From assembly GCF_032854445.1 (NCBI RefSeq), contig NC_088295.1:42519385-42583384 (forward strand): DNA of 64,000 bases, given 5' to 3'. A program made the position numbers and the translations under genes. This DNA is from Liolophura sinensis. Its lineage: Eukaryota; Mollusca; Polyplacophora; Chitonida; Chitonidae. Below the pieces are notes generated by a model. It searched no databases, had not been told where the DNA came from, and saw only the letters and a program-made list of their open reading frames with translations. Of this stretch, positions 1-64,000 are shown in pieces. The stretch's first letter is position 1; each line of letters starts with the position of its first letter.

Positions 1-1543
1 GGGCAAATCAATATACAAGAAATCATAAAACATTTTGTTTATGACGGTGTTGTGCAAAATCCTAATGTGATAACAACTCAAACAAATCCTGTCTCCGGAT
101 ATGCCAAACTCGCACTCAGTGTTACCAAAAAGGGATAAAAAGTAAATCAATGTAGTTTTCGGAAACCTAGCGTGGAGTATGTTTTACGTGTTCAGTGGTG
201 ATTCCTGATATAAAAATGCAGGAAAAGGAACTCTTCTGCAATAGGAGGACATCTGCAACTGTAAAGAAACAAAATGACCGACATACTAAATTGGAATTAC
301 ATGGACACGGGAAGCTGATGACAGATATTCTCTTAGTGAAGTTCGTTTTTAGCTATAATACATTTGTACACATATTCGTTGCGTGAGGAAGGCTCTCAGC
401 AGACAACCATTTACCAGATAACAGTGAGAGGTGACTTCCGCATAGGCTTAACCCGATTAGTCGGTTCGTCTGCAGTGTGCATTGTGCATGTAGATTCTTT
501 GTTTGGCGTGGTCATTCTGTGAAACAGTGTTTGTAATTTAAAGTTTGTAATAGACATTGCCTGTCTTAATACTTTTTTCAATTTCATTCATGAATATATT
601 TAGAGATGTACATATAGGCCCACTAGTTGGGAGACCTGCATACCCCATTGTCGGTAACTTGACCCCATGTGGTGAGGATTAGCAACAAGAGATGCCAAGT
701 GTCATGCAGGGTAATGAAATGGGCGGGGGGGCTAATCACTCTCTTCTGTTATCTTGCAGCCAACTTAGATCGTGCGAAAGTAAACAACAGTAACTCACAT
801 GTGAAACTTTACGTCATTTACCATAGTTAATGTGACACTATATACTGTATTTTTCCCTAAAATTGGTTGAAATTTACTTGTGGTGCAAATTTTTTTCAAA
901 TATCTTATCATCCAACTTTCCATGAAATAATAAACTACAAACATCCACCCAAAATTAATAGAACTCTGACAAGTAAGTAAAATGAGTGAGTTCCATGTAG
1001 TTATGCAGTAGCACGTGATATTTGCCATCTACAGTCGGGTTATTCATCTCTTACACAAAATGAAAATGAGGGTTTTTTTTGTGCAACTGATTCATTATTC
1101 ATGAATCAGAAACAAATTTGAAAGAGGAAAGTCAGAAAACACTTGGATGATGTTTGATTGCAATAGCAAAACAATTGTCAAATTATCTAGAATGAGAATT
1201 TGCAAAGTTTGTTTTGTTGTTTTGATGTTTGCAGTAAAAATGAAGCAATAGGTACAATTGGTGTAAAAGTTGTTTCCAGAGTCAGTAATATAACTTTTGG
1301 CTAAAAAGACATGTTCATTTTTATTCATGAAGGTACATAGTGAAAGATAGTTATTTACACTAGGAATGGCTACCACAGCATATAATCTTGACAACCCCAT
1401 CAATAAATGTATATACAGAGAGGTATAAGCAGTTTGCATTTATTTTAACATGGATAAAATAATAAAAACATTATATTTGTACAGTGTGAAAACTTAATCA
1501 GTTTTCTTGGTTCCAGACGTACTAGTATGGTTTTTGTTGACAG
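1..1543. other. No gene resolved (5' flank or intron of SENP gene)
   Basis: AT-rich sequence with only short open frames, none with family resemblance or convincing splice edges. The first recognised coding exon of the SENP gene begins at 1544 in phase 0 and has an acceptor in front of it, so the start codon and earlier exons lie either upstream of the window or undetected here. I treat this stretch as probable intron. Confidence 0.4.
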
Positions 1544-1883
1544 ACTCTGGCAGAGGATGAGTTTAAAGTCTGTAAGAACTGTGGGGCGTTAACCAAAAGT
1601 GTCAACAAGTGTGAATCCTGTCAAAAAATAATAACAGCTCAAGACAAGACTGTCAAAAGGGTAGGCCCCCCTCAGACAACCCTGAAAACATCTTCACAGG
1701 CAAACATACTGAGCAAAAAAACTTTTTATGGTAATAAGCTGTCTGAAATGAGTCAGCCGTATGGATGGAGTTCCAGTGAGAGAAGCTGTGGAGGTGGGGT
1801 CCCCAGTAACACAAGAAGGTCAGAGGGCAAAGCTGCTAGAGGAAGGCCCGCAAAGAAACGGGTGAAGACAAAATTAGAACCAG
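1544..1883 (+). CDS. SENP exon with Cys4 zinc-knuckle-like motif and basic GRPAKKR patch
   Basis: Opens in phase 0 after the acceptor ttgttgacag and ends phase 1 at CCAG|GTAAAG. An upstream acceptor at 1516 would give an in-frame TAG, which decides the start. The translation has [19 protein letters not shown], i.e. C-x2-C-x9-C-x2-C, which fits a zinc-ribbon or knuckle. Near its end is [11 protein letters not shown], an AT-hook-like or nuclear-localisation patch. This part is poorly conserved in the family, so its assignment rests on continuity with the next exon: phase 1 joins correctly. Confidence 0.7.
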
Positions 1884-4800
1884 GTAAAGCCCGGGAACAC
1901 GCAGCTCATTGGAGTGCAGTTTAATGCATGGAATAGTCAGGTCCATTGTGTATCTTTCAGTTTTCAATATAGTTTTTTTGATAAATTTATCGTAAATGTA
2001 CTTTTGTATTGCTATTAGGGCTATTATACATAGTAGTTTGAAATTCTGCTTTGCCTCTTATCAGTTTTACAAATAATACGCTCTTGCCTGGTGAGACTTA
2101 GACAAACTTTTATAGTTATACTATTTGTTGCACTACATGTATTTTATCCTATGTTGTGTACAGTTTCGCTTTGCTGACCATGGGCAATAGATTTTAAAGG
2201 CAATCACTACTGTATAGTGAAAACTTCTCAGTCAGTCATTTTATAAGCTATGAGATTGCTCAAACAGTCTGTGAATGCTTTCTGTCTGTTGTAATGACCT
2301 AATGACGCGGTTTTATGATTTCAGAAACAGTAACAATATCATCCGATGAAGAAGACAGTGGGGCTGTAGGTAGTGACCAGAACAACACATATGTTATTAG
2401 TAACTGTAGTATGAACACAAGCTTGTCAGATGGTGCCAGTATGCCCCAGTCTGACACAGGCACAGATAGCAAACCTAATGGCAAGGAGCAAAATGATGAC
2501 CACAATACCTCAGCATGCGAAGAACCCAACCCTAGCTCAACTGCACCTCAGTCGACATGTGCAAGCCCAGAAAAATCTGTAGAGGACAATGACTTTAGCA
2601 TATTTGAATATCTGAATCGTCAGAGTGAAACAAGACGCAATAAGATGGAAGATGCGGTAAGTACAACTATTTTCAGTGTAAGTAAGTTTTGAAATCTTCC
2701 CACATTACTTTACTCAATTTAGGAAGAGGAGGTTGAAAAAAACGGTATTGATACTCTTTTTTCAACAGATGTTGAATCATTTTGTTGAAGAGATAAAACA
2801 TGGCTTAAAATGCTCATTTATTTATTTATTTGATTGGTGTTGTACGCCATGCTCAAGGATATTTCACTTACGTGATGGCGGCCAGCATTGTGGTGGGAGG
2901 AAAGTCGGCAAAGCTGGAAGAAACCCACGATCATTCGCAGGTTGCTAGGAGACCTTCTTATGTACAGTGGGAGAGGGTGAACTGGGACTCGCCATAACGG
3001 TTGCCTTGGTGAAATACTCCTGGGTCATAAAAAAAGTTTTCCTATTTCCTATGCAGCTATTTTTTAATTCATCTCCTGGTGTGTATTAGCCGGTGTTAGT
3101 CAGATCTAATTAAAGCCTTTTGGCTCCGCATGAACTTCTGTTTTATTAATATCAGTCTTTGTTAATTTTACTTGTGACATACATGCATTAAAAATGACAC
3201 ATTAGATAATGTTTAAAAATAAAACATTGAAATGTATTTGACTGTGTATTTGTTGAACAGTCTGGCAACATTCCTCTGAAGGTGAGGAAGGTTAAAGCCC
3301 CCAAAGTTGATTATAGTGAGAGTTTCCTGCTCAAGGATCCCAGTGTGACGCTCAGTGTACGCTGTGTTCGCATTGGCTGTCTCAAAAGTGCTCCTGTGGA
3401 ACCAGTCTTCCTCTCCAAAGATGGATTCTATATGAAACTAGAATGTAAGTTTTGAAGGGAATAAATTTCCACTAAAATGAGGTATCGGTACCAGGACATT
3501 TCAGATGAAAGACCATTTATCACCATCCAGTAAAATAGTTAAGTTTGAAATTTATGTATTCTTTGTTTTTTTAGAATATTTTCAACTGAGTGAAATGTTC
3601 TTAAAACATTGAATTCAACTATGGTGTGTTGAGACTCAGTATGTATTAATTGGGTGACACCAGCATTTTTGGTATTTTTGGAAATTCCTGAGAGGGTTAG
3701 CACGCCAGCCCTGCGCAGTCACCCTGGAGCCCCCAACTATTGCGGTCGGTGTGAGTTCAAGTCCTGCTGATGTTGGCTTCATCTCCTGCAATACCTGAAA
3801 GGTCTGACAGCAACCTGTGGATGGTTGTGGGTTTCCATCGGGCTTTGCCTGTTTTTCTCCCATTATAATGCTGGCCGCCGACGTATAAGTGAAGTATTCC
3901 TGAGTACAGGGTAAAACACCAGTCAAATAAATAAATAAAACAAAATCCATTGTGCAAATGCATTCATATCTATACGTGCATGCGCATTTAAATTCTTGAG
4001 TCTAGCAGCCTGTTTGTATGAAGTGTCAATATGGCTACTGTAAATTCCAGTGTTTTAAATGCATTTTACTCAGTTTAAAAAAACAAATCCAAAAAAAATA
4101 AAATGTGGAACTTTTTCCTGGACAGTGTATCGTGGTCTATAATGACCTTTCTTCTGACAAATAAAGGTGTCTTCAGCTGAACCCAGAACTTCAGTGGGAT
4201 TCAGTATGTCAAAGTTTTGGCTTTGCCAAGTACAGTGTGTACTGTGACTTGGTGGAGTGCCATGGTTGGTGTCTCTTGCATGGCGTTACAGTGAGGCACC
4301 ATGCACTCATTGGGACCACTCAATTATACGGAGATGACATCTGATTGTTGATATGATCAAAATGGAATTGAAATTTCATGCCAGCAAATTAACAAGCTTC
4401 TTGTCTGCATATCCTTGCCAGTTTTAACATTCCAATAAATACATATGTAATCACTTCTTCCTTCCTAAGTTCACTTACTTACAAGGAAGTTATGTATAAA
4501 ATACCATGATAACACATCAGTATAGGTTAAACCTGTATCATTTCTGGGACTGGTTGTCCGGCAGCCTATTAAACATCTATTATGGCAAATCCCCGATCAG
4601 CCAAACCATTAAATTCTCTGGTGTGGCTAATAAATCGGTGAAAAAATATGGACTTCATGCGACAACAACAACAATAATGTTGTAATGGCTGAAACTGCAC
4701 TGTTATAGAAAGTACACTATATTTATGGTGGTATTCCCTAGGTCATGAGAACTGCTGTGAGGTTCAGGTCAAGCCTTTAGATATCAACACTGTGGCACTA

Positions 4801-7800
4801 CACCTGATGAACCGGTTACCTGTGATTTACCTTTACCTGACCCCACAGGCTGGTCACCGACTGAAAACAGAGCTTAAACCCTGCTCAGCCAAGACTGATT
4901 TCTTTGATCCAGCATCCCCAGGTAAGGCAGAAATTCCTGTAATCCTGTACCTGTAATTTACCTGTAATCAGATTTATTGATTTAGGTTTCAGGAAGTGTT
5001 TGTCTCGGATTAATTGTTTGCATATTGTGTTTCTAAGGGAAACAGTTGTTGCATATGACTTTTGTACAAGGAAAGGTGTATTTGTTTCTTTTATGGTATT
5101 TTCTTACTAGACAATGGCCATCATTATCGGGGAGGAGAAACAAGAAAAGGGGACTTGAAGCAAAGATATCGCCTGTAGATTGTGTTTATTGCCCTATAAT
5201 TCAGTTGGCTGAAGTATTTCATTGAAAAGATAAATCACTGAGCTATCTACCAAACACATATAAAACTAGTGGTATCCCTATAAAGGTTATTATTATAAGA
5301 CAGAGGCATCTACATTTATCCATTGTCCATTGCTTCTTTTGAATTGACCAATTTCACAGCTGAGGGTTAGCTAATTGACCAGTTGACCGTCATACCTCCA
5401 AGTCATCTTAAGCTAGTTGGAAAGTGTTATTTAAAATAACACAGCCTGCTCCACAGTTGTGTTTGTCAAACTGACCAGAACAGCTCTCTGGAAAGTGAAG
5501 TGGAAACGTCAGTGCTGGAAACCTGTAACACCTTCATGGCTGATGGTCAGTTTCACAAATGTTTGGCCATTGAGGTATATTTGTACCATTCCCGGACTCA
5601 GAAGTGTGGGAAAATGCATAAAATAAATACAATTTGACATCTCACCACTAGCAGGAAAAAAGCCAAACTCCAGCCCTTTTTTTATGAGATTAATCCTGTT
5701 GTGGAAGTGAATAATGTGTCTATTAAATAAAATGCGTCTCAAATCACATACTTGTACAATATCACCTCTGTACAGGTTTCTGAATGGCCTGTTCAGCAGC
5801 AGTTAAACTTTACAAATCTATTGCCTGATTACTATAATTCCTTGACCTTCCCAGACTTCCCGAAGAAGTTCATAACGTTGCTTTTGGAGCGTCAGACAGA
5901 TAAGAATGACCACAAGACGCTTCTAGGGATCCTGGAACACTTCCGTAGTCTAAAGCCACACCGTGACAACTTCATACAGATGCTGACCTGTGACCAGGCA
6001 CAAAACGTGCTTGTTCAGACCAGCATCCAGGACAGCAGTAAGAGACCCAAGAACACGGCAGCCACAGCTAAAAGCCAGGAGGCTCCCAAGGAAGAGGCAG
6101 GCCAGTGTGCTGCTGACCCCAAAGTCATGTGCCCAGGAACAGTAGAGAAGTATGCTTGCACCTTGTTTCCTTAATTAGAGGGTAGTGGTTTTACTGAGTA
6201 TCGGTTCCCTAGCAGTGGAGACTATGGGGTTTATCCTTATTGGTCAGTCCATCAGTGTCGGTCCCATCACAAATCAGTTTTTCAGATTTCTGCCCAAAAA
6301 TGGGTCATCATATTGACTTGAAACTTGGCTTAACCATGACAAGGTACAGATGATGTGAATTGGTACATTTATTTTTGAGAAAACAATACTCGTATTTCTG
6401 TGTTTTGAGACATTTTCTTTGTTGGATTAAATTGACATTTGGAACATTGTCTCATATTTACCTGGATCTGGATGTAGTTTTTCTAAGCAATTCTTCGCCA
6501 TTTGAAATAGAAGCGAAATACGGAGTATTGCACTTCTGTAGTACGCTAATTTGTACATCTAGGTCTGGCATAGTTTTACATTGCTAAAGTGCCTTGTGCA
6601 TGTAGTTAGTACATGTAATCCAAGCCTTGCTTCAGCCCAAATATGCTTTGGGCTGAAGTGAGATAAATTGTTTATCTTTTATGCCGTTTGGAATTGATTG
6701 TAATCTTAACACATGTATAATGGACTGAACAAAGAGTTTTGTTTGCTTTCAGACTTTTCACATACCGACCAGTGTCGGAGCGGGGTGGAATTTCCATCAG
6801 CACTGAGGACTTGTTTTGTCTGAGAGAAGGAGAGTTTCTCAATGATGTCATCATCGACTTCTACCTGAAGTGAGTTTTTACTATTGTGATGTGTGCTCAG
6901 TGTACTGATGCTGATTTCACTTGATGCCCCTCTTCACCTGACAACTCCTCACTTGACACGCCTCTCCCCACCTGACTGCCCTCCTCACCTGACTACCGTT
7001 TTCACACCTGACTACCCTCTCCTCACCTGACTCGACTCTCCTAAACTGAATTGCCTCTCCTCACTACCCCTCCTCACCGGACAACTCCCTCTTCACCTGA
7101 CGACCTCCTCTTCACCTGACTACCCCCTCCTCACCTGACTACCCCCTCCCATACTTACTCACCCTCTCAAGAAATTTGTTGATATACAAATCAGCAATAA
7201 TACACAGATCCAGTAAATGTGCCACTATCCAATTTCAATTTCAATTCAAGGTATTTGGTGAATGAAGTGTTGAGTGAAGAAGACAGGAATAGGACGTATG
7301 TGTTCAGCTCATTCTTCTACAAGAGACTGACACAACGACAGGGACGACTTTCTCCTGACGACAAGCAGCAGATGGAGTATGTACTATCACGAGTCTTGTT
7401 TCCCCAAATTTTAACAAAGCCACTGTCCACTGTCTCTAACTGGATCTTTTTGGCTTATTTATCACATTAGACAGTGTTTTTATTAAAACGTTGGAAATTT
7501 GTAGCTCTGCTGGTAAACTTTGTTATTGTAGAAAGTGTGTATTTTGGTCTTTGTTGTGTAATTTTAAGACACTGTTGAACACATCACATTCATATCAGCT
7601 GTATGTGCTGTAAAATTTTATGTATATGATAATTTTATGTGTAAGTTAGAAAATCTCTCTGCTGTGTACCTTTCGAATAGCCGGTACATCATGGAGAAAG
7701 AAATATCACTGTTTTTGTTCTTTTTTTCTGCTTTCAAGTCTAAAGGAGAGGCGTCATGACCGAGTGAAAACGTGGACTCGTCACGTGGATTTGTTTTCTA

Positions 7801-10800
7801 AAGATTTTATTATTGTTCCTATAAATGAACAGTAAGTGTTATAGAAGTGAAGATGTTTTCCTAATATTAGTTTAAAAATCATGTTTTTGTATCTATGATA
7901 CATTTTGTATGTACATCAGTTTGTGTGTACACCAATTAAGATGCCAACAAGTCCCAACTCTCACTGCTGTCAATGCCTTGGGGCTAAGGAGAGCACTCCT
8001 AAGCCACTTTGATGGCCTGGCCTGAATTTTTTTTAGAGATTAGTAACCCTCCACCAGTTTGGCGTGCCCATCGCTCCATGTTAAATATATATGTGTCACG
8101 TTTGGAGTAAGATTCACTAATTTTAAGGCCCATGGTTTACACAGGTTTCCTTCATCCAAATAATCTGATCATTGTTGTACATTACAAAACAATCAGATAT
8201 AAAAAGCATTGCACTAAGAAGCTTTTATGGGCATAGTATTGGCACAAATGTTTTGGTAGCATTTATTGTGTGTGATGAATGGGCGGTCGCTAAGTGGATT
8301 AGTGGGTGGGACACATGAGGTGAGGAGTCGGGCCCAGCCTTGAGCATTGTATAAAAGAGAAATTCTTAGGTGTAATAATTAACAACAATCTGAATCAACT
8401 AAATGTATAAATAATTGTTATTACTAATGTGAGTATGTTCACTCACGTACAGCTCACACTGGTTTCTGGCCATCATCTGTTTTCCTGGTCTGATATCTGT
8501 GAGGTCAAGAGCACAGAAGCAGCTGAACACCACCCCTACCTCCTCTCCGTCGGTTGACAATACTCCTCACTCAGAGGTACGTACATGAACTATGGATACA
8601 TTGTTAACTTTGTGAACACCACCCCTACCTCCTCTCCGTCGGTTGACAATACTCCTCACTCAGAGGTACGTACAAGAACTGTGGATACTTTGTTAACTTT
8701 GTGAACACCACCCCTACCTCCTCTCCGTCGGTTGACAATACTCCTCATTCAGAGGTACGTACAAGAACTGTGGATACATTGTTAACTTTGTGAACACCAC
8801 CCCTACCTCCTCTCCGTCGGTTGACAATACTCCTCATTCAGAGGTACGTACAAGAACTGTGGATACATTGTTAACTTTGTGAACACCACCCCTACCTCCT
8901 CTCCGTCGGTTGACAATACTCCTCACTCAGAGGTACGTACAAGAACTGTGGATACACTGTTAACTTTGAACACCACCCCTACCTCCTCTCCGTCGGTTGA
9001 CAATACTCCTCACTCAGAGGTACGTACAAGAACTGTGGATACACTGTTAACTTTGAACACCACCCCTACCTCCTCTCCGTCGGTTGACAATACTCCTCAT
9101 TCAGAGGTACGTACAAGAACTGTGGATACACTGTTAACTTTGTGAACACCACCCCTACCTCCTCTCCGTCGGTTGACAATACTCCTCACTCAGAGGTACG
9201 TACAAGAACTGTGGATACACTGTTAACTTTGTGAACACCACCCCTACCTCCTCTCCGTCGGTTGACAATACTCCTCACTCAGAGGTACGTACAAGAACTG
9301 TGGATACACTGTTAACTTTGTGAACACCACCCCTACCTCCTCTCCGTCGGTTGACAATACTCCTCACTCAGAGATAGGTACAAGAACTGTGGATACATTG
9401 TTAACTTTGTGAACACCACCCCTACCTCCTCTCCGTCGGTTGACAATACTCCTCATTCAGAGGTACGTACAAGAACTGTGGATACATTGTTAACTTTGAC
9501 CACCACCCCTACCTCCTCTCCGTCGGTTGACAATACTCCTCATTCAGAGGTAGGTACAAGAACTGTGGATACACTGTTAACTTTGTGAACACCACCCCTA
9601 CTTCCTGTCTGTCGGTTGTCAATAATCCTCACTCAGAGGTACGTACAAGTACTGTAGATACACTGTTAACTGAAATCTTACCCCACAGGTGGTCTGGGTA
9701 CAAGTACATTGTGAGTACATTATTCCCCCAAAAACAAGGACCACCAACCACCTGCCACCACCACCCCCACCCCGCTTCCCAGTCTTGTGAATAAATTCAG
9801 TTTTTTAAAGGGCATTGCTTCTTTTTTTTCCAGATTTTGGACTAACATAATGTCCATATGTTATATTGTTATAATGTGAGCATGTTCGAGCTGCCCAGTA
9901 TATTCCGAATAACTACAAAAGTTTAGGAGCCCAGGGTGGGGGGGTTGGGGGGGCAGCATGTCATCTTCTCATTGTGTGACTGTCTTGTGATTTCAGTCTA
10001 TGGAGACCAGTGATGATGGTAGTGAGAGCAACACTACAAATCCAGTGGATCAGTTCCCCTCTTCTCATGCACAGTAAGTCTGTCAACATGCATCACTCAG
10101 CCAGACTTTTTGATGTTTGTTCTTTTTACACTTGCTCAGTCATCTACACACCCTGATGTGGAAAACTCCATTGCACGGTAGCTGTAAATTGCTGGGTCAG
10201 CTGGAGCCTGATGTGGATAAGGTGACACCACCCTCTTACACAGTAGCTGTAAATTCCTGGGTCAGCTGCAGCCTGATGTAGATCAGGTGACACCATCCTC
10301 TTACACAGTAATTGTAAATTGCTGGGTCAGCTGTAGCCTGATGTGGATAAGGTGACACCACCCTCTTACACAGTAGCTGTAAATTCCTGGGTGAGCTGCA
10401 GCCTGATGTGGATAAGGTGACACCACCCTCTTACACAGCAGCTGTAAATTGCTGAGTCAGCTGTAGCCTGATGTGGATACGGTGACACCACCCTTTTACA
10501 CAGCAGCTGTAAATTGCTGGGTGAGCTGCAGCCTGATGTGGATAAGGTGACACCACCATCTTACGCAGTAATTGTAAATTGTTGGGTCAGCTGGAGCCTG
10601 ATGTAGATAGGGTGACTCCACCCTCTTACACAGCAGCTGTAAATTGCTGGGTGAGCTGCAGCCTGATGTGGATAACATGACACCACCCTCTTACACAGTA
10701 ATTGTAAATTGTTGGGTCAGCTGGAGCCTGATGTGGATAAGGTGACACCACCATCTTACGCAGTAATTGTAAATTGTTGGGTCAGCTGGAGCCTGATGTG

Positions 10801-13800
10801 GATAAGGTGACACCACCCTCTTACACAGTAGCTGTAAATTGCTGGGTGAGCTGCAGTCTGATGTGGATAAGGTGACACCACCCTCTTACACAGTAGCTGT
10901 AAATTGCAGCTGGAGCCTGATGTGGATAACGTGACACCACCCTCTTACACAGCAGCTGTAAATTGCTGGGTGAGCTGCAGCCTGATGTGGATAAGGTGAC
11001 ACCACTCTATTACACATTAGCTGTGTAGCTTACAAGGTCAACTGCTTCCTGGTGTGGAAAAGGTGACACAAAACTGTTACCCGCTAGCTGTATCTTGCTA
11101 GGTTAGCAATAAACTGATTTGAAAAAGGGATAATTGCGAAACATACACAGCATCTGTACCATGTTGAGCCAGCTCCAATCTGATGTTGAAAACATGACAT
11201 CACACTATTACACTATGGCTGTGCATGTAGCTTGCTGGGACAACTGCAGCCTCAGGTAGAAAACTTGAATTTACAGGTATCATACATGCATGGCTTGAAA
11301 TGAACTTGTGCATCTTTGCACCCATTATTTTAATCACTACCTTGCCTATTAAGCAGCTTAGTGTATTTCAACTTATTTTTCTCAAGTATCTGTCAAGCAG
11401 AAGTGCTTCTGTTTCTCTGCATTATCTTTTGTTTTGGTCAGAAGCTCAGAAATAAATGTACACATATGACAATTGTTAATCAGTTTTGCTTGTCCCATCT
11501 ATGATTCTGGCTGATTTCCTGCTGTTTCAGACCCTGTATTTTGGTGTTTGATTCACTGGCCGGCCCAGCAAGGACAACTGTGGTTAAAACACTCAGAGAG
11601 TAAGTATGATACCATATCCTGCAGGAGAATAAGGTTGGAGTCGGTTATGTTTGAGTCGGTTATGTTTGAGTCGGTTATGTTTGAGTCGGGTTTGTATGTG
11701 TAAAGAATTTTAGGTACACAGGTCAGTGGAAATCAACTGCAGCGAGATGCTTAATAGACAAACACAGAATAGATTTATTTTATTTGTTTATTTATTTGAT
11801 TGGTGTTTTATGCCGTACTCAAAAATATTTCACTTATACGACAGCGGCCAGCATTGTGGTGGGAGGAAACCGGGCACAGCCTGGGCAAAACCCACAACAA
11901 TCTGCAGGTTGCTGACAGACCTTCCCACTTACCACAGTAGACAAGACCCTATATACCTGGGTTAATTTTCATTCTGGTGAAGCATTGTCCTTAAACCTCA
12001 GTCAGGATTGTTAAGTGGGGTAGATGGCCCTTTTTTTCTTTGACAAACTGCCTAAAGTATTCTATTATTCAGTTAATAGTGCAAACTCAGTCTTCATGAA
12101 GTGTACGTAGTGTTAAGTATCATCTGTGAAACTGAAGGCTGTCAAAAAATCTTTGAGTTGGAATTGGGGGTGCTGAGCTGGTTCTGGGTTCCCAGTATGT
12201 CCATTGATGACGTCATTTCTGAATATATCCGATCACTGATGGAAAATATGCATGAAGTAAGAGATATAAAATATTCCCAAAATTGAAAATAAAGTTCTTT
12301 TTTTTTACACATCTTTCCTTAAAACCATACTCTTCATTTCGTAGTACTTTTTCATGGATCCTTTAACCCATATCCGCCCAAGTACGGTGTACGCCGTACG
12401 TGTTTTGAAAGCTGAATATGCCCAGATACGGGGTATTCCGTATCATCATTTAGGTCACGCTTTTCTTGGCTTGGGGAATCCCCGTAGCATTGATGTGACG
12501 TCAGATCTGCTTCAGTGGGCTTCCGTTGTAGTTGCAGTCTTGTGTTTTGCGATTTTGAAGAAATTTACATCGATTGTTCAGTAAAATTAGTGGACAGTGC
12601 AGGCGGGGCGTGGCAGGTTTTGTTTACACACGTGTTTACCCTGTGCGGACTGAGCATCTCGCGCTGTTGGAGGTGATTTTTGTGTGTAAAAATGGCATTC
12701 AAAGGAAAAACGAGAGACTTGCCCAAGCTATCAACAGTGGAGGAGATATATCGCAGCTCTTTAGTGATGATTCTGAAAGTGAAATTGAGTTTGATTCTGA
12801 TGTGTCAGACGTCTATGTGCTGCATAGTTTTGGTGACAACGGAGATGTCAACACCAGTAGGCCTAGGCCTAGATCAACTACTAGCAATGGTAATGTTGCT
12901 GATGGTAGTGATAATGACAGTGACACTGACATTGGCGATGTAGATCTACATGATAATTCTTCTGAATCAGATGACCAGTCTATTCCTGCACGTTCTCGTC
13001 CACGCAAAAGAGGTCGACCCAGAGGCCCAAGGAAAAGGTCAACAGTTCCCAGTCCTCCCAGGGTGTGGACAGACAACTTGACTGTAAATGTCCCTAAAAG
13101 ATTTACTGGCCCTGCACCTGGCCCTACTCAAGACCACTCAAATAAGAGTGTCCTAGAAATATTTCAACTGTTTTTCACTGAGGAGTTTATTTCAGAAACT
13201 GTTCGATTGACAAATCTGAACTACGAAAAAAAACACACAGAGAAGCCTGAAAAAAATAAGTCTTCTTTCCCACCTTTGACAAACGCTGAACTAAATGCAT
13301 GGTTGGGGCTGGTTGTGGGTATGGGACTTTTACACATCTCGAAATCCAAAAATCTCCAGTCAGAGTTCGTTCTCTTGGCATACCGGTACAGCCGATAAAC
13401 TAATCAAAGAATAATATAATTGATCACTCAATACATCAATCCATGAGTGTGAATGAAATCCTGGGTTCAAAAGTTACTTTATTTGATATGATCTGTGGCC
13501 CCATCTGCATAGAATAACATCTTGGTATTTTCAAATGTGTCCAATTACATGTCATACAATGTTTGCAAAAATTGATTTGAGCCATGATATTTGATGAGAA
13601 TATCCCCAAAATAAATCAATTTACCTGGACAGAGTGATTGATAGTCTGTAATTTTATTTTATTGTGTTTATGGACATGTTACATGGTTACTGTACATTGA
13701 AATGGAGCTGTAACACTTCTGGATATTCTAACTTGTGTAGTGACGTTATATTTCAAAACAACACACCTGTAATTAATTCTCACCTGTTACCTTATACTGT

Positions 13801-15764
13801 AGCTAAGTAAGTTGTGATGTCTGTCTCTGTGTACTACGCCAATACCTCTATAATATCCAGGAAAGAAATCATTTTATAGCTTTATTTCTGATTTTATGGG
13901 TGCAGATAAACCTACAACTCCACTGTTGTGATAAATTTACCCCCACTATTCTTAGTTTTCACAGGTACGGTAACCATGGCAACAGCAAAAATGTTATGTA
14001 ATAAATCATTCCATGTTGTAGGACAGTTATTAGGCTTTCTAACAGTATATAACTTGACATAGTTCCTTTCAAACCAAATGTGTAGAATCTACATTTTCTG
14101 TTCACTGTGCAGAAAACAATAGTTATTTTTCTATAGGACTGGGCAGATTCAGCTTTATTTACTAAAAATTGCTTGGGCGGATATGGGTTAAGGGTTTACT
14201 TAGCTAAGTGTTCTTCAGGACACGAGAGCCAGATGGTAAGTTGGAGACCCAGGTTCAAATCTTTGCTTAGTCATATGAAGTATTGAAAACTAGTGCTCTG
14301 GAGCTCATTGGACGAGAGAGCATACATTTGGGCTGCATAAAATTAAAATTAAATTTTGACCACATCTTAAATGTTGTCTTATGAGAAATATGTGAAAATT
14401 TCAAATTTCAGTAGGCCTACCAAATCCTGAGCATTGTGAAAATGTTTTGTAGTGAGAATTGATCATGGTGTAACTGTAACTTCTGAGAAGTTGTCACATA
14501 TTCAGCATGATGCTTCAGTGAGGCATCATTTTATGGCATGATGACATGTAGAACAGTGTGCATTTGGCAATGAAATAAATTAGACTTGGCATTATTATTC
14601 ATGAAGTTATAATATCATAGCTTTGTTTAAAAGTAAAGTTACTGTGTACGTGTGTATGAGTTTTTTTTTTTTTTATTCTTGCTTAAAAATATAATTTACA
14701 TCCACTTGTGTATTTGTGATATGAGATCCATTTGTTTTTTTTTTTCAGATACTTAAGTGTGGAATGGAATGCAAAGAAAAAAACCTCACGAACATTTGAT
14801 AGGGACACTGTAAGAGGTGGTTATCCAAAAGTACCTCAACAAAATAATTTCAGCGACTGTGGTGTTTTTGTCCTCCAGTTTGTGGAAAGTTTCTTCAAGG
14901 TATGTGTACATATACATAAAAATGGCAAGGGGAGTGGGGTGTAGTGCTGATTTTTGATTTATTTATGCGGATAGTACAAAGTTTTACATTTTATACGATA
15001 GAATAGAGTTTTTTCTCCCAATCTGTGCCTGGGAAATTCTGGTTGGCCAAACTGTAAAAGATGTCAGTTGTCTGTCTTTGAAACCCTTCAAAACATATTT
15101 AAATGTTTGAAAAGTAGCACTTTCAGATTACATGTATATCCTGGAGTAGCCATCCACCACACAGAGAATGTGTGTTACCTTCCAGCTGTGTTACCCTCCA
15201 GCTGTGTTACATCCAGCTGTGTTACCTTCCAGCTGTGTTATGTTCCAGCTTCTGTTGGCGTATCTTCAGTTTCCATGCCAAACAGACTTAATTGTAATTG
15301 ACATTGGAGAAAAAGGCCTGAATTCTAAAGCTATCGTTCAGTTTATTCAATTTAGTTTTTTTTAGGAAATATTACCGGGCCTGTCCTACAACATATTTAG
15401 TATGTCAAATAAGGTCTACTGATTTATACTTTACTTTTCAGAAACCTATCACAGACTTCAGCATTCCAGTTAAGGGTTTAATGATTTATACTCTCCTTTT
15501 CAGAAACAGACTTCAGCATTCCAAACAAGGGTTTACTGATTTATACCTTACATTTCAGAAACCTTTCACAGACTTCATCATTTCATTCATGGGTTTACTG
15601 ATTTATACCTTACATTTCAGAAACCTATCACAGACTTCAGCATTCCAGTCAAGGGTTTACAGGAGTGGTTTTCTGAGGAGGAGGTGTCGCGGAAGCGTGA
15701 ACAGTTGAGGAGTCTGATTTTATCTTTACATCAGAAGAGCAAAACACAGTCCTTACCGTCATGA
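1544..15764 (+). CDS. SENP6/7-like: SENP6/SENP7-like (Ulp2-type) SUMO-specific cysteine protease, 5' incomplete
   Basis: Isopeptidase of the C48 family, expected to trim poly-SUMO chains in the nucleus. Exons I place (all with GT-AG edges): 1544-1883, 2325-2656, 3261-3444, 4742-4921, 5776-6149, 6753-6869, 7251-7376, 7739-7831, 8453-8576, 9997-10073, 11531-11599, 14749-14899, 15621-15764. Two weaker exons, 5111-5174 and 5484-5574, would mend the phase between 4921 and 5776. The N-terminal half has a four-cysteine knuckle and a SUMO-interacting motif. The catalytic domain starts near [20 protein letters not shown] and carries His ([13 protein letters not shown]), Asp (ILVFDSL), Gln and Cys ([16 protein letters not shown]). 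The Ser/Thr-rich insert between the His and Asp blocks is typical of SENP6/7 and not of SENP1/2. With the weak exons included, the visible protein is about 821 residues. SENP6 and SENP7 cannot be told apart; an invertebrate is likely to have one pre-duplication gene. Confidence 0.9.
2325..2656 (+). CDS. SENP exon with SUMO-interacting motif
   Basis: Completes the codon left open at 1883 (G+AA = Glu) and reads [13 protein letters not shown]: a hydrophobic V-T-I core followed by Ser and acidic residues, the classical SUMO-interacting motif also found in the N-terminal parts of SENP6/7. The rest is Ser/Asn/Asp-rich and probably disordered. Ends phase 0 at GATGCG|GTAAGT. Confidence 0.75.
2816..3033 (-). 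repeat. SINE family 1, reverse orientation
   Basis: TTTATTTGATTGGTGTTGTA, CACTTACGTGATGGCGGCCA, GGTTGCTAGGAGACCTTC and CTCCTGGGTCAT, in a SENP intron. Confidence 0.9.
3261..3444 (+). CDS. SENP exon (pre-catalytic conserved strand)
   Basis: Acceptor gttgaacag; translation includes [20 protein letters not shown], resembling the conserved pre-catalytic segment of SENP6/7. Ends phase 1 at GAAT|GTAAGT and joins 4742-4921 in frame (T+GT = Cys). Confidence 0.75.
3690..3945 (+). repeat. SINE family 1, near full length
   Basis: GAGGGTTAGCACGCCAGCCC head remnant, GGTGTGAGTTCAAGTCCTGC B-box-like region, CTCCCATTATAATGCTGGCC core and AAATAAATAAATAAA tail. Confidence 0.92.
4742..4921 (+). CDS. SENP exon
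   Basis: Reads [20 protein letters not shown] and later [15 protein letters not shown]. Acceptor tattccctag, donor CCAG|GTAAGG, ending phase 1. The next certain exon at 5776 must be read in phase 0, so at least one exon with length 2 modulo 3 is missing between them. Confidence 0.75.
5111..5174 (+). CDS. Possible small SENP exon (phase-repair candidate)
   Basis: Acceptor ttcttactag; the open reading begins [20 protein letters not shown] after the joining codon. The proposed donor CCT|GTAGAT is weak. Phase goes 1 to 2, which fits the previous exon and the candidate at 5484. I know no family resemblance; support is phase only. Confidence 0.3.
5484..5574 (+). CDS. Possible small SENP exon (phase-repair candidate)
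   Basis: After the acceptor ccagaacag it reads [20 protein letters not shown] and continues to the donor GAG|GTATAT. It takes phase 2 to 0 and so connects 5111-5174 to 5776 in frame. It is acidic and Ser/Thr-rich, as is common in the linker of this family. Support is phase and open reading only. Confidence 0.35.
5776..6149 (+). CDS. SENP exon leading into the catalytic domain
   Basis: Open in phase 0 after the acceptor ctctgtacag; begins [20 protein letters not shown] and ends in a Lys/Gln/Ala-rich linker. The donor GAGAA|GTATGC leaves phase 2, which joins the next exon as [16 protein letters not shown], exactly where the SENP6/7 catalytic domain begins. Confidence 0.8.
6753..7376 (+). CDS. 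SENP catalytic-domain exons (6753-6869 and 7251-7376)
   Basis: First exon: [20 protein letters not shown] then [19 protein letters not shown]-type sequence, the hallmark start of the Ulp1-like fold. Second exon: [20 protein letters not shown] and [20 protein letters not shown]. The join across AA|G gives Lys. The donor at 7376 (ATGGA|GTATGT) is chosen over 7380 because only it keeps phase with [14 protein letters not shown] in the next exon. Confidence 0.88.
6920..7155 (+). repeat. Degenerate ~20-bp pyrimidine-rich tandem repeat in SENP intron
   Basis: About a dozen imperfect copies of a unit like CTCCTCACCTGACTACCC. Each contains CTGAC beside a C/T run, i.e. it resembles branch point plus polypyrimidine tract. 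The array ends about 100 bp before the exon at 7251. Confidence 0.7.
7739..7831 (+). CDS. SENP catalytic exon
   Basis: Joins the previous exon as Asp, then [20 protein letters not shown] and [10 protein letters not shown]. This is the strand before the catalytic His in the family. Donor GAACA|GTAAGT, phase 2. Confidence 0.88.
8453..8576 (+). CDS. SENP catalytic-His exon
   Basis: CA+C completes His; reads [17 protein letters not shown] with the catalytic His before Trp, then a Ser/Thr/Pro insert ending [17 protein letters not shown]. The first donor GAG|GTACGT at 8577 gives phase 0, which fits the next exon. Its last 52 bases with 37 bases of intron form the unit of the array that follows. 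Confidence 0.88.
8525..9675 (+). repeat. 89-bp tandem array carrying an exon end and its 5' splice site (13 copies)
   Basis: Copies start at about 8525, 8614, 8703, 8792, 8881, 8968, 9055, 9144, 9233, 9322, 9411, 9498 and 9587; spacing is 89 bp, three times 87 bp. Each unit holds the last 52 bases of the SENP exon ending at 8576, then the donor and about 35 intron bases. Most copies keep GAG|GTACGT; the copy at 9322 has GAGATAGGT and the one at 9498 has GAGGTAGGT. The last copy is the most diverged. Only copy 1 is attached to an acceptor-defined exon; 89-bp copies end their reading frame at a TGA, while 87-bp copies stay open. Confidence 0.95.
9997..10073 (+). CDS. SENP exon (Ser/Asn-rich catalytic insert)
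   Basis: Acceptor gtgatttcag, phase 0; reads [20 protein letters not shown] and on to HA, donor CACA|GTAAGT in phase 2. It forms the second half of the low-complexity loop between the His and Asp blocks. Confidence 0.8.
10150..11030 (+). repeat. 65-bp minisatellite in SENP intron 11 (about 13 copies)
   Basis: The unit runs GTGACACCACCCTCTTACAC, AGTAGCTGTAAATTGCTGGG, then TCAGCTGCAGCCTGATGTGG and ATAAG, repeating every 65 bp from about 10157 to 10996, with one shortened copy near 10905. Each unit contains an acceptor-like CCCTCTTACACAG and a donor-like ATAAG|GTGACA about 43 bases later. Confidence 0.93.
11531..11599 (+). CDS. SENP catalytic-Asp exon
   Basis: CA+A completes Gln; reads [20 protein letters not shown] then TLRE. 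The Asp in VFDSL is the catalytic acid of the triad. Donor GAGA|GTAAGT, phase 2. Confidence 0.9.
11636..11692 (+). repeat. 17-bp tandem repeat (GAGTCGGTTATGTTT)
   Basis: Four copies just downstream of the Asp exon donor, in SENP intron 12. No further role seen. Confidence 0.75.
11776..11965 (-). repeat. SINE family 1 fragment, reverse orientation
   Basis: Left end is the (AAATA)-type tail read backwards, followed by the conserved core (ATTTCACTTATACGACAGCG, CAGCATTGTGGTGGGAGG). The tRNA-like head is missing. Confidence 0.85.
12367..14187 (+). mobile_element. piggyBac-type element with 16-bp perfect terminal inverted repeats and TTAA target duplication
   Basis: The left end is TTAA at 12363-12366 followed by CCCATATCCGCCCAAG; the right end is CTTGGGCGGATATGGG followed by TTAA at 14188-14191. 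TTAA duplication and CCC-starting termini are diagnostic of piggyBac. An inner palindrome GTACGGTGTACGCCGTAC lies next to the left terminus. Inside is only the amino-terminal part of a transposase, followed by about 0.8 kb without coding signal, so this 1821-bp copy cannot be autonomous. It sits in SENP intron 12, on the gene's sense strand, between intact exons. Confidence 0.9.
12574..13398 (+). pseudogene. Truncated piggyBac (DDE_Tnp_1_7) transposase, N-terminal part only
   Basis: Recognisable parts are an acidic amino terminus ([20 protein letters not shown]), a basic AT-hook-like stretch ([15 protein letters not shown]), and the start of the family domain ([40 protein letters not shown]). 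Reading stops at TAA 13396-13398, before the segments that hold the catalytic aspartates. An ATG with good context at 12692 lies in a different frame from the transposase-like reading, suggesting a frameshift close to the true start. Confidence 0.8.
14749..14899 (+). CDS. SENP catalytic-Cys exon
   Basis: GA+A completes Glu; reads [20 protein letters not shown] and then [20 protein letters not shown]. The Cys in SDCG is the nucleophile, with the oxyanion Gln just before it. Donor TTCAAG|GTATGT, phase 0. Confidence 0.93.
15174..15252 (+). repeat. Short tandem repeat TTACCTTCCAGCTGTG (5 copies)
   Basis: Imperfect 16-18 bp units in SENP intron 13; each carries an acceptor-like TTCCAG or a variant (CTCCAG, ATCCAG). 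Confidence 0.75.
15420..15660 (+). repeat. Tandem array of the last SENP exon's 3' splice site (4 copies)
   Basis: Junctions TTTCAG|AAAC fall at 15442, 15504, 15559 and 15621 (spacings 62, 55, 62). Each unit has about 30 bases of intron end (TTTACTGATTTATACCTTAC, ATTTCAG) and about 30 bases of exon start (AAACCTATCACAGACTTCAG, CATTCCAG). Only the fourth junction continues into the family-like C-terminus. Junction 1 would give a different open tail; 2 and 3 lead to stop or frameshift. Confidence 0.93.
15621..15764 (+). CDS. SENP terminal coding exon
   Basis: Reads [20 protein letters not shown] then [20 protein letters not shown] and ends at TGA 15762-15764. The K(P)I..F.IP...L..WF....V..KR pattern matches the C-terminal helix region of SENP6/7. 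The acceptor is the last of four tandem copies. Confidence 0.88.
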   Translation, partial: KPITDFSIPVKGLQEWFSEEEVSRKREQLRSLILSLHQKSKTQSLPS

Positions 15765-16420
15765 CACAGGCCTTCTGAAGTGCTACAGGAGCAGACTTTG
15801 TTATACTGTAGTACAAGGATAACAGCATTTGTGATGGGGGGTGCATTCCTGTTGAAATGAGGCATCTTTTACCAGCATGACTCTGGCTTTCTGGAGTTTT
15901 ACAACCATAACACAGGCCCTGTGTCCTACAGGAACGGTTCTTCTGTAGCACAAGGACTAACAGTGTTTGCTATGGGTGTTTAGTCCAGAGAAAATAAAAG
16001 GTGTGTTTTGCTACCATCACGATGGATGTACTGAGTCCCAAAGGAGCAGGAGAAAACAAATCAGAGGTGTTGTTCAACAATCACAACTACAGGAACAGTC
16101 CTTCTGTAGCACAAAGACTAACAGCATTTGTGATGGTTGTTCAGTCCAGGGGAAACAATAGATGTGTTATTCTACCATCATGATACAGGTTCTGAGTTCC
16201 AAAGGAGCAGGCCATGAGATAGGTTGTGAGCAAACAAGGTACGTGTGAATTTAGTGGTGGTACAGAAAGACCGTTACACCAGCCTGACACAGGCTCTGAA
16301 GTCCTACAGGAGCCATTCATGTGATTCTGCAGTGCAAGGATTGACTGCATTTGTGGTAACAGTGGTAATAGAAGGGGCATTATTCTGTCATCATGATACA
16401 GTCTGCTCCTGCAGACTGTG
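15753..16420 (+). repeat. ~150-bp degenerate tandem repeat forming the SENP 3' UTR
   Basis: Five or six diverged units start near TACCRTCATGACACAGGYTC, continue CTACAGGAGCAG..CTGTAGYACAAGGACTAAC, and then AGCATTTGTGATGG. The first unit contains the gene's stop codon (cgTCATGAcac), so the repeat grew from the end of the coding sequence or invaded it. Confidence 0.8.
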
Positions 16421-16937
16421 TGACAAACATGTCATAAGTACTATATGAACTTGCTCTTGAACTCAAAAGTATGAGCGATTGGAACATCTTGCAAAAACTG
16501 AATACATGTGCTGTCATATAAGGGTGAATCATGTACTAGTCCAGTATTTGGACAAACACTCTTTGTATGTGTGGCTGGTGGCTGGGGTTGGAGGACAAGA
16601 GTGAGCAGCAGTCTTTATTGAGAGTGATCTTTCTAGAGGGCTTCAGAAGTTTGCTGTGTGAGACTCTTGGACATTTATGATCAGTATTTGTGATAGGTGT
16701 ATACGTCACGTTGAATGGGTGGGTTTATATTATTTTGGTGGTGTGACACGGGCTGTATTAGTGGAAGTCCTCATTTAGGTTTAAGATACTCTATTGCTTT
16801 AACAAGAAGAATTTGTGAACCAGAAATGAGTTGTTTTAAAGTGCTTCAAGACTTAAAGCAATTCAGAATCAACTTTGATGGGCTGACAGTGGAGACAGGA
16901 TTCCCTGGGTTTAATCTTACAGCTTTTGTCAAGCTTG

Positions 16938-16943
16938 AATAAA
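16938..16943 (+). terminator. Probable SENP polyadenylation signal AATAAA
   Basis: AATAAA in CTTGAATAAAATTTAAC, 1.17 kb after the stop codon. A nearer AATAAA lies at about 15993 and could be an alternative site. Confidence 0.45.
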
Positions 16944-16969
16944 ATTTAACTTCCAAAATTCAGCTTAGG

Positions 16970-18600
16970 TTTGGCTTACATTCATCTCTTAACACCACCT
17001 AATCAGCATAGATTCTTTATCCCTTTTAATCAGCCAGATTTAATTCTTTATACAATATTTTTTCTATTAAAAAACTAATGTGACCTCTCTCCAAACTAAA
17101 GTTTATACCAGGCATACATGAAGCATCTTGTACACGTTTAAACAACTTGGCCCTGCATGTCTGTGGAAACAGAGCTGTGCATCCAAAAATTTTCTGTTTT
17201 TAGTGTATTATTCTGTCTAGACTGTTGAACATTTTATTTCTGTGTTATGAATTTCTGAGGTTTATCAGATCTGAGAAATTAATTTTGAGCGTTGATATTT
17301 ACGTAGAACAAAATCACCTTTGCCTGTAACTTTTTGTGTGCGTGTCTGTCATTTCAGTTTCTTCTTTCAAATTGAAACAGTGTTTCTCTGCTTATATTAT
17401 TAAACAAATATAATTAGACTAATAAGTACCCGAATGAAGGAAAGAAGAATCATGGTATACAGTTCCTGCAGCTCTTGGTCAAGTCTTCCCATCTGGGGCC
17501 ACTTTTACAAATCTTTAAAGTCATATTTCTCCTTGACTTCTCATAAGAAAAACATTATCCAGAGTATAGGTATATAAAGAACATTATTTCTGATAAAAGT
17601 TCCAAAGAAGTGATGTACAGTTTAGTGAAAGTGGTTGCAGAACTAAAAGACATGTACAATACAGTATTACAGTATCAGGATAATTGTTATGCTTTAAGCG
17701 AGTACAGTTAACAGTGTTTCGTTGTTATGGTTATTTCAACAGTGTTACACAATATCCCCCCCCCCCCCACCCCCCATCTCAGCAGCTGCACAATTTGTCA
17801 TTGTGTTCAAATGGATAAGAATTCATGCATGCGCATGTTAATGTAAAGCATTTGGGTATGTCCGTCGCACACAAAGATTATGGACAGGTTAGCCCATTGA
17901 CTTCTCCACATCCTGTACAATAAATCTTGCCCTGTGGAAAACCTGGTAACCATCATGATTCAAATGTATGATACTGGTAACTCTCACAAGTCTCACAATC
18001 CCAGTCCATAACGAAATTGTATTTTATCGATGACAATCAATGGTTGCGTTTCTGTTACAAGACTGATGCTACAAGTATGTCAACAAGTTTTCTTTATTCT
18101 GTGAGTTTCATGGATCACCAAAGTATTTCTTTTTGCTTACACCTAAAACTATGCATTTCTCTCAGTGGGCAACAAACAGGACTTTATGTACATGTTTCTT
18201 GTAAGCAATTTAATTGATGGCATTTTTAACAATTTGGAAACAAATATCCTGAGTTTAAGTCAGCTTTCCAGGTGAAATGAAGAAGTATATGCAGTCATGG
18301 TATTTGTAGCATCTTTTTCAATGCCCATTTTGTCACATGATCCAAGAACTGCTTCTGTGCACAGGAACTTGCATGTAGTTGTGACTTATAATACAATCAG
18401 CTACTTCCAGAAAGTATAAAAAAAAAAAAAAAAAAAAATGAAAAAAAATTCTATCCTGTATCAGGTCTGTACTGGTCTAAGATTTTTTTCCTGAATTTTT
18501 TGTGTACTTTGATTACAGGCATTCTCACAAACCAGTTTCCAGCTTGAACCTGAATTGTCTTAATCTGTAGTCTTTAGTTACTAAAAGCAGCAAGGACACT
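16970..18600. other. Intergenic, no gene seen
   Basis: AT-rich sequence with a poly-C tract at about 17757-17776 and a poly-A tract at about 18419-18438. I see no coding or repeat-family resemblance. Confidence 0.5.
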
Positions 18601-18617
18601 GGAATGCTTATTTCTTT

Positions 18618-18862
18618 TTACTCAGATAGGCTTCTGATCTTAGGTATGTGATGTAAATACGACTTATTCATTGCTCTAGACTGCTCATTCAGTTCAAAAG
18701 TAATTCCTTGCAATTCGTTTAAGGTGACTGTGAGACTCTGAGTGTTACTTTTCTCTCCACTTCTCACCATTACCTCCAAAATTTGCATTTGTGAAAACCA
18801 ATGATCCTTCAACAGGTTTTCCTCTTTAAATACCACATAAGTCAGTAGAAGAAATTGGTTAG
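18618..18862 (-). CDS. Unrecognised coding-like stretch (possible terminal exon)
   Basis: Read leftwards after an acceptor-like TAAGTGTAG, the frame is open with believable helical sequence: TANQFLLLTYVVFKEENLLK, DHWFSQMQILEVMVRSGEKS, then LNELQGITFELNEQSRAMNK, ending at TAA. I cannot name a family. It could follow 19032-19286 if that exon ends at CTTAC|GTATGA and this one starts one base after CTGAG, giving a phase-2 join. No 5' exons are visible before PAWR's last exon, so it may be a relic. Confidence 0.35.
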
Positions 18863-19031
18863 CAGTTCTCAGCTACACTTAACTGGTATTGTTGTTAGCT
18901 GTGCCTATTAATTATAAAATGTGTGGGAATTCTCAGTGACTGAACTTGTCTGAATGTGCTAATTTAAGTCATGTGTAAGTAATTGGTACTTCTATAATAT
19001 TATGTACATTTTGTTTATTAAACATGTCATT

Positions 19032-19286
19032 TCTGAGGACACTTCAGAATTGGCCAATCATACGTAAGTGTTGCGTCCGCCGTCTTGTTTCTTGACAATA
19101 TTGTAGCAATTGTGGGAAGGTGATAAGAATCTTTAGGTATTGGCTGATGGTACCCGGTATAAACAGGTGCTTTCAGTTTACAGACAATCTCTTTCGTAAC
19201 ACCGGAATCAAACTTAAATTGCAGGATGGCCTGTGACCAATGAAGTTTTATGTTCAAATCTAGCTCTTGCTGATTCAGCTGTAGTG
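19032..19286 (-). CDS. Unrecognised coding-like stretch (possible exon)
   Basis: After a good acceptor (TTTATTCACTACAG) it reads LNQQELDLNIKLHWSQAILQ, FKFDSGVTKEIVCKLKAPVY, TGYHQPIPKDSYHLPTIATI, then LSRNKTADATLTYDWP, and stops at TGA. An AATAAA on the same strand follows about 12 bases later (plus-strand 19014-19019). The composition looks protein-coding. No family recognised. Confidence 0.35.
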
Positions 19287-19327
19287 AATAAAAACCTAAA
19301 ATGAATTACATTTTAGGTTTTTGAAGT

Positions 19328-19632
19328 ACTGGGCCCGGATAGCACAATTGGTAATACGTCTGCTTCGGGAGCAGTAGATCCAGGGCCAATCCTGGGTCGA
19401 GCCACACCTAGGGATAGTGCAACGACTTGTTGACCCGTATAATTGCTCGGGCGGGACGGCTTACTTGCCTTCGGTAACGCGCCTCAGTGAAGCAGCACTA
19501 GATAAAAGAGCAGAGGAAATCCATCCTGCAACAAGGAGGCACATTACATGCGTTCTAAGGATTCCTTCGTCGTCACAGGACTGAAAAATTGTTAAGTACG
19601 ACGTTAAACCCCAAGCACTCACTCACTCATTG
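19328..19632 (+). repeat. SINE family 2 (tRNA-derived head, CACT tail)
   Basis: Head TAGCACAATTGGTAATACGT and CGGGAGCAGTAGATCCAGGG resemble A and B boxes. The body has GCAGCACTAGATAAAAGAGC and the end is GTTAAACCCCAAGCACTCAC repeats. Part of the body seen in the 57.3 kb copy is deleted here. Confidence 0.9.
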
Positions 19633-20171
19633 CTCTTGTTGACTAGGCTGCTTTACTGACCTAATGGAGTGTCCACCTGGAAGTCCTTAGATGGGATGAA
19701 ACATACATGTATGTAGGGCTATACCAACCACTTTGAAAAGGCCTACTTGTTGCTGCCTTGATAGGCACTCAACAGAGAGAGGTCAGAGCAAGAAAATGTT
19801 GGCACGTTGTCAGTATAATGCGACTGGGTGGGGTGTCATGTCTGGTGTCTTCAGCGTAATACTTTGCCAGCATGGACAACCTGCCATAGGAAGGTAAAGT
19901 ATATGTTCTCACACCTAATGACTCCTTGTTAAGTACAATGTACAACCCTAAGCATACCTACTATTGTTATGTAGGTACTGTATAAAAACAATCACTTTTT
20001 TGCAGACAGGCATGGGTAACCCAAAATATTTTGTAAGCAATCATCCCGATTCAAGTCGGATCTGTAAAACTGACACTCTTTGTTCATTTAGCTATACTTC
20101 ATACGCTGCCATTCTGCATAAGAAGGCCGATCAAATTTCCAGCCATGGTTATCAATCACTGGCAGTTTATT

Positions 20172-20255
20172 AATGTCCTCCCACTACAACTGGCTGCCAT
20201 TGCATAAGTAAAATATGCTTGAGTACAGCTTAAACACCAATCAAATTAATAGCTT
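20172..20255 (+). repeat. SINE family 1 fragment (3' core)
   Basis: CCTCCCACTACAACTGGCTG and GAGTACAGCTTAAACACCAA match the core and tail of family 1, diverged. Confidence 0.65.
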
Positions 20256-20360
20256 AATAAATTTGATGACACAGATTCTTGCCCTTTTTATCGTGGACAG
20301 TTCCTATAAATTATTTTAAAATGTACTTTTGGAAGCACATAACAGCATTAAGATACTTTC

Positions 20361-20505
20361 AATACCAACACTTCTGATAACAAATGTTCACATAAAACTC
20401 CTAAATGACCCCATAAGCTGAATACATCAATCAGAATCAAGCAAACTATGTGACTTGCAAAATGCTCAACTTTCCATTCAGTTTGTCTGGTCTGGTGGAT
20501 CGAGA
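20361..20505 (-). other. Open stretch, possible exon or chance ORF in PAWR 3' UTR
   Basis: After CTCGATCCACCAG the minus strand reads TEWKVEHFASHIVCLILIDV, then FSLWGHLGVLCEHLLSEVLV, ending near a donor-like AAA|GTATCT. It has no family resemblance and lies within 600 bp downstream of the PAWR stop, so chance is quite possible. Confidence 0.2.
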
Positions 20506-20943
20506 AGACAAACAGTTCTAAATAATGATAAATACTTTTATTTGAATATGTACATGGCTTTCTAAAGTAAAGCTCCACTTCCCACATATTTGATATGGAA
20601 CCAAATGTTATTATCAAGTTTTAGTAGCAGTTGTCATGGTATTGCAGCAATGTAATGTCTGTATATTTTTGTTTAACTGGATAGACAATCCAAGACTTTT
20701 CTGAATGAGAAATAGGATATTACATGTAGCTTCCCCGAACCGTAGCGATATGTTAGCTGAAGCAGGCTTTCCTGGTCAGCCTATAAATGCCATATAAAGT
20801 GGAAATGGAATTATGCTTTCAAGGGTATTATGCAAGCAATCATAAATAAAGAACAACAAGTAAGTCTGTCATAACAATATGTCCATTTCACTTGTGATGC
20901 GTGGTTTGATGTAGCATCATAAAAACAAATACTTCTGCCCATT

Positions 20944-21030
20944 TTAAGTTGTTAGTCGGGTGAGAGCTCGAAGCAATGCGCTGTTTTCCCCCTTCAAGTT
21001 GTCATTTTGTTCATTCACGTAGATGACTTG
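20944..21030 (-). CDS. PAWR: PAWR last exon (end of leucine zipper)
   Basis: Acceptor TTTTTCTTCCAG, phase 0; reads QVIYVNEQNDNLKGENSALL, then RALTRLTT and TAA. It continues the heptad pattern of 24425-24517 exactly, which is why I join the two directly across a 3.4 kb intron. Confidence 0.88.
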   Translation of the reverse strand, partial: QVIYVNEQNDNLKGENSALLRALTRLTT

Positions 21031-24000
21031 CTGGAAGAAAAATGAAAAAAATTCATTAGTTTGTACAACATATATGCACTCGTTATGCTCATTTAAGTTC
21101 AATCAACTGTTTAATGAGGTTGTCCACAGTGCACAATCCTGCCACACTGCAGGAGTTGATAATTCAATAATACGAGTGCAGTGTCCCTCGAAAATAATGC
21201 ATATCTGTCACAGAGTATAAGTCGCATACCTCAGCTTCAAATAGTATTCATTCCATTGCTAAAGAACAGTCACTTACACCTTCTGCAGATCTGAGGAACG
21301 TAATTTTTGTGCATGACAAACCCTGCATGTCTGACAGAGGCCATGCCTCCTGAAAAAAGTTGCCAAGTCATCACTGCCTAATTTGGAAATTGCACACATA
21401 ATGTTTTGATACTTGACATTGTATTTCTTTGGGTCCTAAGCAATACACCCAACGCATGAAGTCGTTCGCATGAAAGGTTGTGGGAAAAAAATGAAAAACA
21501 GACATACAGAAATTCCTTCCTTTATAAGTTACATGTAAATGGTGTACTTGGAATAACTTAGTGAAAAGATCAGCTTATAACTGTTTCTCTTGTCACAATA
21601 GAAAGTTCTCAAAAGTGCTCCTTATCTGTGCTGTGCATAACCAGTACTGGAGATGTAGGTCAATACAGGAAACATAGCTACACGTCTGTGGCCATTAGCA
21701 GCTTGTGGTCATAGACATAAACAACATCGCAGGGAAAAAGACATAAAATGTCATTCAAGGCATTAGGAGTAAGATTACAATGTGTTAATCCTTACTTTGA
21801 GGACAGTAATGGAAATCATCAAGCCATGACGAACAAAGACATTACAGTGTGTACCACATGTACTTAAAATGCAAAATATACGAACAAATTTATATAACAG
21901 TATACTCAAGAAAAAAAAAAATTACAAAGAAACTTGACTGACAATGGAAAAGTGAAGATCATATCCAAGCAATTTGCATGCAAAATAAAACATGCACATA
22001 TTACATGTGATATTTCTTGTAATTAACAACAACAATACCAATGGCTAAAAGTGTATCTACATGCTGAACATTCACACAAATGTATATACAAGTTTATTAC
22101 AAAGAAACATTTAATCAGATAAAAAAACTTCAAGGAAACTTCACAAAGAAAAATATCCACATTCCACACAGTGATGTACTGTACATGGAAATGTATTGAT
22201 GAAGCTGTTCTGCATCTATTTTTCAAAGGCATTAAACATGTTATTCCAGATTCTTCTTATCAGCTTCATTGTATTAAACTTCTAGGTCTGGCTGACATTC
22301 AAGTGAAAAGGCTAGAAAAAGGACGGTACGAGCTAAGGTCATTTGGGTGACAGCAGCTTGACAAGTACATGTACAGGAATAGAATACCTGATATATGCTT
22401 AAATCTACATCACCCATATCTGTAAAGATGCACCAGAAAAGTTTAGTCCACATCTAGACATGGGTTCAGCATTTACCCTGTTCCTGTTTTCTGCCAGAAC
22501 TTCGTGGGCTTGTCGGCTGTGACTGACTTATGTTATATTGGAAAAATATCAGGATTTAGCCAATTCAGAATTCACCAGATTGCATTCAATAAAAACATAA
22601 GTTCACCTATATTATGGATCAAATAACTCATCCTTCATATGAATAATGATGTTGCTACCCTCTTAACAGTCTATTTTGGGCTTCTGATATGCCCATTTTC
22701 AAGGTTTTTAAACATAATGTTTTTGTTTTTTTTGGACGAGTATTAAACTCCTTAGGGTTTTGAAACCTGGCTAAGAAAATGACCAAAATTAGTGAACAGC
22801 CTTTTAAGAGCCTCAGAAGTTCAAAAGACAAATAATACAAAAAGACTGGGAATTTTGTGCATCAGGTATAAAAAGCTGACATTGGTCTTCAGTCTATGGC
22901 TATTCTAAAGTCAACTCAAAAACTTTGTGGGTCAAACATTACAACACAAAAGAACTGAAAAAAATCGAGAGATTTGACAACCCATCCTGAAGGAAAATGA
23001 GTACGAAGTTTCTCCAGATTTTGACATGAGAAAGTTTGCCATGCCAAAATTTAACCTAAATGAGTCAAAATATTCACGTAGTCTAAACACTATGCCTGAT
23101 GCTTTTTTTGATTATCAGTCTTGAGTTCAAACATACTACTTTAAGAAGAATTTGCAATTTCTAAACAATATTGCCTTTTGCTGATGTACCAAAATTTTGG
23201 TACCAAAAAAAATGAAAAAAAAAAATTTGCTACACCTGTCTATCTAAACACATTGTTAACAGAATTCGTTAAGAAATGAGCTCAGCTTACATGCACTTAA
23301 CCATAAGGAAATTTATTGTCTCCATTTTTCGAGACGTTCACACTACTGGCTATCCTGGCATATCAACAACACAGTTTAACATGTATGCAGCAGTACATTG
23401 GCTGTGGAAGGGGTAGGTACATAACATGTACAGTAACATGCAGGCTAACATACACGTACATGGTCACTCACCTACCTTCATATCAGTGAATCATCTGATA
23501 ACAACCACAAAAACTTAGCTTATGTTTGGTTCAAAACACTGCATACTGGGCCAAATAAGTTTTATTTTTGAATCAATTTATTTATATGATTTATTTGATT
23601 GTTTATTTATGCTATACTCAAGAATATTTCACTTATACAATGTTGGCCAGCACTATGGTGGAGGAACCGGGCAGAGCATGGGGGAAACCCACTACCATCC
23701 GCAGGCTGCTGAGAGACCTTCCCACGTACAGCCAGAGAGGAGGCAGCATAAGATGGACTTAACCTCACAGTGACTGCATTAGTGGGAGGCTCCTGGGTCA
23801 TTGCGCCATGCTGCTGTGCTAACCACAAGGAGGGGGCATGAATCAACGATTTTACAGCTGCTCACATTTATTCATGTTGGCATCAACTATTCTCATTATC
23901 TGTCAAGTGTTTCCGGATAAAATACACATTATTTCGCAAGTACAGGTTTTCTGTAATGTAAGCAAAACTCAACACATGCTTTTCTTTATTGCCTAGTGAA

Positions 24001-27000
24001 TGATGCTTGTTTGTCATGGTCTGTAAAAGCTGCATTGTTGAATTACAGCATTTCTATCCCCCAGTATTGTAATATAGCAGCATTTTAATCTAACTGTGTT
24101 TTTGTAATTCCTTGATTTTGCTATCACATTATCAATCTTGAGACAAAAACGATGTTTAATTACAACAATAAGCATAACAAAAATGCTGTAATTCTGCAAT
24201 CCAGCCCTTACATCCTTACATTCCATGTGACCATGCTGTCTGTTCAGATGTCAAAATGTGTTGTTCCCTTATTTTACAAACACATACATATGTACTTTAT
24301 GTTTCAAATTTTTGGGTGAATACAAAATTAATTAAATAACATTATTTCATTAACAAATAGTAAGGTAGCTATATTTCATGGCATGAAAAGCTATCAAATA
24401 ACAGACTTTCTAGTCTCAACACACCTCATTTAGAGCAGATATCTTTTCCTCCAGCTCTCCAATCCTTCTGTTTTTCTCTTCCAGCAGTTTTTCAAGGCGT
24501 CTATTTTCTTCTTTCAACTGTATTCATAAAATAAAATGAACCCAGATGACAAATGACAGGTACACACACACCCACACATATGTAATGCTTTACTTGGGTA
24601 CTAGTCTCACTCTGATTCCGGTTGATGCCACATGGTTAAGTATTTCTATATGTACTTGTGGATAACCCCTACAGCTTGCTATATGTGTGACAAAGTTCAT
24701 CACCAAGTTTTTTCAACCGATCCAGCAAAAATCTAAATTCTTATCCATAATTTTGCTGATCAGCATTTCATAACACTTAAACAGTCTTCACTTGCAGACA
24801 AAATTTATTAAGATAAAATATAACCTGCAGTGTTCAACAAGTTGCGCTCCATTTTTAACGGGATATGATTCTAATACAGTAACTTTGACCATACCATGTT
24901 CATGTACCTTTATTTCTGTAATGGCTGCATCACTCCTGTCATTTGCATACAGAACCAACCATTTTAAAGCCTTGCCCGACTATAGAAAACTATAATTTAT
25001 AGAAAACTAATTTTTCACTTCAACAATGATCCTATGTTCTAGAATAATATTTTAAAGTACTGAAAGTTACTTTTTCAACACTCACCAAATCTCAATCAAA
25101 CTAAGAATCACTGACTACATAACTCCAATACAATTTATTTATTTGACCGATGCACTTAATAATTTTTCACTTATATTATGACAGCTAGGTTTATGCGTGA
25201 AGGAAACTGGCATGCCTTTAGAGGGTAAATCCCACACCCTTGTCAGGTACATAGATTCTTCGACTTGGCCAGCAGAAACCTCTTGTACAATATTCTACAC
25301 AAACATGAAATTAAGCCAAAAACTCCTCTGAAGAAATTATGTACACGTATGGACCTAATTTTAGGGGGAGGGGAGGGGGGTTTTTGTGCTTATCTTTCTC
25401 TCTACTTCCTCACTCAAATCAATAAGCACCAACAATGTGCCCACACATAGTCAGATGCACACCGCCGCTTAATATCTTATGTATACAGTATAGATGCCAT
25501 GTATATGGCTGACAAGCCTGTTGATTATTACTTTCTAAACAAACATGAGTGCAATGTCCACATACAACAACATACAGTGTAAAGAATACAGCCATTTTTT
25601 GAAATATGTTTGTTGCTTGTAAACCAGTCGACCCCTGAAGAAAAAAGCCAAATCTAAAAAGTTTTTACTGGGGTTTGGTCGAATTTCTGTCTAAATTTTC
25701 TCTCCATGTTAATTTCTTTCAAATTTTTATCTTTTTCATCTGCCAGAATTCAAAAAATAAAATTCTCTGCCCCACCAACCCTCCCCAACACAGAATTTTT
25801 AAGGATGGCCTAGCCCATCAGTGATCGCACTTATATGTATTATCATAACAGCACCTGTTTGCTACAGCCCCCAGAAGGTGCTGGTGCAACATATTTACAG
25901 GGAGAGGTCAATGGAATGTAAACTTAACTGAACACAGCAGATGTGAGAGTCATAAATCAATTAATGTACTGGGTTCGGTCGCTCTTAAGTGTATTAGAGG
26001 TTAAACCTGGTATTAACTTTAGTCTGAACTGAAGTTTCATTAGTTGTGTATTAGGCCAAGGCTGGTAATAAGATTTAAGCCTACCTTAATGCTTAATACT
26101 CTTTTGAACAACCAGTCCCAGGTACCTATCATTTTCTAAAGCTACATGCACTCAAGGAGAGGAAGTAAGATTTGGTGACATCACAGAATGCATACAAGAA
26201 AAAGCCTCCTATGTTACCCTAAAATCCCTGACACACCAAAACAGAATGTGCATCAATTTGCATGAAAATGGATGTGGGCACATGGACCAAATTCAGTTAC
26301 AACTTTACTTCAATGTGTGTTAATCTCAATCCACACATATGTATGCAGTAGGAAGATCTTCCGGCAACCTGCCTATGGACACAGGTTTCCCCGGGCTCTG
26401 CCTGGTTTCCTTCCACCATAATGTCGGCTACTATCATGTCAAGTGAAATATTCTTCAGTATAGCGTAAAACACCAATCAAATGAATAAATAAATATTTAT
26501 GTGGTTTGAGAAGTTCGGATACAGTTTGGATCGGTGACGAGGTGCGTCAACTGGAATACCGATCCATTCAGTAAAATTCAGATGGAGTAGAAAGAATTCC
26601 TCATGGTGTAATATAAATGGGATGTATTGTGGAAGAAATCCTTGCAACACAACTCTTTTGAAACCTTGAACTGAGTACACTGCATTCACAATGATATATT
26701 CATTTGAATGCAATGTGTCAATGGAAAATCTATTCTCACTGAAAGTCAATCAATTTGAATTGATACAAATTCAATACAAAAACACATCTGGTTTGTCAAC
26801 AGCTTTGAATTTCAATACATGGATCCAGTTATCAAACTGGGAATTCCAAGCACTACTAGTGCAAGAGAGATGCCCTAAATGACCATAACTCCCGTCCATG
26901 ACCATTTTTCCTGATTCTCAGAGTTCTACTGATTTTAAAAAACGGTGTTTTGAGGTTTGCTTGGAAAATGGGATGATATTCTATCGCAAAATTGTAAGTT

Positions 27001-30000
27001 TCGGCACCAAATAAAAGATTTTGTGACAATTATTTGCCTCTAAAAATTCACCTTTGTGGGTGAAATCTTAGGTTACTTAGGGTAACACAATTAGCGCCAT
27101 TTCTCACTTGTAATGTAACAAGAGTAACTTACAATTTCCAGCTGAGAAGACTGAGATTCGGCTTGCCGGCTGCTGTATGAACTGCTGCCTTTGGAGTTGT
27201 TCAGGTTTTCCTTTGGTAATTGTACCCTGGTTACACTGGTACCAGTTGATGAAATGTCTCTGTCGCGAAAACGATGGCCAAAGTCTGATTTAAAGGATGT
27301 CTCCGGTTTTCTATCTGGTTGATACCGGCTCAAAACACTGGAATGTCGTGGGCGATTTGTTTCGCTTGTGGGATATGTGGATAAGACAGAGGCGACATAG
27401 GACGTCTTTACTTGAGATTCTCCCCTCACGGAAGTAGCCGCCACCCCGTAGCCAATCTTTGAATAACCAGGAGCCCTGGTAGTGTGTTGAGAGACGGGCA
27501 CTGGTGTTCGTTTGGGATAGGAGACAGGATCCTTTTGGTCAATGAGCACAAGATTACACTCTGACTGGCTAACAGTACTGTCATAATCCTGGTTGTCCTC
27601 TAAGTCAGCTTCTAGGTCAGAGGGGCTGCAACAAAGAAAACTTATCTAAAGAAAACGATAACATCAACATATAAATATACAAGATCAAGTTGAAGATAAA
27701 GTTACTTAAACATCAACATATGATCACACTTTTACTTTCAAAGCTCCCGATGCTACATTTTCAAGTATAAATTTAATAGTCAGTCATGCTGCTGTTATTG
27801 GATTTAATTTGATGTTACATGCCATCTTTCCCAAACAGAGGATAACTGCAGGAATAGTTCTCTTCGTCATGAGTAATAGATTCAAGGTTGTCATCAAGGT
27901 GAAATTTCAGGGGAAAAAAGTTCTGTTTCCACAGGCATCATCAATATTAATACTACATGTATATAAAAGATCTTTCTATATATCATTTTATAGATGTAAG
28001 TGAAAATGTAATGTTCAGTGGTTCAACACACTAATGCCAAATCTGATACAGTGACAGTAAGATCAAGATTTCATGAACATCTGCTTGTCTGATCTGCGAG
28101 AACCACTCAAGAATAAATCAAATTTAAGAAAGTTGTTTACCTTTTATTCCTCCTGGCTGCAAAACTTTTCCTTCCATGACTCTGAAAAACAGAAGGACAT
28201 TTATATAAAAATAGTTTTATTTTTGACATGTACATGTAGCTGTTGAGCTTAACTGTTCTTGAATGGTTTCTCTGTAAATCAAACATATGTTTGTCATATG
28301 TACAGCAATGGAGGCCTTTATTGAATACTGTACATACATTTATTAAACTTGGGTATATTGTAACTTCTCAAACATTTTAGTTGTCTGCATAGAAAGCACT
28401 AAGAAAAACATACACTTGTAATTGAAGCTGCATAGTAAGTCAAAAACCAACCTCTGCAGGTGTTTGTGGATTGTCGGCATCAATGATTTCATTGTATTTG
28501 GTATTTCGGCTGGTTTCCATCACAGGTCTATCCTTGTCTGTATCTTCATCATCTAAGGAGTCTCCAGTACTCTGTAGGTTTAACAGAAGATACAACGTTG
28601 CATGTCTTCCACACAGCTTGATACCACTGTGGTACAACATTGCTTTTCTTCCACACAGCTTGATACCACTGTGGTACAACATTGCATGCCCACCACACAG
28701 CAAGATACCACTGTGGTACAACGTTGCATGCCTTACACACAGCTTGATACCACTGTGGTACAATGTCGCATGTCTTCCACACAGCTTGATACCAATGTGG
28801 TACAACGTTGTATGGCTTCCACACACCAAGATACCACTGTGGTACAACGTTGCATGCCTTCCACACAGCTTGATACCACTGTGGTACAATGTTGCATGCC
28901 TTCCACACAGCTTGATACCACTGTGGTACAACATTGCATGCCTTCCACACAGCTTGATACCACTGTGGTACAACGTTGTGTGGCTTCACTTAACTTATGA
29001 GGAAATGACTGAGTGCTTGGGGTTTAACGGCATCGTACTTAACGATTTTTCAGTCATATGACGACAAAGGAATCTTCAGAGTGCATGTAATGTGCCTCCT
29101 TGTTGCAGGACACTTAACTTTATGCCACTGTGGGATAAAGTCATTGCATAACCCAATGTTCTTCCTGATATCATCCTTATCATGCCAAACAAGGGGGTTG
29201 TTCAACAAACTAAAAAAGGTTTCATGTAAACCTTTGATCATCAACTGAAAACACTGGCAAATTTGTTACAAAAATTCTATCTGGTTCAAAAGAAGTGAAA
29301 CATAAAAAATGACAGTTATTCAAAGGTTAAAGGAAAAAGATCAAAGTTGAGATGGTGGGGAACATTGCTTATTGTGGAAAATTGTGGCCAGGACATTTAC
29401 AACATTTGTACATCTGAAGCTGCTGAAGTAAAAGGTTTGAAAATTCAAGCATGTCCATTATTGTAGGCCTATGTATCACTGTGTGTTTTAACTGCCAATG
29501 CTAAAGGCTGCATGCATGTACATGTTGATGTGAGATATATATGTAATGGATTAAAAGGAGTGCACTTTAGTCTGTGAGTTACAGTACAGAAACTAACTGG
29601 TTTACAGACTCATAAATAAATGATGGCCTTCAGCTTGTACAGTGGAGGCTGAGCACAGAACAAATGCGATGAACGTACACATAGGAAGAGTTGCATTATT
29701 TATGGCAAGTGTGAAGTCAACCATGAAGGAATCATCCATCCAACTGTTCAACTGCATCTATAGGGGCCTATGGATTTACCGATTCTTTCAAGATGGGTTT
29801 GACTCCCCAATCATTCCCCTGCCCCCTATACATAATACATCAGTTTTCCAGGATTAACACGCCAGTGCCATAATAAATTGTAGAGATCTTCATAATAGTG
29901 GTTTGCTTTCAACCGTGAGCTCCAGCATCTACGAACATTATTTTCACTTGTTACACTTAAAAGTATTTAAGATTTTAACATGGGACATCTCTTTACTGTG

Positions 30001-30740
30001 CAAGTACAAGTATCAACTTAGTTGTTTTTAGACCATTGTGGATGGAGTTAATATTTTGATAATGAATCAGCAGGCAGTTAGACTTAGACATGCAAAATGA
30101 CATTAAATTCTTGAGATTGACATTTTCATTGTTGAAAATGGAGTTAAAACTTTCTTTGTGAAGTAAATATGCATACATGTATTATTTTCATAGATTACAC
30201 CAAAAGAATATACAGGGGAAAAAAAACAAGGAAGATTTATAGCTTAAAATGATAACTAACGACAAAAGCAATGATATGCACTTGTACACACCTGGTACTC
30301 AAGGGCAGACAACTATGAATAAACCACCTGCTCTGGAATTTGTGCCCACCTACCTCTGTTGACTGTAAATGGACCACTCCTGTACTTCGCCTTTTCTCTC
30401 GCAGTTTTCGTTTGTCTTTGGGTAATTTGCCCCTCTGTAAGTGATTGGGTCTCGTTCTCTTATCTTTAGGTCGATCTCTGGATGCAAGTGACCTGCCTGT
30501 CGACTCATGATCTCCCACCGCACTACTACCACCCCCGCACCCTTCCCCCTCCCCGGTATCGCCGTTTTGAACGGTGCTGTCTCTGGTATCGTAACTATCC
30601 CCGTTGTCTCTGTCTGTGCGAAGAGCTCCTCTAGCTCTCAACAGCCGGATATTTTTACTCTTGGTTCTGTTCGCGAAGCCGTCATCACCCTCTTCATGGT
30701 CTAAACTTTCCTGGCTCATCGAACTCGATGGCGACGCCAT
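20944..30740 (-). CDS. PAWR: PAWR (PRKC apoptosis WT1 regulator, Par-4) homologue, six exons
   Basis: Pro-apoptotic regulator which in vertebrates binds WT1, atypical PKC and DAPK3 and acts in nucleus and cytoplasm. Exons from 5' to 3' (minus strand): 30740-30354, 28571-28452, 28181-28141, 27625-27133, 24517-24425, 21030-20944. All joins keep phase, giving 406 residues and TAA at 20946-20944. Exon 1 ends KLREKRRSTGVVHLQSTE (112-129), the conserved core of the SAC domain with its nuclear signal and the RRST phosphorylation motif (Thr120 here; PKA site in mammals). Residues 348-406 are a coiled coil: KEENRRLEKLLEEKNRRIGE joined to NEQNDNLKGENSALLRALTR, aligning without gap to the mammalian leucine zipper as I remember it. 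The middle exon (164 codons) is Ser/Thr/Arg-rich and poorly conserved. Longer than human Par-4 (340 aa). Confidence 0.9.
21031..24424 (-). other. PAWR intron 5
   Basis: 3.4 kb AT-rich intron. Apart from a reverse SINE family 1 copy at 23585-23835, I see no coding or structural feature. Confidence 0.7.
23585..23835 (-). repeat. SINE family 1, reverse orientation
   Basis: Tail and core at left (CAAGAATATTTCACTTATAC, CCAGCACTATGGTGGAGGAA). At right, GTGACTGCATTAGTGGGAGG and CTCCTGGGTCATTGCGCCAT lead to a diverged tRNA-like head. Confidence 0.88.
24425..24517 (-). CDS. PAWR: PAWR exon 5 (coiled coil)
   Basis: Acceptor ATGAATACAG, reads LKEENRRLEKLLEEKNRRIG then ELEEKISALNE, donor GAG|GTGTGT, phase 0 at both edges. 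Leucines and isoleucine fall at heptad positions. Confidence 0.88.
25130..25255 (-). repeat. Decayed SINE family 1 fragment, reverse orientation
   Basis: AATTTATTTATTTGACCGAT and TTTTTCACTTATATTATGAC are recognisable remains of tail and core. Confidence 0.55.
26350..26495 (+). repeat. SINE family 1, 3' half
   Basis: GGCAACCTGCCTATGGACAC, CCTTCCACCATAATGTCGGC, GTGAAATATTCTTCAGTATA and an ATGAATAAATAAAT tail. The head is absent. Confidence 0.85.
27133..27625 (-). CDS. PAWR: PAWR exon 4 (Ser/Thr/Arg-rich central region)
   Basis: AG+C completes Ser; reads PSDLEADLEDNQDYDSTVSQ early and RGESQVKTSYVASVLSTYPT and SSYSSRQAESQSSQLEI late. Donor ATT|GTAAGT, phase 0. Low conservation expected; it is assigned by phase and by lying between the two conserved ends. 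Confidence 0.8.
28141..28181 (-). CDS. PAWR: PAWR exon 3 (41-base microexon)
   Basis: Acceptor TTCTGTTTTTCAG, reads SHGRKSFAARRNK, basic. Donor AAAAG|GTAAAC. Phase 0 to 2, consistent with both neighbours. Confidence 0.75.
28452..28571 (-). CDS. PAWR: PAWR exon 2 (acidic)
   Basis: Acceptor TTAAACCTACAG, reads STGDSLDDEDTDKDRPVMET, then SRNTKYNEIIDADNPQTPAE, donor GAG|GTTGGT. A 42-bp tandem array lies just upstream of its acceptor. Confidence 0.8.
28603..28984 (-). repeat. 42-bp tandem array beside PAWR exon 2 (9 copies)
   Basis: Unit CTTCCACACAGCTTGATACC, ACTGTGGTACAACGTTGCAT, G (plus strand), spacing 42 bp from 28621 to 28957. Because 42 is divisible by three, long open frames appear in several frames on both strands. 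Each unit holds the near-palindrome TACCACTGTGGTA. The array ends about 30 bases upstream of the exon 2 acceptor (transcribed sense). Confidence 0.95.
29001..29112 (-). repeat. SINE family 2, 3' part, reverse orientation
   Basis: GTGCTTGGGGTTTAACGGCA, CAGTCATATGACGACAAAGG and GTAATGTGCCTCCTTGTTGC are the complement of the family 2 end. Confidence 0.85.
30354..30740 (-). CDS. PAWR: PAWR exon 1 (start and SAC-domain core)
   Basis: ATG at 30740-30738 begins MASPSSSMSQESLDHEEGDD. The stretch KDKRKLREKRRSTGVVHLQS near the exon end is the most diagnostic part of the gene. Donor CAACAGAG|GTAGGT. No other ATG upstream in frame is needed; the exon gives 129 codons. Confidence 0.9.
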
Positions 30741-33700
30741 GATTGATGTGTCAACCGGGTAGTCGCCTGGTTCAACGGAATTTCACTATAAGTGCCTTGT
30801 CCTGTCGATTAAAACTGATTCCCTGATAATGAAAAACAACAGCTACTTTGCCAGACCACATCGGCTTAAAGAGCACTTCACACACATGATCAGTAGCCTT
30901 CAGAACTTCCTTCCTATGTCGAGTGCCCAAAATTCACCTGAACACAGGCCTACTTCCTCTCGCGGCCTTAAAACAGCCTCGTTCTGGCACACGGTTATAC
31001 CCAAAGAAACTTACAATACCATGACGTCATGTAAGAAACATTACATTATTACCTGTTCCTCTTATTCTTAACTGATTGTAATTGGGATTTCAAAATAATT
31101 TACTGTACACATCCTCAGTGCTCAGCTCACTGACTGCGAATGACACACACTAAATACAGCCGAAGGGTGACATATCCGAGCACGCCACCAAAGGATATGC
31201 ATGGGCAAGCGTTTATAAATAGCCTGCTGACGGAACCACAATGGTGAAGAGGTCAGCCAACATGCCGATCCTTCCGTTATGTTCAATAAAGTTGTTTGGG
31301 TGCCAAGTTCACTTAAAAACACACACACATTCACATATAAATTGCTCTGACACTGATCTACTGGCAGCTAGTTTGTAAATGTCTAAATGTCAAACCCAAA
31401 GAAATACAAAAGAAAAGACTCTGGGCATACCATTCCTTTCTGCACGTTAGGCTTACACGTATACGTATTCTTAAGTTTAATGTTGATGTTTAATCAGTAC
31501 TATACTCTCACACACCTGCTGTTTATACCATAAATGCAAATTTAAATGGTCGTTGTATACCTAGATGTAGGCCTATATACCTGTAGCTCTAAATATATAA
31601 GAATTTATAATCTTTCCTTATAATAACTAAATCTTTAGAGCTTGAAACAAAGTTCTGTTAATTTACATGTATAGTTTTTGTTCTCTGGGCGACAGGACTA
31701 TACCAAAACTCGACATGGCCTGTATAGCTTAAACACTACATATGTTGACATCAAAGCTGTATGTATATATACATATGATAGACCCCTATAGCCCTTTGTA
31801 TATAAATTTCATTCCTGTAACTTGAATGCAACAACGCAGCTGACCTAGAGTATGCAATCAGACTTATGATAGAGGCATGCCACCTATAGAGTAATGTGTG
31901 TTTTTCTCTGTCATGTGCTTAGCAAAGTCACAAGCTGTACATCACATAGGTCCCCACATTTGCGAATGGGTGAACCATGAGGTATAACTAGTTTTTGTTT
32001 AAAGAGAAATAACAGGATTTCCGCCAAGGATAGAAAGTTATAGGTATTTAACAGTGTTTATAAATATCACAGTTGTTTTTACATTGTATGAGATTATGTA
32101 CATTTCTGTGTGACTGGCGATTTATGTGTGTACCGATATATACACGTTGAGTTTTGACTCCCACATTGTTTCATGTACATATATATCCTAAAACTTGAAC
32201 TGTAGTTAATGGTAATATGTCTGATTACTGTACACTAGTGTCTGATGAGGTTTTCGAGTGGGCGCAAGTACGTATGATATACTTTGTTTCAAGAATAAAC
32301 AAAGCTATATCCTCTCTTACTCTCTTACATACACATATAGAATAGACCCTTAAAAAACCTCAGCATTAAGTGCTAAATACAACCAATTTGTGTATGAATG
32401 GTTATTTTGCCAGTTATACAGCAGACATAACCAGGCAATTTTCTACAATTAAAAATTCTCTTTCCGAGGGTCGAGTGTACGAAGTACTGAGAGACAAGGT
32501 TTCTTAACCAAAAATAACGGGTCTGTTACATCCAAGCTTATATAGCATATAACGTATAGCCTACCTGTCATAGTATTCACATGCAAACATATAAATAACA
32601 TTAATCAAAAGTCTGTTAAGACATATACTTTTTAAAAACGTTTCAGACTTATTCTATATGGCTATACCGAGTTTAAGTATGCAGTGATTACAACTATGCA
32701 TTTGCGCTAAATAATGCCCAAGAAATACATGTCTTCTTCTTTTTACAATTCGATCCCTTTACGAGAATAGCTGTGAATTGTACCCATTGAGCGTAAACTA
32801 TATGATTACAGTACATTTTCATCTGTATATAAGGCTGTGTATAGTTTGTTGTTGTTTATATTATAGAAGTAAATTAGAACTAAGCATATGTAGACTCCCT
32901 ACATTCTTATTTCCTAATTTAGTATATATAACTATACAAAATGATTGACGTTTACAAGGGGTTGCAATTTTGTAATTTTGCTTTACCTTCGTACACACGA
33001 GTGCAGTACAGAAAGGAGGCATACATATATACACATCTCTTTTATGGACAGCACAGTTTTGAAAAGTCGCATGGCACGTTACGTATATGTGAACAACGTT
33101 GTATACCGATTATATAAAACACGAACTTATATATAGCGTCCTACAGACACCTCTGTGCATATAAGTTCCGTTGGTCCATGAATTATAGTTATGTCCTAAA
33201 TGTTTTGAAAATGCGGGTCGACCGGTATCGGATTCCATTTAACCTTACACAGGTATTTACCGTAAAATCCAAAAATATATAAAAAGGCGTATATAATTAG
33301 CATACCACCTTCTTTATATCTATACATTACAAATCAGACGTACTTTTTAAGTAACTGCTTGGTTCATATATATTTATATGCTCATGGTTAGCACCTTAAA
33401 TATTTACGTGGGCGTCGTACAATATATACATGCATTTTGTTAAAAAAAAAAAGACAAACAAAGTGGGACAAGGCTTCATGTTTTGCTTTCTTTTCCACTG
33501 ACTGTATACACACACTATATTTATATGTCTTCTATTTTCTTACCACTGTATTTAAACTCTCGATTTTCCTACACCAACCACCGAGAAAGTCCGTTCTGCT
33601 TGCATGAGCTCAGTTATATATATATATACAAACACTGTATGGTTTCAGTCTACCATATATTTATGTCATTGCTATAGGCAGTCTTAGTACATGTACATTT

Positions 33701-34160
33701 GTGCAGCGTGCTGCCGAAGCGTTCCGGGTGATCGGATCCGGTATTTCACACACACTGAAAATAAATCTGAAAGCTTAATGGTAAATATATGGTGCACAGG
33801 ACCTTGTCAAACGTAAATTGTCTCGCATAATGCATACCGAAGTTCTGGAATGGGATTAAAAGTGGCCTGTTTTTATGAGTGCTGTTAAATGTGCGTTAAA
33901 ATAGTTGAACTTGAAAGCCTGTGTTCGAGGCGTGTGAAATTTTAGTATAGATGGGCTCAGAAACCGGATTTCCTTTAGAGAGCACAAATATAGAGAGACC
34001 ACACTGAGCATATATACAGGCGTGCAGGTGCATACTTGTTATTGTTATCCAAAACTCCACAGTGCTATAAAGGCGCATACCGTCATGAGCCATACCTGAA
34101 CAGATTATTTTTATTCAATAACACTGGACTTTGATGATCACACCCATGATCACTGCGTAC
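30741..34160. other. Intergenic, PAWR upstream region
   Basis: The first few hundred bases should hold the PAWR promoter; they are somewhat GC-richer (30741-31030), but I see no clear core motif. The rest is very AT-rich with many TATA-containing stretches and no coding feature I can support. Confidence 0.5.
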
Positions 34161-34199
34161 ATTTTTGCACAACCAAGCCTTTTGCACAACCACCACCAC

Positions 34200-34202
<3 letters not shown>

Positions 34203-34264
<62 letters not shown>
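34203..34264. repeat. (TA)n microsatellite, about 30 repeats
   Basis: Uninterrupted TA dinucleotides preceded by CCACCACCACCAC. Confidence 0.97.
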
Positions 34265-34267
<3 letters not shown>

Positions 34268-35505
34268 TTGTGTGTGTCTCTTACTTAGTTTTTTTTTCAC
34301 CATATGAAGCATCATTCATCCTCTAAGGCCAGAGTATATTTCAAGCCATTCTAAAAATCTCTCTCCTCCCGCATACATGTGCACCACTGTGACCACCCCC
34401 ACCGCCAGCCTTACTACTACGCACCCGCATCTCTTAGATTATACGCCCATACATGCAGACATATCCAAGACATTATTCCTTCCATCAGTTCCTGTTTATA
34501 CATCCATTGCGCTCCTGGACATCAGTTTTCCAACATCCGTTACCTTACCCCCTGAAAATTTTCTTTCGCCATATATATTCCAAGCCATCCTTTTTACCAT
34601 TCCCGTTGCTTCAGGTATAATGTACATGATTTTGTTCTTCCGCCACCATAACCCCTGAACACCTCAATTCCCGTGCCACATGTTCCAAGCGTTTACTTTA
34701 CCATTCTCGTCGCTTTACGCAATGTACATCATTTTCTTTTTCCGCCACTTGAACATTTGAATTCCTTTGCCATATATATTCAAAATATTCATTACAACAT
34801 TCCCGCCGTTTTCCGCAATGAATGAACTTTAGCTACCCCTTCCACCACTTAAACCCCTCAACATCTTCCTCCACGATATATGTTCCAACTTTTCCATTAA
34901 CGTCTCAGCAACATTATAGCCTGGGCTAACTTTACCATTACCGTCGCATTTCGCAATGCACATCATTCATTTCCCCCTTCGCCAACTTAACATCATCTTC
35001 TGCATGTAGCCTAGTTTCCTCCCATTTATCTTGCACCTTCCTCCGCAATGTGTCCTGAATACTCCATTATTCCATTACAGCTTCACACTGGACATCTCCC
35101 TCTTGTCGCTTTATTCTTTGGACATCATTTTTTATGCACTTTCGTAACACATTTTTCACTGCTTTTGTCGTTTTCTACACGAACATCTCATTCTTACGTG
35201 CATAATTTGCTCTTTCGATATATATTGTTGAACTTTGACATCCCGCTCCCGTTACTAGTATACACAGGACATCATTTTGCTCTTCCTTAATTTTGCTTAA
35301 TCCACAGTGGAATATTTTCCTGAGACACATATATCTTCAACACAGGGAGAGGGAAACATTTTTTTACAGTGTATGCCAGGCTATCTATATACGCTCGCTT
35401 AACACCATTGCCACTATAGAAAAGCTCGACCTTTGGATCCTGTGCGATGCACGTAATCTTGTGTAGACTTAGCCTCACCATGTCCTGCGTGGCGCGAACC
35501 TATAA

Positions 35506-35949
35506 TCAGCATTCATCAATAAAAATTGCATATGAATCAAGTATAATCAGAAACAACGGTTGAGACAGTGTTAGTGTTTTTTTGGACATCAGTCCCTTCT
35601 TCATCAGTACTGTGACCCCAGTGACCTTGGAGTTGCTCAAGACTCCTGTACAAAATTTACTGGTGGTGGAAGTGGTGTAAAGTGAACGTATGTGAGTAAG
35701 GGCGAGATGTAGCTTAATACGGAGTCTCCTGACAACGATGCACTCAAAGTGGGCATTAAATCCCGGCCTTGGGGACACAAAATGTTTGGATTGCTTTATA
35801 CACAGTATAATTAATTTACTTCTATATATTTCTTCAGCTATATATTCTGGACTTTCTTTTCCTCCATATCTATAACTCTCCGTCCACAACCTGGTACATA
35901 TGAACTGTCCATAATGAACTAACACGCCCCCGGCTTCATTTTCACTCAA
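35506..35949 (-). other. Possible retroelement relic
   Basis: A 147-codon open frame on the minus strand. The stretch around 35560-35620 (sense TGATGAAGAAGGGACTGATG) resembles sequence often found at the ends of Penelope-like elements, as I remember it. No catalytic motif is visible. Confidence 0.25.
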
Positions 35950-36027
35950 TCAGATATATTTCTCCATTGTTTTGGATCTGCTATACATCCATATGGCATG
36001 GTGTAGGTATACTCTCCGCAACATCAT

Positions 36028-36262
36028 AGTCCGGGCTTCATCTTCCCCTTTCGGGGGCGGTACAACCTGGGTCAGTCCTGGGTGGGATCACACCTATAGC
36101 CTGAAAAAAGGAAGTTCTGCCTTCCTTGTTTGGGGTTCAGCATTAAGGGGATAGTGCAACAACTGTTTGACCCGTATCAGTATAATGGCTTGGGTGGTGC
36201 CGCTTACTTGCCTTAAGTAAGTCGTCTCAGTGAAGCAGCACTAGATAAAACGTTTGAGGATG
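36028..36262 (+). repeat. SINE family 2, partial
   Basis: TACAACCTGGGTCAGTCCTG, GGGGATAGTGCAACAACTGT and GAAGCAGCACTAGATAAAAC. The head is incomplete and the CACT tail is missing. Confidence 0.85.
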
Positions 36263-37591
36263 TAACCCACTGACATCTCATCCCCAGTATACGGTTCGGA
36301 CATTTTCTCCTTCGTCACAACTTAAGGCCATAATCACCTCACACCTTCCAATAGCTTTGTACCTCTACGGCATCTCCTGTCTCTTCGTCTCAAACAACTC
36401 GAGCGTCAAATTATCTCCTGGACACCCCAAATCGCTAGAACACCTCCAACGTCCGTCGAATTGGGCACACTCATCGTCTTTCTGACTTCCTCCTAAATTT
36501 TGGACCTCTCCACTTTATGTATTGCACACTTTTCGACACTTTACTCCCGAGCGCACCCATTTGCCCTGTGGCATTTACCGCTTGGATATATCTACTTTCC
36601 GTTACTCAACCTGCTGCACACTTTTCGTCACTTTACTCCCGAGCGCACCCACCTGCCCCGTGGCTTTTACCTCTTGGACATATCCGTTTTCCGTCACTTT
36701 ATCTCCTTCAAAATTTTCCCCCCTTTATCCCCGAGCAAACGCACTTTCGCGACTACTTCCTAGCACTTACCTCTTAAGACATATCCCGGATACTTCGTGA
36801 CTTGCTCCCGGCGCAAACACCTCCCTTCTAGCTTTTACCTCTTGGACATCTCCACTTTCCGCCACCTTATCCCCTAAGGACACTTTACCCTTTGTATATT
36901 CATCACATAATCTCCTGGATAATTTCCGGCGCGTTATTTATTTGATACTTTTCGTTACTAGGGCGCATCCAAAAGCACCAGTGCTCTGTTTACTTCCCGT
37001 AAATATCATTCGAAACACATCAGGTCCAAGGCATATTCTTTCTCCACGATTGTATCTCACAACTGCTTCCCTTCATCGGATATCTTCGGCCACAGACAAT
37101 TGACGGCTCTTGTCACTATATACCCTTCTGGACATTGGCTTCCATCTCCTTATATCATGGAAACTCATCATTTCATTACAACGCCTTAGAGCCATCTCCT
37201 TACTCGCAGACATCTCTTTCCATCACTTACCTTACCGCTACATTTCAAGGACATATCTCTTGTTGTTACTGTATCTCACAGAAAAATTATCCTTCCCCAA
37301 ACATTAACCATTTTATCTCAGAAATGTGTCCTCCACTAATATATCTTGGTTACACCTTCCATCAAAGTCAGTCATAGTGGTCATCTCTTGAGAGAGAAAT
37401 TTCGACGTAGAGGCATCTTCTCGTTATTTTCTTCTTTGGGCATCTTCAATGCAAATTATTTCACACAACATATATTTTCTTTGTTGTTTACCTCATGGAC
37501 ATCTTCTGCTACTGCGATTCACCTAAGAAACATTTCCCTTCGTTGTTTTACATGATGGACATGTCCGGAGACAGAGACTTCATTTAAGAGA

Positions 37592-37937
37592 CCGGCCCGA
37601 AAGCTCAGTTTGTAGAGGGTCCACTTCTGGGGTGGTAGATCCAGGGTCAATCATGGGTTGGATCAAACCTAAGACCTTAAAACAAGAAGTTGTGACTTCC
37701 TCGCTTGGCGTTCAGCATTAAGAGGATAGTGCAATGACTGGTTGACCCATATCGGTATAATGGCTCGGATGGGGTGGCTTACTTGCCTTTGGTAAGTTGT
37801 CTCAGTGAAGCAGCACTAGATAAAAGAGCTGTGGAACAAGAACAAGAAGGCACATTACGTGCACTGTAAGGACTTCGTGGTCATATGACTAGAGAAAAAA
37901 GTACGGTGTTAAACCCCAAACACTCACTCACTTAACA
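37592..37937 (+). repeat. SINE family 2, near full length
   Basis: Head AAGCTCAGTTTGTAGAGGGT with GTAGATCCAGGGTCAATCAT (A and B box positions); body GGGTGGCTTACTTGCCTTTG; end GTGTTAAACCCCAAACACTC ACTCAC. Confidence 0.9.
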
Positions 37938-38104
37938 GACATCTGTCTCAAACTCATGTTTTACCTTATGGACTTCTCCTAACCTCACTTTTCCTCAAAC
38001 ACATCGAATGCTCTCAAAACTTTCCTCACAAACATTTCCTGCTTCAGTCATTTTCCTTAGTCAGTATCATCCCAGTTTCGCCAGGGGGTCTCTACTGTTA
38101 TCTC

Positions 38105-38312
38105 CTCCCTTTCCAGCTTGTTCCTGAATCTTCTGCTACTTTTCCGTGGATCCTCTACTTACTTTTCCCTATCCTCTCCTACATTTCCCTGAATCCTCTG
38201 TTACTTTCCATCAGATCCTCTGCTACTTTCCCATGGATCCTCTGCTATTTTTCCCGGAATCCTCTGCTACTTTGCCCTGGATGCTCTGGTACTTTTTCCT
38301 GGATAATGAACG
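38105..38312 (+). repeat. ~22-bp tandem repeat (GATCCTCTGCTACTTTCCC)
   Basis: About eight imperfect copies 0.3 kb downstream of the MRPS35 stop codon (gene on the other strand). Confidence 0.8.
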
Positions 38313-38578
38313 GTCAAGAGGAATATGCCAGGGCTTTTACCCATGCCAGTGCCTTTTACATAGGTGTATCTGAACAGCACCAGAAGTTATAGTTCACTGG
38401 CCAAATTTGTTAAGGACTCTGGGTGCATCTTACACTGAATTTTCATAAATACTAAAAAGCCAATGTCTTACAAGTATATGGCATTTATTCCACATGATTA
38501 ATATGTCAACACTGTAAAATACACGTTATTCTACAAAAACAAACAAACAAAAGTAAGGTGAAGGCCAGGCAATCAGGT

Positions 38579-38767
38579 TTAACTCCGCAGATTGAGAAGT
38601 TTCATCACAGCCTGTTTATAATGGTTAATGTTGGCTTGGTCTTCTCCCTTATTGATCAGATCACAGGTGGCAGCCTTGTAGTCTTGTACTGTCTCCATCT
38701 TTAGTAGATCCTCAGGGTTGGGCACTTCGCCTAAAGCTGGAGATCCAGGGCTGGCATCATTCTCTGT
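38579..38767 (-). CDS. MRPS35: MRPS35 exon 9 (terminal)
   Basis: Acceptor TTTTTTTTTGACAG; reads [20 protein letters not shown] and ends [20 protein letters not shown] at 38581-38579. The Y-K..V..LLN ending is typical of mS35. Confidence 0.85.
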   Translation of the reverse strand, partial: TENDASPGSPALGEVPNPEDLLKMETVQDYKAATCDLINKGEDQANINHYKQAVMKLLNLRS

Positions 38768-41700
38768 CTGTCAAAAAAAAAAAATAGAAAAAAAAAGCAG
38801 ATTTGAAGCTATTTGATTTATTAATATATAATTCATATTTCACTTATAACATAAGTACGTATTTCTTTCATGACCAGAGTGGTGGATGTCATTTAAAAAG
38901 CGGTTTAAGAAACACTGTTATCTTTAATTGGACAATTCTTATGCTGAAGACTGGTCAAGACTCCTCCAACCGCTAATTTAATATGTACTAATGAACGATG
39001 GAAGCTACATCTTTGACATGATCATCAAAGGGGTAATGCATATTTGTTTAGAGGCATTATGTCTTACATGAGCTTGTATTATTACGCTATTGTTATTAAC
39101 ACAAAGTGAAAACAAAGCAGAATACTGTCAAACGCACACACAAATACCATATTAAAACAAAAAGAAAATCAGTTCTACAAAAGACAAAATCTATGGCATG
39201 GATATCATTAATGAAACACACCTGGAGTATTTCAATCCAACATGGACAGAAAATGCATGTAAGATATTGCTAAGAAATATCAAAGTGAACTGATACTTAT
39301 TTTATTTACCTGGACCTGTCTTAAATCAGAACTTTTTACATATACAATGGCTGTCAGAGTTTATCACCGAGGTAAACTGGAAAACTGAGTTAACTCGACT
39401 CTTTGCCAGGCACAGGACAACCCCTGACTTAAAACCACAACCAATACAGTATGAGATAGATTTGACCCTGTGACTTCAAAGTTTGCTGAAGGGTTATATG
39501 AAAGGCCCTCTTGCAACTAGATAGGAAATCATCTCAATTCGGTGCAGCAGTAAGGTGTAATATTTTTTTCATGCAGAAAAACAAGTAAAACTTACTTGAA
39601 TATGAAGAACAATTACTGAAGAACATGTTTGTTAAAAATTGGAGTGATGCAATTTTTACTTTTTGTTTTATCAAAAGACAAAAGTAGGGTCAAAGGTAGA
39701 TTTTGCTATTTTAAGGCATTTTCCTGCAGGAATTCCCATGATAATAAAAATATGATTACGTGAACCGAAGCTACCGGTTATCAACAAATATTTTAGCTTG
39801 GCCTATCCCATAGGTCACACCCGTTACATAACAGCTTCTACTGCATGCCGGGGAAGCCCTTGCTTCATTTCGCAGACAATCTGTCACAGTCCGTTATAGT
39901 TGCAAGGGGTCCTTTGCTGACTGGCTTGTCTTACAGCTAGTATTTGTGGTCTTTTGTGAATAAGAACATTATCTGACATACCTGATTTCGGTTGACCTGA
40001 TGAATTCGGGTCAGAAGCCTAACAACAGAAGTCTTGGATTTGCTGATGTCCCAAAAATACTGCTCCATATCTGCAGCTGTCTTTTCTTCTTCCCATGGTT
40101 CTACTTTCTGTCAACATAGAACAGCAATTGTGTATGCCTTTAATTTAATTTTAATTTAACTGTGCCTGAATTTATAAAATAAATTCACAAAAAATGTGTG
40201 GAACTGGTAACTGGGTTTGGAGTAACCACAAATGCTGTAAAGTTTACAAAAAGTTTGCTATCGACAAAGGTTGAATGGAAAGTTTTGAGTATTACTATAA
40301 GGTTCTTGTAATGTGTACTAGTGAAACAAGAAGTCTGGATACCAACATGGGAACATCATGAAGTTAACAAACCCAAATGAGGTGGTTCGAGTGTCAACAC
40401 GGAGTAATGACCCAGGAGCCTCTGACCAATGTGGTAACTATGAGTTAAAGCCCAGCTCATGATGGCTTCTTCTCCGGCCATACGTGCGAAGATCTGCCAG
40501 CAACCTGCGGCTGGTCGTGGGTTTCCCCCGGAAGTTTCCTTCGACCAACATGCTGGCCTTCGTTGAATAAGTGAAATATTCTTGAATATGCCATAAAACA
40601 CCAATCAAATATATATACTCAAATGATCAGTGCTTACAAACTGAAATTGTGAATGCAGTTTTTATGTTACATATTACCATCTGATCACAGATAACAATGA
40701 CACAATAGCTAATGTTAAATCTAATCATAGGCTACCAATGAACTTTGTTATATACATGCCAGTTGGTAACTCAAACAATGCACTCATACAGTAACACAAC
40801 TGATGAGCCCTTCAGTGACATAATCAACCAAACAGTACAATGGCTAAACCAACCAAACAGTACAATGGCTAAACCCACCAAACAGTACAATGGTTCAACC
40901 CACCAAACAGTACAATGGCTAAACCAACCAAACAGTACAATGGCTAAACCAACCAAACAGTACAATGGCTAAACCAACCAGATAGTGCAGTGGTTGAACC
41001 AACCAGACAGCAAACAACAAATAAATTAGTTAGCATAAATTGACATAACTGATCAGCCCAACGGTGACACAATCAATCAGTCAATCAGTCTGTTGTGACA
41101 CTATCAACCAGCTTGTCAATGATTTAACTGACTAGCCAATCAAACAGTTACTCAACTAAGGAAGACCCAATCAATCCAACACCTAGTCCAAAAAATATAT
41201 CCACCTGCATTTGTTGTATTTACTTATTTACATGATTACTGATTTTTCTATACTTTACCTGGGATTCAAAGTATAAGGCTGTTAGAAGATATATGACAAA
41301 GTCCTTGTTCTGTTTTACCATAGGGCATCTGGAGGAGATAAAGCAAACAGAACAACTTAAAACTCAACATAAAAGTCCACCACATTTAAGAAGACCATTT
41401 AAAACTATGCATAAATATACTTTCATTTATTTTTTTAGATTTTTGTGAACAGAATTAAAGGCGCTCAAACATTTTACTTTTAAGGTGGGCTTTATGGAAA
41501 ATACTATCAGAGGTTAGGAACTCTGAGGTCACAGAAAGTTTATTCAACTCTAATCACCACAATGAATGTTGGAATAACTTGATTTATCCATAGATTACTG
41601 AAATAATATTCACAGAAATTCCTTCCTTCTGGTGAACATCAGGAAAAAAGGTGATGTGACGTCACAGTTCCTAGATACCATCAGAATGACTCATAAAGGA

Positions 41701-44700
41701 AACCATAGTTTTCAAATATTTGAATGCCTTTCAACACTCTCAAGGGCATCTGAAAAATAAATAAAAGTATTTTTACGCATAGTCTTCAGTTTTTACGATG
41801 AACCTTACTTCATATTTTAGCTTTCTTTTCCTTTAACCTTAATGTGACGCTCTCTCAGCTATCAACAAATAGTGTAAGATGGCGGCCTAGTTTTACTTCA
41901 GTATTGCTTTTTTCCCCAAAGGGTATATTCGATGAAAATAGTGGAATAAATATTAAAAAAAAAATGAAATAAAAAACATGTAACAATCAAGCAGTTAAGA
42001 AAGTGAGGATCTGTTTGGTTTTTGATCTACACAGCCTCACATTCATGTCCAGTCTAAGTCAAGGGAGACAACTTTGATGAATAAAAGAGATGAATAAAAG
42101 AGATTGCCTGTACACTACTCCCTCGAAATAATACGCTCAACTGCACCCAAAAGATTCACATCCTGTTATAATCGAATCCACGCAAAATCGAATCCTGACA
42201 AGGCAGATAATTTGTAACAGCTGGAAAATAAGTAGAATTCTGAACGTGACCAACGACAGTTGTATGGTATGATACAAAATGTACACAAGAATTTCAGGTA
42301 CTTGTGCTGATTGAGTTACCTAGTTTAACAAAAAAATAACAGTAATAAAAATTCTTGCATGTCGCAATGAAGTCTTGAAATAATGGAACATTATCCCATG
42401 AAAGTGATTTATCATTGCTTTATCCGCAAATCGATAATCTGTTATCTTCGAGAAAGGCGAATTTTAGACCTGCACGACAAGAGTATGTCAAGAATTCTTT
42501 ACTTTTTTTTATGGAATAATGTATTTTAAAGAAAGCAAATCTTAATCCGCCTTGACAATGTATAAGAAAGCAAAGATGGCGACTACACACTGATACATCT
42601 CTGGACTGGTGACAATAAATCTGTCACTCGAAATAAACACAAAGGGGGATTCTTCCCAAGTCTTCGTAGGTCGAGCAAAGGTCACTCCACAATACACATA
42701 TTTCCATTTATATTTACATAACAGCTGAACAGATAAATAATGTTTTTCAACCAAATTTCCACCGCTCAAGCAGGCAAGCCTCATGGTGATTTGAAAGAAA
42801 CATACTTGGTGTTATGGTAAATATGTTATATTACGACTTTACATTAATAAAAACTTGATATACACTCAAATTTGGTCAAAAGTAATGCCTCAAGAGGTAC
42901 TTGTGACAACAATTTTGCCGTTTTTCCCCTTAAACATTTTGATACCGGTACAAAAAAAAAAAAAAAAAAAAAATGGGGGACACCACACCATCGTGTTGAT
43001 TGCGATTCCGCCTTAAATCAAGCCGCGTAAATTCGAGAGAGCGGTGTAATTTCATCCAAAATCCAGTGTATTGTTTCAGGAATGCAATGTAATTGATAAC
43101 ATGACCTTCAGCTAAAATGTTTGAAGAAATATGATGGCATCACACTACTGTAGACTAATTTCTGAAGTTTACTGAACGAAAGATTATGGCTTAATACCAT
43201 ATCTGCATTATTTTAGCCATGTTGTGACGGTACAGCTTTACAAACCTATCACTGTGAAGTGTGATTTCTTGTGATTTAGGGTTGTACTTGTCCCCCACAA
43301 GTCGGATCAGCTTGTCTCGGCCATGATAATCCAATTCCAGTCTGGGCAGCTTCAACTGACAAAGAAATTGATTTCTCAAAGGGTTTGATGTGACAATGGC
43401 ACTTTCTTCACTTGGATTTGCCATTTTTTGTTTTGTTTTTTTGTTTGTTTGTTGATAGAAGCCCACAGGTAGGATCATATTTACATCAAGGTATAAAATG
43501 ATTATGGTAAATTTCATCCAGAACAGTGCCATTTTAAAGGTTTTTTTTTTTAAATAAAAGAAACATGAAACAACACCTTTCTAAGGGTCAATAGATTATG
43601 GCAAAATGCAAACCTTAGTCATAGGCAAAATTTTAGGTAATTTGCTATTTTTAGTTTTTGTGAAACATTTTATGAAGTAGGGTTGATTCATCAAATTAAA
43701 ACAACATAACAACACATTAAAACAACTGATCAGACTGTAGCTTGTTCAAACTGCTTGATGCTGGACTCACCTTACCTGCTTACTTTTAAGGGGCTACAAT
43801 CATAGTTTTTAATCTTGACCATACTGTAGCTTATTCAAAACTGTCTGATGCTGGACTCACCTTACCCGCTTACATTTAAGGGGCTACAATCATAGTTTTT
43901 ACTTCTGACCACACTGAGGCTTATTCAAACTGCTTGATGCTAGACTCACCTTACCTGCTTACGTTTAAGGGGCTACAATCATAGTTTTTACTTCTGACCA
44001 CACTGTAGCTTATTCAAACTGCTTGATGTTGGACTCACCTTACCTGCTTATGTTTAAGGGGCTATAATCATAGTTTTACTTCTGACCACACTGTAGCTTA
44101 TTCAAACTGCTTGATGTTGGACTCACCTTACCTGCTTATGTTTAAGGAACTACAATCATAGTTTTACTTCTGACCACACTGTAGCTTATTCAAACTGCTT
44201 GATGCTGGACTCACCTTACCTGCTTACTTTTAAGGGGCTACCAATCATAGTTTTTACTTCTGACCACACTGTAGCTTATTCAAACTGCTTGATGCTGGAC
44301 TCACCTTACCCGCTTAAGTTTAAGGGACTATAATCATAGTTTTTACTTCTGACCACACTGTAGCTTATTCAAACTGCTTGATGCTGGACTCACCTTACCT
44401 GCTTACGTTTAAGGGGCTACAATCATAGTTTTTACTTCTGACCACACTGTAGCTTATTCAAACTGCTTGATGCTAGACTCACCTTACCTGCTTAAGTTTA
44501 AGGGACTATAATCATAGTTTTTACTTCTGACCACACTGTAGCTTATTCAACTGCTTGATGCTGGACTCACCTTACCTGCTTACGTTTAAGGACTACAATC
44601 ATAGTTTTTACTTCTCACCACACTGAGGTTTATTCAAACTGTTTGATGCTGACTCACCTTACCTGCGTACGTTTAAGGGGCTACAATCATAGTTTCCTAT

Positions 44701-47700
44701 TCCTAAATTTGCCAATCACCTAATACTTTGTCCTTGGTATCAGGCTATAATAGTAACAACCTCTGCAGCCTTCCCGCTGTAAGGCATGGGATCCAACATA
44801 CCCCATATCCCACCATCCATTCTCCCATTTTCATTCCATTCTCGGTAAAATCATATGTGATTGTCCACAGAAAGACTTTGGTCAAAAGTGTTTTCTTGAT
44901 TTACACTTCTGTAAGGTCCAGACCAGGTACAGGTGTGTAAGATGTATCGCTGGCTCTTTCTCACAAAAGTTACCATACCTTGCATGTGACTCCTCTGGCT
45001 TTGGGGTTGCGTATTGATGGACCTGCTGACAAGTAATTAGATGATATCACCTCTAGGGGGAAATGTGCCCTCACATTTCTCATCTGTTTCCAGTCCTTTA
45101 GGCCAAGGTGTACAGAATTCTGGATCACAAAGTACAACATTTACATATTTATTTGATGGTTGTTTAAGTCATACTCCAGAAGTTTAAACTTATATTTATT
45201 TGTTTATTTGATGGGTGTTTTACGCCACACTGAAGAATATTTCACGTACATGACAGAGGCCAACATTGTGATGGGAGAAAACCGGGCAGAGCCCGAGCAA
45301 ACCCTTTACCATCTGCAGGTTGCCGACAGACCTTCCCACATTTCAACTTATAAGTTGATGGTCAGTTTTATGGGTGGCAGAAGTAAGAGTAACCCACCAA
45401 CCTTTGGTAAGATACTGACCAACTTTCTCGTGTATGACATTACAGATATGCACATCATACTGGTGGAAGACAAGTGGAATTTCAAAATGTGCGCCTGTTC
45501 ACAGCTGTCAACCAAGCTGGCCAAGAGTGGCCAAACAACAGTTAGAGCGAGAGAATCTAGAGTATAAATTCCACACATCGTTTGTGCTGGAGACTGACAG
45601 GCAAGTGCCTTAATCCACACACCCTAACAAACAGAATACACTGGTGAAGCAAAAGTAGTTCAAATTTGCCGCCTTAAATGTGATGTGAGGCTTTCTGAAT
45701 ACAACGAAAACTGATACAAAGTTTTCAACTTAAGTCAACAGTCATTTTGACAGCAGAGTGATGTCACAGAGCTGTCAACAGTCATTTTGACAGCAGAGTG
45801 ACGTCACAGTGCAAAATGACGTGGCTGCTTTATGGAATAGTAGGGCTACATGTCAATCTTTTAACAAGGAAATATTCAAGTTTAGATAAAACTACGAGCA
45901 GGATATAATTTTCTTTTCAATGCCTGATACCTAATACCCAATACCACAATAAAAAAATTAATCTAATCCTGCTTAATTAGTTTTTCTATATTCTATATGC
46001 CACCCATGTTAAACTCCTGTGTTCCATAATTTGTCAGAGATATTGTGGAAATGGCAACATTACAGAACTGGCAGGATGTAAAATTATTACAAGCCTTGGT
46101 CCAAAGTTCCATATACGGAACCACTTACTCTTTAGGCCTGGCAATGTGTCTTGATATGAGCAGGTGTTAGGTGAAGAAAGTTGGGGATCTTCATCAACTC
46201 TGCATTAGCATAAGCTGCTGGGGATACACCTTTATTCTCATCTGCATTCTACAACAAGAGATAAGGAGACAGCTTTTATACTAGCATGTCTATGCTTTAC
46301 CAAAAGATAAAACAGATTACATTTGGTGTAGGAGACACATGAATGCAAAACACTTCAGCTGAATACATAAAGTACTACGGTCATGAATTTGTAATTCTCT
46401 TTGTACGGACATTTTTAGAGGTTTTAGAGGGACATGGTTCAATAATATAAGTGAACAAGGACTTATCTGGTTCTTAATTGGTTGGAGTTTTATGCCATAT
46501 TCAAGAATATTTCACCTATATTCATTATTTCTCTGATGTTTTACACCATACTCGAGAATATTTCACTTATATGATGGCGGCCGGCATTATGATGGGAGGA
46601 AACTGAGCAGAGCCCTGGGGGAAACCCACAACCAGCTGCAGGTTGCTGCTAGGCCTTCCCAAGTACTGCCAGAGAGGAAGCCAGCACGAAGTGGACTTGA
46701 ACTCACAGCGTATTTCATCTATAGATATAATAGTGGCCAGCGTTATGAGGGAGGAAACCTGGCTGAGACCGGGGAAAACCACAATAATCTGCAGATTGCT
46801 ACCAGATGCATATGACAAGAGAAAATGCCAGCATGAGCGGGTTAAAATCTAAAGAGTTTCAGAACCTCAAGATTTGCCATAGTGCCTGGTGTTGATGATT
46901 GGAATACACAGGATCACCTTATGCCAAATTCTTAACTGAGGCAGTTCTTCACATACCATGGGGATATCAAGAACCAATTTATCACAGGCTTATACTCTGG
47001 TTGTAGAGACAAAAAGTATACAAATTTTATAATTCTAAAAGAAGCCGCTCTGTAGATACGGTGGTAACTCAAAAATGGTTTACCTCAAGACAAACGAAAA
47101 TGCTGCCACGCTTGAAAATGTAGTAAAATATCTGGTGTCCAACGCGGTAATCATAGGTAAACATGATGGTAACCATTATCCTCTTCATATTACAAGCACA
47201 GGGGAATCCGTGGCTTGGTTAGCGCACTAGCACAGCGTAATGACCCAGGAGTCTCTCACCAATGCTGTCGCTGTGAGTTCAAGTCCAGCTAATGCTGGCT
47301 TCCTCTCCGGCCGTACGTGGGAAGGTCTGCCAGCAACCTGCGAATGGCCGTGGGTTCATAATGCTGGCTGCTGTCATATAAGTGAAATATTCTTGAGTAC
47401 GGTGTAAAACACCAATCAAATAAATAAATAAATATTTACAAGGACATCTCTGTATTTCTCTAGCCCTAAGAGTTACAAGCGCAATAATCCTGTCACCTAA
47501 TGACGCTGGACAAGTGACTGTCTTTGTCAAGAATGACCTGCCCATCAAGTCCTTCCAGTTCTGTCTCAGCTCTTACCTTGGCATAGCCCTGTCTCACAGG
47601 AAATGGCACAACAGAGGATTTAAATGTGGACCGTGCTGGCCAAACAGCCGTCCAATCATGTTCTGGTTTGAGACGCTGGGACCTATCAGGTGGAACCTGT

Positions 47701-50700
47701 AACAGTACAGACATGACGTATAATGCACGTAATAGATGCCCATTTCAGAACAGGTACTTCAAGGTAATGTGCATACACCAAGCTAAGCCTTTTCAGATGA
47801 GCTGATAGAAAATGAACAAACGGAATTTTCTTCTCTTCTGAGCAGCTCTGTATACCTTTTTTGGGCTGTTTAGCCACAGTCAGAAAAATGAATAACATAA
47901 AATTATTTTCCGCACTAATTCCTCTCTTCAACAGTAAATTAACACATGCATGAAACAGAATATTGTACCATACCACCTCTCCCCATGAACCCAATTATAA
48001 TGCTCACACCCCTCACCCAAATGTTATACCAAGATTTTGTTGCAGAAATCTTGACATAGAAGTACTTTTAGAAAAAACACTGTCAGATTTTTCTTATGAA
48101 TATTGATTTGATTGAAAGAATGAGAATGTTTCAATCAGCCCAACATGAACAGTGGTATAATGACAGTGTATGGCAAACTAGGTTAAAGATAAATATTTGT
48201 CATAGAAAAATAACATGCCAAGTTATAAAAGCTTACTTCTGTTTTTTGGACCCTTCTTGCTCTCCTCCTTTCAGGCTGTTTAAGCCCTTTGATCTCAAAC
48301 ACACGGAAGTCGGGGGTATCTGTAATATTTTTAAAAAATATAAAGAACTGGTCTTTTTATTTTGTTTCAGTCCAATAAACAACTTTCCTTATCATTAGTT
48401 GATTTTTTTTTTTACCCACAAACCTGACCATCATCATATATGAAATATTCTCGAGTATGGCAGTATCACAGAATAACTGGCTAAAAAAAAGGTAGTGACT
48501 TTATTTACATTAATACATATGTTTATCACATGATTTATATGTAGATATACTTCTTCAGTTTGCGAGTTACAAAATTTGTTAAACTAGAGGTATTATTTTT
48601 AACCCCTCAAAAAACTAGAAAAGATAAATCAACACTGCATGGATCATATTTTATTTTATGTATTTAGCTACATGTGTGCAAAATTTCAAAGCACTATGTT
48701 GGGAAATAAATGAGAAATAAAAACACAGAGACAGAAATAATAAGAAAAAATATCTGGAGAAGCCCTGTATATATCAACTTTAATGAGAAAGTTCAAGTCT
48801 CCAGAGAAATTAACAATACTTTAACCAATTTACGTAATAATTTACAAAATTGGAATGTTGCATGAAATCTTAGCTGGTATTTTATCTAAATGGTCTTGAG
48901 AAAATTCAGCTGGAATGCTGGATAGCTCCATATTGGTCATTGCGGGTGTTGTTTTCACTAACCTGTATACACCATAACGCTGCCTGGCAGGGGTATGCAT
49001 AAACTGTGGTTTACAAGTTATAATCGAACATTGGCATGGGGGTAGGGGGTGCATCAAGCATTCAGCACAGGTGTGTGCATGGAGGACGCAATCCCCTCAG
49101 TGAGTTAATCCCCCTAATCATTGGAAACTAAGAAAACAGTACTGGCTTGGTTTACAAGTTATATATGTTTTGTCAAATTTAAGGTGTTTATAATTCAAAT
49201 TTAGTTTTCATCTTTGCCCGACAAGAAACATAAGAAAATGGATAATCAAAATGTGAAATAATGATTAAAAAAAGTCAAAATTCAGCACTAATGGTTCTAC
49301 TACCCTAAAGCCTTAAGACTCCTATGGGCAATAAAATCTTGAATAAACTGATTTTGGATGACATTGTAAAGCAAGCATCAAATAATTTTGTATCCTTTGA
49401 AGGTCTGCTTGTTCTCCACCACGCATATCCGGGCACTTCAATCCCATGTGGCAGTGACAAGTAGACGACGAGGTCAAATATAACATGGGAAATTATAGGG
49501 ATATTAACAACTTTGGATGATATTCCGAGAACTACACCTGCTAATAAGCCAAAATTATAGTATGTGAGACACAAGAACCATGCGAACGCCATATGTAAAT
49601 TGTGAACATCAACAAAAGCTGGTTTTGGACTGCAATGTTATTTAAACAATGCTTTCATGCGTGTTGGTGTGCAACAGCTATGTTGGCATGAGTAAAATAG
49701 CAAACACGGATGTCCAAGGGCTCCAATAGGGTTAGATGTTGCTATCTTCAGAGCTGCCTGGACCTGTGTGACTCTGGCAAAAATATACAATACATGCAAA
49801 AAAGGGAGTGAAAGTTTTGAGTTCATACGCACTGACACAGTAAGATATAGTTGGCTATTACAGCACACCATTACAATGTTCATGATACTAATATATTGAC
49901 TGATTTTTTGGTGTTTAAGACAAAAATTACCCATCAAATACATCTTCACAGCCTGAAGTTTGCAGACACTTGTGGTCCTTCTCTTTTCATCTGTAGATTT
50001 ATTGCCAACACAACGACGATCGGTTAATTCCTAAATTCCTTGATGATGCTCAAAGCTGTGCCAGCTGTATTTGACAGTCTCGACACATTTATTATTTATT
50101 TCATTGGTGTTGTACACTGTACTCAAGAATATTTCACTTACACGATGGCAGCCAGCATTATGGGGAGTGAAAACCTGGCAGAGCCCAGGGAAAACCCACA
50201 ACCACGGACTGAAAGAAAGCCAACATGAGTTGGACTTGATCTCACAACGACCGCTAACCCCTGTGGCCACCAGAAACTCTTCGGCCATGGAGGTCCCACT
50301 CTCAACACATTTTAGCAAGGGCAGATAACTACACTAGGCTGTTTGATGGAGCACACTCTGACGTTTGTTTCAGGCCATCAATGGCCGAACAGTTTTACCA
50401 AACCTAATGTCCCTAACAAAGCACTCTCGGAGTATTGGTGAACTAACCAAGCTTCTGCCTCACTGCAATACATGGCTGAGTTCACCAAGTCAAATGAATG
50501 GCACAGGCCTGCAGTATAACATTTGTCCACGTCAAAACACGAATGAAATGATCACACCTAAGTTGGTATCTGCCTCTGTAGCTAAAATAACATTGCCTGG
50601 CTTCAATTTGAAGCACACTGTATTCATTTACCTGAAAAAATCAAACCCATTTTTTCATCGGCTATCAAGATACAAGTCTTCTGATCAATTTAAAACTGAA

Positions 50701-52379
50701 ACCATTTACATAATACTATAAACCAAACCGGATATATCTGTGTATTACAAAAAACAAAAACAAGAAACTAGATTCAGAACTCTAACATATGTTTCCCTGT
50801 TGTAGAGTGACATAACAGTCACAAAGATAGATAATGATACAGAATTTAGCATAACTTATTACTTATGAAGCATTCAGCAGAGTCTGTTGCACTTGGAATG
50901 ACAGTTACTCTGCATTATTTTTTTTAACAACCCAAGACTAAAGTCTGGCATCTCCATCAAGCAGAAATGAAATAGCCAAACTCAGTGTTGGGTGATTCTG
51001 CAACTCTGAACAGCAGTTCGAGTGCTTGCTTGGGGTGTAATGTACTTAACAAGTTTTCACTCATATGATGACAAAGGAATCCATGTAATGTGCCTCATTG
51101 TTGCAGGACAGATTTCCACCGCTCTTTTATTTAGTGTTGGTTCACTGAGATGCCTTACCGCAGGCAATTAAGCTGCCCCGCCCAAGCCATTATACTGATA
51201 CGGGTCAACCAGTTGTTGCACTATCCCCTTCATGCTGAACGCCAAGCGAGGAAGTAACAAAACAGCGGTTCAAAGCTGTGACAATACATGGCTGGTTGGG
51301 TCATGGTCCATCTAGATGGACTGGAGTGTGGCATTTTAAAATTCTAACATTAATCGTAACACCGGTTCCAGCTGTTTGAACTTTTGAATCCTACAAGTCA
51401 AACCAACCACCGCCAAGTTCAGGCAAGGTGTGTGCTGCTGTTCGAAAATTTCTTCCAACTGTATTTTTTGTAGGGAATTAATTGGTTTTTAAGTTTTTTT
51501 TTGGCTTTCAAGAATAAGGGAACTCTAGTCATTGGATTTTGTTGTCAATAGTTTATCTTCCAAGGAGCCAGCACGTACCTTGCCCAAGGTAGAAGCTTGA
51601 AACACGGCATATATCTGTTGCACTTCTTTATTCAAAATTCTCAATGGCTGGATTGTTGTTAAAAGGGGGTTTACTGGTGCATGTAATGATGTCTTTTAAA
51701 GGCGGATAACTTGTTTAATCAGTGTATGCCAAAGACTCGAGTTATAAAGGTTTATGAAATGTTCCTGCAGGATGAGATATGGCGAAGACATGAGCGATAG
51801 CACATCTCGATGGGCTAGACTAGCTTGGTCACTGCAGGGTCAATATCACAACAAGGTTAAGTATTTAACAAACTGTTAACAGTAGTCACTTGTATAAAGG
51901 TCTTCAACTATTAAAATTTAAAGGGTACGGCTTGGTAACTGACGTAGTTGATGAACATGAATCTAGATGACACACAGATTTATTTGACCAGTCTATTTTT
52001 CTATACTCCACATTGCTGACTGTCTCTAAATCACTGCCAAATTAAGGAGTGGACTCAGTTTTGAAACTTTTGACTGCAGATCACTGATGTGTCACGCAAG
52101 GCAATGAGAGCTGAATGATCTAAAAATAGATCAGTCTCACATGTGCAGTGCATCAGGTACTTATCTGCTTATGGCATTGCAATGGTCCCAGTTTTCGTAG
52201 TGTAAAAGATCTAAAATACCTGTGTTTGCCGTTGTCGTTTCCGCTAATCTGCTGCTTTTTTCCGAAGCATGATTGCTAAAACAGTATATGCCCCTATTAA
52301 ACTTCACATTTGTGTCTGTGCGCGACAATAAATATAGGACCGGTCTACCACACGATCTCAGCGATCTTTCCATCGCCAT
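38579..52379 (-). CDS. MRPS35: Mitochondrial small ribosomal subunit protein mS35, nine exons
   Basis: Nuclear gene for a mitochondrial ribosome protein. Exons 5' to 3' (minus): 52379-52220, 48319-48237, 47696-47577, 46248-46129, 45119-44979, 43355-43246, 41328-41259, 40107-39982, 38767-38579. Conserved blocks: [129 protein letters not shown] and TAA. The basic, Ser/Arg-rich first exon fits a mitochondrial presequence. Two single-base departures break the frame: exon 4 reads CAG GCC TAA just before its donor, where one extra base gives Ala-Leu-Lys; exon 5 has one C too many after its Phe codon (TTTCCCCCTAG). Each repair restores both protein similarity and splice phase. About 372 residues if repaired. 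Confidence 0.9.
39982..40107 (-). CDS. MRPS35: MRPS35 exon 8
   Basis: Reads [20 protein letters not shown] then [20 protein letters not shown], donor CAG|GTATGT, phase 0 at both ends. Confidence 0.87.
40385..40620 (+). repeat. SINE family 1
   Basis: GGAGTAATGACCCAGGAGCC, GCCAGCAACCTGCGGCTGGT, GTGAAATATTCTTGAATATG and CACCAATCAAATATATATA tail, in MRPS35 intron 7. Confidence 0.9.
40826..41010 (+). repeat. 24-bp tandem repeat (CAAACAGTACAATGGCTAAA)
   Basis: Seven or eight copies in MRPS35 intron 7, spacing 24 bp and diverging at the right end. The open frames over it are repeat artefacts. Confidence 0.92.
41259..41328 (-). CDS. MRPS35: MRPS35 exon 7
   Basis: AG+A completes Arg; reads [24 protein letters not shown], a strongly conserved mS35 block. 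Donor CAG|GTAAAG, phase 0. Confidence 0.9.
43246..43355 (-). CDS. MRPS35: MRPS35 exon 6
   Basis: Acceptor TTTCTTTGTCAG; reads [20 protein letters not shown] then [16 protein letters not shown]. Donor GATAG|GTTTGT, phase 2. Confidence 0.9.
43729..44695 (-). repeat. 89-bp tandem array in MRPS35 intron 5 with donor-like cores (11 copies)
   Basis: The plus-strand core CTGGACTCACCTTACCTGCT recurs at about 43764, 43854, 43943, 44032, 44120, 44208, 44298, 44387, 44476, 44564 and 44651. On the transcribed sense it reads GCAGGTAAGGTGAGTCCAG, i.e. CAG|GTAAGG overlapping AAG|GTGAGT. The array lies 284 bases downstream (sense) of the exon 5 donor CAAG|GTATGG, which is weaker by consensus. Confidence 0.95.
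44979..45119 (-). CDS. MRPS35: MRPS35 exon 5, with one-base frame break
   Basis: After acceptor TTTGTGATCCAG it reads [20 protein letters not shown], then the frame runs to TAA. Shifting at the C-run (plus-strand AGGGGGAAA, about 45056-45062) gives [20 protein letters not shown], which matches the family. Donor TGCAAG|GTATGG. The repaired length of 140 fits phase 1 to 0. Confidence 0.82.
45190..45350 (-). repeat. SINE family 1, reverse orientation, 3' half
   Basis: TTTATTTGATGGGTGTTTTA, GAAGAATATTTCACGTACAT and GGTTGCCGACAGACCTTCCC. Confidence 0.88.
46129..46248 (-). CDS. MRPS35: MRPS35 exon 4, with premature TAA near its end
   Basis: Acceptor ACTTCTTGTTGTAG-like; reads [20 protein letters not shown] then [18 protein letters not shown] followed by TAA, six bases before a strong donor (AAAGA|GTAAGT). 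The family continues Leu-Lys here. One extra base in the CC would give it and also produce the phase 1 end that exon 5 needs. Confidence 0.85.
46480..46830 (-). repeat. SINE family 1, reverse, two nested or tandem 3' parts
   Basis: The core occurs twice: ATTTCACTTATATGATGGCG with GGGAGGAAACTGAGCAGAGC, and TTTCATCTATAGATATAATA with GAGGGAGGAAACCTGGCTGA. A third tail-like piece is at 46485-46520. Confidence 0.8.
47200..47433 (+). repeat. SINE family 1, near full length with tRNA-like head
   Basis: Head CCGTGGCTTGGTTAGCGCAC (A-box-like) and CTGTGAGTTCAAGTCCAGCT (B-box-like). Core GTGAAATATTCTTGAGTACG, tail CAAATAAATAAATAAAT. Confidence 0.92.
47577..47696 (-). CDS. MRPS35: MRPS35 exon 3
   Basis: Reads [20 protein letters not shown], then [20 protein letters not shown]. 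Donor AAG|GTAAGA; phase 0 at both ends. Confidence 0.9.
48237..48319 (-). CDS. MRPS35: MRPS35 exon 2
   Basis: G+AT completes Asp, then [27 protein letters not shown]. Donor GAA|GTAAGC. Phase 1 to 0 agrees with both neighbours. Confidence 0.8.
50085..50300 (-). repeat. SINE family 1, reverse orientation
   Basis: ATTGGTGTTGTACACTGTAC, TTTCACTTACACGATGGCAG and CACAACCACGGACTGAAAGA. Confidence 0.88.
51018..51259 (-). repeat. SINE family 2, reverse orientation
   Basis: TTGCTTGGGGTGTAATGTAC, TGATGACAAAGGAATCCATG, CATTATACTGATACGGGTCA and CTTCATGCTGAACGCCAAGC. The head is missing. Confidence 0.88.
52220..52379 (-). CDS. MRPS35: MRPS35 exon 1 (mitochondrial presequence)
   Basis: ATG at 52379-52377 gives [20 protein letters not shown], rich in Arg/Ser/Leu with no acidic residue after the first few, as in a cleavable matrix signal. 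Donor ACACAG|GTATTT leaves phase 1, which joins exon 2 as Asp. A second in-frame ATG at 52373 could also start. Confidence 0.75.
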
Positions 52380-52473
52380 AATGGGAGCGTTAACTGCCGA
52401 GAGAAAACGAGATTTTGCGTGACTAAATTTGCATTCTCTCGACAAGAAGTGCTATCCCGTTGAACTCTGTGTA
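52380..52473. promoter_or_regulatory. Shared promoter/5' UTR interval, MRPS35 and PPP1R12A (head to head)
   Basis: Only 94 bases separate the two start codons, which point away from each other. Transcription starts must therefore overlap or lie inside the opposite gene's first exon. No TATA box is evident; the flanks are less AT-rich than the surrounding introns, as expected for a housekeeping bidirectional promoter. Confidence 0.6.
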
Positions 52474-52725
52474 ATGGCGGAGGGAAAAGGCTATCCCAAT
52501 AACGCCCTTTTCAGACGACATGAGCAGCTTGAGCGCTGGAAAGGCTCTGCGACCGATCTAGAGCCTTCACAGCGTAAACGGCCGGATGTATCCGTGAAAT
52601 TTGCGGATGGTTGTATGTTCTTGGCAGCATGTTCAAGTGCGGACATAGACGAGGTAAAAAGTTTTCTGGATCGAGGAGCCGATATCAACACCGCAAATAT
52701 CGACGGTTTGACGGCTCTGCACCAG
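52474..52725 (+). CDS. PPP1R12A: PPP1R12A exon 1 (PP1 docking motif, first ankyrin repeat)
   Basis: MAEGKGYPNNALFRRHEQLE, then RWKGSATDLEP and VSVKFADGCMFLAACSSADI. SVKF is the PP1-binding motif (KVKF in human). Donor CACCAG|GTAAGT, phase 0. Confidence 0.93.
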
Positions 52726-55700
52726 GTAAGTATTCTCTGTTCTTACAGCAGTGCTGCTCATTGTTAAATTTTGTTGATCTGATTTGTCCGACGCGCGCAT
52801 GGAAATCGCTTCCTGCTTCAATGTTGTGATGACATTGACAGTTGGCTCGGCTGAACTTTAACTGTTTGATTGGCAGTTGGGTAGTTTTAAAGTACTCTAC
52901 ATGTACTTCCTATGACTACGAATCGATAGGTGTGCTTAGCGAAGTCAGTACATATGTGTCATTATGTATAGTGGATATCTTACCTAATCAAGGTAAGTAC
53001 TTCCTGTATAAATATGTATAGATATGACGTACAAAGATGTATGTAGATTTAAAGATACTAATGGTAAAAAAAATTTATTGTAGCAGTTCCTTAGAGAATA
53101 ACATTGTAGTAAGGAGACGATGGCATTTCCGAGGGATTCTATGCTATCATGCCCATAATATCAGAGGTGAAAACACTTCATATATACGTGCTTCTCATAT
53201 TCTATACTCTCCAGAATCTTATGACAAGTTAAGATAGAATTTTCCTCTTTTGTTGTAAGAAGTTTTTGTATATGTAAACATAATCGTTGCACAGATGTAA
53301 AATACTGAATTTTTATATAATTTTCTTGTCAGACGGTGTAAGTTTGTATTACAGAATTCTTCTGAATATAAAAAATAATTATTTAAGAGTGCATACATCC
53401 AGGCACTCCACTCGCCTGCAGCAATAGCTAGCAGAAGATGAGGTGGACGGTAATATAAAAAATGGACAACTGGACGAGAAATAGGCCTAATAATTATCAA
53501 AAATAATCAAAAAGTATAGAAGACAACAGGAAAATCTGCACAGCATATGGCACTTGAATAGTGAATGAAAACAAATTGTAGTTTTGGTATAACAAAGCAG
53601 AGTTTTTTTAGCTTCCATGTGTTATTCAGGCAAAACTTTCACCTCTTTGTCTGCACTAGTGAAGCAAGTAGGTGAGAGTAAAAAGGCCAGTGCCTGGTTG
53701 AAAACGACTGAAATAAAGTGTATCTCTCAAACTTTCTGGATTTCAGAATGTAGGGTATTCCCCAGCTCTTGCTGTTTGTGGACATTTAGTTTACAAAAAA
53801 CAGTTGATGGTGTGCAGATATGTGGACATATACTTGTATGTGTTGTCAACCAGTATCTTGTCCCAGGGTTAGACAAGGTGCAGAACTATTAGCTTTTTTT
53901 TTAATATTTTTTTTTTGTTAAAAATACATAGTTGATTTTGATCAGGGAAGTATTCTTACATGTACATAAGGAAAATAGAGTTTCTAATCCCAAACTAATT
54001 CCAGATATTCTGTATTTTGTACAATACATAGCCTTGGTGTACTTTTTACTGTACTGCCCATAACTGATATGTGTGATAAAGGAGGCGTAACATGCAAGGC
54101 TTTATTTTCATCATGTTGTTTACCATATTTCAAGTGGATTCCCGAAGATTTTCTTTGCTAGAATCCACCAGAATCTTGTCCAAATCAAGTGACGGTATCA
54201 AAAGAAGTGAAGATTTCAAAGCATATGATAACAAGTTTTGTGGATTCCATTTTGGTCACATAAGGCCTAATGAATTATTAAAACTAGCAACGTGGATGTG
54301 ACTCTTTTTACATAGATTTTGATTGAGCATGTCGAGAATCCCAGATTTTCGTCAGAAGTAAAGCCCTGAACACGACTGTGTACAGTACATGTAGCCAGAC
54401 ATTGCAACAGCTTGTTAACATTTACTCTGAACAATTAAGTCATCATCTTGTTGTGATGTTATCATGCAGAGGTAACTATGATTCATGGTACATTTGTATG
54501 TGTGAATAATGCAGAATCCCACCCTGACAATGTTTACCAGCCACACTATACGTAACTATACTGTCCTTTTTGAGTATTTTATTGCATGTAATGTTTCAGT
54601 ATATTATATATGTATTGTTATTTTGCTATTCTGAATAGTAGATATCACACTCATCATTGTTCCTTTTTGAGACATAAGCTATAACAACTTACATTTGGGT
54701 TTATATTCTGTCATGAATATCTTTTCTCACGATCAGAGAAAGAAGAAAATGTTTTCAGCCTGTGTGGAATAATATTAACTTGACCAGGAAAAGCTGCATT
54801 GCTGCAGTATACATGTACACACATGGTAATTGTATGGCTGCCGGACAAATGAAGGCTTTTGATTCTACTAGGGTTGTGACATATATTTTTATAGTGAAGT
54901 GAGGGTATGTTATGAGGTTGACATGCAGTTGTTTACAGCATGAAGTGTTGAAGCTTGCAGTTTACTGGAATGTGCATACATGTAGTATAATTAAAATAAT
55001 CACTGATTTGAAAGTTGATATGTATTATGAGAATCTGTAACATTTATACATTGTAATTTTACATTCTTGGGTATGCAAATATCTGCATTAGGATTAAATG
55101 GCTTCCATGGCTGAGTGGTTAGCGTGATGCATGTAGCATGGCAAAATGTCCCCATGTCTAGCTCAGGTTGGCTTCCTCTCCTGTTGTACATCTGCCAGCA
55201 ACCTGAATGCTGGCCATGGTCATATAAGTAAAATATTCTTGAATATGGCATAAAATACTAATCAAATAAATTAAATCAACAGTATATTGCATGCTGCTGT
55301 TCTGTGTTGATAATCAATGACAAAACTGTATTTACATACAATTGTTTGTAAATACCTTGCTGAAAAACATTGGGAACAAACTCATTAGCATGTCTCCATC
55401 TTAATTTCAACATTTGTTGTTTGAGACCCGCATTGCAGATATCCAATAGGCTGACTCATGAACCTGAGCACACCATAAATGTATAAGGCAAATTTTGTAT
55501 AGAATAAAATTTAATAAAAAGTAAATAGATATCCTGTGGATATATGAAGATGACATTGCTTTTACAGTATGTTCAAATGTCCGTCATGATGTACAGAAAG
55601 ATGTTTCTTTTCGCATAAAGACTGAGTTATAAAGCTAATATTTGTACGCATACATGTCAGATTGTAAACATTGATTATTTTCTCAAATCCAGAGTCAAAG

Positions 55701-58700
55701 GACAAAGAGTGCATCAGCCATAACTTGTGTTGCTGTGCTAGAATAGGTGTGATGAGTGTTGAATTGTCTTCATTTATACAATGGAGACGGAATTGACATG
55801 ATTCGCTACCTTTATTTGTCTATTTGCAGGCATGCATAGACCAGAATATGAACATGGTACAGTTCCTGGTGGAGAACAATGCTGATGTGAACGTTTGTGA
55901 CAATGAAGGGTGGACACCTCTGCATGCCACAGCCTCATGTGGCTTCGCCGAGATAGCAAGGTTTGTAAATCTGCACATGTGTACGTACGATATGCACTGT
56001 GTACACTGATTAACAGAAAGATGAACAGGTACTGCAGGATTATTTTGACACACAACCTGCTGATGGTCGTGGGTTTCCCGTGGACTCTGTCTGGTTTCCT
56101 CCCACCAGAATGCTGGCAGTGTCGTATAGGTGGAATATTCTTGAGTATGGCGTAAACACCAATCAATCAAATATGTTGACACTGATTTGAATTAAAGGCA
56201 TCTACATGCAAACAGTTATTTTGAAATTTACATTTATCAAGAGTTGGAATGTCTTCATGTATATTGCTTATGTATCATAGAATGATATAAAAGTTACCGG
56301 GGCCTCCGTGGCTCAGTTGGTTAGCGCGCTAGCGCAGCGTAATGACCCAAGAGTCTCTCACCAATACGGTCGCTGTGAGCTCATGCTGGCTTCCTCTCTG
56401 GCCGTACGTGTGAAGGTCTGTCAGCAACCTGCGGATGGTCATGGGTTTCTCCCGGGCTCTGCCCAGTTTCCTCCCACCATAATGCTGGTCGCAATGTTGT
56501 ATAAGTGAAATATTCTTGAGTACGGTGTAAAACACCAGTCAAATAAATAAATAAATATAAAAGTTACCCTTAGTTCATGACAAATTTTTCGAAGACGACA
56601 GTTTATTGTTCAGTTAGGGGCTCACATGAAGTTCTGTGAAACACAGAAATTACAAAATAACCCGTTCAGATCAGATAACATTCCCGTCATATGCAACAAT
56701 ATGCACTAGGTGTAGGGTCAAATTTGTAGAGGGTTTAGGGTAAATGTGTTTTTTTTGTTGTTGTTTTTTCTGTTATTAAGTAATAATTACTGATTTCAGT
56801 GGTTATAATCTAGGTTTCACAGTGTGCAGAAAGTTTTGGAATTTGAGATGTGCTAATAAAGGTTTTTAAGAATTTCACCATCACCAACCAGCAGCCATAA
56901 GTGGCCAATGGAAGGAAATAGATTCTTAATTACACCTAATTATATCGTTTCAGATATTTAATTGAATGTGGAGCGGATGTGGCATCGGTGAACAACGATG
57001 GAGACTTGCCAATTGATATCTGTGAAGACCAGATCATGGAAGAACTACTACAGGCAGAAATGGATAAACAAGGTAAATGATGATTTGCATATGGGGTTGA
57101 AAGAGGATCCAACATTATAATAAATTCATTTTCAGTTTTTACTGAAAAGGGAGAGACTGAAAATGTCTCCAGTGCCTTAATTTAGATGTATTCAGTCTCT
57201 TTTTTTTTAATTTACTTATTTATTTATTGAATCATACAGCATCACTACCAGATCTGTTTGTTCCTTGCGTTAGACCAGCCAGGATAGCACAGTTGGTAGA
57301 GCGCCCGCTTTGGGAGAGGTAGATCCGGGATCAATCCTGGGTCAAGTCACACCTAGGACTTTAAAAGAGAAAGTTGTAATTTCCTCACTTGGCATTCAGC
57401 ATGAAGGGGATAGTGCAACCACTGGTTGACCCGTATCAGTATAATGGCTCGGGCGGGACGGCTTACTTACCTTTGGTAAGTCGTCTCAATGAAGCAGCAC
57501 TAGATAAAAGAGCGGTGGAAATCCACCTTGCAGCAAGGAGGCACACTCATACACCCTAAGGATTCCTTCGTCGTCATATGACTGAAAAATTGTTGAGCAC
57601 GGCGTTAACCCCAGGCACTCACTCACTCACTCCTTGCGTAAGCGTTATTCTAGTGGTAAGGTTATTGAATTACACTGCTTTATCAAGGGTAAAAACCTTA
57701 TTCTGTGTTTCAGGCATTGATGCAGAGGCTGCTCGCAAGGCTGAGGAAGAAATGATGCTAGCAGATGCCAACCAGTGGTTAAACAATCGTACTGTGAAGG
57801 AAAAGCCACATGCCCAAACAGGGGCCACAGCTCTTCATGTGGCTTCTGCAAAGGGCTACGTCAATGTCATGAAGTGAGTTTAACTGAACACATTGTACAC
57901 TGTGCTAGAATATCTTTCAGTTTGGGCTTACAAATCTCAATGGTAAAGATAGCTTTCAATAACCATTGTTGCTATGATTTTAATTTGTTTTGTAAATGTA
58001 TTTTAAGTGAAATTAGGTCATAAGCGATAATAGGAATTAATATATTTGTGCTTATCAAGTTTTGTTTGATCTCTGACCTCTTAGGTTCATATTTATCTGC
58101 TGGATTGAGAATGTCTATCATTGGAAAGTTCTTCAGGTGCTTGTTAAAGGCTGGTGGTTAACTTGGGCACTCTGGTTTCCACCACACACAAAATTGATCA
58201 CCATCATATAAAGGAAAATTTCTTGAACGTGGTGTTAAACATCAAGCAAGAAAACCAGCAAATTATCATGTGGGATTATTCCAAAAGGATTCAAAAGAAA
58301 AGACAACAAATGAATCACGTTTGGTTATTTTGGGAGAGGGTGGGAAACAGACCTACACATATCTATATTCTTACGGGCCATGGGATGGACCATGATAGAG
58401 AGATGGCAAACATGATTTTGTTTCACTTGTACCACATGCTTATTTGGTGAAAGGCAAAACAGGGCTCCGATGAAGTCTGTGGAAATAGGTGTGTTCTTGG
58501 CTTATAGAAATACCTTGGGCATTGATTGGCTAAAGTAATAACATGCTGACACATTAGATTTTCTCAATATGTATGTTTTAGGTTTTTTGAAGTGTGATAT
58601 CTTGGTTGTCCAATGTTAGAAAATTATGAAGACATGTTTTTTAAGCTTTATATTATCGAGGCACAAATGAAATACATTTTATCTCATGTTGTCTCATATG

Positions 58701-61700
58701 CTCGGTGTGACATCCATAGCAGCAATCAAAAATAACAAAATAATGCCTGCAGTACTGATTGGCCTTGGTATATGGAATTATACCCTAATTTTGTAAAAAG
58801 TTCTCCAGGTAAGTAGGATCATTTAGCTGTGTTTGTCCTTTGACATGCGAGTGTCTGTTGTAGGGTGCTGATCCAGGCTAATGCTAACTTGAACGCTGCC
58901 GATGCAGATGGCTGGACACCGCTACATGCTGCTGCTCATTGGGGACAGGAGGAAGCCTGCAAACTGTTAGCAGAGTCGCTCTGTGACATGGAAATCAAGA
59001 ACAATGCCGTAAGTACATCCTAAAATTGGCGTTACACATCAATAAAACAAATGAATACATTTTATCCAATCCTGTTTATATAGGTTATGCAAACAAAATA
59101 GCAAATCAACAATTATGGATTTTTCACAGACATGCTGTTTCCCTTCCTTCGGCATAGATTATTTTTTATTCTTTTTTTTTTACCTGTAATTTTTACTCCA
59201 TCTTCCAGTTAGGCAATATGGACACTTTCAGTTACAAATGGAAGTTATTTTTCCCTTTGCAATTGGTTTTCTTCTACCAGTGGTGTAGGTTTTTTTTAAC
59301 AGTTTATAGTGCTCACATTATCAACAACTACTATTACAGTGGTGTTTACAGTTGGGTCATTTTCTGATGACATGAATCCAGTACCAAATGTGAACTTTTT
59401 TTCTCTCTCAGGGCCAAACTGCTTTCGATGTTGCCGACCAGGATGTCCATAGTATCTTGGAAGAGCTGAAAAAGAGACAAGCCACAGTAAGTCTCTTGAT
59501 TTTAGTTTGAATTTCTACAACCTTCTCTTTGCTATTGTTGAATCATACATTATTTTTAGAAAAAGTCTTGCCTATGATGTTATTTGAAAGTAAATTTCAT
59601 CTTTCTGGTATGTCAAGGTCAAGGAAGACTTATGACTGTTTTTGTGTCTGGTATTTCAGCTCAGAGAAAAAGCAGACATTAGTGATATCATCCAAACCAA
59701 GGGCCCTGGGAAGAGAAGGTAATGTTCTTGTTATATGTTAGGTATGCATGTCTAGGTTAAAAATTAGAATGTGACCGTTTCCACTGGGCTAAAAATGAGG
59801 CTGCGCTTTGTTACTACTTGTAGTGGGAAATTTTAAAATCAAGGGAGACAATTCACTTATGCACATCCATGCAGGTGTTACCACCCTTTAGCGTAAAACT
59901 ATGCTGGGTGTTATGAACGTTATTTATACTTCTACTGTGTGGTTTGATGCCCTTCTTGTATAGCTATTTAACCCTAATCAACTGATGAATGACAGCTGAG
60001 AATGATTGGCATAGGAAAAGGGGCTTCAAGTTATTAAGTGGCATAGTTTTGCATGTTAAGATGTGATATATATATATATTGCTGTTACACATACATATAG
60101 GCTACACTTAAGTTACAGATTTTTTTTTATATACAAACTGTTCAACATTGTTGCCTGCAGAAAAGTACTTTATGGCTCTGATTGATTTGAGTTTTAGCAT
60201 ACAAATTCAGTCTTGATTTGTTAAGACAGAGTAAAGCAGAGTGTATGTCAAAATTTAATAGCTAGTGACTACATGTAGTAGTAGGTTGTTGAGAGATAAT
60301 TGGTAAAGACCCTGAAAGCACAGTATTAAATATTAGGTGCCTTTCGTTTTTTTTTTCTTTTCCAGAAGTTCAGTGACACGCATGAGTGGTGGCCAAAAGC
60401 AAAACGTGATGTTAAAAACGTCTGAACAGGAAAAAGCTGTATTGGTGGCTGAAGAGAAGACAGGCAACAGCAGTTCAAGCTCAAGTGAAGGGGAAACTAC
60501 GGATTCAGAGACTGGTAAACAATCACAACTGAACTCAGCTGAATGAGTCCATGAAGAATGCCAAAATATTGGTCATCATAACTACTTTTTTCAATTCCTT
60601 TGTTGTTTTGTAGAAGTTCAACCATGGTTTGATCTGGAAATATGTAATATCAAACCTGGATGCAGGTGACTTTAATCCGACCTGCTTCTGGGGCCCATTC
60701 TACATCTTTGCTCAGGAAACACATTTTGTCTAACCTGGAATGATTACTTCATGCATTGAGATTAGCAAGGTGGCAAACTTCATGATATTATTTCCTTTTC
60801 ACATCAGGCTTAATCAGGTTAGAATTGGGAAATTTTGAGAATAAAATGCTTTTGTAAAAGTGTTCAGATTAAAGGTGTCACAGGTGGGTTTTTCATAAAT
60901 CGGGTATTTTCTTGAGTTTCTGTATTAAAAATCTACTGAAACATGCAATATGTATACATGAAATAATCTTACTTTTCTTTCAGATAAACAAAATGCAATT
61001 AACAAGAAGGAAAAACTAGATCTAAAGGTATGTGTATTTGGAAAAATTATGATAATGTGAAAGTGTTAGTTTGAGATTCATGTAGCTTGTGTATAATTAT
61101 GAGGATCTAGAAGCCCTTCACAATAATGTAAGTTCTCTTGCAGTCTGTTTTCAAATATATTCCCTTTTATGCTCAATTTTTTGTGAGGTGATATAGGTAA
61201 TTTTGAAAAAAAGTTTTGCATGTAGAGTAGTAAACAAAATGGCAAGAAAAATGTGACTTGGCCAGAGCAGTGAAAGTCTGTTGTAACTGAAAAATACATT
61301 TTTAGAGAAGTGTCTAAAAGTATTACTTACTTATATTTCGCACAAGGATATTTGAAAAAAAAAATCTCTAAAATTGATAAAGCCATCAGAATTAGCGAAA
61401 AGGTGTAAATTACTTAGTTATTGACAAGATTTTAAGTCTCATACAGTATATTGGTTCCTCTAGTTATCATTACCCTATATGGTTGTGATACAGCTTGCCA
61501 TGTAGAAGCTGAAATACAGGCATGTATCTCTACTGATACTGGTCAGGTCTGCCCACAGGTAAACCATCCGCAAGAGCCTGGGTCTGTGGTCACAGAAACC
61601 GCCAAGACAGACATGACCAGAATTGAGGAGTCGCCAGAGAGTTCAAAGTCTGATTTGAAACCCCCCGAGGCCAAGGCCACAGTCTCGGAGGGGGTGAGTA

Positions 61701-62158
61701 CCTGTTTGGCCGTTGCCTTTAGTCTGACATTGCTGCCTGTTCATAAGCTGACTGATATAATCTTGGGCATATACATGTAGAGTCAGAGGTTACGAGTTTA
61801 TAATATCAATATCAATAATATCAATATCAATAATAATATTACAGTCTATGCATTTTAGATTTGTTGCTGTAAAACGTATTAAAGACTAAGAAACCTAAGT
61901 ATATGTCAGAAGAAGGACCATTAAAATAGTTTGATTTTTTAATAGTCTTTTCAGTTGAGTAAAATATACTTGAAACATTGGATTATGAGGGCCTCGTTTG
62001 ACTATACATTGACCATTGACGCTTAATTAGGTGCTTACCTGTTAACATGTCAGTGATACCTGATGGGCCTCAAAATACTACCATAATGTCCAATGTTTTT
62101 TAAAGGCATTTTTCTTTGTTGGGGGAAATCTACCAAGAGAAAAAATAATGATCTTATA

Positions 62159-62196
<38 letters not shown>

Positions 62197-63866
62197 TTCA
62201 TTTTAGTGTTTTCTTTGCCTTTAAGCAACACTTAGTTGGCTATAAGTAGCATATAGCCCTGTTTAATGTGTTGACCTATTGTGTGTTATATGACCGTTGC
62301 TGATTCTACGCTGCATGTTTTGTCAGAACTTGTAAAGATGATTTTAGTTTTGGTTTTGATTTTAGTTCATTGAAGAATCTACTTTTCTCAGTAAACTTCA
62401 TAGAAGGGAGTCTGAGACAAACAATGGCAGTCTGGACTTGACAATTCTTGGGTTTGCAGTAGTAATATTCAGCTAACTTTATTCTCTTAGCAGGCATGTC
62501 TACTCCTCCAAAATTATTCTTAGATTTTCAAAATGCAGATTACTTGTTTGCATGTATTACTTTTTTTATTGAAAATTTTTTCATGGAATCATAGGTTGGT
62601 TGTAGCCTTATCATGAATGTTTGTGCAGTGTCCACAATTCCTGCAGAATTGATTGATACCAGATTCACAGCTGAAATGCTGATTAAAGGCCTGAAGTATT
62701 GCTCAATCACGCTGTACTTATTAGTGAGAATAGAGAAAAATGTTCCAAGGTCATAAACTTAATATTCAAGATATAAAAATATGTATATTGCTAGTAAAAT
62801 GAAAATTTACTATTCATGTTGGCAATGTTCTGTACATGTACTTACTAAATTACAATGATCAAGTTGGTGGTATAGGTTACATGAGGTTACTAACATTGAG
62901 TACTAAGATAGACCTGTTGTGTAGTAAATCAGATTTATCGGGCTGTTCTTTCTAGGATAAGTGCTGTTTTAACCTGGCAAATACTTACATTTTATATTTG
63001 TGAATTTGGTGATTGTGGTTGAGCATGCTTATAGCGGTACAGAAAGACCTTAATAACCTCATACTGATTTTATGCTAACTTGACCACGTTATTATTATAA
63101 CATCCCTGATTTTTCTGCTGCAGCCTCATGTCAGGAGGATTGTCACATGCCTTACATGATGCAGTGGTTTCCTCGTGACAATACCTGCAATCTTTATATA
63201 ATACACCTGACCACTATTAAAGAAGAGAACTGTTGTGCAGATTGGAATTAAAGCTCATCACATTCTATTAAATAATGAATTTGTCATTCAAAACGAAAAT
63301 AACTGCTTTATTTGACTTAAAATTTCGTGCATGACTAAGTTACTCGTTTTGTCTGATTCTGTGAGTTTGTATTGATGTTAGAAAGGTGTTTTTTTTGAAA
63401 GGTACAATTATATTCTACTAAAAAAAAACTAAAAAAAAAGTCTCAGCACCTACAGTAATATTTTTATGACTTTTCTCTAGAAATGCACTTTTACTGGCGA
63501 ATTTTTAAGTCAAATAAAGTATCTTCATCTCCTGTCAGTTAACAACTTCATGTAGTTAGTGTTTGCATATACTGAATGCTTACATAACCATATAGATTGT
63601 GTACTTACCTACCTGGAAATGAACATTTGGTGATGATGACTGTAATCTGACTAGTAGACTAACATTTGCTTCTGGCATGCTTGTGCTTATCCCAACAGGT
63701 ACCTTCACTGCTGTCCGAGTCCCCTGAAAGGCTGTCAGTTCGATGGTCACTCCACAAAACGGGCAGCTCTAGCATGCTCCCTGATAACACCTACAGTGAG
63801 ATTAGTCCTCGGGGACGGGTGTTGCGCTCAGTCTCCAGTTCCAGAATACCCCATGATAGTGTTAGA
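52474..63866 (+). CDS. PPP1R12A: Protein phosphatase 1 regulatory subunit 12A-type (MYPT), 3' incomplete
   Basis: Targeting subunit that holds PP1 catalytic subunit beta and directs it to myosin light chain. Exons: 52474-52725, 55830-55960, 56954-57072, 57714-57873, 58864-59008, 59412-59486, 59660-59718, 60366-60514, 60984-61027, 61559-61693, 63699-63866. All phases agree, giving 479 codons, about half of vertebrate MYPT1, so the gene continues past the window. Visible: QLERWKGSATDLEPSQRKRP; the PP1-docking RVxF-type motif SVKF at residues 40-43; ankyrin repeats from about 44 to 300 (GADINTANIDGLTALHQACI; NEGWTPLHATASCGFAEIAR; TALHVASAKGYVNVMKVLIQ; DGWTPLHAAAHWGQEEACKL; GQTAFDVADQDVHSILEELK); a Ser/Glu-rich linker; and RWSLHKTGSSSML in the last exon, like the WRxGLRKTGS block of MYPT1. 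Orthology to the A/B/C set as a whole is safest. Confidence 0.93.
52726..55829 (+). other. PPP1R12A intron 1
   Basis: 3.1 kb AT-rich intron with a SINE family 1 copy at 55099-55268. I see no other feature. Confidence 0.75.
55099..55268 (+). repeat. SINE family 1 with head, internally shortened
   Basis: GGCTTCCATGGCTGAGTGGT head, CTGCCAGCAACCTGAATGCT, AAAATATTCTTGAATATGGC and CTAATCAAATAAATTAAAT tail. The part between ACCTG and AATGCTGG is deleted. Confidence 0.88.
55830..57072 (+). CDS. PPP1R12A: PPP1R12A exons 2-3 (55830-55960, 56954-57072)
   Basis: Exon 2: ACIDQNMNMVQFLVENNADV and EGWTPLHATASCGFAEIA. Exon 3: RYLIECGADVASVNNDGDLP, IDICEDQIMEELLQAEMDKQ. The AG|A join gives Arg. Both are canonical ankyrin repeats. 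Confidence 0.93.
56049..56172 (+). repeat. SINE family 1, 3' part
   Basis: CAACCTGCTGATGGTCGTGG, CCTCCCACCAGAATGCTGGC and AATATTCTTGAGTATGGCGT. Confidence 0.88.
56300..56556 (+). repeat. SINE family 1, full length
   Basis: Starts GGGGCCTCCGTGGCTCAGTT GGTTAGCGCGCTAGCG, with a tRNA-like A box; the B-box region (GCTGTGAGCTCATGCTGG) has lost bases. Core TTTCCTCCCACCATAATGCT; end GGTGTAAAACACCAGTCAAA then TAAATAAATAAAT. The core resembles the widely conserved Nin-DC SINE domain as I recall it. Confidence 0.93.
57276..57632 (+). repeat. SINE family 2, full length
   Basis: Head AGGATAGCACAGTTGGTAGA GCGCCCGCTTTGGGAG and GTAGATCCGGGATCAATCCT are clear A and B boxes. Body CAGTATAATGGCTCGGGCGG; end GCACGGCGTTAACCCCAGGC then ACTCACTCACTCAC. 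Confidence 0.94.
57714..59486 (+). CDS. PPP1R12A: PPP1R12A exons 4-6 (57714-57873, 58864-59008, 59412-59486)
   Basis: Exon 4: GIDAEAARKAEEEMMLADAN and GATALHVASAKGYVNVM. Exon 5: VLIQANANLNAADADGWTPL, HAAAHWGQEEACKLLAESLC. Exon 6: GQTAFDVADQDVHSILEELK. These complete the ankyrin domain with the family's characteristic DADQWLN-like spacer (DANQWLNNRT here). Confidence 0.94.
59660..61693 (+). CDS. PPP1R12A: PPP1R12A exons 7-10 (59660-59718, 60366-60514, 60984-61027, 61559-61693)
   Basis: Post-ankyrin linker: LREKADISDIIQTKGPGKR; RSSVTRMSGGQKQNVMLKTS and TGNSSSSSSEGETTDSET; DKQNAINKKEKLDLK; VNHPQEPGSVVTETAKTDMT. Acidic/Ser-rich and disordered as in vertebrate MYPT1. The small exon at 60984 (44 bases) is supported by phase 1 to 0 and clean splice edges. 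Confidence 0.82.
61694..63698 (+). other. PPP1R12A intron 10
   Basis: 2.0 kb AT-rich intron with an (ATCAAT/ATAATA) run at 61798-61845 and a (TA)n tract at 62162-62194. No coding or repeat-family signal otherwise. Confidence 0.7.
62162..62194. repeat. (TA)n microsatellite
   Basis: About 16 uninterrupted TA units. Confidence 0.95.
63699..63866 (+). CDS. PPP1R12A: PPP1R12A exon 11 (last in window)
   Basis: Acceptor TTATCCCAACAG; VPSLLSESPERLSVRWSLHK then TGSSSMLPDNTYSEISPRGR. Donor GTTAGA|GTGAGT, phase 0. The W-x-L-x-KTGS block matches the mid-region motif of MYPT1; the gene continues beyond 64000. Confidence 0.88.
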
Positions 63867-64000
63867 GTGAGTGCTGGGTTTAACTCTATTATGGGACATA
63901 ACTCTGTCACTGTCATAGCTGGCCTTTGCCAGTAAACCAAAAAAGATGTGTGGGACATGTAGTTTGGAATGGAGCCTATATTGCTAGGAGGTGTTTTTCA

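Follow-up and report, generated by a model that had tools for sequence, protein, structure and literature searches.

We asked what it means for a gene to carry one of its 5' splice sites 13 times in a row, and whether the extra copies change the protein that the gene encodes. The locus lies in the window, by which we mean the whole 64,000-nucleotide stretch of Liolophura sinensis DNA that was analyzed; the gene, its splice sites and the array at issue are all on the + strand. The first-pass annotation had described a 13-fold amplified 5' splice site with its exon directly upstream, and both a repeat finder and an alignment of the units on the splice site confirmed this. Tandem Repeats Finder placed the array at 8524-9671 (period 89, 13.0 copies, 96% matches, score 2079), and the alignment gave 13 units at 8525-9673; we record the feature as 8524-9673. 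Nine units were 89 bp long and four were 87 bp, the length of the last 87-bp unit being set by where the array edge was cut. Each unit consisted of 52 bases of exon end, identical or nearly so to the end of the exon at 8453-8576, followed by 35 or 37 intron bases that start with the donor. As a repeat the array is far beyond chance, and its head-to-tail, near-identical units of tens of bases (89 × 13.0, 96%) are those of a minisatellite.

The donors were located at 8577, 8666, 8755, 8844, 8933, 9020, 9107, 9196, 9285, 9374, 9463, 9550 and 9639, with spacings, in order, of 89, 89, 89, 89, 87, 87, 89, 89, 89, 89, 87 and 89. They were of moderate strength (7/9 consensus matches). GAG/GTACGT (-3 to +6; the slash marks the exon end) was present at 11 of the 13, in line with the earlier statement that most donor copies are intact. 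That account had also named altered donors in the units starting at 9322 and 9498, and we found both: copy 10 reads GAG/ATAGGT and its donor is dead (ATAGGT, 9374-9379), and copy 12 reads GAG/GTAGGT (GTAGGT, 9550-9555). The duplicated segment carries AG/GT, as intron gain by AGGT tandem duplication calls for, in 12 of 13 copies (GAG/GTACGT in 11, GAG/GTAGGT in one). Three pairs of neighbors were identical (copies 3 and 4, 5 and 6, 8 and 9), a pattern that slippage or unequal exchange would leave, and copy 13 at the edge had 5 changes in its exon part and 4 in its intron part. We queried all 609 Mb of the assembly with the first unit; this search, which skipped very common words and scored the best candidates only, returned 13 matches, all inside the array and none elsewhere among the matches listed. 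An assembly artefact, whether a wrong copy number or a false tandem, is highly improbable, as substitutions and 2-base indels distinguish the copies and the array occupies 1.15 kb inside a 96-Mb contig.

The host gene is of the SENP6/7 type of SUMO protease. A spliced frame remained open through eight exons: exon 1 (taken from 6755), exon 2 (7251-7376), exon 3 (7739-7831), exon 4 (8453-8576), exon 5 (9997-10073), exon 6 (11531-11599), exon 7 (14749-14899) and exon 8 (15621 to the stop), numbered over the part read. As far as the Asp block, the frame matched Peptidase_C48 (PF02902, E = 4.4e-22); its best match was human SENP7 (3eay, E = 5.4e-50), the next was Ulp2 (E = 4.2e-12), and SENP2/1/5/3 and Ulp1 followed more weakly. 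The Peptidase_C48 domain is closest to SENP6/SENP7 (the Ulp2 branch), within a comparison list that had no SENP6 chain, and SENP6 and SENP7 are therefore not told apart. The catalytic His, Asp and Cys blocks fell in one open spliced frame, with the Asp block (PCILVFDSL) in exon 6 and the Cys block (NNFSDCGVF) in exon 7. The putative catalytic triad residues fall within these blocks.

Exon 4 encodes the His, is 124 nt long and ends in phase 0 at GAG/GTACGT. Its putative donor was assigned from frame and homology, and its end runs into a region where the SENP7 alignment varies. The introns that flank it are 621 and 1,420 nt long. Exon 5 (77 nt), the next after the array, was placed from frame and splice signals only; it takes the frame from the phase 0 in which exon 4 ends to that required by exon 6. 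The spliced frame and the homology thus put the array between the His and Asp blocks, where it had first been placed. When we searched with a 199-residue query, the 17 matches at E up to 0.1 comprised six of the gene's own exons, ten rows of the array and one 34% match (C1:72.84 Mb); none was a retrocopy or paralogue showing the used junction.

We joined each donor to exon 5 and onward and translated the product. The full frame was obtained by direct use of donor 1 only (GTACGT, 8577-8582). Donors 2-13, with the dead copy 10 site counted, all gave one identical truncated product (12/12) that ends in HSEVRT and a stop. The stop is an in-frame TGA at 8586-8588, in the intron part of copy 1, which reads GTA CGT ACA TGA. 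No other copy shares this stop: at that place copies 2-12 have ACAAGA and copy 13 has ACAAGT. The truncation falls before the Asp and Cys blocks. Because the TGA in copy 1 stops every later exit, unit length is irrelevant to simple donor choice. It had been proposed that a later donor would add a repeated segment, or stop the frame, depending on 89- or 87-bp units; neither the repeated segment nor the dependence was borne out, as the product ended in HSEVRT whatever the unit length. We reject the tuning of insert length by donor choice alone on the same count. Messages that encode such truncated products would probably be subject to nonsense-mediated decay.

Which donor, then, would be used? 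The donor 1 site is no different from ten identical ones, and we see no intrinsic ground for preferring it. We would nevertheless expect donor 1 to dominate from its position, because exon definition would favor the first donor of a 124-nt exon between introns of these lengths. One study (PMC9225289) transfected cells with five minigenes from human genes, each offering a pair of identical 5' splice sites, and found exclusive use of the upstream one; the flanking introns were 365 nt, a length chosen for exon-definition recognition. Weakening of both donors led preferentially to skipping of the larger exons; the smaller ones still used the upstream site. The same study gives an older and opposite rule for intron definition, by which the downstream donor is favored, and reports the downstream donor as preferred in ~60% of all human events counted. 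Competing-donor minigenes (Shenasa and Hertel 2022, and Reed and Maniatis as described there) resemble our locus in that several equal donors of one exon face one acceptor. They differ from it in having two designed sites, whereas the array has 13 natural and moderate ones.

An intron-centered proximity rule of this kind (PMC9225289) would favor the last donors of the array. Later donors would be used to an appreciable extent, with a truncated product or decayed mRNA as the outcome, and copy number would set the productive share in the manner of a poison-donor rheostat. The equality of 11 of 13 donors at -3 to +6 and the single early stop shared by all 12 later exits would fit such a device. 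Exon definition, as set out in that study, favors donor 1 instead, and exit at the last donor would create a 1,186-nt exon. A comparison of variable columns among the copies also weighs against it. In copies 2-12, the donor was variable at 2 of 9 columns and the rest of the unit at 4 of 78 (P = 0.12); over all 13 copies the counts were 2 of 9 and 15 of 78 (P = 1.0). In neither set did the donor columns show stronger conservation than the other columns, a comparison of few columns and low power. Conservation of donors beyond that of the unit, which would mark a regulated alternative 5' splice site, was absent, and one donor is dead. The column comparison gave no sign of selection on donor identity, and we regard control of the productive share by copy number as quite unlikely. 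The suggestion in the first-pass annotation that copy number tunes protease output finds no support in donors that are not extra conserved, one of them dead, and in a genome where minisatellites are common.

The exon part of the unit varied less than the intron part. In copies 1-12 the variable columns numbered 2 of 52 in the exon part and 6 of 35 in the intron part (P = 0.056), and with copy 13 included they numbered 7 of 52 and 10 of 35. Neutrality does not obviously predict this lower variation. A structured RNA was rejected as a candidate, since 8453-8800 (348 nt) folded no better than shuffled sequences (z 0.75; 74 of 100 at least as good). No Rfam family reached its gathering score in 6500-16000.

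The units may also be read as acceptors. If each unit were both donor and acceptor, copies left in the exon could later be spliced out, and a splice from donor 1 to the AG of a later copy would restore exactly the same mRNA. In 11 of the 12 later copies an AG stands directly before the GT (copy 10 has AG/AT). The units end C/T-rich, in CAGAG/GTACGT, and the pyrimidine share at -20 to -4 was 0.65 in 12/12 later copies, within the 0.59-0.94 of the gene's seven inferred acceptors. The later copies were free of AG for 74-87 nt before the CAG; the AG-free distance at the seven inferred acceptors was 19-49 nt, none reaching 60 nt. In the window, 44 of 1,829 YAG sites passed both acceptor cut-offs and 12 of these 44 were the array's own; none of the seven inferred acceptors did so, with cut-offs that were chosen after seeing the sites, and the count therefore has no value as a test. 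These acceptor measures are crude and were themselves picked after the sites had been seen. In addition, the CAG two bases before AG/GT may win, which would add 2 bases and shift the frame.

Introns that arose by tandem duplication of AGGT segments have been published (PMC4974935 and PMC3443670). The potato RdRp (PMC4974935) and fission-yeast genes (PMC3629103) are like the array in that an AG/GT segment stands in tandem and both the GT and the AG can come from one copy; the introns gained in the fission-yeast SPOG_01682 and SOCG_00815 are themselves tandem repeats. In contrast, the segment in our array spans a pre-existing 5' splice site, is present in 13 copies, and intron gain from it is only hypothetical. 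In potato, the duplication extends over a 3' intron boundary, and the fission-yeast paper names AGGC as proto-site and calls for further work on how SPOG_01682 is spliced in vivo. We judge it unlikely that the array erases itself in this way, and equally so that dual donor/acceptor units make it splicing-neutral, free to expand, and a source of introns and of in-frame 29-residue exons in the His-Asp loop.

To produce an in-frame insert, by comparison, a further internal splice would have to lead into an 87-bp unit and remove the intron part of copy 1. By such a splice the 87-bp units (copies 5, 6 and 11) could serve as cassettes of 29 or 58 residues and vary the His-Asp loop with copy number. 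Four of the 66 internal entry/exit pairs were open through the Asp exon (5-6, 5-7, 6-7 and 11-12), all of them made of 87-bp units. The two 87-bp units at 8933-9106 (+) would form hypothetical open exons of 29 or 58 residues upon translation, if entered at the GAG/ of copy 5 or 6. The catalytic domains of SENP6 and SENP7 are reported to contain conserved insertions of sequence (PMC4281951), and exon 4 ends where, as noted, the alignment with SENP7 is variable. The frame was not kept in the other 62 of the 66 combinations, however, and the cassette would need an internal acceptor of unproven strength. We therefore hold a copy-number dependent insert to be very unlikely.

We assessed how ordinary such an array is in this genome. 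In 14 stretches of 10 kb, at preset places on 11 contigs, Tandem Repeats Finder gave 23 arrays of period 25-200 with at least 2.8 copies in 140 sampled kb, or one per 6 kb; by the same definition the 64-kb window held 6. Six of the 23 had a donor-like GT (at least 7/9 matches to CAG/GTAAGT, either strand) in their unit. Arrays, and donor-like motifs within them, are thus common in the genome. At 34 fetched gene loci we counted 7 arrays in 123 kb, of which one was the 3' array of the SENP-type gene itself and two were a single array in overlapping loci. None of the 34 had an array overlapping the matched coding stretch, and these loci give no support to the idea that exon-overlapping arrays are common. 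A kinase survey (28 loci) served as an extra genome sample; it is poor for exon boundaries, its best matches being long exons. The array resembles minisatellites (VNTRs) in introns in its tandem 89/87-bp units, 96% alike, with some neighbors identical and the last copy diverged. It differs from them in taking in a coding exon end and an inferred functional 5' splice site. In the literature, judged by title and abstract start and with subscription papers thinly covered, we found no natural multi-copy 5' splice site array, which is a weak negative, and the available part of a survey of tandem repeats in Daphnia and other genomes (PMC3152781) has nothing on splice sites.

Taken together, these data make it probable that we are dealing with a near-neutral minisatellite that arose over the end of exon 4, with the first donor used and the later copies inert intron. 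The array would have begun with a tandem duplication spanning the 3' end of this exon, and slippage or unequal exchange would have expanded it to 13 copies. The donor at 8577 would be joined to 9997, and copies 2-13 would be carried as inert intron. Under exon definition the spliceosome would choose the first among many equal donors, any leaked use of later donors would lead to nonsense-mediated decay, and the array would evolve nearly neutrally. Such an array would be tolerated because exon definition favors the first donor, and it looks like an ordinary minisatellite because exit from an extra copy only truncates the protein and the genome is repeat-rich. The amplified splice donor is a confirmed curiosity: a minisatellite on a 5' splice site that is most likely inert.

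The array nonetheless offers a natural test of spliceosomal choice where one exon has 11 identical donors. The read-out is clear, as the enzyme is obtained by direct use of the first donor only. Use of the first donor only would be a clean natural confirmation of exon-centered donor choice. Should the later copies be used and subsequently spliced out, the locus would give a direct view of harmless intron making by AG/GT tandem duplication.

Further repeats were observed in the same gene. The 3' splice site of the last exon and the start of that exon also stand in tandem copies (15442-15620, +; by repeat finder and frame), within an array at 15406-15660 that has four TTTCAG/AAAC copies (78-89% matches, by the row taken). 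Exon-like starts were present at 15442, 15504, 15559 and 15621, the first three with extra acceptors before them; we take the true last exon to start at 15621, the in-frame copy being the last. Arrays of a donor and of an acceptor site thus occur together in the SENP6/7-type gene. A 65-bp array of 13.8 copies (10174-11069) took up a large part of the intron after exon 5 and contained nine copies of the acceptor-like CCTCTTACACAG. Just past the donor array, at 9677-9716, an acceptor-like CTTACCCCACAG/G and a donor-like ATT/GTGAGT enclose 22 nt, which would cause a frameshift if used as an exon. The intron before the Cys exon held an open stretch at 12562-13395 with a weak match to DDE_Tnp_1_7 (PF13843), just below the cut-off.

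Elsewhere in the window, a second 89-bp array of 10.9 copies was found at 43726-44695 on the - strand, different in sequence from the donor array. On that strand it repeats a strong donor-like CAG/GTAAGGTGAGT, and no exon was recognized there by eye. Nearby, also on the - strand, an open stretch at 43194-43577 matched the mitochondrial ribosomal protein family MRP-S28 (PF10213, E = 1.2e-4, just over the cut-off) and is perhaps an intronless copy or fragment. A dispersed repeat, which we take to resemble one common in mollusks, recurred in ORF translations across the window, for example at 2682-2948, 11714-11965, 23519-23773 and 46537-46815.
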